Assembly (NCBI GenBank): GCA_018268455.1 | Contig: JAFDWM010000015.1 | Coordinates: 1-43,300 of the forward strand | Direction: 5' to 3' | Source of the DNA: Actinomycetota bacterium | Lineage (GTDB): Bacteria > Actinomycetota > Actinomycetes > Actinomycetales > Microbacteriaceae | Length of the DNA: 43,300 nucleotides | In this document: piece by piece, positions 1-43,300 of the stretch | How positions within the stretch are numbered: the stretch's first letter is position 1 | How the letters are laid out: every line of letters starts with the position of its first letter | Notes under the pieces: generated by a model | What the model was told of the DNA's origin: nothing | Database searches by the model: none | What the model saw: only the letters and a program-made list of their open reading frames with translations | Made by a program: the position numbers and the translations under genes

Positions 1-403
1 CCGCCGGATCCACCCGGCCGGAGGCATCCACCGGCACCCGCGTCGCCTGCACGCCGTGGAAGCGTTCCAGGTACGCGACCGACTCCAGGATCGCCTCGTG
101 CTCGATCGGCGTGGTGATCACGTGGCGTCGGCCGCCGGCGAGCGCGGCGAGCACGATCCCCTTCACCGCGAGGTTGTCGGCCTCGGTGCCGCCGGCGGTG
201 AAGACGACATCACTCGTGCGCATTCCGAGCACCCCGGCCACCCGGGCACGGGCGTCCTCGAGGGCGGCGGACGCGGCCTCGCCGGCGGTGTGGTGGCTGG
301 ACGGGTTGCCGAACGTGCGCGTGAGGTACGGGGCCATCGCCTCGAGCACCTCGGGCCGCACCGGCGTCGTCGCCGCGTGGTCGAGATAGAGCAGGCCGGA
401 CAC
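1..403 (-). CDS. Cysteine desulfurase (NifS/IscS-like), N-terminal part, cut by window edge
   Basis: The 134 visible residues are the start of a class V PLP-dependent cysteine desulfurase. This family takes sulfur from L-cysteine to leave a persulfide for iron-sulfur cluster assembly. Visible marks are YLDHAATTPV (residues 6-15), the GGTEADNLAVKG loop near residue 71 that holds the cofactor phosphate in this family, and IEHEAIL near residue 100, whose histidine stacks on PLP. The PLP lysine and catalytic cysteine lie beyond the edge. The GTG start is one base after the nadC stop, so it is the fifth gene of the nrtR-nadABC operon. A desulfurase next to nadA is a known arrangement and suggests it feeds the NadA [4Fe-4S] cluster; that partner assignment is inference. 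Confidence 0.93.
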   Translation of the reverse strand, partial: MSGLLYLDHAATTPVRPEVLEAMAPYLTRTFGNPSSHHTAGEAASAALEDARARVAGVLGMRTSDVVFTAGGTEADNLAVKGIVLAALAGGRRHVITTPIEHEAILESVAYLERFHGVQATRVPVDASGRVDPA

Positions 404-404
404 G

Positions 405-1271
405 TCAGTCGATCCGCACGTCCAGGCCGAGATCGAGCGCCCGCGCGGAGTGCGTGAGTGCGCCGACGGAGATCACGTCGACCCCCGTCGCGGCGATGTC
501 GCGCACGGTGTCGAGGTTCACGCCGCCGGAGGCCTCGGCCGTCGCACGTCCGTCGATCAGCGCGACGCCCGCGCGCAGGTCATCGAGGGAGAAGTTGTCC
601 AGCAGCACGGTGTGCGCACCGCCGTCGAGCACGGCCGGGATCTGATCGAGCCGGTCGACCTCGACGACGACGTGCGTCGTGTGCGGGAGCGTGGCGATCG
701 CCGCACGCAGCGCCGTGGCCACGTCCTGACCTCCGCGGGTGAGCACGGCCAGGTGGTTGTCCTTCGCCATCACCGCGTCCGAGAGCGAGAACCGGTGGTT
801 GCGCCCGCCGCCTGCCGTCACGGCATGCCGCTCGAAGGCACGCAGCCCGGGTGTCGTCTTGCGGGTGTCGGCGATGCGGACGCGCTTGCCGTCGGGACCG
901 GCGCCGTCGATGGCGGCCACGTAGGCGGCGGTGAGGGTCGCGATGCCGCTCAGCCGCTGGGTGAAGTTGAGGGCCACGCGCTCGGCGGTGAGCACGCCGC
1001 GGGCGGGGCCGGTCACCGTCGCGAGCACGTCGCCGGAGGCGAACGCGTCACCGTCCGCGACGTGCAGGTCGACGACGATCTGCGGATCCGTGAGCGCGAA
1101 CGCCGCGGCGAACACGTCGCTGCCGGCGAGCACGCCCGCCTCGCGGGCGACGAGATCAGCGGTCGCGGTGGCGTCCGCCGGCAGCAGTGCGGTGCTGGTC
1201 AGATCGCCCCAGGGCGCATCCTCCTCGAGGGCGGCCGTGACGACGCGGTTCAGGACGGCGGGGGTGAGCAT
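405..1271 (-). CDS. nadC: Nicotinate-nucleotide pyrophosphorylase (carboxylating), quinolinate phosphoribosyltransferase
   Basis: This 288-residue protein converts quinolinate and PRPP to nicotinate mononucleotide, CO2 and pyrophosphate, the last step of the de novo pathway encoded here. Family marks are EEDAPWGDLTS (residues 16-26), TRKTTPGLR (137-145), the GGGRNHRFSLSDAVMAKDNH segment (154-173) that carries the basic quinolinate/PRPP contacts and the active-site lysine, VEVDRLDQ, and LLDNFS. The length is normal for NadC. The ATG is chosen because it overlaps the nadB stop by one base (TGATG) and begins a full-length NadC; the same frame stays open far upstream, but that extension is antisense noise inside nadB. 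Translation is probably coupled to nadB. Confidence 0.97.
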   Translation of the reverse strand: MLTPAVLNRVVTAALEEDAPWGDLTSTALLPADATATADLVAREAGVLAGSDVFAAAFALTDPQIVVDLHVADGDAFASGDVLATVTGPARGVLTAERVALNFTQRLSGIATLTAAYVAAIDGAGPDGKRVRIADTRKTTPGLRAFERHAVTAGGGRNHRFSLSDAVMAKDNHLAVLTRGGQDVATALRAAIATLPHTTHVVVEVDRLDQIPAVLDGGAHTVLLDNFSLDDLRAGVALIDGRATAEASGGVNLDTVRDIAATGVDVISVGALTHSARALDLGLDVRID

Positions 1272-2848
1272 CAGACTCCGATCAGGGCGGGGGATTCGAG
1301 ATGGTGGGCGCCGATCGAGACCGGGCGGGCGAGGGTGGCGGTGATCATCGCCTCGGCGACCTCCAGCAGATTGCGGTCCTCGAGGTCGGAGAGGTGCAGG
1401 CCGGGATCCAGGACAGCCGGATCCGCCCGCCATGCCCGCACGATCGCGCGCGCCTCGGTGAGACCCTCGACGGTGCGGACCGGCCCGACGCGGTCCCACA
1501 GGAGCTCCTGCAGCGCGGCGCGGGTGAACGGCCGAGGCGCCCCAACTTCGGAGCCGGCGGGCGACACGCCGGGTTCGGCGGAGCCGGTGGCGGCGTGTCG
1601 CGGTCCAGCTCCGAAGATGGGCGCCGTTGGGCCGGTGATCCGGGGTGCGACAGGCCAGGGCAGGAGCAGCGCGGCGGCCGCGCGCGCGCCGAACACCACA
1701 CCCTCGAGGAGCGAGTTGGAGGCGAGGCGGTTCGCGCCGTGCACCCCGGTGCGGGCGGTCTCGCCGACCGCGTACAGACCGGGCAGCGAGCTGCGTCCGT
1801 CGGCGTCGGTGACGATGCCGCCCATCAGGTAGTGCGCGGCGGGCGTGACCGGGATCGGCTCGCGGGCCCAGTCGAAGCCGCGCTCGTGAGTGACCCGGTC
1901 GATCGTCGGAAAGCGCCGGGCGAGACGCTCCGGGCTCCATCCCGGCCGCGTGCACAGCACGCTCGCGTCGAGTCGCACGGGGGATCCCTGCTCCCGCGCG
2001 CACCGGACGACCGCGCGGGTGACGACGTCGCGCGGCGCGAGCTCGCCGTCGGGGTGGGCATCGAAGGCGAAACGGCGGCCCTCGTCGTCGATGAGGATCG
2101 CCCCCTCGCCGCGTACCGCCTCGGAGATCAGGAAGGCGGATCCGGGTGCGTCCAGGATCGTCGGATGGAACTGCACGAACTCCAGGTCCGCGACCGCCGC
2201 ACCCGCCCGCAGCGCCGCGGCGATCCCGTCGCCCGTGCACACGGCGGGCGCGGTCGTATGCCGGAACAGCTGCCCCGCCCCGCCGGTGGCGAGGATCACC
2301 GCATCGGCCTCGAGATCGGTCATCCGGCCGTCTGTGAGCACCCGGGCACCGCGCACCGCCCGCCCGGACGGGGAACGCGAGACGAGCAGATCCACCAGCG
2401 TCGTGTGCTCGTGCACCCCGATCCCGCTGTCACGCACGGCGCGCACGAGCGCCGCGGAGATCGCAGCCCCGGTGGCGTCACCACCGGCGTGCGCGATCCG
2501 TGCGGCGGAGTGCGCTGCCTCCAGCCCGCGCAGCAGCCGCCCGTCCGGATCGCGGTCGAACGGCACCCCGCGCGCGACGAGCTCGGCGATGCGCTCGTCC
2601 GCGCCCGCCACCAGCACCGCCACCGTCGACGGATCCGAGAGCCCGGCCCCCGCGATGAGCGTGTCCTCGGCGTGCTTGGCGGGGGAGTCGCCTGGGCCGT
2701 ACACGCCTGCGATACCGCCCTGGGCGAGCGCGGTGGCGCCGTCGCCGAGCACGTCCTTGACGACGAGCTCGACGCGATGCCCCGCCTCGTGTGCGTGCAG
2801 CGCCGCGGTGAGACCCGCGATGCCGCCGCCGACGACGAGGACGTCCAT
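1271..2848 (-). CDS. nadB: L-aspartate oxidase
   Basis: This 525-residue FAD enzyme oxidises L-aspartate to iminoaspartate, the substrate of NadA. The N terminus has the dinucleotide-binding motif VVGGGIAGLTAAL (residues 4-16), followed by GDGATALAQGGIA, the HSAARIAHAGGDATG segment, and HPTILDAPG. HYLMGGIVTDADGRSSLPGLYAVGE and ARTGVHGANRLASNSLLEGVVFG are standard for the succinate dehydrogenase/aspartate oxidase family. The C-terminal helical domain follows a Gly/Pro/Ala-rich linker at about residues 400-440. The DNA of that linker is a long nested palindrome (1536-1625) read through in frame, described separately. The gene overlaps nadA and nadC by one base each. The fold and flanks look intact, so I expect an active enzyme. 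Confidence 0.96.
   Translation of the reverse strand: MDVLVVGGGIAGLTAALHAHEAGHRVELVVKDVLGDGATALAQGGIAGVYGPGDSPAKHAEDTLIAGAGLSDPSTVAVLVAGADERIAELVARGVPFDRDPDGRLLRGLEAAHSAARIAHAGGDATGAAISAALVRAVRDSGIGVHEHTTLVDLLVSRSPSGRAVRGARVLTDGRMTDLEADAVILATGGAGQLFRHTTAPAVCTGDGIAAALRAGAAVADLEFVQFHPTILDAPGSAFLISEAVRGEGAILIDDEGRRFAFDAHPDGELAPRDVVTRAVVRCAREQGSPVRLDASVLCTRPGWSPERLARRFPTIDRVTHERGFDWAREPIPVTPAAHYLMGGIVTDADGRSSLPGLYAVGETARTGVHGANRLASNSLLEGVVFGARAAAALLLPWPVAPRITGPTAPIFGAGPRHAATGSAEPGVSPAGSEVGAPRPFTRAALQELLWDRVGPVRTVEGLTEARAIVRAWRADPAVLDPGLHLSDLEDRNLLEVAEAMITATLARPVSIGAHHLESPALIGV
1536..1625. repeat. Nested palindrome inside nadB, in frame
   Basis: Three successive arm pairs are arranged around one centre. 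GGCGCCC (1536-1542) pairs with GGGCGCC (1619-1625). CTTCGGAGC (1546-1554) pairs with GCTCCGAAG (1608-1616). GCGACACGCCG (1561-1571) pairs with CGGCGTGTCGC (1591-1601). Short unmatched stretches separate them, and the 19-base centre is GC-rich. The block adds about 30 codons (nadB residues 408-438) between the FAD-domain end and the helical domain, with no stop or frame change. It looks like a palindromic element tolerated in a linker; insertion as the origin is inference. Confidence 0.75.
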
Positions 2849-4167
2849 CAGCCGACCGTCCCGGCTCCGGCGGGGGAGGACGCGGGCCTGGCCGCGAGCA
2901 TCCGCTCGAGTGCCACACGCGCCGGATCGGCCACGTCCGCCGACACCGTGATGCGGTTCGGGGTGCGGCCGGCGACGAGCTCCTCGAGCACCCAGGCGAG
3001 GTAGCCGGGGTGGATCCGGTACATCGTCGAGCAGGGGCAGACGACGGGATCGAGGCAGAAGATCTCGTGCTGCGGATACTGCGCGGCCAGGCGGCGGACG
3101 AGGTTGATCTCAGTGCCGATCGCGAAGGTCGCAGGCGTGGGCGCGGCATCGATGGCCTTGCGGATGTAGTCGGTGGATCCGGCCTCGTCCGCGGCGTCGA
3201 CGACCTCCATCGGGCACTCCGGATGCACGATCACGCGCACTCCGGGATGAGCGGCGCGGGCCTGATCGATCTGCGCGACCGTGAAGCGGCGGTGCACCGA
3301 GCAGAATCCGTGCCACAGGATGACGCGCGACTGCTCCAGCTCATCGGCGGTCGAGCCACCCAGCGAGGCGCGCGGGTTCCACATCGGCATCTGCGTGAGC
3401 GGCACACCCATCGCCTTCGCGGTGTTGCGGCCGAGGTGCTGGTCGGGGAAGAACAGCACCCGACGCCCGCGGGCGAAGGCCCACTCCAGCACGGTGCGCG
3501 CATTCGACGAGGTGCACACGATCCCGCCGTGCCGCCCGACGAAGCCCTTGATGGCGGCGGAGGAGTTCATGTAGGTGACCGGGATCACGGGCACGAGGCC
3601 GTCGCCATCCGGCTGGTCGAGCGGGCCGAAGACCTCGGCGAGCTGCTCCCAGCACTCCTCGACCTGATCGATCGAGGCCATGTCCGCCATCGAGCAGCCG
3701 GCGGCGAGGTTCGGCAGGATCACGGCCTGATCGGCGCCGGAGAGCAGATCGGCGGTCTCGGCCATGAAGTGCACGCCGCAGAACACGATCGCCTCGGCCT
3801 CGGGATGCTGCCTCGCGAAGCCGGCGAGCTGGAACGAGTCGCCGACGTAGTCGGCGTGCTGCACGACCTCCTCGCGCTGGTAGAAGTGCCCCAGGATCAC
3901 CGCGCGGTCGCCGAGAGTCTCCTTGGCGGCGCGGATCCGGTCGTGCAGCTCCTCCTCGGAGGCCTCGCGGTACACGGCCGGGAGTTCGCCCTGACGCGGT
4001 GATCCGGTCGGGATCACGTCGCCCATCGAGGATCCGGGACCGTAGCCGGGGACGGTGTCGAAGTTCCATGGCCCCGCGGCGAGGTCGGTGGCGCAGGTCT
4101 CCTCGGTGGAGGAGCCGGTGACGATCAGGCGAAGGGCGTGGTCGACGGACGGATCGATGACGGTCAT
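2848..4167 (-). CDS. nadA: Quinolinate synthase NadA
   Basis: This 439-residue cytosolic enzyme condenses iminoaspartate with dihydroxyacetone phosphate to give quinolinate, using a [4Fe-4S] cluster. Visible family marks are ILGHFYQREEVVQHADYVGDS (about residues 91-111), FCGVHFMAETADLLS (129-143), GCSMADM with a conserved cysteine at 158, TYMNSSAAIKG (198-208), VCTSSNA with a cysteine at 218, FFPDQHLGRNTA, VHPECP, and CPCSTMYRI near residue 377 for the third cluster ligand. It has about 75 more N-terminal residues than the short (roughly 350-residue) NadA proteins. The ATG overlaps the nrtR stop as ATGA, and the stop overlaps the nadB start, so this is the second gene of the operon. Confidence 0.97.
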   Translation of the reverse strand: MTVIDPSVDHALRLIVTGSSTEETCATDLAAGPWNFDTVPGYGPGSSMGDVIPTGSPRQGELPAVYREASEEELHDRIRAAKETLGDRAVILGHFYQREEVVQHADYVGDSFQLAGFARQHPEAEAIVFCGVHFMAETADLLSGADQAVILPNLAAGCSMADMASIDQVEECWEQLAEVFGPLDQPDGDGLVPVIPVTYMNSSAAIKGFVGRHGGIVCTSSNARTVLEWAFARGRRVLFFPDQHLGRNTAKAMGVPLTQMPMWNPRASLGGSTADELEQSRVILWHGFCSVHRRFTVAQIDQARAAHPGVRVIVHPECPMEVVDAADEAGSTDYIRKAIDAAPTPATFAIGTEINLVRRLAAQYPQHEIFCLDPVVCPCSTMYRIHPGYLAWVLEELVAGRTPNRITVSADVADPARVALERMLAARPASSPAGAGTVG

Positions 4168-4892
4168 GGGATTCTCGTCTCCTCGGTGCTGGTCTCTTCG
4201 GGTGAGAGCGGGCCGCGGTCGGCGAGCTCCACGTCGGTCGCGTCGCGGTACAGCCGGGCCGGCCGATGGCTGCCCGTGCGGAACGCGTTGGTGGGGATGA
4301 GCGTGCGGGTGGCGTCGACCTGGCGGCGGAAGTTCGCCGGGTCGAGCCGGCGCCCGAGGATGGTCTCGTACGCCTCGCGCAGGTCGGCGAGCGTGAACTC
4401 GGGCGGCAGGAATCCCTGCGCGACCCGGCTGTAGCCGACCTTGTTGCGCAGCCGCCACAGCGCGTACTCGATGATGCGCGCGTGATCGAAGGCGAGGGCG
4501 GGAAGCTGCTCCGCATCGAACCAGGCGACATTCTCCGGGTCGGATCCGACAGCGTCGACCGCGTCCTCCTCCCGCAGCAGCGCCCAGTACACGACCGAGA
4601 TCACGCGGCTGGGGGAACGGTCCACCGCGCCGAAGGCGTACAGCTGCTCGAGCCAGCTCGGCGCGAGTCCCGTGGTCTCCGCGAGCGTGCGTGCCGCGGC
4701 CGCGGTGAGGCCCTCGGTCGGATCCAGCCACCCGCCCGGCAGCGCCCACGCGTCCTCGTGGGGATCGCGCGTGCGGCGCACGAGGGGGAGCGCGATGCGC
4801 GGCGCCGCCGTGCCCTCGCGGCGCAGCGTGAGGATGACGGTCGACACGGCGACGCGGATCCCGTCGCCCCGATCGGCGCTTCTGGTCGACAT
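4164..4892 (-). CDS. nrtR: Nudix-related transcriptional regulator of NAD synthesis (NrtR-like)
   Basis: This 242-residue protein has an N-terminal Nudix fold and a C-terminal winged-helix-type region (about residues 150-230). NrtR proteins repress NAD genes and respond to ADP-ribose. The Nudix box starts at GGWLDPTEG and ends RTLAETTGL: the canonical REUxEE is reduced, with threonines replacing two of the acidic positions, which fits a ligand sensor rather than a hydrolase. The ATG at 4892 is chosen because GGAGG lies eight bases upstream. It is the first gene of the operon and overlaps nadA by four bases. A palindrome upstream (4930-4941) could be its operator. The regulator assignment rests on the degenerate box, the extra C-terminal domain and the nadA context. 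Confidence 0.85.
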   Translation of the reverse strand: MSTRSADRGDGIRVAVSTVILTLRREGTAAPRIALPLVRRTRDPHEDAWALPGGWLDPTEGLTAAAARTLAETTGLAPSWLEQLYAFGAVDRSPSRVISVVYWALLREEDAVDAVGSDPENVAWFDAEQLPALAFDHARIIEYALWRLRNKVGYSRVAQGFLPPEFTLADLREAYETILGRRLDPANFRRQVDATRTLIPTNAFRTGSHRPARLYRDATDVELADRGPLSPEETSTEETRIP

Positions 4893-4914
4893 GACATTAA
4901 CCTCCGGCGCCCAT

Positions 4915-4920
4915 CTTATA
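4915..4920 (-). promoter_or_regulatory. Probable -10 element of the nrtR-nadABC operon
   Basis: On the minus strand TATAAG lies 22 bases before the nrtR ATG, which would put the transcript start near 4908 with a short leader carrying the GGAGG ribosome-binding site (4901-4905). No good -35 is visible; the palindrome at 4930-4941 overlaps where it would be. Confidence 0.5.
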
Positions 4921-4929
4921 GTCACCTCG

Positions 4930-4941
4930 ACCTGAACAGGT
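4930..4941. promoter_or_regulatory. Palindrome upstream of nrtR, candidate NrtR operator
   Basis: ACCTG and CAGGT arms are separated by AA. A second, wider pair of CACCT (4923-4927) and AGGTG (4938-4942) encloses it. It overlaps the expected -35 region of the operon promoter, a good position for autorepression. No regulator other than NrtR is encoded nearby. Assignment is inferred from position only. Confidence 0.45.
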
Positions 4942-5014
4942 GCACATGACGATGGCGGCCGAGTCCGAAACGTTATCGACGGCGGTGCCGATCGGCTTGT
5001 GGGGCGCTGATACC

Positions 5015-5039
5015 TTTGTTAGGTTGCTGTCCTAACAAA
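5015..5039. promoter_or_regulatory. Perfect 9-bp inverted repeat upstream of sugar ABC operon, candidate repressor site
   Basis: TTTGTTAGG (5015-5023) and CCTAACAAA (5031-5039) are perfect arms around a 7-base spacer, in an A/T-rich island within GC-rich DNA, 77 bases before the solute-binding protein start. A possible -10 (GATACC, 5009-5014) lies just upstream, so a bound repressor would sit at the transcript start. The A/T-ended layout resembles sites of ROK-family sugar repressors; that family is an inference, and no such regulator is in the window. Confidence 0.6.
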
Positions 5040-5116
5040 CTCAGATCCCGACAAGGGGTCGCCTCGATGGGGAGCGCTCCGCCTCCTGCAACGCAGCACC
5101 GAGAGGAAGAAACACA

Positions 5117-6454
5117 ATGATCCGTAACGGCAAGCGCGCTCTCGCGCTCACCGCCATCGCCGGGGCCTCCGTCCTCGCCCTGGGGCTCACCGGATGCTCC
5201 GGCGGCACCAGCGGCGGTGCCGCGGCAGCAAGCGGCTTCGACAAGGCCGGCGCCAAGAACCAGAACATCACCTTCTGGGTCATGGGCGGCGACACCCCCG
5301 ACGAAGCACGCCAGTATCTCGTCGACGAGTACAAGAAGGCGACCGGCGGCACGCTCACCATCCAGCAGCAGGACTGGGGCGACGCGCTCACCAAGCTCAC
5401 CAACCAGCTGCCCGACGCGAAGAACACCCCCGACGTCACCGAGATCGGCAACACCTGGTCGCCCACCTTCACGACGGCCGGCGCCTTCACCGACCTGAGC
5501 GCGATCTTCAAGGATCTCGGCGGCGACAAGCTGCTGAAGTCCTTCGTCGACGTCGGCACGGTCGACGGCAAGCAGTACGCGCTGCCCTACTACTTCGGCT
5601 CGCGCTACATCACCTACCGCAAGGACATCTGGGCGGCGGCGAACGTTTCGGAGCCGAAGACCCTCGACGAGTTCGATGCCGCGGTGAAGAAGCTCAAGAC
5701 CGCCAACCAGTCGGGCTTCTACATCGGCGGCCAGGACTGGCGCAACGGCATCTCCTGGGTCTTCGCGAACGGCGGTGAGCTGGCGAAGAAGGACGGCGAC
5801 AAGTGGAAGTCCACGCTGTCCGATGCCGCGACCGTCAAGGGCCTCACGCAGTTCCAGGACGTCTTCAAGGGCGCCTCGAACGCCCCGGTGACCGAGAACG
5901 ACTCGACTCCGTGGGTGAACATCAACAACGACAAGACCGGCGCGGCCCCGACCGCGGCGACGATCATCGCCCCCGGCTGGGCGCACTGGTCGATCGGCGA
6001 CTTCAAGGGCGACGACGGCAAGGGCGGCGAGAAGCGCGAGTGGAACGACGCCACCTTCGGCGTGTTCCCGCTGCCCGGCGTCAAGGCCGGTGAGGTCGCA
6101 CCGGTGTTCGCCGGCGGGTCCAACATCGCGATCTCGGCCAAGAGCAAGAACCAGGCCGGTGCCAAGGAGCTGCTGCGCATCGTCTTCTCCGACGGCTACC
6201 AGAAGCTTCTCGCCAAGAACGGCCTGGGCCCGGCCAACACCGACTTCGTCGGTGACCTGGGCTCCGACCAGTTCGCGAAGGCGCTGGTGGATTCCGCGCT
6301 GAACTCGAAGCTCACCCCGGCGGCCCCGGGCTGGGCGGCCGTCGAGGGCAAGAAGATCCTCGAGGAGTTCTTCGGCAAGATCTCCGCGGGCTGCGACGTG
6401 CCGGCGCTCGCGAAGGAGTACGACACCAAGATCGACGCCATCATCAACGGCTGA
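5117..6454 (+). CDS. Sugar ABC transporter, substrate-binding lipoprotein
   Basis: This 445-residue protein begins with a lipoprotein signal: positive MIRNGKR, a hydrophobic stretch, and the lipobox LTGC with Cys27 as the lipidated residue. It would be anchored outside the membrane to capture a sugar for the two permeases that follow. The mature part matches family 1 solute-binding proteins: ITFWVMGGDTPDEARQYL, the DWGDALTKL segment, PDVTEIGNTW, LPYYFGSRYITYRKD, and the FAGGSNIAIS region near residue 333. GAGGAAGAAA gives a ribosome-binding site. The PDVTEIGNTW motif is reminiscent of chitobiose-binding DasA proteins, but the substrate cannot be read from the sequence. A hairpin follows the gene. 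Confidence 0.93.
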   Translation: MIRNGKRALALTAIAGASVLALGLTGCSGGTSGGAAAASGFDKAGAKNQNITFWVMGGDTPDEARQYLVDEYKKATGGTLTIQQQDWGDALTKLTNQLPDAKNTPDVTEIGNTWSPTFTTAGAFTDLSAIFKDLGGDKLLKSFVDVGTVDGKQYALPYYFGSRYITYRKDIWAAANVSEPKTLDEFDAAVKKLKTANQSGFYIGGQDWRNGISWVFANGGELAKKDGDKWKSTLSDAATVKGLTQFQDVFKGASNAPVTENDSTPWVNINNDKTGAAPTAATIIAPGWAHWSIGDFKGDDGKGGEKREWNDATFGVFPLPGVKAGEVAPVFAGGSNIAISAKSKNQAGAKELLRIVFSDGYQKLLAKNGLGPANTDFVGDLGSDQFAKALVDSALNSKLTPAAPGWAAVEGKKILEEFFGKISAGCDVPALAKEYDTKIDAIING

Positions 6455-6493
6455 TCGACCGATCAGCGGGGGCCGGGGACATCCTCGGCCCCC
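6451..6493 (+). terminator. Intra-operon hairpins after the sugar-binding protein gene
   Basis: Two adjacent hairpins span the stop codon region. CTGATC/GATCAG (6451-6466) overlaps the stop. GGGGGCCG/CGGCCCCC (6468-6493) has a 10-base loop. There is no T-run. They lie between the binding protein and the first permease, where such structures commonly stop part of the transcription or protect the upstream mRNA. Confidence 0.6.
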
Positions 6494-6530
6494 GCACCCC
6501 GTATTCGCACGAAATGCAGGAGCAGCGTCA

Positions 6531-7523
6531 ATGACCACCGTTTCCGAGTCGCCGCGCACAGCGCCGACGACGTCCACCGGACCCGCCCGTCGCGGATCCG
6601 TCCCGTCCGGCCGCAGTTCGGGTCCGGCGCGACGTGCGCAGCTCGCGCCGTATCTCCTCCTGACCGGCGCGGTGCTCGTCCTGCTCGGCGGCATGGGATA
6701 CCCGGTCATCTGGCAGGTGATCACATCGTTCCAGAAGTACGGCGCGATGCAGCAGCTCGGCGGCAAGGCGCCCGACTTCGTGTGGTTCGAGAACTACATC
6801 AAGATCGCCACGGACGGCACGTTCTGGGCGGTCACGGCGCGATCGGTGGCGTTCTGCCTGATCACCGCGTTCATCACGGTGGTCCTCGGAATGCTGCTTG
6901 CCCTGCTGATGACCAAGACGCACGGCTTCGCGCGACTCATCCTGCAGCTCGCGCTGCTGCTGGCCTGGGCGATGCCGGTCATCGCCGCGATGACGGTCTG
7001 GATCTGGCTGTTCGATCGCCGCCGCGGTGTGGTCAACTACCTGCTCAACCTGATCCCCGGTGTCGACATCGGCCAGTTCAACTGGATCGGATCCAGCCCG
7101 ATCCTCTTCTTCCTGGTCGCCTCGATCATCGTGACCTGGATGTCCGTGCCGTTCGTTGCCTTCTCCGCGTACGCGGGACTCACCCAGGTCGGCGGTGAAG
7201 TGCTCGAGGCCAGCCAGCTGGACGGCGCCACCGGCTGGCAGCGCTTCCGCTTCATCATCTTCCCTGTGCTCAAGCCGGTCATCGCGATCGTGCTGCTGCT
7301 CAACCTGATCTGGGATCTGCGCGTCTTCGCGCAGATCACCCTGCTGCAGGACGCAGGACCGCAGTCCACGGACTACGACCTGCTCGGCACTTACATCTAC
7401 AAGACCGGCGTGGCCGGGCTCGACTTCGGGGCGGGGGCGGCGATGTCGATCTTCGTGCTCGCCCTGACGATCGCCCTCAGCTGGTTCTACGTGCGCAACC
7501 TCGTGAAGGAGGAGTCGGCATGA
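6531..7523 (+). CDS. Sugar ABC transporter permease (MalF-like)
   Basis: This 330-residue inner-membrane protein has a polar N-terminal tail of about 35 residues and then six or more hydrophobic segments. The EAA loop that docks the ATPase reads EASQLDGATGWQRFRFIIFPVLKP (near residues 222-245), typical of MalF/UgpA/LacF-type permeases. It pairs with the next gene to form the membrane channel. AGGAG lies about 8 bases before the ATG. The stop overlaps the next start as ATGA, implying coupled translation. Confidence 0.93.
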   Translation: MTTVSESPRTAPTTSTGPARRGSVPSGRSSGPARRAQLAPYLLLTGAVLVLLGGMGYPVIWQVITSFQKYGAMQQLGGKAPDFVWFENYIKIATDGTFWAVTARSVAFCLITAFITVVLGMLLALLMTKTHGFARLILQLALLLAWAMPVIAAMTVWIWLFDRRRGVVNYLLNLIPGVDIGQFNWIGSSPILFFLVASIIVTWMSVPFVAFSAYAGLTQVGGEVLEASQLDGATGWQRFRFIIFPVLKPVIAIVLLLNLIWDLRVFAQITLLQDAGPQSTDYDLLGTYIYKTGVAGLDFGAGAAMSIFVLALTIALSWFYVRNLVKEESA

Positions 7524-8437
7524 CCGCCGCGACTTCGAACATCCGACCGGCGACCCGCCCCCGCAAGGGCGCCATCAGCGCCGACGGAACCGTGATCCCG
7601 GTCCGCCGTCGTGGCCTGCGCGTGGGCAAGGGCCTGCTCAGCGCGCTGGCGATCGTCCTCGCCGTGATCTGGGTGTTCCCGGTGTACTGGATGATCAACT
7701 CGTCGCTGCTGCCCACCTCGGCGCTGGAATCCGCGACGCCCACCTTCGTGCCGTTCGGCGGATCCTTCCTCAACTTCACCCAGGTGCTCACGCCGTCCTT
7801 CTTCTCCGCGCTCGGGATCAGCGTCTCGGTGACGCTGCTCTCGGTCGCCGTGTGCCTGGTGTTCGCCTTCCTCGCATCGATCGCGATCAGCCGGTTCCGC
7901 TTCCGCGGCAGGGTGAGCTTCATCGTCGCGATCCTGATCATCCAGATGCTGCCCGCGGAGGGCCTGTTCATCGCGCAGTACAAGATGATGTCCAGCCTCG
8001 GCCTGCTCAGCAACGTGCTCGGGCTCAGCATCCTCTACGTCGCCAGCGTCGTGCCGTTCACGATCTGGATGCTCCGCGGCTTCGTCGTCGGCGTGCCCGC
8101 GGAGCTGGAGGAGGCCGCGATGATCGACGGGCTCAGCCGCACCCAGGCGTTCACGCGCATCACACTGCCGCTGCTGGCGCCGGGCCTCGTGGCCTCCGGT
8201 GTGTTCGCGTTCCTGCAGTGCTGGAACGAGTTCACCGTCGCGCTGGTGATCATGGAGAACAACCGCACCCTGCCGCTGTGGCTGCGCGGCTTCGTGCAGC
8301 AGAGCGCCTCGCATGCGATCAACTGGGGGCAGGTGATGGCAGCCTCGACCATCGTCGCGATACCCGTCATCATCTTCTTCGTCATCGTGCAGGGGCGGAT
8401 GACCAGCGGGCTCGTCTCGGGAGCGGTGAAGGGCTGA
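7520..8437 (+). CDS. Sugar ABC transporter permease (MalG-like)
   Basis: This 305-residue partner permease has an N-terminal segment (VIWVFPVYWMINSSL) typical of MalG/AraQ proteins, six predicted membrane segments, and an EAA loop reading EEAAMIDGLSRTQAFTRITLPLLAPG (near residues 196-221). It overlaps the first permease by four bases. No ATP-binding gene follows; the glycine riboswitch leader begins at once. In many actinobacteria such importers borrow a shared MsiK-type ATPase encoded elsewhere, and that is the likely case here. Confidence 0.93.
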   Translation: MTAATSNIRPATRPRKGAISADGTVIPVRRRGLRVGKGLLSALAIVLAVIWVFPVYWMINSSLLPTSALESATPTFVPFGGSFLNFTQVLTPSFFSALGISVSVTLLSVAVCLVFAFLASIAISRFRFRGRVSFIVAILIIQMLPAEGLFIAQYKMMSSLGLLSNVLGLSILYVASVVPFTIWMLRGFVVGVPAELEEAAMIDGLSRTQAFTRITLPLLAPGLVASGVFAFLQCWNEFTVALVIMENNRTLPLWLRGFVQQSASHAINWGQVMAASTIVAIPVIIFFVIVQGRMTSGLVSGAVKG

Positions 8438-8464
8438 CGGCGGCGGGGCCGGTCACGGTAGGAT
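8434..8464 (+). promoter_or_regulatory. Possible promoter of the gcv operon
   Basis: TAGGAT (8459-8464) is a reasonable actinobacterial -10. CTGACG (8434-8439), overlapping the stop of the permease gene, is a weak -35 with a 19-base spacer. A transcript start near 8471 would place the whole riboswitch in the leader. Confidence 0.4.
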
Positions 8465-8486
8465 AGGCGCGCACAACTGAACACGT

Positions 8487-8698
8487 GGCCACATGGTCCG
8501 TGCGGGAGAGCCCGGTGATCGCAGCCGGGCACCGAAGGAGCAAGCCTCCCCGCCAATCTCTCAGGTAACCGCACCGCGCAGACCCGGCCGCTCTGGAAAG
8601 CGATCCTCACGTCCGTCGACGAGGATCCGCCGACGGTGAAAGCCCTGCTCCTGCACGGAGCCGGGGCGAAGCTCTCAGGTTCATGACAGAGGGGGAGT
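8487..8698 (+). ncRNA. Tandem glycine riboswitch
   Basis: Two glycine aptamers lie in the leader of gcvT. The first has GGGAGAG (8504-8510), CACCGAAGGAGCAA (8530-8543) and ATCTCTCAGGTA. The second has CTCTGGAAAG (8591-8600), GACGGTGAAAGCC (8632-8644), GCGAAGCTCTCAGG (8666-8679) and the closing GACAGAGG (8685-8692). These conserved blocks and their order define the class. Glycine binding is known to turn on glycine cleavage genes, so excess glycine would be degraded or used for one-carbon units. Edges are approximate. Confidence 0.95.
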
Positions 8699-8702
8699 TC
8701 TC

Positions 8703-8748
8703 GGATCCGCGCGCCGTGCGGATCCTCACCGATCCGCACGGGAGAGCT
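8703..8748 (+). promoter_or_regulatory. Expression platform of the glycine riboswitch
   Basis: Two mutually exclusive hairpins can form. GGATCCGC (8703-8710) pairs with GCGGATCC (8718-8725), or GTGCGGATC (8716-8724) pairs with GATCCGCAC (8731-8739), which ends at the base before the ribosome-binding site (GGGAGAG, 8740-8746). In addition GAGAGCT (8742-8748) is complementary to AGCTCTC (8670-8676) in the core of the second aptamer. There is no T-run, so control of translation looks more likely than termination. Confidence 0.55.
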
Positions 8749-8750
8749 CC

Positions 8751-9872
8751 ATGACACAGTCTCCACCTTCACCGGCCCGCTACACCCCGCTCCGAGAGCG
8801 TCACGAGGCGCTCGGAGCATCGTTCACCGACTTCGGCGGCTGGCAGATGCCGGTCCGCTACACATCCGATCTCGCCGAGCACCACGCGGTGCGTCAGGCC
8901 GCCGGGATCTTCGACATCTCGCACATGGCCGAGTTCACGATCATCGGCGCCGGCGCGGCCGGGTACCTCGACTACGCGCTCGCAGGGCGTCTCTCCGCCC
9001 TGGCTGTGGGCAAGGCGAAGTACTCCCTGCTTCTGGCCGCAGACGGCGGCATCATCGACGACGTGATCGTGTACCGCCTCGGCGACGACGACTTCCTCAT
9101 CATCAGCAACGCCGGCAACCGCGACGCGGTGGGCGCGGCGCTGCAGGAGCGCACGAACGGCTACGACGTCGCCGTCGAGGACGTCTCCGACGCCTATGCG
9201 CTCATCGCCGTGCAGGGCCCGAACGCGGAGGCGATCGTCGCCGCGATCGATGGCATCGAGGAGGTCTCGGTGCCGTGGGCGGAGCAGAAGTACTACGCCT
9301 GGGCGCGGGCCGGGTACAACGGCAGGCCGCTGCTGCTGGCCCGCACCGGCTACACCGGCGAGGACGGCTTCGAGCTGCTCGTCGCCGCCGCGGACGCGGC
9401 CGCGCTGTGGGACGCGGCGCTCGCTGCGGGCGCCGCGCACGGGCTGGTTCCGGCCGGGCTCGCCGCTCGCGACACGCTGCGACTCGAGGCCGGGATGCCG
9501 CTGTACGGGCACGAGCTGACCCGTGACACCAAGCCCGCCCAGTCGGGCCTGGGCCGTGTGGTCGTCGCCGACAAGGACGATTTCGTCGGCAAGGGCGCCG
9601 TCACCCCCGCCGAGGGCGCGCGCGTGCTGGTCGGTCTCGCCGCCGAGGGTCGCCGCGCCGGGCGCGCCGAATACGCCGTCGTGACCGAGGACGGCGCCGC
9701 CGTGGGTGAGATCACCAGCGGCGCTCTCAGCCCGACGCTCGGCCACCCGATCGCGATGGCCTTCGTCGACCCCGCCGTCGCCGACGGATCCGTTCCCCTG
9801 TTCCTCGACGTCCGCGGCACCAAGATCCCCGCCACCATCACCGCCCTGCCTTTCTACCGGAGGAAGAAATGA
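8751..9872 (+). CDS. gcvT: Glycine cleavage system T protein (aminomethyltransferase)
   Basis: This 373-residue protein transfers the methylene carbon of glycine, held on lipoyl-GcvH, to tetrahydrofolate and releases ammonia. Marks are the N-terminal [59 protein letters not shown] with the conserved aspartate near residue 125, and [14 protein letters not shown] (about residues 198-211). The length is normal. The start is fixed by the GGGAGAG site that also ends the riboswitch. GcvH follows with a four-base overlap. With P and H here and lipoamide dehydrogenase (L protein) expected elsewhere, the cleavage system is complete apart from L. Confidence 0.97.
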
Positions 9873-10246
9873 CCGATCTGAACATCCTGCGTTACAGCGA
9901 AGAGCACGAGTGGGTCGCCGTCGACGGCGAGGTCGCCACCATCGGCATCACCGACTTCGCCGCTGACGCCCTCGGCGACATCGTCTTCGTCGAGCTGCCG
10001 GCCGTCGGCGCCTCGTTCAGCCGCGGCGACGTCTTCGGCGAGGCCGAGTCGACGAAGTCCGTCTCCGAGCTCTACGCACCCGTCGACGGCACCGTCGTCG
10101 AGGTCAATGACGCCGTGGTCGACGACCCGTCGCTCGTGAACTCCGCGCCCTTCGAGGGCGGATGGCTCGTCAAGGTCTCCATCGCCGCCGGCGCGGTCGA
10201 CGGACTCCTCGCCCGCGACGCCTACGTCGCCCACACGGAGGGCTGA
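9869..10246 (+). CDS. gcvH: Glycine cleavage system H protein
   Basis: This 125-residue lipoyl carrier shuttles the aminomethyl group between GcvP and GcvT. It begins [14 protein letters not shown], has [19 protein letters not shown], and carries the lipoyl site as Lys63 in [15 protein letters not shown], all standard for GcvH. AGGAGG lies upstream at 9859-9864. The start overlaps the gcvT stop (ATGA), and gcvP begins two bases after its stop. Confidence 0.97.
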
Positions 10247-10248
10247 GC

Positions 10249-13119
<2,871 letters not shown>

Positions 13120-13151
13120 CGACGAGGCCGCGGTCCGCTCCGGATCCGCAG

Positions 13152-13190
13152 CGACGAGATGCCCCGAGGATGCCTCGGGGCATCTCGTCG
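13152..13190 (+). terminator. Strong terminator hairpin after gcvP
   Basis: Eighteen perfectly paired bases close a three-base loop: the arms start CGACGAGATGCCCCGAGG and return as its exact complement. It is followed by TCC rather than a T-run, which is common in GC-rich actinobacteria. It separates the gcv operon from the peptide transporter. Confidence 0.85.
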
Positions 13191-13325
13191 TCCAGGTCAC
13201 CAGTGAGTAACGGTTAACGCGATGCATTCGTCCGATGCGCGTCGCGGCGGTTAGTCTCGAGTATCCCTACACGCTCGACGACGAGTGTGCAGAATGCTGT
13301 CAACTGTCCACAGGAGGACATAAAA

Positions 13326-14954
13326 GTGAAGCGCAACAAGATCGCCCTCGCGGGCGCCGGGCTCTTCGTCGTGGGTGCACTCGCCCTCGCCGGATGCTCG
13401 AGCAACAGCGGTGGTGGCAACGCCACCGCCTCGGTCGGCGGTGACTCGAAGGCCGTGATCCGTGCCCTCGGCAGCGAGCCCGAGAACCCGCTGATCCCGA
13501 CGAACACCAACGAGGTGGGCGGCGGAAAGATCCTCGACTCCCTCTTCGCGGGCCTGGCGTACTACGACGCCAAGGGCAAGCTCGTCAACGACATGGCCGA
13601 ATCGATCAAGGTCGATGACGCCAGTGACCTGACCATCAAGCTGAAGCAGGGCAACACCTTCTCGAACGGCGAGAAGGTCACCTCTGACAGCTTCATCAAC
13701 GCCTGGCAGTACGGCGCCCTGTTCTCGAACAAGCAGCTCAACAGCTCCTGGTTCTCGGACATCGAGGGCTTCAGCGCGGACGCAGACTCCCCGCTGACCG
13801 GTCTGAAGAAGATCGACGACTACTCGTTCAGCATCAAGCTGGCCAACCCGGTCGCCGCGGACTTCTCGCAGCGCCTCGGCTACTCGGCGTACTACCCGCT
13901 GCCGTCCTCGTCCCTCAAGGACATCAAGGCCGCCGGTGAGAACCCGGTGGGCAACGGCCCGTACAAGCTGGCCAAGGAAGGCGCCTGGCAGCACTCGGTC
14001 GAGATCGACCTCGTGAAGAACGACGACTACAAGGGCGCGCGTCAGGCCAAGAACGGCGGCGTGACCTTCGTCTTCGAGGCGACCCCCGACGCGGCCTACG
14101 CCGACCTGCTCAGCAACAAGATCGACGTGATCGACCAGATCCCGTCCTCGGCTCAGCAGACCTTCGAGTCCGACCTGGGCGACCGTGCCGTCAACCAGCC
14201 GGCCGCGATCTTCCAGTCGTTCTCCCTCCCGGGCAACCTCGAGCACTTCACGGGTGACGAGGGCAAGCTGCGTCGTGAGGCCATCTCGATGGCCATCGAC
14301 CGCGCCGCGATCACGAAGACGATCTTCAACAACACCCGCACCCCGGCCAGCGACTTCACCTCGCCGGTCATCGCAGGCTGGTCCGACTCCCTCAAGGGCG
14401 CCGACGTGCTGAAGTTCGACGCCAAGAAGGCGAAGGACCTGTGGGCTCAGGCCGACAAGATCTCGCCGTGGAGCGGCAGCTTCCAGATCGCCTACAACTC
14501 CGACGGTGGCCACCAGGCCTGGGTCGACGCTGTGGCGAACCAGCTGAAGAACAACCTCGGCATCGACGCGTCGGGCAACCCGTACGTCGACTTCGCCTCG
14601 CTCCGCAAGGACGTGAACGCGCGCACCATCAAGACCGCGTTCCGCACCGGCTGGCAGGCCGACTACCCGGCGCAGTACAACTTCCTGCAGCCGCTGTACG
14701 GCACCAAGGCGTCGTCGAACGACACCGACTACTCCAACCCCGAGTTCGACAAGCTGCTCGCTCAGGGCGCGTCGGCCACCGACCAGGCCGCGGCCACCAA
14801 GGACTACGCGCAGGCGCAGGAGCTCCTCCTGAAGGACCTGCCGGCCATCCCGCTGTGGTACTCCAACGTGAACGGCGGCTTCGCCAAGGGCGTCAACAAC
14901 GTCCAGTTCGGTTGGAACTCGGTTCCGCTGTACTACGAGATCACCAAGGGCTGA
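13326..14954 (+). CDS. Peptide/oligopeptide ABC transporter, substrate-binding lipoprotein
   Basis: This 542-residue family 5 solute-binding protein has a lipoprotein signal: VKRNK, a hydrophobic stretch, then the lipobox LAGC with Cys24. The mature part has the family pattern SEPENPLIPTNTNEVGGGKILDSLFAGLAYYD, KLKQGNTFSNGEKVTSDSF, and a PVGNGPYKL motif near residue 214. The GTG at 13326 is chosen because AGGAGG lies eight bases upstream and the signal peptide starts there; an ATG 39 bases further up would put a non-signal stretch first. It delivers substrate to the permeases and fused ATPase downstream. Peptide specificity is the usual family role and not proven here. Confidence 0.93.
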   Translation: MKRNKIALAGAGLFVVGALALAGCSSNSGGGNATASVGGDSKAVIRALGSEPENPLIPTNTNEVGGGKILDSLFAGLAYYDAKGKLVNDMAESIKVDDASDLTIKLKQGNTFSNGEKVTSDSFINAWQYGALFSNKQLNSSWFSDIEGFSADADSPLTGLKKIDDYSFSIKLANPVAADFSQRLGYSAYYPLPSSSLKDIKAAGENPVGNGPYKLAKEGAWQHSVEIDLVKNDDYKGARQAKNGGVTFVFEATPDAAYADLLSNKIDVIDQIPSSAQQTFESDLGDRAVNQPAAIFQSFSLPGNLEHFTGDEGKLRREAISMAIDRAAITKTIFNNTRTPASDFTSPVIAGWSDSLKGADVLKFDAKKAKDLWAQADKISPWSGSFQIAYNSDGGHQAWVDAVANQLKNNLGIDASGNPYVDFASLRKDVNARTIKTAFRTGWQADYPAQYNFLQPLYGTKASSNDTDYSNPEFDKLLAQGASATDQAAATKDYAQAQELLLKDLPAIPLWYSNVNGGFAKGVNNVQFGWNSVPLYYEITKG

Positions 14955-14975
14955 CCCGCCTCAGTGATCACACCC

Positions 14976-15009
14976 GCGAGGCGGTGACGGATACGTCACC
15001 GCCTCGCGC
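14976..15009 (+). terminator. Intra-operon hairpin after peptide-binding protein gene
   Basis: CGCGAGGCGGTGACG (14976-14990) and CGTCACCGCCTCGCG (14995-15009) form a perfect 15-bp stem with a GATA loop. It lies in the 186-base gap between the binding protein and the permease. No T-run follows. It would act as a partial terminator or an mRNA 3' end stabiliser, giving more binding protein than permease. Confidence 0.75.
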
Positions 15010-15140
15010 GCTGTCGACGACAGTGCGAAAATCCACGGTGTCGTGCGCGTCGAACACGTGACACGATTCTCTGTGAGGCGCCGCACCGGTACAGACCGTG
15101 CCGGACACCCGGGGCGCCTCCTCATCTGGAGGGAGGGCGA

Positions 15141-16067
15141 ATGGTCGGTTACATCCTCAAACGCCTCTTGCAGGTGATCCCCGTGTTCCTCGGGGCCACC
15201 CTGCTCATCTATTTCCTGGTGTTCGCCATGCCAGGCGACCCCATCGCCGCGCTGTTCGGCGACAAGCAGCCGAGCCCGCAGCTGCACGCGGCGCTCACGG
15301 CCCAGTACCACCTGGACCAGCCGTTCATCGTGCAGTACTGGTACTACCTGGTCGGCATCTTCCAGGGGAACATGGGCACCACGTTCTCCGGACGGTCGGT
15401 CAACGACGTTCTCGCGGCGACGCTGCCGGTCACCGGACGTCTGGCCGTCATGGCGATCGGCATCGAGTTCACGCTCGCGATCCTCATCGGCACGTTCTCG
15501 GCGCTGCGCAAGGGCAAGATCTTCGACAACAGCATGCTGGTCGTCTCGCTGATCTTCATCTCGCTGCCGGTGTTCGTGCTCGCGTTCCTCGCGCAGTACT
15601 TCCTCGCGGTCAAGCTGCAATGGTTCAGTCCGACCGTGGGCGCGGAGAACGGCTGGGGCGGCCTGTGGCTGCCCGCGATCACCCTCGGTGTCAGCCTGTA
15701 TGCCACGAGCATGCGGCTCATGCGCGGATCCGTCATCGACACGCTCAACCAGGACTGGGTGCGCACGGCGTACAGCAAGGGAATGTCGCGACGACGCGTC
15801 ATCCCCGTGCACGTGCTGCGCAACTCGCTGATCCCCGTGATCACCAACTCCGCGACCAACTTCGGCGTGCTGCTGGTCGGCGCGACCGTGACCGAGGGCA
15901 TCTTCAACGTCCCCGGCGTCGGCAACACCCTGTTCCATGCGGTGCTGCAGCACGAGGGACCGACCATCGTGTCCTTCGTGACGGTGTTCGTGATCATCTA
16001 CGTGCTCGTCAACCTGGTCGTCGATCTGCTGTACGGCCTGCTCGACCCGAGGATCCGCTATGTCTGA
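15141..16067 (+). CDS. Peptide ABC transporter permease (DppB/OppB-like)
   Basis: This 308-residue membrane protein begins MVGYILKRLLQVIPVFLGATLLIYFLVFAMPGDP, the typical DppB/OppB first segment. A large external loop follows, then more hydrophobic helices and the ATPase-docking region DWVRTAYSKGMSRRRVIPVHVLRNSLIPVI (about residues 207-236). GGAGGG precedes the ATG. It pairs with the next permease, whose start it overlaps by eight bases. Confidence 0.95.
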   Translation: MVGYILKRLLQVIPVFLGATLLIYFLVFAMPGDPIAALFGDKQPSPQLHAALTAQYHLDQPFIVQYWYYLVGIFQGNMGTTFSGRSVNDVLAATLPVTGRLAVMAIGIEFTLAILIGTFSALRKGKIFDNSMLVVSLIFISLPVFVLAFLAQYFLAVKLQWFSPTVGAENGWGGLWLPAITLGVSLYATSMRLMRGSVIDTLNQDWVRTAYSKGMSRRRVIPVHVLRNSLIPVITNSATNFGVLLVGATVTEGIFNVPGVGNTLFHAVLQHEGPTIVSFVTVFVIIYVLVNLVVDLLYGLLDPRIRYV

Positions 16068-17001
16068 CCGCAGCGCGACGCACTACGTCGCTCCCATCCC
16101 CGACGAGACCATCGCCGTCGACGTCGTCAAGATCGCCGAGAAGCCGTCGAACCTGTGGCGCGATGCCTGGGCGGACATGCGCCGCCGGCCGATGTTCTGG
16201 ATCTCGGTGGTCATCGTCCTGATCGTGCTGGTCATGGCGATCGCTCCGACGCTGTTCACGCACACGCCGCCGAACAGCAACTGCCAGCTGTCGAACTCCA
16301 ACGGAGGCCCGACCGCGGGTCACCCGCTGGGCTTCACGTTCCAGGGCTGTGACATCTACGCACGCACCGTGTGGGGCGCGCGCACGTCGCTCTCCGTCGG
16401 CCTGCTCGCCACGCTGATCGGCTCCGTCATCGGCCTCGTCATGGGAGCCCTCGCGGGCTTCTACGGCGGCTGGCTCGACTCGCTGCTGTCCCGCGTCGGC
16501 GACATCTTCTTCTCGATCCCCTACATCCTCGCGGCCGTCGTCGTGATGAGCGTGTTCGCGCAGTTCCGCAACGTCTTCACCCTGGCGTTCGCGATCGGCG
16601 GGTTCGCGTGGGCCTCCACGGCCCGAGTGGTGCGAGCCGAAGTGCTGCGCGTGCGACAGGCCGACTTCGTCATGGCGTCGCAGGCGCTCGGCAAGTCGCG
16701 CTTCGGCACGCTCATGTCGCACGTGGTCCCGAACGCCATGGCGCCGCTGCTGGTGGTGACGACGCTGAGCCTCGCCGCGGCCATCGTGGCCGAGGCCACG
16801 CTGTCGTTCCTGGGCGTCGGCCTCGGCTCCGGGACGATGAGCTGGGGCAATGACATCAGCCAGGCACAGCAGTCGCTGCGCGTGGCGCCGATGGCGCTCA
16901 TCTACCCCTCGATCGCGCTGACCGTGACGGTGCTCGCGTTCATCATGCTGGGCGAACTCGTGCGAGACGCCCTCGACCCGAGAGCGAGGGCTCGCCGATG
17001 A
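16060..17001 (+). CDS. Peptide ABC transporter permease (DppC/OppC-like)
   Basis: This 313-residue partner permease has a cytoplasmic N-terminal tail ending in WRDAWADMRRRPMFW, a first membrane helix, an external segment with the family motif HPLGFTFQGCDIYARTVWGARTSL, five further helices, and the docking loop DFVMASQALGKSRFGTLMSHVVPNAMAPL (about residues 203-231). The C terminus reads LGELVRDALDPRARARR, typical of DppC. It overlaps its neighbours on both sides (eight and four bases). Confidence 0.95.
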   Translation: MSDRSATHYVAPIPDETIAVDVVKIAEKPSNLWRDAWADMRRRPMFWISVVIVLIVLVMAIAPTLFTHTPPNSNCQLSNSNGGPTAGHPLGFTFQGCDIYARTVWGARTSLSVGLLATLIGSVIGLVMGALAGFYGGWLDSLLSRVGDIFFSIPYILAAVVVMSVFAQFRNVFTLAFAIGGFAWASTARVVRAEVLRVRQADFVMASQALGKSRFGTLMSHVVPNAMAPLLVVTTLSLAAAIVAEATLSFLGVGLGSGTMSWGNDISQAQQSLRVAPMALIYPSIALTVTVLAFIMLGELVRDALDPRARARR

Positions 17002-18674
17002 GCACGACTGCCGACACCCCGCTGCTGCGGATCAGCGACCTCCGCGTCGCGTTCGACACCCAGAAGAGCTCGCGGGAGGTGCTGCACGGGGTCAACCTCG
17101 AGCTGTACGCCGGCGAGACGCTGGCCATCGTCGGCGAGTCCGGATCGGGCAAGTCGACGACCGCCTCCGCGATCATCAACCTCCTGCCCGGCACCGGGCA
17201 CGTGACCTCGGGCAGCATCACGCTCGACGGTCAGGAGCTGACCGGGCTGACGCCGGGCCAGATGGAGAAGATCCGCGGGCGCGAGATCGGCTACGTGCCC
17301 CAGGATCCGATGTCCAACCTCAACCCGGTGTGGTCGATCGGCTTCCAGGTCAAGGAGGCGATCCGTGCGAACGGGCTCGCCACCGGACGCAAGGAGATCG
17401 AGGCGCGGGCCGTCGAGGTGCTGCAGCAGGCGGGTCTCGCCGACGCCGCGAAGCGTCTGCATCAGTACCCGCACCAGTTCTCCGGCGGCATGCGGCAGCG
17501 CGCGCTGATCGGCATCGGACTGGCGGCCGACCCGAAGCTGCTGATCGCGGACGAGCCCACCTCGGCGCTCGACGTGACCGTGCAGCGGGTGATCCTCGAT
17601 CACCTCGCCTCGCTGACGCGTGAGAAGGGCACCGCGGTGCTGCTGATCACGCACGACCTGGGGCTTGCCGCCGAGCGCGCGGAGAAGATCATCGTCATGC
17701 AGAACGGCGAGATCGTCGAGGCAGGCCCGAGCCGCGAGATCCTCGAGAACCCGCTGCACCCGTACACGAAGAAGCTCGTGGCAGCCGCTCCGAGCATCGC
17801 GTCCCAGCGGATCCAGGCCGTCGCGGAGAAGCGCGGCATCGAGACGAGCGACGACATCGCCGGGATCCCGCCGGCGGTCAGCGTGCGTGAACTGACCAAG
17901 GATTACAAGATTCGTCAGGGCTCGTTCCGCAGTGTGCCGTTCCGTGCCGTCGATGCCGTGTCCTTCGACATCCCGAAGGGCAAGACGCTGGCTCTCGTGG
18001 GCGAGTCCGGTTCGGGCAAGTCGACGGTCGCCAAGATGGTGCTCAAGCTCGAGGCGCCGACCTCGGGGTCGATCCACATCGACGGCAACGACGTGTCGGC
18101 GCTGTCGAACCGCGAGACCCTCGCGCTGCGTCGCCGCATGCAGCCGGTGTTCCAGGATCCGTACGGCTCCATGGATCCGCTGCGCAACATCGGCAACACC
18201 ATCTCGGAGCCGTTGGACATCCACAAGGTCGGCGACGCGGGATCGCGCCACGACCGCGTTCTGGAGCTGCTCGACCAGGTCTCGCTCCCGCGGGAACTGG
18301 CCACGCGGTACCCGAACGAGCTGTCCGGTGGTCAGCGTCAGCGCGTGGCGATCGCCCGTGCGCTCGCACTGAAGCCCGACATCGTGGTGCTCGACGAGGC
18401 GGTCTCCGCCCTCGACGTGCTGGTGCAGGACCAGATCCTGCAGCTTCTCGCGGAGCTGCAGAACGAGCTGGACCTGACGTACCTGTTCATCACGCACGAC
18501 CTCGCGGTGGTGCGCGTCGCCGCCGACCTGGTGTGCGTGATGGAGAAGGGCAAGCTGGTCGAGCAGGGCACGGTCGACGAGATCTTCGCCAACCCGAAGG
18601 AGGAGTACACCGAGCGCCTGCTGCAGGCGATCCCCGGTGTCTCGATTCCGCTCGGTGGCGGATCGGCCGCGTGA
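16998..18674 (+). CDS. Peptide ABC transporter, fused double ATP-binding protein (DppD-DppF)
   Basis: Two ABC ATPase domains are joined in 558 residues. The first (about 1-270) has Walker A GESGSGKST, signature FSGGMRQRALI, and Walker B LLIADEPTSALD. The second (about 295-550) has Walker A GESGSGKST, signature LSGGQRQRVAI, and Walker B IVVLDEAVSALD, with alanine replacing the usual proline of DEP, a change also seen in related DppF proteins. A helical linker (RIQAVAEKRGIETSDDIAG) joins them, and the C-terminal part of the first half (ILENPLHPYTKKLV) is the oligopeptide-family extension. One polypeptide thus powers import for the two permeases. ATGA overlap with the upstream gene and GTGA overlap with the next. 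Confidence 0.95.
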   Translation: MSTTADTPLLRISDLRVAFDTQKSSREVLHGVNLELYAGETLAIVGESGSGKSTTASAIINLLPGTGHVTSGSITLDGQELTGLTPGQMEKIRGREIGYVPQDPMSNLNPVWSIGFQVKEAIRANGLATGRKEIEARAVEVLQQAGLADAAKRLHQYPHQFSGGMRQRALIGIGLAADPKLLIADEPTSALDVTVQRVILDHLASLTREKGTAVLLITHDLGLAAERAEKIIVMQNGEIVEAGPSREILENPLHPYTKKLVAAAPSIASQRIQAVAEKRGIETSDDIAGIPPAVSVRELTKDYKIRQGSFRSVPFRAVDAVSFDIPKGKTLALVGESGSGKSTVAKMVLKLEAPTSGSIHIDGNDVSALSNRETLALRRRMQPVFQDPYGSMDPLRNIGNTISEPLDIHKVGDAGSRHDRVLELLDQVSLPRELATRYPNELSGGQRQRVAIARALALKPDIVVLDEAVSALDVLVQDQILQLLAELQNELDLTYLFITHDLAVVRVAADLVCVMEKGKLVEQGTVDEIFANPKEEYTERLLQAIPGVSIPLGGGSAA

Positions 18675-19249
18675 GCTCGATCGAGGATCTGCCCGTGGGG
18701 GCGCGGACGTACCGCGCCTCCACGGGCATCGTCATCCTGGTGGTGTGCGCGGCGCTTGCGGTGTTCCTGCTCGGCGACGCGGCCATCCGCAGCGGCTTCG
18801 GCGCCATGCTGCTGTACGCGCCGTGGGTGCTGCTGGTGCTGTGGCTCGTGTATGTGGTGAGCGTCGTGTCGATGGTCCGCGTGGACGACGGCGGCGCGAC
18901 CGTGCAGAACTTCCTGCGCCGCACGGCCTTCGGGTGGCGACGCGTCACCGAAGTCGACCTGCGCTGGCAGCTCGACTTCACGCTCGACGACGGCGGCAAG
19001 CTGTCCTGCTGGGGTGGGCCGGGCCGGATCCAGCCCCCGAAGATGAGCCGCGACGGCGAGGTCAAGGTCCCGACCAGCCTGCGCACCCTCACCGAAGTGC
19101 GGGCGCGCTGGGAGAAGGCGCTGGAGCGTCCGGTCGGCGCGGACGAGGCGATCGACGCCCCCATCCGGCGCACCTGGGACTGGCCCGCCATCGGAGCCCT
19201 CGCCGTCATCGCGGTCTGGGCCGCGATCGCCGTCGCCGTCACCCGCTGA
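18671..19249 (+). CDS. Membrane-anchored PH-domain-like protein of unknown function
   Basis: This 192-residue protein has two adjacent hydrophobic helices near residues 18-60, a soluble domain with MVRVDDGGATVQNFLRRTAFGWRRVTEVDLRWQLDF, and a C-terminal membrane helix (about residues 170-190). The middle is like the bacterial PH domains common in actinobacteria, with alternating strands and a tryptophan-rich stretch. The GTG is picked because it overlaps the ATPase stop (GTGA) and yields a sensible N terminus. The coupling suggests co-expression with the peptide importer, but a functional link is unknown. Confidence 0.75.
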   Translation: MSSIEDLPVGARTYRASTGIVILVVCAALAVFLLGDAAIRSGFGAMLLYAPWVLLVLWLVYVVSVVSMVRVDDGGATVQNFLRRTAFGWRRVTEVDLRWQLDFTLDDGGKLSCWGGPGRIQPPKMSRDGEVKVPTSLRTLTEVRARWEKALERPVGADEAIDAPIRRTWDWPAIGALAVIAVWAAIAVAVTR

Positions 19250-19281
19250 CCCCGACATCCGTTCGCTTCGTCCGCTCCATG

Positions 19282-19358
19282 TGACCGCGAGACCGAATCT
19301 CCGTAGCGAGAGTGCGGTTCGGAGCTGCAGTCTCGAGACCCTGATGCAGTCTCGCGGA
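19282..19358. repeat. Palindromic repeat, copy 1
   Basis: This copy begins TGACCGCGAGAC and ends GCAGTCTCGCGG. It has nested arms: outer CCGCGAGAC with GTCTCGCGG, and an inner degraded arm (GCGAGAGTGC) facing GCAGTCTCG. It shares CCTGATGNAGTCTCGCGG with copy 3 and the left end with copy 2. It lies between the 3' ends of the PH-domain gene and the AbiEi-like gene, where it could also terminate both transcripts. Confidence 0.8.
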
Positions 19359-19360
19359 TA

Positions 19361-20332
19361 TCAGCGACGCGGCGGGAGCGCGTCGCGGAGCGAGGCCAGC
19401 ATGAACTGATCGGCAGGTGCGACGCGAGGGACACGTGCAGTGCGCAGGATGTCGATGAGAGGATCCAGGTCACGCAGCTCGCTCCACCCCCAGCGGATGC
19501 GTCCGGTGACGTGGCGCTGGAGTCGTGCCTCGCGCCGCTTCTCCTTCAGGATCGCCTCGGTCGGATCGCCGAACTCGCCTGAGTACTTCGCGTCGCCGTC
19601 AGCCTCACCGATGAGATCGCGAGATCGCCAATAGAAGTCGGCGCGATCTTCGACCTCATCGGTCGTGAACGTCACCTGGAGCTCCGGTCGTTCGAAACCG
19701 GCGAACTCGATCGCGGCGAGACTGAGCGATTCCATCACACTTTCCGGGATTCCTGTCACCCGATCGAGTGCCCATCGCGCGCGGCGCCGATTTCGCGATG
19801 ACAGCCGCGACTCGTTGATGGCGGGGAGCTGTGCGGGAACGATATCGGGTGAGCGGCGCAGGAGCGCGTCGGCGTACGCCAGCCCCGCGCCAGGTGAAAC
19901 GGTGCGGGCGAGGTCGACGATGGTGTCGCCGGCGGAGGTGAGAAGTATCCCGTCGATTTCATCGATTGCGCGGGTGTCGGTGGAGGTGAGGACGCGCACC
20001 GCTCCGGAGATCCGGCTGGTGCGGTCGGGATCCATGACCAGGATCGGATCCCCCTGGCGCCCGAGGAAGACGCCGCGCAGCGCGGCGGCTGTGATCCCGC
20101 AGAACACGATGCCGGGTTGAGAGAGTGCAACCGCGTGCGCGCGAGCCAGGTAGCGATCCCACGGCGCAAGCGCGTCCCATCCTGTCGTTTCCGCGAAGAC
20201 ACCGGGAACAACGCGGGTGAGGTCGCCGCGGCGCCAGGCTCGCTGGAGAGTCGCTGAGGTCATGGTCTCGTGCGTGCGCAGCAGCTCGATCGGCGTCGCG
20301 GCGATCGGGGTGATGATTCCAGTGTTCAGCAT
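19361..20332 (-). CDS. AbiEi-like (type IV antitoxin family) protein with PD-(D/E)XK nuclease-like C terminus
   Basis: This 323-residue protein has an N-terminal winged-helix-like part (TSATLQRAWRRGDLTRVVPGVFA, residues 26-48), as in AbiEi antitoxins. A middle AbiEi-type segment follows (VFCGITAAALRGVFLG). The C-terminal region shows nuclease-style residues: Glu202, Asp232 (RADFYW), Glu243, Asp245 and Lys249 in GEADGDAKY. Related proteins in actinobacteria are often solitary, so it need not be part of a toxin pair, and no AbiEii nucleotidyltransferase is adjacent. The ATG at 20332 gives the normal start; longer starts add a Cys/Arg-rich stretch not typical of the family. Copies 1 and 2 of the palindromic repeat flank it. 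Confidence 0.7.
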   Translation of the reverse strand: MLNTGIITPIAATPIELLRTHETMTSATLQRAWRRGDLTRVVPGVFAETTGWDALAPWDRYLARAHAVALSQPGIVFCGITAAALRGVFLGRQGDPILVMDPDRTSRISGAVRVLTSTDTRAIDEIDGILLTSAGDTIVDLARTVSPGAGLAYADALLRRSPDIVPAQLPAINESRLSSRNRRRARWALDRVTGIPESVMESLSLAAIEFAGFERPELQVTFTTDEVEDRADFYWRSRDLIGEADGDAKYSGEFGDPTEAILKEKRREARLQRHVTGRIRWGWSELRDLDPLIDILRTARVPRVAPADQFMLASLRDALPPRR

Positions 20333-20441
20333 GTGCCGATCTTGCCGACACCCGACGCCCCGTGCAGTGCGCACACCGCAGTCGGTGCACAACTTCCGGA
20401 GTCAGGTCGCTGTGCGGACCGATCACAGACCCTGCCGGGTG

Positions 20442-20520
20442 TGACCGCGAGACTTCATCTCCGCCTCGAGACTGCGCGCCAGGACTGCAGTCTCGTTACT
20501 CAGTTGGAGTCTCGCGGTCA
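20442..20520. repeat. Palindromic repeat, copy 2
   Basis: This is the cleanest copy. Outer arms TGACCGCGAGACT (20442-20454) and AGTCTCGCGGTCA (20508-20520) pair perfectly. Inner arms CGAGACTGC (20466-20474) and GCAGTCTCG (20487-20495) also pair perfectly, so it can fold as a hairpin within a hairpin. It lies upstream of the AbiEi-like gene and downstream of the CPBP gene. Confidence 0.85.
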
Positions 20521-20540
20521 GGGTGCAGGCGTGCACGCGC

Positions 20541-21338
20541 TCAGTGCGCGGGGAGGCCGAACAGCGCGGGCCACAGGGAGGCGACCCAGGGGTAGCCGAC
20601 GAAGACTGCGGCGTCGATGAGGAAGTGCGCGACGAGGAAGGGGAGCAGCCGGCCCGTGCGCAGGAACAGGAAGCCGAACAGCAGCCCCATCCCGAGGTTG
20701 CCGACGAAGGCGCCCGGGCCCTGATACAGGTGGTAACTGGCGCGCAGCACTGACGTGGTGACGAGGATCGTCCACGGTCCCCAGCCCAGCTGGCGCAGCC
20801 TCGCGAAGAGGTAGCCGAGCACGACGAACTCCTCCTGCACCGCGGCGCGCGCGGCCGACAGCAGGAGGACCGGCACGGTCCACCAGTATCCGCTCTGCGG
20901 GCCGGGATCCACGGCCACGAACCACCCCAGCAGCCTCCCGACGACGTAGAGGGCGAGGCCGGGGATCCCGATCGCGAGCACGAGCACCACCCCGCGCCCG
21001 CTGTCCCGGCCGATCCGGCGCCCGTCCAGGCCCAGCACGGCCAGGTGCGGACGCTGCCGCCGCCAGAGCAGGAAGCACACCAGCAGCACCGGCACCACCG
21101 AGAACGCGATCCCGAGCATCTGGTAGAGGAAGTCGAACACCTGACGGTCGCTCAGCGTCGGGTTCAACGTCGCGGTCTGGTCGGCCAGGGGAGTGGAGCG
21201 CGAGTAGCGGTCGATGAGCTGCACGATGGCGTAGACCGCCGACTGACCGAGTCCGAGCGCGAGCACGATCGCGATCTCCCAGCCGATCCGCGCCCGAGAG
21301 GGACGGTCGGGCGGCGGCTCCGGCAGCGAGATCCTCAT
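20541..21338 (-). CDS. CPBP-family intramembrane metalloprotease-like protein
   Basis: This 265-residue protein has about seven hydrophobic segments and the CPBP/Rce1 (abortive infection, CAAX protease) signatures. The first is QEEFVVLGYLFARL with Glu169-Glu170; the canonical EExxxR arginine is leucine here. The second is SYHLYQG with His203, and the third is HFLIDA with His238 and Asp242. The SYHLYQG form is frequent in actinobacteria, so the missing arginine is probably a subfamily trait. Roles in this family include membrane protein processing and bacteriocin-related tasks; the substrate is unknown. It is transcribed away from typA, from which it is separated by 116 bases. Confidence 0.85.
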   Translation of the reverse strand: MRISLPEPPPDRPSRARIGWEIAIVLALGLGQSAVYAIVQLIDRYSRSTPLADQTATLNPTLSDRQVFDFLYQMLGIAFSVVPVLLVCFLLWRRQRPHLAVLGLDGRRIGRDSGRGVVLVLAIGIPGLALYVVGRLLGWFVAVDPGPQSGYWWTVPVLLLSAARAAVQEEFVVLGYLFARLRQLGWGPWTILVTTSVLRASYHLYQGPGAFVGNLGMGLLFGFLFLRTGRLLPFLVAHFLIDAAVFVGYPWVASLWPALFGLPAH

Positions 21339-21400
21339 GTCCCGAGAGTAGGGGCAGGATCCATGGATCCGCCGCGCAGGATGCGTTCAGGGCGGTGATG

Positions 21401-21406
21401 TATTCT
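21401..21406 (+). promoter_or_regulatory. Probable -10 of typA
   Basis: TATTCT stands 49 bases before the typA ATG in a short AT-richer island. It differs from TATAAT at two positions. No clear -35 is visible. Confidence 0.4.
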
Positions 21407-21454
21407 GAAGAGTCCGGAATCCCGGGCGAACCCCCATCTGCTTAGGACTCCTTC

Positions 21455-23365
21455 ATGGCGCACGCCCTCCGTTCCGATCTCCGCAACGTCGCCATCGTCG
21501 CGCACGTCGACCACGGCAAGACCACGCTGGTGGACGCCATGCTGCGCCAGACCGGCTCGTTCGGCGAGCACGCGCATGTCGAGGAGCGCGCGATGGACTC
21601 GAACGACCTGGAGCGTGAGAAGGGCATCACGATCCTCGCCAAGAACACGGCGATCACGTACAACGGCGTGCACACCGACACCCCGATCACGATCAACGTG
21701 ATCGACACCCCGGGTCACGCCGACTTCGGCGGTGAGGTCGAGCGCGGCCTGTCCATGGTCGACGGCGTGGTGCTTCTGGTCGACTCGAGCGAGGGCCCGC
21801 TGCCGCAGACCCGCTTCGTGCTGCGCAAGGCGCTGGAGGCCAAGCTGCCGGTCATCCTGCTCGTGAACAAGACCGACCGCCCCGACGCGCGCATCGCAGA
21901 GGTCGAGGAGGAGGCGCACGACCTCCTGCTGGGCCTCGCGTCCGACCTGGTCGACGACGTGCCCGACCTCGACGTCGACGCGCTGCTCGACGTGCCGGTG
22001 GTCTACGCGTCCGGCCGCGCGGGCGCCGCCTCGCGCAACCGCCCGGAGAACGGCTCGCTGCCCGACAACGACGACCTTGAGCCGCTGTTCGAGGCGATCC
22101 TCGAGCACGTCCCGGCTCCCTCCTACGACGACGAGGCGCCGCTTCAGGCGTGGGTGACCAACCTCGACTCCTCGCCGTTCCTCGGCCGTCTCGCCCTGCT
22201 GCGCGTGTTCAACGGCACGCTGAAGAAGGGGCAGACCGTGGCCTGGGTGCGCGGCGACGGCACGTCCAGCAACGCGCGCATCACCGAGCTGCTCAAGACG
22301 AAGGCGCTCGATCGGTTCCCGGCGGAGTCCGCCGGTCCGGGCGACATCGTCGCGATCGCGGGCATCGAGAACATCACCATCGGCGAGACCATCGCCGATC
22401 CCGAGGACGTGCGGCCGCTGCCGGCCATCACGGTCGACGACCCCGCGATCTCGATGACGATCGGCACCAACACCTCGCCGCTGATGGGCAAGGTCAAGGG
22501 CCACAAGCTCACCGCGCGCATGGTGAAGGACCGCCTCGACCGTGAGCTCATCGGCAACGTGTCGCTCAAGGTCGAGGACATCGGCCGTCCGGACGCCTGG
22601 GAGGTGCAGGGCCGCGGCGAGCTCGCGCTCGCGATCCTCGTCGAGAACATGCGTCGTGAGGGCTTCGAGCTCACCGTCGGCAAGCCGCAGGTGGTCACGA
22701 AGAAGATCGACGGCAAGACCTACGAGCCGTTCGAGCACCTCACCATCGACACCCCCGAGGAGCACCTCGGCGCGATCACCCAGCTCCTCGCGAACCGCAA
22801 GGGCCGCATGGAGAACATGACCAACCACGGCACCGGCTGGGTGCGGATGGAGTTCATCGTCCCGTCGCGCGGCCTCATCGGCTTCCGCAGCGAGTTCCTC
22901 ACCACGACCCGCGGCACCGGCATCGCCAACGCCATCTCGCACGGTTACGAGCAGTGGGCCGGTCACATCACGACCCGTCAGAACGGATCCATCGTCGCCG
23001 ACCGCTCCGGTGTCGTCACGCCGTTCGCGATGATCGCGCTGCAGGAGCGCATGTCGTTCTTCGTGCAGCCCACCGAAGAGGTCTACGAGGGCATGGTCAT
23101 CGGCGAGAACTCGCGCGCCGACGACATGGACGTGAACATCACCAAGGAGAAGAAGCTCACCAACATGCGCTCCTCCACGGCCGACAACTTCGAGTCCATG
23201 ACGCCGCCGCGTCTGCTGACGCTCGAGGAGAGCCTCGAGTTCGCGCGCGACGACGAATGCGTCGAGGTCACCCCGGAGAAGGTGCGCATCCGCAAGGTCA
23301 TCCTGGACGCGACCGTCCGCGGCCGCGAGGCTTCGCGCCAGAAGCGCCAGGACGCCGGCGCGTAG
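21455..23365 (+). CDS. typA: Ribosome-associated translational GTPase TypA/BipA
   Basis: This 636-residue GTPase is a relative of EF-G that binds the ribosome and supports growth under stress and ribosome assembly at low temperature. G motifs are visible: AHVDHGKTT (P-loop, residues 15-23), [22 protein letters not shown] (G3) and NKTDRPDAR (G4). The C-terminal domain has the BipA-specific [21 protein letters not shown] and [17 protein letters not shown] segments. The length is close to the usual 610-640. Its place near the ferredoxin-dapC pair matches the order remembered from M. tuberculosis (Rv1165). Confidence 0.97.
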
Positions 23366-23376
23366 GCGTCACGGAT

Positions 23377-23415
23377 CCGACGGCCCCGCTCTGCTCCGGC
23401 AGGCGGGGCCGTCGG
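23377..23415. terminator. Bidirectional terminator between typA and the XRE gene
   Basis: CCGACGGCCCCGC (23377-23389) pairs perfectly with GCGGGGCCGTCGG (23403-23415). The inside continues as CTGC/GCAG around TCCG after one bulged T, giving 17 pairs in total. It lies between convergent genes and could serve both. Confidence 0.85.
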
Positions 23416-23429
23416 CATCCGGGCCGCGC

Positions 23430-23978
23430 TCAGCGCAGCTCGGAGATGAGCACCGCGGACGTGCCGGGCTCGAGCGCCTCGAAGACGTGGCCGGCGTCGC
23501 CGGGGTAGGAGAGGTAGTCGCCCGGGCGAAGCTCGACGGCGGATTCGGCGGGGCCGATCAGCGCACGTCCGCTGATGAGCACGACGTGCTCGGTGGTGCC
23601 CACGTGGTGCGGCTGCGACCGCCGCGGCTCACCAGGCTCCGCCTGGATGATGTAGAGGTCGCGGCGGGCACCGGGTGGGCAGGCGGCCACCAGCGTCGCG
23701 ACATAGGGCGCAGCCGCGGAGGGTACGCCGGCGTGATCGCCGGCGCGGATGAGGGTCGGCGCGTTCGTGCGTTCCTCGACGAACGCCGCGAACGGCACGC
23801 CGAGCGCGTCGGCGATCGCCCACAGCGTCTCCACGCTCGGGCCCGTCGATCCGTTCTCCAGCTGCGAGACCGTCGCCTTGGACACACCCGCACGACGCGC
23901 CAGTTCGGAGACCGAGATCCCCGCCGCCTCGCGCTCACGGCGCAGGGAGCGGGAGATGCGTATGCGGAGATCGTCCAT
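23430..23978 (-). CDS. XRE-family regulator with C-terminal cupin domain
   Basis: This 182-residue regulator has an N-terminal helix-turn-helix (residues 8-62; GISVSELARRAGVSKATVSQLENGSTGPSVETLW) and a C-terminal cupin sensor (about 105-180; HHVGTTEHVVLISGRALIG and ELRPGDYLSYPGDAGHVFEAL). Proteins with this layout often control amino acid, polyamine or small-molecule transport. It is divergent from azlCD with only 65 bases between the starts, so azlCD is the likely target. A -10-like GATACT ends six bases before its ATG, so its mRNA may be leaderless. Confidence 0.92.
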   Translation of the reverse strand: MDDLRIRISRSLRREREAAGISVSELARRAGVSKATVSQLENGSTGPSVETLWAIADALGVPFAAFVEERTNAPTLIRAGDHAGVPSAAAPYVATLVAACPPGARRDLYIIQAEPGEPRRSQPHHVGTTEHVVLISGRALIGPAESAVELRPGDYLSYPGDAGHVFEALEPGTSAVLISELR

Positions 23979-23984
23979 GCGGGC

Positions 23985-23990
23985 AGTATC
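23985..23990 (-). promoter_or_regulatory. -10 element of the XRE-cupin gene, leaderless arrangement
   Basis: On the minus strand GATACT is followed by exactly six bases and then the ATG. A transcript start 6-8 bases after the element would coincide with the start codon. Confidence 0.5.
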
Positions 23991-23993
23991 CCA

Positions 23994-24019
23994 AACGATC
24001 GTTCATCTTGACAGACGAA
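23994..24019. promoter_or_regulatory. Candidate operators between XRE gene and azlC
   Basis: AACGATCGTT (23994-24003) is a perfect 10-bp palindrome. Next to it TTCATCT and AGACGAA form a 7-base inverted repeat with one mismatch (24003-24020, approximately), which overlaps the azlC -35. The positions suit control of both divergent genes by the XRE-cupin protein. Confidence 0.45.
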
Positions 24020-24036
24020 TCGCGTATGTTCAGAAT
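24008..24036 (+). promoter_or_regulatory. Promoter of azlCD
   Basis: A perfect TTGACA -35 (24008-24013), a 17-base spacer, and CAGAAT (24031-24036) as the -10. The predicted start falls at about 24043-24044, on the azlC ATG, so the mRNA would be leaderless. This is the best sigma-70-like promoter in the window. Confidence 0.65.
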
Positions 24037-24043
24037 GATAGCC

Positions 24044-24832
24044 ATGCGTTTAGAGAAGCGAACGGCCGCCGTCGAGGAGGACGAAGGCGACTCCGCGGGG
24101 GAGGTCCGCGCGGCGCGACGAGAGGCGCTCGGGGTCGTGCTGGCGACGAGCGCCTACGGGATCTCCTTCGGCGCTCTCGCCGTCGCGAGCGGATTCGACA
24201 TCTGGCAGACCTGTGTGCTGAGCCTGCTGATGTTCACGGGCGGATCCCAGTTCGCGTTCGTCGGCGTGATCGGGGCCGGCGGGCTCGCCGCCGCACCCGC
24301 GGCGATCGCCTCGGCACTGCTGCTCGGAGTGCGCAACGTCGCCTACGGGATGCGGCTGTCGCCGATCTTCCCGCGGGGCACCGGGCAGCGCGCGCTGGCC
24401 GCGCCGTTCACGATCGACGAGTCCACCGCCGTCGCGCTCGCGCAGACGAGGCCGCGCGCCCGGCTGATCGGATTCTGGATCACCGGCGTCGGCATCTTCG
24501 TCGGCTGGAACCTCACGACTCTGCTCGGCGCGCTGCTCGGAGACGTGCTGGGGGATCCCAAGACCTACGGCCTCGACGCCGCGGCGGCGGCCGCGTTCCT
24601 CGCCCTGCTGTGGCCGCGGCTGCGCAAGCGCCAGGCGATCGCCGTCGGCATCGCGGCCGCGGTGGTCGCGACGGCGCTGACGCCCGTGCTCATCCCAGGA
24701 CTTCCGGTGCTCGTGGCCGCCCTCGTGGCGATCGTCGTCGGCTGGTTCAACTGGTTCGCGCCGCGCCCCGCGGCGTCCACCCCGGATTCCGATCTCCGGG
24801 AATCTGACGCCGTGCAGAAAGGATCCTCATGA
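24044..24832 (+). CDS. azlC: AzlC-family branched-chain amino acid exporter, large subunit
   Basis: This 262-residue membrane protein has five to eight hydrophobic helices. Family marks are YGISFGALAVASGFDIWQTC, SLLMFTGGSQFAFVGVIGAGG, and LLLGVRNVAYGMRLSPIF. AzlCD complexes export branched-chain amino acids or analogues such as azaleucine. The ATG at 24044 is preferred over an in-frame TTG at 24008 because that TTG is part of the -35 hexamer and the predicted transcript begins at the ATG. The next gene, azlD, overlaps by four bases. Confidence 0.9.
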   Translation: MRLEKRTAAVEEDEGDSAGEVRAARREALGVVLATSAYGISFGALAVASGFDIWQTCVLSLLMFTGGSQFAFVGVIGAGGLAAAPAAIASALLLGVRNVAYGMRLSPIFPRGTGQRALAAPFTIDESTAVALAQTRPRARLIGFWITGVGIFVGWNLTTLLGALLGDVLGDPKTYGLDAAAAAAFLALLWPRLRKRQAIAVGIAAAVVATALTPVLIPGLPVLVAALVAIVVGWFNWFAPRPAASTPDSDLRESDAVQKGSS

Positions 24833-25143
24833 CGCTCTGGAATGCCGTGCTGCTGGCCGCGATCGGCTGCCTCGCGCTGAAGGGGCTCGGCTATCTCGTC
24901 CCGGCCTCGGTGCTCGAGGCGCCGCGCCCCGCCCGCATCACCGACCTGCTCACGGTCGCGCTGCTGGCGGCTCTGGTCGCCGTGCAGGCGCTCGCCTCCG
25001 GGCCGCACATCGTGGTCGACGCGCGAGTGCCGGCGGTGCTGGTGGCGGCGGGGCTGCTGTGGCTGCGTCAGTCGTTCCTGGTGGTGGTGATCGCCGCGGC
25101 CGTGGTCGCGGCTGTGCTCCGGCTGCTGGGGTGGGCCGCGTAG
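24829..25143 (+). CDS. azlD: AzlD-family small subunit of branched-chain amino acid exporter
   Basis: This 104-residue protein has about four hydrophobic segments and the family motif KGLGYLVPASVLEAPRPARITDLLTVALLAALVAVQAL. It pairs with AzlC in the membrane. ATGA overlap with azlC implies coupled translation. Its TAG stop is also the first three bases of the -10-like TAGGCT that precedes the next gene. Confidence 0.9.
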   Translation: MTLWNAVLLAAIGCLALKGLGYLVPASVLEAPRPARITDLLTVALLAALVAVQALASGPHIVVDARVPAVLVAAGLLWLRQSFLVVVIAAAVVAAVLRLLGWAA

Positions 25144-25146
25144 GCT
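25141..25146 (+). promoter_or_regulatory. -10 element inside the azlD stop, leaderless arrangement
   Basis: TAGGCT is followed by six bases and the ATG at 25153. It reuses the azlD TAG. No -35 is visible. Confidence 0.4.
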
Positions 25147-25152
25147 CGACGC

Positions 25153-25632
25153 ATGGTCGGATCGCGCGTGAGCAGGGTGCTGTCGTGGATCGCGCTGGTG
25201 GCGGTGGGCGCGGTGTTCGGCTTCGCCACGACCATCACGCACTCCTCGTCGTTCGGTGCGGTGGGCTGGATATCCGCCATCCCGGTGCTCGGCACGGTGC
25301 TCGGATCCGGGTGGGTGGGCCTCGTGCTCGGCGTGATCGCGTGCGGGGGCATGCTGCTCGCCGTGCGGCTGCTGTTGCACGACCGCTGGGCGGCGCTCGC
25401 GACCGGGCTCGGCATGCTCGCCGCGATGGTGATCATCTCGGGTGCGGGGCCGGGCGGATCCGTGATCGTGCCGAACGATCTGCTCGGTGTGATCTGGACC
25501 TGGACGGTCGCGACCATGGTCGTGCTGGTGGCCGCCTGGCCGGACTTCTCCCGCCTGCGCCGGCTGCAGCAGGAGGCGCAGGCCGCTCGCCCGGCTCCGG
25601 CGCCGAGCGCAGGGGAGCGCGACGGGTCGTAG
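25153..25632 (+). CDS. DUF6113-like membrane protein of unknown function
   Basis: This 159-residue protein has four predicted membrane helices (about residues 10-30, 38-60, 62-83 and 88-110, with a further hydrophobic stretch near 125) and a charged, Pro/Ala-rich C-terminal tail (QQEAQAARPAPAPSAGERDGS). It resembles small membrane proteins found next to the fdxA-dapC pair in Microbacteriaceae. No catalytic motif is visible. Confidence 0.7.
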   Translation: MVGSRVSRVLSWIALVAVGAVFGFATTITHSSSFGAVGWISAIPVLGTVLGSGWVGLVLGVIACGGMLLAVRLLLHDRWAALATGLGMLAAMVIISGAGPGGSVIVPNDLLGVIWTWTVATMVVLVAAWPDFSRLRRLQQEAQAARPAPAPSAGERDGS

Positions 25633-25635
25633 ACT
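25630..25635 (+). promoter_or_regulatory. -10 element of the ferredoxin gene, leaderless arrangement
   Basis: TAGACT, then GGGCCC, then the GTG start at 25642. The same GGGCCC spacer follows TAGGCT before dapE. The element overlaps the end of the preceding gene. Confidence 0.5.
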
Positions 25636-25641
25636 GGGCCC

Positions 25642-25962
25642 GTGACATATGTGATCGCCCTGCCCTGCGTCGACGTGAAGGATCGCGCCTGCGTCGATGA
25701 GTGTCCCGTGGACTGCATCTATGAGGGTGAGCGCTCGCTGTACATCCACCCGGACGAGTGCGTCGACTGCGGCGCCTGCGAACCGGTCTGCCCGGTCGAG
25801 GCGATCTACTACGAGGACGACCTGCCCGAGGAGTGGAGCGACTACTACAAGGCGAATGTCGAGTTCTTCGACGAGATCGGATCCCCCGGCGGTGCCGCCA
25901 AGGTCGGCGTGATCCACCACGACCACCCGATCATCGCCGCGCTCCCGCCGCAGGGCGAGTAA
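25642..25962 (+). CDS. fdxA: Seven-iron ferredoxin (3Fe-4S/4Fe-4S)
   Basis: This 106-residue electron carrier has cysteines arranged for two clusters: [17 protein letters not shown] near the start and [12 protein letters not shown] around residues 40-51, as in FdxA/FdxC ferredoxins of actinobacteria. The long acidic C-terminal tail ([20 protein letters not shown]) is typical. The GTG start gives MTYVIALPC, the usual N terminus. dapC starts only five bases after the stop, so the two are in one transcript; this pairing is also seen in M. tuberculosis (fdxC, Rv1177, and Rv1178, from memory). Confidence 0.95.
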
Positions 25963-25967
25963 CCGGC

Positions 25968-27080
25968 ATGTCCGTCCGCGACCTCGCCGACTACCCCTGG
26001 GACGCGGTCGCCCCGTACCGGGAGCGCGCCGCCGCGCATCCCGGCGGCATCGTCGATCTCGCCATCGGATCCCCGGTGGATCCCACGCCGGAGATCATCC
26101 GCCGCGCCCTCGCGGAGGCGACCGACGCGCACTCCTACCCTCAGACGGTGGGAACGCCGACACTGCGCGAGGCGATCGTGGAATGGTATGCGCGTCGCCG
26201 GGGAGTGCCGGACCTGCGGGTCGACAACGTGATGCCCACGATCGGCTCCAAGGAGCTCGTCGCGCTGCTGCCGACACTGCTCGGCCTCGGTGCCGGCGAC
26301 ATCGTCGTGCAGCCGAAGGTCGCCTACCCGACCTACGCGGTCGGTGGCGCCGTGGTCGGCGCCACCGTGGTGTCGGAGGACGACCCGTCGCGCTGGCCGG
26401 AGGGCGCGAAGCTCATCTGGATCAACACTCCCGGCAACCCCGACGGGCGCACCTGGACCGTCGACGAGCTCACCGCGGCCGTGTGCCGCGCGCGCGAGCT
26501 CGGCGCTGTGCTCGCCAGTGACGAGTGCTATGCGGAACTCGGCTGGGAGGGCCGATGGGAGAGCGAGCCGGTGCCGTCGGTGCTGGATCCGCGGGTCACC
26601 GGAGGCACCCGGTCGGGACTGCTGAGCGTGTACTCGCTGAGCAAGCAGTCCAATCTCGCCGGATATCGTGCGGCGTTCATCGCCGGCTGCGCACGCGTGG
26701 TCGGCGACGTGCTCACCGCGCGCAAGCACCTCGGTCTCATGCCGCCGGCCCCCGTGCAGCACGCGATGGCCGTGGCGCTGCGCGACGACGAGCACGTGGC
26801 CGCGCAGAAGGAGCGCTATCGGGCGCGCCGCGCGCTGCTCAAGCCGGCACTGCTCGAGGCCGGCTTCCGGATCGACGGCTCCGAGGCGGGGCTGTACCTG
26901 TGGGCGACCGAGGGACGCGATGCCTGGGAGTCGATGGACCGCCTGGCCGGACTCGGGATCCTCGCGGGACCCGGCCCGTTCTACGGCGCGCACTCCGCGG
27001 AGCACGTGCGGTTGTCGCTGACGGCGCCCCTCGAGCGGATCGAGGCCGCTGCGACCCGGTTGCGCTCCTCTGCCTCGTAG
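25968..27080 (+). CDS. dapC: Succinyldiaminopimelate transaminase
   Basis: This 370-residue class I/II PLP aminotransferase is likely DapC, which makes N-succinyl-L,L-diaminopimelate in the succinylase branch for lysine and peptidoglycan. Family marks are DLAIGSPVDPTPEIIRRAL, SYPQTVGTPTLREAIVEWY, the INTPGNPDGRTW motif, SDECYAELGW, and the PLP lysine at residue 226 in SLSKQSNLAGYRAAF. DapC rather than a general aminotransferase is supported by the adjacent ferredoxin and by dapD and dapE further along the window. The longer frame from 25758 is only antisense/overlap noise through fdxA. Confidence 0.9.
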   Translation: MSVRDLADYPWDAVAPYRERAAAHPGGIVDLAIGSPVDPTPEIIRRALAEATDAHSYPQTVGTPTLREAIVEWYARRRGVPDLRVDNVMPTIGSKELVALLPTLLGLGAGDIVVQPKVAYPTYAVGGAVVGATVVSEDDPSRWPEGAKLIWINTPGNPDGRTWTVDELTAAVCRARELGAVLASDECYAELGWEGRWESEPVPSVLDPRVTGGTRSGLLSVYSLSKQSNLAGYRAAFIAGCARVVGDVLTARKHLGLMPPAPVQHAMAVALRDDEHVAAQKERYRARRALLKPALLEAGFRIDGSEAGLYLWATEGRDAWESMDRLAGLGILAGPGPFYGAHSAEHVRLSLTAPLERIEAAATRLRSSAS

Positions 27081-27116
27081 CTTTCCCCAGGCCGGATCCG
27101 GGAACTCTTAGCGGAT

Positions 27117-27153
27117 GTCACAGTAGGTCACCGCGCGGGCTAGGCTGTATAAG
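27117..27153 (+). promoter_or_regulatory. Probable promoter of the citrate synthase gene with a direct repeat
   Basis: TATAAG (27148-27153) is a good -10. Upstream, GTCAC occurs twice (27117-27121 and 27127-27131), ten bases apart, on one face of the helix near the -35 zone. That spacing suggests a dimeric or tandem activator site, but no regulator is named by it. Confidence 0.45.
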
Positions 27154-27222
27154 CGACGCGATCGCCGGCCGAAAGGCGGCGGACGCGCATCCCCCACACG
27201 AGACAGACATCAGGAGGTCTGC

Positions 27223-28518
27223 GTGAGCGCAGCGGGCGAGCGGCCTACGAAGGCGACGCTGACAGTAGGCGAGACGACCGCGGAGTTCCCGATCCTGCAG
27301 GGCACCGACGGGCACCCCAGCATCGACTTCTCCACCCTGACCAGGCAGACCGGCCACACCGGGCTGGACTACGGATTCGTGAACACGGCGTCGACGAAGT
27401 CGGCGATCACGTTCATCGACGGCGACCAGGGCATCCTGCGCTATCGCGGGTATCCGATCGAGCAGATCGCGAACACCTGCTCCTACCTGGAGATCGCCTG
27501 GCTGCTCATCTACGGAGAGCTGCCCACGGCCACCGAGCTGGCCGAGTTCGATGAGAAGATCCGCCGGCACACCCTGCTGCACGAGGATCTGAAGCACTTC
27601 TTCCAGGCGCTGCCCGACAACGCGCACCCCATGGCGGTGCTGTCCTCGGCGGTGGCCGCGCTCTCCACCTACTACGAGAACGAGTCGGACCCGCACAACC
27701 CCGAGCACGTCGAGCTGAACACCGTGCGCATGCTCGCCAAGCTGCCCGTGATCGCGGCGTACGCGCACAAGAAGAGTGTCGGTCAAGCGTTCCTCTACCC
27801 GGACAACTCGCTGAGCTTCGTGGACAACTTCCTCAAGCTCAACTTCGGCGTGCACAGCGAGCCGTACGAGATCAACCCGATCATGTCCAAGGCGCTCGAG
27901 CTGCTGCTCATCCTGCACGAGGACCACGAGCAGAACGCGTCCACCTCCACGGTGCGTCTGGTCGGATCCACCGGGGCGAACCAGTTCGCGTCGATCTCCG
28001 CGGGGATCCAGGCCCTCTCCGGGCCGCTGCACGGCGGTGCGAACGAGGCGGTGCTGACGATGCTCGCGCAGATCCGCGACTCCGGCCAGAGCATGCAGCG
28101 CTTCGTGGAGCGGGTCAAGAACAAGGAAGACGGCGTGAAGCTCATGGGCTTCGGCCACCGCGTCTACAAGAACTACGACCCGCGCGCCAAGCTCGTCAAG
28201 GCCGCGGCCGACAAGGTACTCTCCGAGCTCGGCGTCACGGATCCGCTGCTCGACCTCGCAAAGGAGCTCGAGGAGATCGCCCTCGCAGACGACTACTTCC
28301 AGGAGCGCCGACTGTACCCGAACGTCGACTTCTACACCGGCGTCATCTACAAGGCGATGGGCTTCCCGACCCGCATGTTCACGGTGCTGTTCGCGATCGG
28401 GCGGCTGCCGGGCTGGCTGGCGCAGTGGCGCGAGCTGAACCTCGACCCGCAGACCAAGATCGGCCGTCCGCAGCAGCTGTACACGGGGGCGCCGGAACGT
28501 CCGTTCACGCGCCCCTGA
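27223..28518 (+). CDS. gltA: Citrate synthase (type II)
   Basis: This 431-residue enzyme condenses oxaloacetate with acetyl-CoA to citrate, the first step of the TCA cycle. Marks are GFVNTASTKSAITFIDGDQGILRYRGYPIEQIA, the histidine in GPLHGGANEAVLTML, the GFGHRVYKNYDPRAK motif with the second catalytic histidine, and DYFQERRLYPNVDFYTGVIYKAMGFP with the catalytic aspartate. The length is normal for the hexameric bacterial form. AGGAGG precedes the GTG by seven bases. It is monocistronic. Confidence 0.97.
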   Translation: MSAAGERPTKATLTVGETTAEFPILQGTDGHPSIDFSTLTRQTGHTGLDYGFVNTASTKSAITFIDGDQGILRYRGYPIEQIANTCSYLEIAWLLIYGELPTATELAEFDEKIRRHTLLHEDLKHFFQALPDNAHPMAVLSSAVAALSTYYENESDPHNPEHVELNTVRMLAKLPVIAAYAHKKSVGQAFLYPDNSLSFVDNFLKLNFGVHSEPYEINPIMSKALELLLILHEDHEQNASTSTVRLVGSTGANQFASISAGIQALSGPLHGGANEAVLTMLAQIRDSGQSMQRFVERVKNKEDGVKLMGFGHRVYKNYDPRAKLVKAAADKVLSELGVTDPLLDLAKELEEIALADDYFQERRLYPNVDFYTGVIYKAMGFPTRMFTVLFAIGRLPGWLAQWRELNLDPQTKIGRPQQLYTGAPERPFTRP

Positions 28519-28523
28519 GCCGG

Positions 28524-28539
28524 CGCCGCTGAGGCGGCG
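28524..28539 (+). terminator. Short hairpin after gltA
   Basis: CGCCGC and GCGGCG pair around TGAG just after the stop. It is short and has no T-run; the palindromic repeat copy 3 lies just beyond and may share the job. Confidence 0.4.
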
Positions 28540-28580
28540 GCCCGGTGGCGTCTCCGGCGCGATCACCCGGCGCGATGAAT

Positions 28581-28659
28581 CGACCACGAGACTCCACCCT
28601 GGGCACGAGACTGCGGCGCGTGCCTGCAGTCTCGGTGCCCTGATGAAGTCTCGCGGTCA
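28581..28659. repeat. Palindromic repeat, copy 3
   Basis: Outer arms CGACCACGAGACT (28581-28593) and AGTCTCGCGGTC nearly match (one base differs). Inner arms CACGAGACTGC and GCAGTCTCGGTG pair except for one position. The right end CCTGATGAAGTCTCGCGG matches copy 1. It lies between the 3' ends of gltA and the helicase gene. Confidence 0.8.
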
Positions 28660-28684
28660 GAAGAGGGGCGGGATCGACGCAGGG

Positions 28685-30088
28685 TCAGCGCGCGGTCGGC
28701 GTGCCCTGGGGGCGCGACGAACGGCGGCGGCGACGGCGTGCGGGAGCCGCGGCCACCGCGTCGCCGATCGTCTGCATCGGGCGCTGTGCCTGGCCCTGAC
28801 GCGAGGGCTGCGCCTGACGCTGCTGTCCCTGGCGGGACTGTCCCTGGCGCTGACCCTGGGCGGCGGGCTTCTTCTTCGCCGGCTGCTGCTGCACGGGCTT
28901 CGGCGCGGGCTTCACGTACGGCGCCTTCTCGCCCACGAGCTTGGCCACGGTCGTCGCGGTCGGCGAGACCTGCTCGATGTCGGCACGGATCTGCGCCTTG
29001 CGCAGCAGATCCTTCACGTCGCGGCGCTGCTCGGGCACGAGCACGGTCACGACCGTGCCGGCGGCGCCGGCACGGGCGGTGCGCCCCGAACGGTGCAGGT
29101 ACGCCTTGTGCTCCGCGGGCGGATCCACGTGCACGACGAGGTCCACGTCGTCGACGTGCACCCCGCGCGCGGCCACGTCGGTCGCGACGAGAACCCGCAC
29201 GCCGCCGTCGGCGGGGTCGGCCGAGAACGCCGCGAGGTTGCGCTCACGCGCGCCCTGCGACAGGTTGCCGTGCAGGTCGACCGCCGGCATGCCGGCCGTG
29301 GTGAGCACCTTGGCGAGCTTCTTGGCCTGGTGCTTGGTGCGGGTGAACAGGATCCGCCGACCGACGCCTGCGGCCAGGGTCTGCACGAGCTCCTTCTTCG
29401 CGTCGGCGTCGGCGACCTCGAGCACTCGGTGCGTCATCTCGCCGACCGGCACGCTCGCCTCGTCGACCTCGTGGCTGACCGGGTTCGACAGGAACCGGCG
29501 CGCGAGCACATCGATGCCGTTGTCGAGCGTCGCACTGAAGAGCAGCCGCTGACCGCCCTTCGGGGTCGCGTTCAGGATGCGGGTGACGCCGGGCAGGAAG
29601 CCCAGGTCGGCCATGTGGTCGGCCTCGTCGAGCACGGTGACGGCGATCTCGTCGAGGTGCACGACGCCCTGCTTCATGAGGTCCTCGAGGCGGCCGGGGC
29701 AGGCCACGACGATGTCGACACCGCGGCGCAGCGCCTCTTCCTGCGGGCGCTGGCTGACACCGCCGAACACCGTGGTCACGCGCAGCCCGGCGGCCTTGGC
29801 GAGGGGGCTGATGGTCGCGGCGATCTGGGAGGCCAGCTCGCGCGTCGGGGCGAGCACGAGACCGCGCGGGTGCTGCGGGCGTGCCTTGACGCCGGTGAGG
29901 CGGGTGACGAGCGGAATCGCGAAGGCGAGGGTCTTGCCGCTGCCGGTGCGGCCGCGGCCGAGCAGGTCCCGGCCGGCGAGCGCGTCCGGCAGGGTGTCCT
30001 GCTGGATCGGGAAGGCTTCGGTCTTGCCGTCGGCGGCGAGCACCGCGGCGAGGTCGGCGGGAACGCCGAGATCGAGGAAGGAAGGCAT
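28685..30088 (-). CDS. DEAD-box ATP-dependent RNA helicase (RhlE/DeaD type)
   Basis: This 467-residue helicase unwinds RNA, probably for ribosome assembly or mRNA turnover. All motifs are present in order: Q motif EAFPIQQDTLP, Walker A GRGRTGSGKT, PTRELASQI, VLDEADHMADLGF, SATL, the ARG motif ATDVAARGVHVDDVD, and HRSGRTARAGAAG. The C terminus (about residues 375-467) is a basic, Gln/Arg-rich tail (QGQRQGQSRQGQQRQ) that probably binds RNA. The ATG at 30088 is chosen because MPSFLDLGVP begins the fold; an ATG 81 bases upstream adds an unlikely stretch. The leader is long, about 150 bases, as in many cold-induced helicases. Confidence 0.93.
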   Translation of the reverse strand: MPSFLDLGVPADLAAVLAADGKTEAFPIQQDTLPDALAGRDLLGRGRTGSGKTLAFAIPLVTRLTGVKARPQHPRGLVLAPTRELASQIAATISPLAKAAGLRVTTVFGGVSQRPQEEALRRGVDIVVACPGRLEDLMKQGVVHLDEIAVTVLDEADHMADLGFLPGVTRILNATPKGGQRLLFSATLDNGIDVLARRFLSNPVSHEVDEASVPVGEMTHRVLEVADADAKKELVQTLAAGVGRRILFTRTKHQAKKLAKVLTTAGMPAVDLHGNLSQGARERNLAAFSADPADGGVRVLVATDVAARGVHVDDVDLVVHVDPPAEHKAYLHRSGRTARAGAAGTVVTVLVPEQRRDVKDLLRKAQIRADIEQVSPTATTVAKLVGEKAPYVKPAPKPVQQQPAKKKPAAQGQRQGQSRQGQQRQAQPSRQGQAQRPMQTIGDAVAAAPARRRRRRSSRPQGTPTAR

Positions 30089-30185
30089 GGAGGTCTCCAG
30101 GGCCGGAACGCCGACCACGTCTGGGCGTCGCGATGGACGCATGAGGTCGCCGCTCCAGAACCGGATCACGAGGGGGAGCTGGAGC

Positions 30186-30248
30186 TCCGCGCCCAGGGAA
30201 CCGGGAAGGCGACGAGATGCCGGAAGATCCGACGTCTCATCTATTGTA
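30186..30248 (-). promoter_or_regulatory. Probable -10 and structured leader of the helicase gene
   Basis: On the minus strand TACAAT (complement of 30243-30248) is one base from consensus. The transcript would start near 30236 and run about 150 bases before the ATG. Within it a small stem (CGGA with TCCG around TCT) is enclosed by GATGAGA and its complement with one wobble. No clear -35. Long structured leaders on helicase genes often serve temperature or autoregulation. Confidence 0.45.
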
Positions 30249-30303
30249 CCGGCTTTCCCTGGGTGCTCCGGTCGTGGCCGGCAGTCCGCTCCGCTCGTGA
30301 TGG

Positions 30304-31704
30304 TCAGTCCGCGGCGACGAGCTCGGGGACGGTGAGGGTCTCGGTCGCGGGACGAGGGCGGATCCGCACAGCCCAGACGAGCACCCCCGCGGCGAGCGTG
30401 CAGGCGGCCACCAGCGCCCAGGCCAGGGCGAAGCCGGATGCGGATCCGTGCGGGGTCGCCCCGAAGACGATCGCACCGGTCGCGGCGGATCCGATCGCGG
30501 ATCCGATCGTGCGCAGGTTCGCGTTCACGCCGGTCGCGACACCGGTGCTCGAGGCGGGAACCCCCTGCACGACGATCGCGGCGGACGCGGCATAGGCGAG
30601 CCCGCAGCCGATGCCGAACCCTGCACCCGCGACGGCGAGCTGCCAGGCCGAGGCATGCGCGAGCGCGGCGGACGCGGCGGAGAGGCCCATGAACACAGCA
30701 CCGGCGGCGAGCATGGCTCGCAGCGAGATCAGCCGGCTGATCGCGCCGGCCGCGAAGCCGATCCCGCTCATCCCGATCAGCATCGGAACGAGAGCAAGCC
30801 CCGCGTCACGCACCGAGAGGCCCGTTCCGCCCGCGGAGGCGGAGAGCTCCAGGAACTGCGGCAGGTACCCCCAGAACGCGAACACCCCCGCGCCGATGAG
30901 CAGCGCGGCCGCGTTCGCCGGCCAGATCGCCGGCGACGTCATGAGGCGCAGGTCGACGAGCGGCTCGGCCGAGCGCAGCTCCGACAGGATCCACCCGGCG
31001 AAGGCGAGGACGGCCAGTGCGAAGAACGCGAGCGTCGCGGGAGAGCTCCAGCCCCAGCGTGCACCGGTGCTGAGCGGCACCAGCAGCGCCACCAGCCAGG
31101 CGGACAGGAGGAGGGAGGAGCGGGTGTTCACGCGGCCGACGGCGCGGGCGCCGCTGTCGCGCACGAGCACGACCGTGAGCAGTGCGCCGAGCAGCGCGAC
31201 GAGGAACGGCACGGCGAAGGTGCCGCGCCAGCCGACCAGGTCGGCGAGGGGGCCGGCGAGCACGGTGCCCGCCGCTCCGCCGATGCCGATCACCGCGCTC
31301 AGCACGCCGATGGCGCCGGTGACGCGCTCACGGGGGAGCGCGTCGCGCAGCAGCCCGTATGCGAGCGGGAACAGTGCGCCGCCGACGCCCTGCAGCACCC
31401 GACCGAGGATGAGCACGGTGAGGTTCGGGGCGATGGCGGCGACCACGTCGCCCAGCGCGACGATGCCGAGCGTGACGAGGAAGGTGGTGCGCCGCCCGCG
31501 CAGGTCGCCCACGCGGCCGAGGGTCGGAGTCGCGACGGCGGCCGCGATGAGCCAGGCCGTGTTCGTCCAGCCCGCGGCATCGGCCGTGACGCCGAATTCG
31601 GCTTGCACGAGTGGGACGAGCGGGATGACGAGGTTCTGCAGAAGAGCGATGGAGGAGACCGCGACCGCGATCGCGACCAGGATCACGGTGGATGAACGGG
31701 ACAT
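30304..31704 (-). CDS. MFS transporter, DHA2-like multidrug exporter
   Basis: This 466-residue proton-driven exporter shows about 14 hydrophobic segments, fitting the DHA2 class. Family marks are WLIAAAVATPTLGRVGDLRGRRTTF (motif A, near residue 51), ILGRVLQGVGGALFPLAYGLLRD (motif B), and GIGGAAGTVLAGPLADLVGWRGTF (motif C). Drug or metabolite export is the class role; the substrate is unknown. AGGGAAC precedes the ATG. The divergent TetR regulator and the operator pair in between make local repression likely. Confidence 0.93.
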   Translation of the reverse strand: MSRSSTVILVAIAVAVSSIALLQNLVIPLVPLVQAEFGVTADAAGWTNTAWLIAAAVATPTLGRVGDLRGRRTTFLVTLGIVALGDVVAAIAPNLTVLILGRVLQGVGGALFPLAYGLLRDALPRERVTGAIGVLSAVIGIGGAAGTVLAGPLADLVGWRGTFAVPFLVALLGALLTVVLVRDSGARAVGRVNTRSSLLLSAWLVALLVPLSTGARWGWSSPATLAFFALAVLAFAGWILSELRSAEPLVDLRLMTSPAIWPANAAALLIGAGVFAFWGYLPQFLELSASAGGTGLSVRDAGLALVPMLIGMSGIGFAAGAISRLISLRAMLAAGAVFMGLSAASAALAHASAWQLAVAGAGFGIGCGLAYAASAAIVVQGVPASSTGVATGVNANLRTIGSAIGSAATGAIVFGATPHGSASGFALAWALVAACTLAAGVLVWAVRIRPRPATETLTVPELVAAD

Positions 31705-31762
31705 GAGTTCCCTTTCGGGGCCGTGCGAAGCGGCCGGACCTGGAATTCGGGGGATGTGCAGG

Positions 31763-31768
31763 AGTAAA
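31763..31768 (-). promoter_or_regulatory. Possible -10 of the MFS gene
   Basis: TTTACT on the minus strand stands 59 bases before the MFS start. The palindromes at 31780-31829 lie just upstream, over the -35 zone. Confidence 0.35.
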
Positions 31769-31787
31769 GTGGGAGTGGACCTCCGAA

Positions 31788-31829
31788 CGGAGGGACCCTC
31801 CGGATTGAGAGTACCGGAGGGCCCCTCCG
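31788..31829. promoter_or_regulatory. Two 15-bp palindromes between MFS and TetR genes, probable TetR operators
   Basis: CGGAGGGNCCCTCCG occurs twice, at 31788-31802 (centre A) and 31815-31829 (centre C), 27 bases apart start to start. A further CCTCCG half-site (31780-31785) faces the first. Both palindromes are perfect. The spacing and intergenic position suit two TetR dimers repressing the exporter and the regulator itself. Confidence 0.75.
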
Positions 31830-31868
31830 CTTCGCAAGAGGTGATCTGACTTTTCCTGGAGGAGTGCG

Positions 31869-32459
31869 ATGAGCACCGTGGCGACCGCCGCCGGCGCCGA
31901 GGCGAGGCCCGTGCCCACGTTGGCTGCCCGCCGCCCGCGTCGCGCAGACGCCGCGCGCAATTTCGACGCTCTCCTCGACGCGGGGCGCGAGGCGTTCGCG
32001 GTGGATGGACCGGGGGCCTCCCTCGAGGACATCGCGCGCAGGGCGGGTGTGGGCATCGGCACCCTGTACCGCAACTTCGCGACGCGCGACGACCTCATCG
32101 AGACGATCTACCTCGGTGAGATCGAGCAGCTCATCCGCGCCGCGCACGACGTCGCCGGAGGCGAGCCGTGGCCGGCGCTGCGCGCCTGGCTGGACCGCTT
32201 CATCGACTACGTCGGCACCAAGCACGTGCTGCTGGCGGGGTTGAACGGCGCCTCGACCGTCTTCGCTGACTGCCGCGCGAGCATGATGGCGGCGGGCGCA
32301 CCGTTGCTCGAGCGTGCGCAGCAGGCCGGTCTGGTCAAGCCCGAGCTGAGCATCGGCGACGTGGTGAAGCTGGTCTCGGCGGTCACCGCGGTGGTCGTCG
32401 ACGACGACGCGCAGCGTCAGCGACTCATCGATCTCGCGATCGGCTCGATCCGCGCCTGA
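31869..32459 (+). CDS. TetR-family transcriptional regulator
   Basis: This 196-residue protein has an N-terminal helix-turn-helix (about residues 27-72; ALLDAGREAFAVDGPGASLEDIARRAGVGIGTLYRNFATRDDLIETIY) and a helical ligand-binding C-terminal domain. It is divergent from the MFS exporter, with the paired palindromes between, so it most likely represses the exporter until an inducer binds. GGAGGAG precedes the ATG. The protein is of normal length and complete. Confidence 0.93.
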   Translation: MSTVATAAGAEARPVPTLAARRPRRADAARNFDALLDAGREAFAVDGPGASLEDIARRAGVGIGTLYRNFATRDDLIETIYLGEIEQLIRAAHDVAGGEPWPALRAWLDRFIDYVGTKHVLLAGLNGASTVFADCRASMMAAGAPLLERAQQAGLVKPELSIGDVVKLVSAVTAVVVDDDAQRQRLIDLAIGSIRA

Positions 32460-32468
32460 CGATCACCG

Positions 32469-32481
32469 GGGCTCGCAGCCC
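32469..32481. terminator. Weak hairpin between convergent TetR and dapD genes
   Basis: GGGCT and AGCCC form a 5-bp stem around CGC in the 36-base gap between the two stops. It may stop both transcripts, but the stem is short. Confidence 0.3.
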
Positions 32482-32495
32482 GGGATCACCGGGAG

Positions 32496-33428
32496 TCAGG
32501 CGTGCAGGGCCTCGTTGAGGGTGACCCCGACGCCGGCCCGGCGCACGGCCTCGACAGCGCCGGAGAGCGAATTGCGCCGGAACAGGATCCCGTTCTCCCC
32601 GCTCAGGTCGGCACCCTTCACGACAGGCCTGCCGCCGTCGGCGAGCGGGGCGCCGTCGGCGAGCACGATCTTGGTGCCCGCGGTCACGTAGAGACCCGCC
32701 TCGACGATGCAGTCGTCACCCAGCGAGATGCCGATGCCGGCGTTCGCGCCGAGCAGAGTGCGGGCGCCGATCGAGACGCGGTGCGTACCCCCGCCCGACA
32801 GCGTGCCCATGATCGAGGAGCCGCCGCCTATGTCGGAGCCGTCGCCCACGACGACGCCCTGCGAGATGCGGCCCTCGACCATCGAGGCGCCCAGCGTGCC
32901 GGCGTTGAAGTTCACGAAACCCTCGTGCATGACGGTGGTGCCGGGCGCCAGGTGGGCGCCGAGTCGCACGCGGGACGCGTCGGCGATGCGCACGCCCTCG
33001 GGGAGCACATAGTCGGTGAGACGCGGGAACTTGTCGACGCCGGAGATCTGGATCCCGGCCCGCTGCAGCGCCGGGCGCAGCCGTGCCGCATCGGCCGGCA
33101 GCATCGGGCCGGCACTGGTCCAGGCGATGTTCGGGAGGTGACGGAAGATGCCGTCGAGGTTCAGCTCATTGGGACGCACCAGCAGGTGCGAGAGCGCGTG
33201 CAGGCGAAGATAGGCGTCGGCGGTCGATGCCGGAGCGGCGTCGAGGTCGATCGACAGCTGCACGGCCTGGACCGTCACCGCGCGTCGCTCGTCGGGACCG
33301 GTGAGGGCGCTGAGGTCGGAGGGCTGCACGGGCGCGGTGCCGATCTCCGCGAACCAGGCGTCCAGGACCGTGCCGTCGGCGGCGATGGTGGTCAGGCCGG
33401 AACCGAAGATCGTGCGGGCGTCGCTCAT
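32496..33428 (-). CDS. dapD: Tetrahydrodipicolinate N-succinyltransferase
   Basis: This 310-residue enzyme transfers succinyl from succinyl-CoA to tetrahydrodipicolinate, starting the succinylase branch of lysine/diaminopimelate synthesis. The C-terminal half (from about residue 150) is a left-handed beta-helix with hexapeptide repeats ([64 protein letters not shown]), matching the actinobacterial DapD type (M. tuberculosis Rv1201c). It is divergent from dapE with only 64 bases between the starts. GATAGC lies eight bases before the ATG. Confidence 0.95.
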
Positions 33429-33436
33429 GCCTCCAC

Positions 33437-33442
33437 GCTATC
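33437..33442 (-). promoter_or_regulatory. -10-like element of dapD
   Basis: GATAGC on the minus strand, eight bases before the ATG. Any transcript would have almost no leader, although GGAG lies in the gap. Confidence 0.35.
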
Positions 33443-33480
33443 GAACCCGCACCCCCAGGTTCGCCTTCGTGACGCGCCGC

Positions 33481-33486
33481 TAGGCT
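33481..33486 (+). promoter_or_regulatory. -10 element of dapE, leaderless arrangement
   Basis: TAGGCT, then GGGCCC, then the ATG at 33493. It matches the ferredoxin promoter (TAGACT GGGCCC GTG) at all but one base of the element. Confidence 0.5.
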
Positions 33487-33492
33487 GGGCCC

Positions 33493-34566
33493 ATGCCGCT
33501 CGATCTCACCGCGACCTCTGCGGATATCACCCGCGCGATCTGCGATATCCCCAGCGTCTCCGGATCCGAGAAGCCGCTCGCCGATCTCATCGAGCAGGCG
33601 GTGCGGGATATCCCGCACCTCGAGGTGATCCGCGAGGGCGACACGATCATCGCCCGCACGGCTCTCGGCCGGGCCTCGCGCGTGGTCATCGCCGGCCACA
33701 TCGACACCGTGCCGATCAACGGCAATCTCCCGGTGCGGGAGGTGCAGTTCGACGGCGAAGCGCACCTGTGGGGGCGGGGCACCGTCGACATGAAGGCGGG
33801 TGTCGCCGTGCAGCTGCGGCTCGCCGCGGAGCTGGTCGCCCCGGCCGTCGACATCACCTGGATCTGGTACGACAACGAAGAGGTCGAGGCCTCGCGAAAC
33901 GGCCTCAAGCGCGTCGCCGATCGCCGGCCCGATCTGCTCGCCGCCGATTTTGCGATCCTCGGCGAGCCGTCCGGCGGCGAGGTCGAGGGCGGCTGCAACG
34001 GCACCCTCCGCGCCGTGGTGCGTACGAGCGGCGTGCGGGCGCACTCCGCCCGCGCCTGGATGGGCGAGAACGCGATCCATCGCGCGGCGCCGATCCTCGC
34101 GCGTCTCGCCGAGTACCGGCCGCGTGAGATCGCGGTCGACGGCCTGGACTATCGCGAGGGTCTGAACGCCGTCCGCATCAGCGGGGGAGTGGCGGGCAAC
34201 GTCATCCCCGACGCCTGCGAGGTCGAGGTCAACTACCGGTTCGCCCCGAGCCGCTCGGCCGACGAGGCCGAGGAGCATGTGCGCAACGTGTTCGCCGGAT
34301 TCGTGGTCGAGATCACCGATGTCGCCGAGGGTGCCCGGCCGGGCCTGGACGCGCCGATCGCACAGGAGTTCGTCGCGGCGGTGGGTGCCACGCCGAAGCC
34401 GAAGTACGGCTGGACCGACGTCGCCCGCTTCTCCGCCCTCGGGATTCCGGCGGTCAACTACGGCCCGGGGGATCCGCACCTCGCCCATCACGACGAGGAG
34501 CGCGTGCCGATCGCGCAGATCGTCGCCACGGAGCAGGGTCTGCGCTCCTGGCTGAGCGGTGTCTGA
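33493..34566 (+). CDS. dapE: Succinyl-diaminopimelate desuccinylase
   Basis: This 357-residue M20 metallopeptidase removes succinate from N-succinyl-L,L-diaminopimelate. Zinc-binding and catalytic residues are visible: GHIDTVP (first His, then the general acid Asp), GTVDMKAG (bridging Asp), NEEVEA (general base and a Glu), the [15 protein letters not shown] segment, and the C-terminal [16 protein letters not shown] with the last His. The length is normal. Together with dapC and dapD this gives three of the succinylase-branch enzymes in the window. The next gene starts inside its last codons. Confidence 0.95.
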
Positions 34567-35833
34567 CGTCGCCGCCGCGGCCGTGCGGAATCGGCGCCGC
34601 CGTCTCGCCCGGCTGCCGCGGTGGGCGGCGCGCACGTATTCGCGCACGCCGCGCTGGGTGGGGATCCTGGCGATCTACACCGTCTCCCGTGTGATCACGA
34701 CCGCACTCTTCGTCTTCGCCACCACGCTGTCGGCGACGACCTTCGGCTCGCGGTTCGCCGGGGATCCGTCGCTCGCGTCCTATGTGACGGGCTGGGACGG
34801 GCAGTGGTACTGGCTCATCGGCGTGAGCGGATATCCGACGACGCTGCCCCTCGGCCCTGACGGACACATCACGCAGAACGCGTGGGCCTTCCTGCCGGTG
34901 TACCCGTGGCTCTCTCGCGCGATCGGCGAGCCCCTGCAGAACTGGGGGGCGGGCGCGCTGATCGTGTCTCTCGTCGCCGGCTACCTGTGCTGCCTGGTGC
35001 TGTTCCGGATGATGCGCCCGCGCATCGGACGGATGGCGGCCGTGTGGACGGTCGTGTTCTTCTCGGCAGGCCCGCTCGGCGCACTGTTCCAGGTCGGCTA
35101 CGCCGAGGTGCTGAACCTGCTGTTCCTGCTGCTCGCGCTGGACGGCCTGCAGCGGCGCCGCTACGTGCGGCTGTATCCGCTCATCGTGCTGATGGGCTTC
35201 ACCCGTCCCGGCGTGCTCGCGTTCTCCCTGATGCTCGGTCTCATGCTGGTGCTGCGTATCGTACGCCGCCGGCAGGATCCGCTCGCCTCGCGCGAGATCA
35301 CCCACTACCTCGCGCTGGGGGCGCTGAGCGTTGCGGTGGGCTTCGCGTGGCAGGTCATCGCGGGGATCGCGACCGGCGTGCCGAACGCCTACCTGGAGAC
35401 CGAGCTGAGCTGGCGCGGGTTCTGGATGCCGCTGGACGGCAAGGTGCCCGTATTCTCGCCCTTCGAGGGGTGGCTGACCGCCGCGCCTTATTGGGCGCGC
35501 GTGATGGGCCTGCCGAGCTGGGTGGGACCGGTCGCGCTGGCCGTGCTCGTTCTGCTTTTCGCCGCCATCCTCCTTTTCGGCCCGGGCGTGCGCCGGCTGG
35601 GGCCGGAGATCCGCCTTTACAGCGCGAGCTATGCGCTCTACCTGCTCGCGGTGTTCTTCCCGCAGTCCAGCACCCTGCGCCTGATGTTCCCGCTCGCCCC
35701 GCTCTGGGGCGGCGTGGGCTGGCGCCGATCGTGGTGGCTGCGCGGCGCGGTGCTCCTCGCATGCATCGCGTTGCAGTGGGTGTGGATCGCGAACGTGTAC
35801 GGCTCCGCCGACAACTTCTGGCGCGTGCCCTGA
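34559..35833 (+). CDS. PIG-V-like mannosyltransferase family membrane protein
   Basis: This 424-residue integral membrane protein has about ten hydrophobic segments and the marker [15 protein letters not shown] near residues 79-93, like the luminal/extracellular loop of PIG-V-type polyprenol-phosphate-mannose-dependent enzymes. A conserved Tyr/Pro-rich region ([11 protein letters not shown]) follows. Such actinobacterial proteins are predicted to add mannose to lipids or glycoproteins. The basic N terminus ([13 protein letters not shown]) would be cytoplasmic. Its GTG overlaps dapE by eight bases, so it is translationally coupled to it. The acceptor is unknown. Confidence 0.85.
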
Positions 35834-35904
35834 ACCACGTCCTCGATGAGGATGCTCGTGACCGGGCGCTCACAGCGCGCGGCAAGCGGTGTCCCAGCAC
35901 CTAC

Positions 35905-35910
35905 TAAGAT
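35905..35910 (+). promoter_or_regulatory. Probable -10 of the DUF3117 gene
   Basis: TAAGAT stands 36 bases before the start, which would give a leader of about 29 bases that carries the AAAGGGAG ribosome-binding site. No -35 is evident. Confidence 0.4.
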
Positions 35911-35945
35911 GGAGCTGTAGACCACCGAGGAAAGGGAGCACCGCG

Positions 35946-36119
35946 ATGGCAGCGATGAAGCCGAGGACCGGCGACGGACCCATGGAGGCCGTGAAGGAGG
36001 GCCGGCTGATCATCGTGCGCGTTCCGCTCGAAGGCGGCGGGCGCCTCGTCGTCTCCGTGAACGACGCCGAGGCGAAGGAGCTTCACGACGTGCTGAGCGC
36101 CGTCGTGCCAGCCGCCTGA
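35946..36119 (+). CDS. DUF3117 small conserved actinobacterial protein
   Basis: This 57-residue protein matches the DUF3117 family, a short protein confined mostly to actinobacteria: MAAMKPRTGDGPMEAVKEGR at the start, then IIVRVPLEGGGRLVVSVNDAEAKELHDVLSAVV. Its function is not known. A GTG 57 bases upstream would add an unrelated leader; the ATG here has AAAGGGAG in front and fits the family start. A strong terminator follows, so it is a single-gene transcript. In M. tuberculosis a member (Rv1211, from memory) lies between dapE and the O-methyltransferase. Confidence 0.93.
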   Translation: MAAMKPRTGDGPMEAVKEGRLIIVRVPLEGGGRLVVSVNDAEAKELHDVLSAVVPAA

Positions 36120-36136
36120 CGCACGATCCGAAACTT

Positions 36137-36164
36137 CGAAAGGCCCGCCTCGGCGGGCCTTTCG
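36137..36164. terminator. Terminator after the DUF3117 gene
   Basis: CGAAAGGCCCGCC (36137-36149) and GGCGGGCCTTTCG (36152-36164) form a perfect 13-bp stem around TC (a larger loop forms in practice). It is followed by TCTTTC. It also stands at the end of the convergent O-methyltransferase gene. Confidence 0.9.
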
Positions 36165-36180
36165 TCTTTCCCGCGCCGGC

Positions 36181-36813
36181 TCAGTCGGCCACGCTGGTCA
36201 GCTGCAGCAGGCCCTCGCCGGCCGTGGACAATGCGGCCAGCACGGCGGGCGACTGCTGGGTCTCCTGGATGAGCGAACGGTACGCGACGGTGACCTCGTC
36301 GCGCTGCACCGGATCCGCGACGCGACCACCGGCCAGCACCCGCGGCACGAGCACGGTGCCGCCGGGGCGCACGAGGCGCAGACCGTGTTCGACATACTCG
36401 ATGACGTTCTCCGGATCCGCGTCGACGAGCACGATGTCGTAGGCGGCCTCGTTCATACGGGGCAGCACATCGGCGGCGCGACCGGCGATGAAGCGCGCGC
36501 GGGTGGGGGCGATCCGCGCGTCATGGAAGGCGCTGCGGGCGGCGGCGAGGTGCTCGGGCTCGTTGTCGATCGACGTGAGCACGGCCTTGGGCGCACCACG
36601 CAGCAGCCAGAGCCCTGAGACGCCGGCGCCGGTGCCGATCTCGACGATCGAGCGGGCCCCGGTGGCCGCCGCGAGCACCGCGCACTGCGCACCGATCGCG
36701 GCGCTCACCGGCTGCGCACCGAGCTCGACCGCATGCGCGCGGGCACGTGCGATCTCGTCGGGCTCGATGATGGCCTCGCGCACGTAGCGCGCGTTGGCGT
36801 CCTGCTCGCTCAC
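36181..36813 (-). CDS. SAM-dependent O-methyltransferase (class I, COMT-like)
   Basis: This 210-residue protein has the Rossmann-type SAM fold: IVEIGTGAGVSGLWLL (residues 57-71), TSIDNEPEHLAAARSAF for the ribose contact, and VLVDADPENVIEYVEHGLRLVRPGGTVLVPRVL. It fits the YrrM/caffeoyl-CoA O-methyltransferase-like type. The substrate is unknown. The GTG at 36813 is chosen because GAGGGAG is seven bases upstream; longer starts fuse shadow sequence from across the TatB region. In M. tuberculosis the equivalent (Rv1220c, from memory) lies opposite sigE, but here tatB takes that position. Confidence 0.92.
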   Translation of the reverse strand: MSEQDANARYVREAIIEPDEIARARAHAVELGAQPVSAAIGAQCAVLAAATGARSIVEIGTGAGVSGLWLLRGAPKAVLTSIDNEPEHLAAARSAFHDARIAPTRARFIAGRAADVLPRMNEAAYDIVLVDADPENVIEYVEHGLRLVRPGGTVLVPRVLAGGRVADPVQRDEVTVAYRSLIQETQQSPAVLAALSTAGEGLLQLTSVAD

Positions 36814-36900
36814 TTCGACTCCCTCGCGGTCGCTCAGTGCGCCGCATGCTCGTGCACAAGCGTAGGCGCACCCGGTGTTCGCGCCGGTCAGCCACGGCGG

Positions 36901-36906
36901 TACCCT
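36901..36906 (+). promoter_or_regulatory. -10-like element of tatB, leaderless arrangement
   Basis: TACCCT, six bases (TAGGAC), then the ATG at 36913. No -35 is visible. Confidence 0.4.
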
Positions 36907-36912
36907 TAGGAC

Positions 36913-37377
36913 ATGTTCTTCGGCATCACCTTCGAGAAGCTCATCGTGATCGGCGTGATCGCCGCGCTTCTCGTCGGCCCCGAGCGCCTTCCGCGCTACG
37001 CGGAGTCGTTCGCCCACCTCGTCAAGAAGGCCGGCGACTACCTGCGCGGTGCGAAGGATCGCATGCGCGAGGAGGTCGGTCCCGAGATCGATGAGCTCGA
37101 CTGGCGCAAGCTCGATCCGCGTCAGTACGACCCTCGCCGCATCATCCGCGATGCGCTTCTGGACGACACTCCCGCGGCGCCGAAGGCCGCCGTCGCGACC
37201 GAGGTCGCCGAGACGACCACGTCCGACGCGCCCGCTGCGGTCGGATCCGCGGCCGCCCTGCTGGCCTCGGCGACGGCGATGAACTCGGCCTCCGCCGGGG
37301 CGGAGCCGGTCGCCTCCCGCGGACCCAAGGCATTCTCCGCGAGCGAGCCGCCGCCGTACGACAGCGAGGCCACCTGA
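36913..37377 (+). CDS. tatB: Sec-independent protein translocase subunit TatB
   Basis: This 154-residue protein has one N-terminal membrane helix (residues 8-22; FEKLIVIGVIAALLVGPERLP), the LVGPERLPRY hinge, an amphipathic helix (YAESFAHLVKKAGDYLRGAKDRMREEV), and a disordered Pro/Ala/Glu-rich C terminus, the TatB layout. It starts MFFGITFEK, also typical. TatB helps recognise twin-arginine signal peptides of folded exported proteins. tatA and tatC are not in the window. It is divergent from the methyltransferase and convergent with mrp. Confidence 0.92.
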   Translation: MFFGITFEKLIVIGVIAALLVGPERLPRYAESFAHLVKKAGDYLRGAKDRMREEVGPEIDELDWRKLDPRQYDPRRIIRDALLDDTPAAPKAAVATEVAETTTSDAPAAVGSAAALLASATAMNSASAGAEPVASRGPKAFSASEPPPYDSEAT

Positions 37378-37411
37378 GCCCACGGCCGGTCGGCTCGAGC
37401 CCGCGGCGCGG

Positions 37412-38542
37412 TCAGCGACCGGGGCTGAGCGGCAGCTTGCGGCCGGAGAGCCTCCGGCCCGCCTGATCCACGGCATCGGCGACGGCCATGATCGCGCGAG
37501 CCGCCGCATCGGTCGGATCCGCGAGCACCACTGGCGTCCCCGCGTCGCCGCCCGCGCGCAGCGCGGGGCTCAGCGGCACGGAGGCGAGCAGCGGCACCGG
37601 ATCCGCATCCGTCGACAGCGCCGCGGCGACGGCCTCGCCCCCACCGGCTCCGAACAGGTCGAGCAGCGTGCCGTCGGGCATGACCATCGCGGCCATGTTC
37701 TCCACGACGCCGATCACGCGCTGTCCGGTCTGCCGGGCGACCAGGGCGCTGCGGATGGCGACCTCGGAGGCCGCCTCCTGGGGCGTGGTCACCACCAGCA
37801 CCTCGGCGTGCGGCAGCAGCTGACCGAGGGTGATCGCGATGTCGCCGGTGCCCGGCGGCATGTCGATGAGCAGTACATCCAGATCGCCGAAGAACACATC
37901 GGTGAGGAACTGCTGCACCGTGCGGTGCAGCATCGGCCCGCGCCAGGCCACGACCGACTCGCCCTCGCGCAGGAACATGCCGATCGAGATCGTCTTCACA
38001 CCGTGCGCGACGGGCGGCAGCATGAGGTCGTCGATGCGCGTGGGCTGCGTGCCCGGAGCGATTCCGAGCAGGCCGGGGATCGAGAAGCCGTGCACGTCCG
38101 CGTCGATCAGGCCGACTCGGCGCCCCCGCGCGGCGAGCGCGGTGGCGAGGTTCGCGGTGAGCGTCGACTTGCCCACGCCGCCCTTGCCGCTGGTGACGGC
38201 GATCACGCGTGTCAGCGAGTCCGGTCCGAACGGCATCTGCCGCGGTGCGCGTCCGTCCCGCAGGCGCTCGGTCAGGGCGCGGCGCTCCTCGGGCGACATC
38301 ACGCCGACGGCCACGTCGACGCGCTCGATCCCCGGCACGGAGGCGGCGGCCGCGTGCACGTCGGATTCGATGCGGGTCGCGGCCGGGCAGCCGACGATCG
38401 TGAGTGCGATCCCGACGTGCGCGACGGATCCGTCGACCGTGATCTCGCGCAGCATGTCGAGGTCGGCGAGCGGGCGGCGCAGCTCCGGATCCTGAACGGC
38501 GCCGACCGCCCGGCGAACGTCCTCGGCGCGTCCGTCGCTCAC
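37412..38542 (-). CDS. mrp: Mrp/NBP35-family iron-sulfur cluster carrier ATPase
   Basis: This 376-residue P-loop ATPase is related to ApbC/NBP35 carriers of iron-sulfur clusters. It starts with a MIP18 (DUF59) domain (about 1-85), then a deviant Walker A SGKGGVGKST (residues 118-127) and the MinD-like core (LIDADVHGFSIPGLLGI, LLIDMPPGTGDIAI, VVTTPQEAASEVAIRSALV). No C-terminal CxxC is present in this chain, as in many actinobacterial forms. The GTG overlaps the DUF1003 stop (GTGA). M. tuberculosis Rv1229c is the same type. Confidence 0.93.
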   Translation of the reverse strand: MSDGRAEDVRRAVGAVQDPELRRPLADLDMLREITVDGSVAHVGIALTIVGCPAATRIESDVHAAAASVPGIERVDVAVGVMSPEERRALTERLRDGRAPRQMPFGPDSLTRVIAVTSGKGGVGKSTLTANLATALAARGRRVGLIDADVHGFSIPGLLGIAPGTQPTRIDDLMLPPVAHGVKTISIGMFLREGESVVAWRGPMLHRTVQQFLTDVFFGDLDVLLIDMPPGTGDIAITLGQLLPHAEVLVVTTPQEAASEVAIRSALVARQTGQRVIGVVENMAAMVMPDGTLLDLFGAGGGEAVAAALSTDADPVPLLASVPLSPALRAGGDAGTPVVLADPTDAAARAIMAVADAVDQAGRRLSGRKLPLSPGR

Positions 38543-39063
38543 GGCGCGCTTCCCGCCGGATCCTCATCGCGCAGCTCGGACAGCAGCGCCTTGAGCTCGG
38601 CGCGCAGCACCTCGCGGGTGACGGGTTGCGCCGCGCGCTCCTCGAGCGCCATCCGCAGTGCCACGATCTCGCGCGCCAGATACTCCGTGTCGGCGAGGTT
38701 GCGCTCCGCACGCTGACGGTCCTGCTCGATCTGCACCCGGTCGCGGTCATCCTGCCGGTTCTGCGCGAGCAGGATCAGGGGCGCCGCATAGGAGGCCTGC
38801 AGCGAGAGGATCAGCGTCAGCAGGGTGAAGTTCGTCGCGGCGGGATCGAACTGCCACTCCCTCGGCATCGCGATGTTCCACCACAGCCAGATCGCCACGA
38901 ACACCGACATGCCGATGAGGAAGCCGGAGGTGCCCATGGCCCGCGCGAACGCCTCCGAGAACCGGCCGAAGGTGTCGCTGGACACCGGCGAGGACGACCC
39001 GCGGCCGAGCATGCCGGAGCGGCCCCGGGGCAGGTCGAACCCGCGCCCGGACTTCGCCATCAT
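38539..39063 (-). CDS. DUF1003 membrane protein
   Basis: This 174-residue protein has two membrane helices (about residues 45-65 and 78-98) within the family motif FARAMGTSGFLIGMSVFVAIWLWWN...DPAATNFTLLTLILSLQASYAAPLILLAQNRQDDRDR, followed by a coiled-coil-like charged tail (RVQIEQDRQRAERNLADTEYLAREIVALRMALEERAAQ). Function unknown. Two adjacent ATGs (39063 and 39060) could both start it; the first overlaps the stop of the MgtE_N gene. It is the middle gene of a three-gene operon. Confidence 0.92.
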   Translation of the reverse strand: MMAKSGRGFDLPRGRSGMLGRGSSSPVSSDTFGRFSEAFARAMGTSGFLIGMSVFVAIWLWWNIAMPREWQFDPAATNFTLLTLILSLQASYAAPLILLAQNRQDDRDRVQIEQDRQRAERNLADTEYLAREIVALRMALEERAAQPVTREVLRAELKALLSELRDEDPAGSAP

Positions 39064-40331
39064 CCTGCCGCTCCCTGCGCCGGCACCGACTTCTCATCCG
39101 CGTCGTGCGAGCGCCAGTCGTCGGGCAGCAGGTAGTCGAGCACGTCGTCGACGCTGATCGCGCCCACGAGCCGATGCGCCTGGTCGACCACCGGGAGCGA
39201 GACCAGGTCGTAGCTGGCCAGCATGCGGGCCACCTCCGCCGCGGATGCGGTGACCGGCACCGGTTCGAGGGTGTCGTCGACGATCGCGCCGAGCCGCTCC
39301 TGCGGCGGGTAGCGCAGCATGCGCTGGAAGTGCACGACGCCGAGCAGTCGCCCGGTCGGGGTCTCGAACGGGGGCAGCGTGATGAACACCGCCGCCGCGA
39401 GGGCGGGATGCAGCTCGTGCCGGCGGATCAGGGCGAGCGCCTCGGCGACGGTCGCGTCGGCCGAAAGGATGATCGGCTCGGGCGTCATCAGCCCGCCCGC
39501 GGTGTCGGGGCTGTAGCGCAGCAGCATGCGCACGTCCTCGGCCTCCTCGGGCTCCATCAGCTCGAGAAGGTGCTCGAGCCGGCCCTGAGGCAGCTGCGCG
39601 AGAAGATCCGCCGCGTCGTCGGGCTCCATCTGGTCGAGGATGTCGGCGGCGCGCTCGTCGCCCAGACGGTCCAGGATGTCCATCTGGTCGTCCTCGGGCA
39701 TCTCCTCGAGAGCATCGGCGAGGCGCTCGTCCGGCAGTTCCTCTGCGACCTCGATGCGGCGCTGCTGCGGCAGGTCGAGGAGGGTGTTCGCGAGGTCGGC
39801 GGGGTGCAGCTCGGAATACGTCGCCACGAGCTGCTCGGCGGACTGCGCCTCACCCGGGTGCCGGTGCTCGCGCACCTCGGCCCAGGTCGCGAACGTGGTG
39901 GGCCCCTTCGCGAACGGTGACGCGCTCGTCTTGGGCTTGCGCAGGAAGAGCTGACCCACCGACCATTCGCCGAGCCGGTTCGGCTCGATCGCGACATCCT
40001 CGATCACGGCACTGCCGGATCCGTCCGCGAAATCGACGCGGCGGCCGATGAGCTCGGCCATCACGCGCACCTCGCCGTTGCGCGGCTTGAAGCGGCGCAC
40101 GTTCAGCAGCCCGGAGGCGATCACCTGGCCGGTGCTGATCGAGCTGACCCGCCCGATGGAGAGGAACACGTGCCGGCGCCCCGGGATCTCGCACACGAGG
40201 CCGATCACACGGGGAGCCGCAGAACTTCGGTACACGACGACGACATCTCGGACTCTGCCGATCCGGTCGCCGGCGGGGTCGAACACGGCGCACCCGGCCA
40301 GGCGCGCGACGAAAACCCGCTGTGTGCTCAT
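39060..40331 (-). CDS. MgtE N-terminal/CBS domain protein without transporter domain
   Basis: This 423-residue soluble protein has an N-terminal PRC-barrel-like part (about 1-80; VFVARLAGCAVFDPAGDRIGRVRDVVVVYRSSAAPRVIG) and a second such part. An MgtE_N helical region follows (HPADLANTLLDLPQQRRIEVAEELPDERLADALEEMPEDDQMDILDRLGDERAADILDQMEPDDAADLL, about 195-265), and then two CBS domains (AGGLMTPEPIILSADATVAEAL and LEPVPVTASAAEVARMLASYDLVSLPVVD). The transmembrane channel of MgtE is absent, so this is a sensor-like or regulatory protein rather than a transporter. The start at 40331 is six bases after a -10-like TACGCT. It heads the operon with DUF1003 and mrp. Confidence 0.9.
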   Translation of the reverse strand: MSTQRVFVARLAGCAVFDPAGDRIGRVRDVVVVYRSSAAPRVIGLVCEIPGRRHVFLSIGRVSSISTGQVIASGLLNVRRFKPRNGEVRVMAELIGRRVDFADGSGSAVIEDVAIEPNRLGEWSVGQLFLRKPKTSASPFAKGPTTFATWAEVREHRHPGEAQSAEQLVATYSELHPADLANTLLDLPQQRRIEVAEELPDERLADALEEMPEDDQMDILDRLGDERAADILDQMEPDDAADLLAQLPQGRLEHLLELMEPEEAEDVRMLLRYSPDTAGGLMTPEPIILSADATVAEALALIRRHELHPALAAAVFITLPPFETPTGRLLGVVHFQRMLRYPPQERLGAIVDDTLEPVPVTASAAEVARMLASYDLVSLPVVDQAHRLVGAISVDDVLDYLLPDDWRSHDADEKSVPAQGAAG

Positions 40332-40337
40332 GTTTCC

Positions 40338-40343
40338 AGCGTA
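40338..40343 (-). promoter_or_regulatory. -10 element of the MgtE_N operon, leaderless arrangement
   Basis: On the minus strand TACGCT, six bases (GGAAAC), then the ATG at 40331. No -35 is visible. Confidence 0.45.
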
Positions 40344-40406
40344 CTGTCCCGCCCCTGTCGATCTCCGTCGGCGACGGGGTTTCGGCGCGTGCCGTCGGGG
40401 GCATGG

Positions 40407-40412
40407 GACAAT
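40407..40412 (+). promoter_or_regulatory. -10 element of the stress-protein gene, leaderless arrangement
   Basis: GACAAT, six bases (GGCCGG), then the ATG at 40419. The two divergent starts here are 87 bases apart and both lack room for a leader. Confidence 0.5.
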
Positions 40413-40418
40413 GGCCGG

Positions 40419-41219
40419 ATGAGCATGCTCAACGCATCGGGTCCCGCGGGCGAGGTCGGCGAGACGGTCGCCTCCGTCTCCGAGTACGAGGCTGCCCAGA
40501 AGCTGGTGTCGAAGCTGATCGCGGGGGAGATCCCCGCGCGTGCCATCGCGATTGTCGGTGTCGGCGTGCGCACGGTCGAACGGGTGACCGGTCGGCTCGG
40601 CTACGCCACCGCCGCGCGCTCCGGTGCCGTGAACGGCGTGCTCATCGGGCTCTTCCTCTCCGCGATCTTCGTGCTGGGCAACCCGGCCGTCCCGATGTCG
40701 GCGTTCATCGGGATCATCTTCGTCGGCGTCGCGATCGGCATGATCCTGAGCCTCATCACCTACTCGATCGTGCGCCGCCGCCGCGACTACGCGAGCGTGA
40801 CGCAGCTGAACGCGGAGCATTACGAGGTGACGGTGCTGCATGACTCCGTCGGCAAGGCCCGGCAGGTGCTGGGCGCGGCGGCCACCGCATCGACCACGCG
40901 GCAGGCGTCGGCGGCCTCCGCGTACGCGCCGTCGGGGAAGCCCTCGGCGACGTCCGTCGAGCCTCCGCGCTACGGCGAACGGGTGGATCCGCAGGCCCCG
41001 CCGGTCGTGACGCCGGCGTCCGATCCTGCACCGGCGGCCCCTGCCCGCCCGGGCGTCGAGGAGCCCCCGCGCTATGGCGAGCGCATCGTCCCTGCGCGTC
41101 CGCCGCTGCCGCCTGCTCCGCCCGCGGCGCCCGCACCGCCCGCCGAGACCGCGCCGGAGGAGGCCGCGCCCCCGGAGACCACGTCCGAGGATGCCGACGC
41201 CGGTGATGACCGCCGCTGA
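40419..41219 (+). CDS. General stress protein 17M-like membrane protein
   Basis: This 266-residue protein starts with a 17M-type domain (about residues 20-65; EYEAAQKLVSKLIAGEIPARAIAIVGVGVRTVERVTGRLGYATAARSGAVNG). Two membrane helices follow (about 66-86 and 93-116), then a cytosolic stretch and a Pro/Ala-rich tail with PPRYGER twice (residues 182 and 216). The tail may bind partners or be disordered. M. tuberculosis Rv1234 is comparable, from memory. Its stop overlaps the next gene by 14 bases. Confidence 0.85.
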   Translation: MSMLNASGPAGEVGETVASVSEYEAAQKLVSKLIAGEIPARAIAIVGVGVRTVERVTGRLGYATAARSGAVNGVLIGLFLSAIFVLGNPAVPMSAFIGIIFVGVAIGMILSLITYSIVRRRRDYASVTQLNAEHYEVTVLHDSVGKARQVLGAAATASTTRQASAASAYAPSGKPSATSVEPPRYGERVDPQAPPVVTPASDPAPAAPARPGVEEPPRYGERIVPARPPLPPAPPAAPAPPAETAPEEAAPPETTSEDADAGDDRR

Positions 41220-41892
41220 GGAGCGGATCCGGATCCCTGTCGCGCTCCCGACCGGATCGGTGGAGGTCTCGGCCTCGTACGGCGACACGCTCGGCGGCGA
41301 CAGCGCCCCGCTCGTGGTGATCGCGCACGGCGCCGGTGCTGGCATGGATCACCCGTTCCTGACCGGGTTCGCGCGGGCGCTGCAGGCGGAGGGTGTGCGT
41401 ACGCTGCGGTTCAACTTCCCCTACGTCGAGGCGGGCCGGCGGATGCCGGACCCCGCCGCGCATGCGATCCTCACCTGGCGCGCCGCGATCGCGGAGGCGG
41501 GGGAGCGGGGCGGATCCGCGTTCGCGTGCGGGAAGTCGTATGGCGGGCGCATGGCCTCAATGGCTGCCGCGGAGGATGAGGGGCTCGACGTGCGCGGGCT
41601 CGTCTACCTCGGGTACCCGCTGCATCCGCCAGGGGCTCCCGACAAACCGCGCATCGCCCATCTGCCGGCGGTGCGGCAGCCGCAGCTGTTCGTGGAGGGC
41701 ACGAACGACCCGTTCGTGCAGCCGCTCGCGCAGCTCGAGGAGGCGGTCGCGTCCTGTCAGCGGGCGCGCATCGTGTGGATCGACGGTGGCGGGCACTCCT
41801 TCGAGGTCAAGGGGCGCAAGCGCGCGCCGGGAGAGGTCGGGGCGGAGATCGCGCCGCTCGTGCGCGCCTTCGTGACGGAAGAGCAGTCATGA
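41206..41892 (+). CDS. Alpha/beta hydrolase (KANL3/Tex30-like)
   Basis: This 228-residue hydrolase has the oxyanion segment IAHGAGAGMDHPFL, the nucleophile Ser111 in GKSYGGRMAS, Asp168 in EGTNDPF, and His197 in DGGGHSFEVKGRKR, so a full Ser-Asp-His triad. The GAGAGMDHPF motif is typical of the KANL3/Tex30 group, whose substrate is unknown. The ATG at 41206 overlaps the previous gene by 14 bases; the longer frame from 41074 is only overlap noise. The next gene begins 35 bases after its stop. Confidence 0.9.
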   Translation: MTAAEERIRIPVALPTGSVEVSASYGDTLGGDSAPLVVIAHGAGAGMDHPFLTGFARALQAEGVRTLRFNFPYVEAGRRMPDPAAHAILTWRAAIAEAGERGGSAFACGKSYGGRMASMAAAEDEGLDVRGLVYLGYPLHPPGAPDKPRIAHLPAVRQPQLFVEGTNDPFVQPLAQLEEAVASCQRARIVWIDGGGHSFEVKGRKRAPGEVGAEIAPLVRAFVTEEQS

Positions 41893-41926
41893 GAGACGCA
41901 TCATGAAAGACGGAGGCCCCACGGGC

Positions 41927-43105
41927 ATGAGCACGACGGAACAGCTGGACATGATCGGGATCGACCGACTGCGCGAGATCGGCAGTGTGAAGTGGTCGAG
42001 GTTCCCGCACGCGATCGGCGCGTTCGTCGCGGAGATGGATTTCCCTGCGGCGCCCGCAGTGGCCGAGGCCGTGAAGGGCGCGGTCGACGGCGGACTGACC
42101 GGCTACCTGCCGACGGCCGTGAGCGACCGCATGGCCGAGGCCGTGTCCCGCTGGCAGTGCGACCGCTACGGCTGGGACGTTCCCGTCGAGCGGATCCGCC
42201 CGGTCCCGGACGTTCTCACCGCGCTGCGCTCGACCATCGACTTCTTCACCGAGCCCGGCTCGAAGATCGTGCTGCCCACACCCGCGTACATGCCGTTTCT
42301 GACGATCCCGGCCATGCACGACCGCGAGATCATCGAGGTGCCGATGCTCCTCGACGACGGACGATATGTCTACGATCTCGACGGCATCGATCGCGCGCTC
42401 GGCGACGGGGGCGGGCTGCTGATCCTGTGCAACCCGTACAACCCGGTCGGGAGGGTGTTCGAGCGGACCGAGCTCGAGGCGGTCGCCGAGGTCGTCGAGC
42501 GCCACGGCGCCCGCGTGTTCTCGGACGAGATCCATGCGCCCCTCGTGTTCGCGCCGCACCGGCACGTTCCGTACGCCAGCATCGGACCGGAAGCAGCGGC
42601 ACACACGATCACCGCGGCCAGTGCGTCGAAGGCCTGGAACCTGCCGGGGCTCAAGACGGCACTCGTGATCCTCAGCAACGACGCCGATGCGGAGACCTGG
42701 ACGCGACCCGAGGTGTCCTGGGCCGAGCACGGCACGGCGAACCTCGGTGTGGTGGCGACGACCGCGGCCTTCGACGACGGACGGGAGTGGCTCGCTGAGA
42801 CGCTCGACTACCTCGACGGCAGCCGCCGGCTGCTGGGTGAGCTGCTGGCCGCGCACATCCCCGGCATGGGCTATCGAGCGCCGGAGGGCACGTACATCGC
42901 CTGGCTCGACGCCCGCGGTCTCGGCATCGACGGTTCGCCGGCCGACTTCTTCCGCGAGCATGCGGGCGTGGCGATGACCGACGGCATCGCCTGCGGGGCA
43001 GCCGGTGAGGGCTTCCTGCGCTTCATTCTCGCCACGCCCCGCCCGATCATCGAGCAGGCGGTGACGCAGATGGCACAGGCGCTGCGGGAGCGTACGGCCG
43101 GCTGA
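41927..43105 (+). CDS. MalY/PatB-family PLP aminotransferase or cystathionine beta-lyase
   Basis: This 392-residue PLP enzyme is of the MalY/PatB group, which includes C-S lyases and aminotransferases. Marks are WSRFPHAIGAFVAEMDFPAAPAV, LTGYLPTAV, VLPTPAYMPFLTIP, LCNPYNPVGRVF, FSDEIHAPLVFAPHRHVPYAS, and the PLP lysine at residue 235 in ASASKAWNLPGLKTA. The ATG at 41927 is preferred to that at 41903 because GGAGG lies ten bases upstream. Whether it is a beta-lyase or a transaminase cannot be told from sequence alone. Confidence 0.9.
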   Translation: MSTTEQLDMIGIDRLREIGSVKWSRFPHAIGAFVAEMDFPAAPAVAEAVKGAVDGGLTGYLPTAVSDRMAEAVSRWQCDRYGWDVPVERIRPVPDVLTALRSTIDFFTEPGSKIVLPTPAYMPFLTIPAMHDREIIEVPMLLDDGRYVYDLDGIDRALGDGGGLLILCNPYNPVGRVFERTELEAVAEVVERHGARVFSDEIHAPLVFAPHRHVPYASIGPEAAAHTITAASASKAWNLPGLKTALVILSNDADAETWTRPEVSWAEHGTANLGVVATTAAFDDGREWLAETLDYLDGSRRLLGELLAAHIPGMGYRAPEGTYIAWLDARGLGIDGSPADFFREHAGVAMTDGIACGAAGEGFLRFILATPRPIIEQAVTQMAQALRERTAG

Positions 43106-43179
43106 GGCCCGGCTGACACCCGGCGAAGCGAGGCGGTCTCGCTCCCGGATCGTCGTCGAGGTGGACCGAAGGATTGACT

Positions 43180-43201
43180 CCTGCCGTCAGCCTCCGGCAG
43201 G
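43180..43201. terminator. Hairpin between the aminotransferase and the HNH gene
   Basis: CCTGCCG and CGGCAGG form a perfect 7-bp stem around an 8-base loop. It lies between two convergent genes. Confidence 0.5.
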
Positions 43202-43211
43202 GGCACCGCGG

Positions 43212-43300
43212 TCACGTGAAGGTGACGCGGCGTGGTGGTCGGTCGGTGTATTCGCGGCCGGTGGGGCTGGTCCAGGTGAGGTCGCCGTTGGGGAGTTGTC
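43212..43300 (-). CDS. C-terminal end of a DUF222/HNH endonuclease-like protein
   Basis: Only 28 residues are visible. Their order, LPNGDLTWTSPTGREYTDRP then a basic end and a stop, matches the C-terminus of DUF222/HNH (13E12-type) proteins, which commonly end with a W-T-S-P-T-G-R-x-Y pattern. These are abundant in Microbacteriaceae and often repeated in a genome. The body of the gene is beyond the edge, so HNH catalytic residues cannot be checked. Confidence 0.6.
   Translation of the reverse strand, partial: QLPNGDLTWTSPTGREYTDRPPRRVTFT

Follow-up and report, generated by a model that had tools for sequence, protein, structure and literature searches.

A dispersed four-box palindrome read in frame within nadB of a Microbacteriaceae bacterium, and a wHTH-DUF559 nuclease as its candidate partner

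The window (the whole 43.3-kb stretch of DNA that was analysed) carries on its reverse strand nadB, and within this gene lies a nested palindrome, the only one returned by a generic two-stem palindrome scan of the window. The three arm pairs listed in the initial annotation are present exactly as described, and all pair perfectly: an outer pair of 7 nt (GGCGCCC, 1536–1542 and 1619–1625), a second of 9 nt (CTTCGGAGC, 1546–1554 and 1608–1616) and an inner pair of 11 nt (GCGACACGCCG, 1561–1571 and 1591–1601). Taken as a single inverted repeat, the palindrome has 31-nt arms that are 84% complementary. The predicted RNA folding energy is -90.5 kcal/mol (z -5.8), whereas dinucleotide shuffles average -68.6 +/- 3.8, and 0 of 200 shuffles fold as well; together with 39 genomic copies, this agrees with the earlier judgement that the pairing is not due to chance. 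The features of the locus are as follows.

1271–2848, reverse strand: nadB (L-aspartate oxidase), the host gene of the palindrome; ORF of 525 aa with Pfam FAD_binding_2 and Succ_DH_flav_C domains
1536–1625, no strand: whole palindrome as first noted, including a local GGCGCC arm extension (arm pairing, fold energy)
1541–1621, no strand: family element, 81 bp or 27 codons (comparison of 39 genomic copies)
1541–1554, forward strand: box A (CCCAACTTCGGAGC), the dialect box (copy comparison)
1555–1561, no strand: 7-nt spacer, variable and unpaired (copy comparison)
1562–1571, forward strand: box B (CGACACGCCG), nearly constant across the genomes seen (copy comparison)
1572–1590, no strand: 19-nt centre, variable (copy comparison)
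1591–1600, reverse strand: box B', inverted copy of box B (copy comparison, arm check)
1601–1607, no strand: second 7-nt spacer, variable (copy comparison, arm check)
1608–1621, reverse strand: box A', inverted, with one mismatch, CCCATCTTCGGAGC (copy comparison, arm check)

The nadB frame stays open across the palindrome, and the 81-bp element encodes residues 410–436 of NadB (27 codons), between FAD_binding_2 (residues 2–380) and Succ_DH_flav_C (443–516); the Pfam boundaries thus agree with the proposed in-frame position between the FAD and helical domains. The inter-domain segment is 106 aa here, and is shorter (86–100 aa) in 28 of 29 relatives (the 30 top-ranked loci from 38 genomes, with that of the source genome removed; the nearest is 70% identical). 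Alignment to these relatives, none of them close, found the palindrome-encoded residues in none of the 29. The suggestion that about 30 codons had been added stands in so far as the stretch is missing from all relatives compared, but the net excess over the shorter linkers is just 6–20 aa. As this is less than 27 codons, the ancestral linker may be partly gone. The one relative with a longer linker (L108, from genome G022; 112 aa) carries an internal repeat of another kind, GPRSL(S/H)D.

A search of the source genome (3.6 Mb in 310 contigs) with the element gave matches at about 40 places, in most cases on both strands. From these, 39 copies were listed, one of them degenerate, so that the search for the same arms elsewhere, proposed in the initial annotation, was positive. 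Comparison of the copies gives the layout A(14)-N7-B(10)-N18/19-B'-N7-A', 80 or 81 bp in all, in which the boxes are conserved and the spacers free; the consensus in this genome is CCCAACTTCGGAGC-N7-CGACACGCCG-N18/19 followed by the inverse. The 14-mer CCCAACTTCGGAGC occurs without mismatch 64 times in the genome, always within listed copies. All 86 measured copies (39 from this genome and 47 from others) are 80 or 81 bp long, by a measurement that would have accepted about 72–86 bp; eight of 55 copies in other genomes were not measurable end to end and were left out of the lengths. Copies are often found in arrays of two to five, about 150–255 bp apart with the flanking DNA included.

Pairing between the 7-nt spacers is at or below the level seen when arms are shuffled between copies, and box mutations in a single arm are not compensated in the opposite arm. 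RNA structure as the selected trait of the element was rejected on these counts. Since the boxes are fixed as sequence and in geometry while the spacers are unpaired, recognition by a protein fits better than RNA pairing. Rfam gave no match to the palindrome in positions 1200–2000 of the window, nor in the 16 of 20 loci of this genome that were covered.

Copy positions were classified with a simple codon-model gene caller. The 39 copies of the source genome comprise 13 between convergent genes, 10 between tandem genes, five between divergent genes, six unclassified at contig ends and five within genes, one of the latter being the degenerate copy, in a penicillin amidase gene. Among 55 copies in ten other genomes, 21 are convergent, 20 tandem, two divergent, nine unclassified, two intragenic and one at an edge. 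Across genomes, most copies lie directly 3' of stop codons. The in-frame copies of the source genome are in nadB, pabAB (two copies) and pfkB. Those in the pabA-pabB-like fusion stand 174 nt, or 58 codons, from each other in the region that joins the GATase and component I domains, and the pfkB copy splits the domain match. In Microbacterium algeriense an in-frame copy lies between the middle and C-terminal domains of a TPP enzyme, and in strain A20 one lies in cofD, beyond the matched portion of the domain. The initial annotation had likened the nadB palindrome to Rickettsia palindromic elements (RPEs), and the likeness in behaviour holds, this being a repeated palindromic element read in frame within a coding gene. 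On average 4.9 of the six reading frames are open across an element, compared with 4.2 for 302 other intergenic 83-mers of the same genome and 3.5 for shuffled elements. Palindromes also lie inside called genes at L166:2469–2549 (G021; gene 1806–3569) and L171:2256–2335 (G192; gene 1993–2976). The chorismate-binding half of the pabA-pabB-like fusion itself (L010:1279–3810, contig C277) also contains PLAAAD repeated in tandem and in frame.

The element is spread through the genus. The pattern AACTTCGGAG-N8-CGACACGCCG matches 53 stretches, which belong to ten named genomes (nine Microbacterium and one Microbacteriaceae), and each of the ten has 5–45 half-sites at three or fewer mismatches, against 0–2 for reversed-pattern controls. 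In a looser search of 198 genomes of the genus, 135 had at least one match and 47 had at least six half-sites; a genome with one or two matches does not exceed the level of some controls. The exact pattern of the source genome has 0 matches in the 197 other genomes, and the notion of a species-specific element was rejected, the looser search showing this to be an effect of dialect. Box A is genome-specific (AACTGCGGCG in G162, AACTGCGGGG in G192, AACGTCGGAG in G021 and AACTTCGGAGAT in M. algeriense), and box B stays near CGACACGCCG throughout genomes with differing box A. Viral contigs searched with the exact pattern, and plasmids and phages searched in distant mode with the window's own sequence, yielded no copy of the element.

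Some gene junctions hold copies in several species; one is shared by M. algeriense, Leaf159, MYb54 and LCT-H2 and another by M. algeriense and A20. C5 of the source genome and M. algeriense locus L070 have genes in common on one side of the copy, and each copy is in the dialect of its own genome. Among orthologous junctions, 15 pairs are occupied in both genomes, 22 in one only and 47 in neither, so occupancy is not universal; at least five of the rows scored as one only are detection failures, M. algeriense L053 and PS02344 L055 holding a copy by the exact pattern. As many copies lie at the same junction between species, movement would be slow at best. Alignments of empty sites reveal no clean insertion boundary and no target duplication. 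In M. galbinum (L062, after 6595), where M. algeriense and A20 hold a copy, there is a different short palindrome, TTCGACAGGCTCAGC...GAGCCTGTCGAAG.

The Y1_Tnp domain of RAYT transposases (PF01797) was found in none of 30 genomes of the genus, 19 of them chosen as rich in copies, nor in the source genome; the same search gave matches in six of 14 control genomes. The search for a partner gene covered 20 stretches with closely spaced copies, in which nine genes enclosed by two palindrome groups were scanned. Four of these encode DUF559/MTES_1575 proteins, two GNAT proteins, two 2'-5' RNA ligase-like proteins, and the ninth, a short frame, matched nothing. The four DUF559/MTES_1575 genes come from four species (G192, G162, G021 and M. 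algeriense). In the 280-aa protein of G192, the N-terminus is AbiEi-like and DUF559 forms the C-terminus. PF13338 (AbiEi_4) scores 17.3, 16.4 and 24.9 against a cut-off of 25 bits, and the best PADLOC AbiEi match has an E-value of 1.6e-6. PF04480 is above cut-off in the L162, L164, L165, L167 and L212 proteins and is unreported for the L098 protein; some nuclease-domain matches fall under the Pfam cut-offs. We take the DUF559 domain to be a Vsr-like nuclease, and the assignment of its motif is likewise our assumption. Residues E182, D209, E219, D221, H226 and D235 are 99–100% conserved in 98 proteins; conservation of such catalytic-type residues suggests that the wHTH-DUF559 nuclease is probably active. 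In the middle domain, the residues at 66, 86, 106 and 131 (L162:2767–3606), namely C, H, H and C, hardly vary across the 98 proteins. These could form a metal site, in the part of the protein that co-varies with box A.

The G192 protein was searched against the 198 genomes, and matches were placed in score bands, which are not proven clades: high-scoring (at least 240 bits), paralogue (170–240 bits) and distant (below 170 bits). A flank was counted as a strong palindrome if a centre had at least 24 of 34 symmetric pairs. Control flanks were positive in 19 of 196 cases (at least 150 nt noncoding) or 42 of 880 (all flanks), rates that are lowered by leaving out control flanks in which a family copy had been recognised before. 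Of the 30 best-ranked nuclease genes, 18 have a strong palindrome flank and 12 have none above the threshold. With the two seed genomes removed, 21 of 56 flanks of the remaining 28 genes are strong palindromes (P = 4e-6 against 19/196), and 18 of 50 are so when three more genomes previously seen to be flanked are taken out (P = 2e-5). The bias extends to 20 lower-scoring paralogues, whose loci were hand-picked without sight of their flanks (24 of 40; P = 3e-11 against 19/196), and is seen again in 28 genes from an order-wide search (20 of 56; P = 1e-5 against 19/196). A further 19 loci (L214–L232) were hand-picked from the next 29 ranks, including G078, G129 and G105, already seen to be flanked. 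As the pooled figure of 37 of 88 flanks includes these three, the conclusions rest on the 30 best by rank, a rank-only count that gave weaker flank statistics for the best-ranked genes and left the likelihoods given below for recognition and propagation as they were. Three duplicates (L233, L257 and L262) were removed. Two homologues on Tsukamurella plasmids have no strong flanking palindrome (scores 22, 22, 20 and 19).

Compared by eye in ten genomes, the palindromes beside nuclease genes share the dialect of the dispersed copies. A high-scoring gene is present in 34 of the 47 genomes with at least six half-sites and in 24 of the 151 others (P = 1e-12). In the fetched flanks of 49 loci (the 30 best by rank and the 19 hand-picked next ones), the nuclease gene has at least one of a pstB-like and a pabC-like neighbour in 34, both in 29 and neither in 15; these names, for an ABC ATPase and a class IV aminotransferase with computed Pfam domains, are presumed. 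Palindromes beside paralogues have other boxes, with A similar to B, for example CCCGATCTGCTG or GACGGATCACGG. The source genome has a DUF559 paralogue of its own, on contig C275, between two identical 79-bp palindromes (L212:4–82 and 1004–1082) with boxes TCACGATCTGCACA and TCACGATCAGCACA.

Recognition of the palindrome by this protein is supported most strongly by co-variation between box A and the protein sequence. Box A types cluster on the protein tree (TGCAAGG, CTTCGGA, GGCGGA/TGCGG, GAATCGGA and GTCnnGCGGA). Among the 21 loci compared, box A distance correlates with distance in the wHTH (r 0.44) and middle (0.47) parts, against 0.06 for the nuclease part and 0.14 for pstB DNA, the stand-in for species distance. 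Given pstB, partial correlations are 0.42, 0.46 and -0.01 for the wHTH, middle and nuclease parts (P = 0.0005, 0.0005 and 0.49; 2000 permutations). The nuclease part varies enough to carry a signal (sd 0.08 vs 0.09) and follows pstB (0.47). When loci are left out one at a time, the difference between wHTH and nuclease remains 0.34–0.42, and across all 30 loci r is 0.36, 0.37 and 0.05 for the three parts; both sets are limited to loci with readable palindrome arms. In 30-aa windows, r is 0.12 to 0.49 up to residue 180 and -0.09 to 0.12 from residue 181.

The cognate nuclease gene of the source genome was not found in the assembly at E 1e-15 or better. Three homologues reach this level, the best being a paralogue with a different palindrome. 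The genome's pstB runs off the edge of contig C280 at residue 245 of 259, indicating that the assembly breaks at the commonest site of the nuclease gene. Seven of 34 genomes with at least ten half-sites have no match to the gene with an E-value of 1e-71 or lower, namely the source genome and G001, G141, G143, G149, G166 and G196. Palindromes can thus persist alone, or another mover exists. G149, a single contig, has 36 half-sites and no high-scoring nuclease gene, a case in which palindromes outlive the gene or manage without it. Conversely, 24 genomes have a high-scoring gene and fewer than six half-sites; the pattern fits only some dialects.

It is fairly probable, on this evidence, that the palindrome in nadB belongs, as a non-autonomous member, to a dispersed family whose trans-acting partner is the wHTH-DUF559 nuclease. 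Recognition of the palindrome by this protein appears likely from the comparisons of sequence; the enzyme may also propagate the palindromes, a proposal for which the chances are about even. The AbiEi-like wHTH and the middle domain would read box A, the nuclease part would sit on the nearly constant box B, and the enzyme would act as a dimer on the symmetric site of about 80 bp. Less certainly, it may nick or cut the palindrome, conceivably in the form of an extruded hairpin, and subsequent repair may occasionally copy the palindrome elsewhere or amplify it in tandem; duplication by cutting and repair would also account for the tandem arrays. Copies would persist where they cause little damage, either past a stop codon or, as in nadB, within an inter-domain linker whose frame they keep, and boxes that leave most reading frames open may help in-frame survival.

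Other explanations may be considered. It is somewhat unlikely that the palindromes are operators of a regulon, in which the wHTH protein would be a repressor autoregulated through its flanking palindromes like AbiEi, the dispersed copies further sites and the nuclease domain incidental. The AbiEi-like N-terminus, the co-variation of wHTH and box A, and the description of AbiEi-type antitoxins as binding inverted repeats at their own promoter (PMC7319586) would suit such a scheme. However, few of the classified intergenic copies are divergent (five of 28 in the source genome, two of 43 elsewhere), and most copies lie 3' of stop codons; palindromes also occur downstream of the nuclease gene and within coding sequences, and the catalytic-type residues are invariant. 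Alternatively, the palindromes could be MITE-like, relics of or moved by another enzyme, with DUF559 genes merely gathering them as neighbours. This is quite unlikely, because the flank bias reaches paralogues with different palindromes, including that on C275, and the order-wide set, and because the co-variation is specific to the wHTH. It would nevertheless explain the seven genomes with at least ten half-sites and no high-scoring gene, the GNAT and 2'-5' RNA ligase-like genes also enclosed by palindromes, and the lack of a strong palindrome at 12 of the 30 best-ranked genes.

A family of bidirectional terminators or mRNA 3' hairpins, kept for RNA structure, might be expected after stop codons and between convergent genes and to fold as stably as is predicted here. 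It is very unlikely in view of the spacers, which pair at or below chance, the uncompensated one-arm mutations and the conservation of box sequence over pairing; the in-frame copies in genes and the lack of an Rfam match in positions 1200–2000 of the window and in 16 of 20 loci also speak against it. The linker length of NadB does vary among relatives, as a plain long linker or a chance inverted repeat would allow, but with 39 genomic copies of the same boxes the probability of this is practically negligible.

The preferred reading, a palindrome family served by the nuclease, is best described as a pair that may work like a REPtron while failing two defining REP/RAYT features. In accounts of the REP/REPIN system, short inverted repeats with a variable inner part are present many times per genome at 3' intergenic sites, and the RAYT gene is bordered by the same palindromes and co-evolves with them (PMC3116915, PMC8266576, PMC3733652). 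The inverted doublet, the variable inner spacer and the 3' intergenic location are all found here, as is, in part of the loci, a dedicated, co-evolving, repeat-bordered gene, here a non-homologous DUF559 gene. In contrast to REPIN/RAYT, there is no Y1/HUH transposase (30 of 30 genomes of the genus), and no conserved GTAG foot in the CCCAACTTCGGAGC/CACAACTTCGGAGA consensus or in the other dialects seen; the architecture is an 80-bp arrangement of four boxes at fixed spacing, and the enzyme combines a wHTH with a DUF559 nuclease. More broadly, and with the case for and against about equal, an order-wide class of bacterial repeat and enzyme could exist, in which DUF559 nucleases serve four-box palindromes as RAYTs serve REPs. 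Each paralogue would have its own family, box A would be rewritten as the wHTH evolves, giving private dialects, and in-frame entry would lengthen linkers. If true, palindrome insertion would explain the origin of long linkers such as that of this NadB, and the natural pairs of dialect and enzyme at some 30 loci would offer a ready-made binding code.

Rickettsia RPEs can lie in frame inside protein genes, a habit shared by the present palindromes (nadB, pabAB twice and pfkB; the TPP enzyme and cofD). The CGTC-REPs, described as including RPE-4 and RPE-6, have a CGTC tag, an 8–9 bp stem and a 4–5 nt loop (PMC3733652). The present elements differ in having no CGTC tag, box pairs of 14 and 10 bp and a centre of 18/19 nt; their likeness to RPEs is one of behaviour. 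In the same account the CGTC-REPs are reported without a dedicated transposase (PMC3733652), while a candidate partner gene exists for the Microbacterium palindromes. The present study proposes a partner enzyme, unrelated and testable, for the Microbacterium palindromes.

The nuclease resembles EDxHD homing endonucleases in being tethered to DNA-binding parts, and DUF559 may belong with the Vsr-like nucleases as they do. It differs in that it was not seen in an intron or intein and is often flanked by, and matched to, dispersed chromosomal palindromes. One EDxHD enzyme, I-Bth0305I, is described as forming a dimer on a target almost 60 bp long (PMC3943268). The wHTH-like N-terminus recalls AbiEi, which is described as binding inverted repeats (PMC7319586), but here the wHTH is fused to a nuclease and the usual neighbours are pstB-like and pabC-like genes. 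Judged by listings, one open-licence library contained no report of such a palindrome family in Microbacterium or of DUF559 linked with palindromes. No paper there names DUF559 together with AbiEi, and of two that mention both DUF559 and palindromes, neither has a title on the present topic.

The R box of an integron attC site has the form RYYYAAC...GTTRRRY. A reading of the element as attC-like was dropped since, while CCCAAC of the source genome fits in part, CACAAC, CAGAAT, GTCCTG and GATGCAA of other dialects break the R-box rule.

The loci of the source genome are also rich in GGATCC (3.57 per kb, against 0.14–0.51 per kb in the other locus groups counted). Most other groups, G162 excepted, are instead rich in GGATGC/GCATCC, at about 2–3 per kb. 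GGATCC is thus a heavily repeated palindrome in this genome, and the iterated motif is not the same from one species to another.
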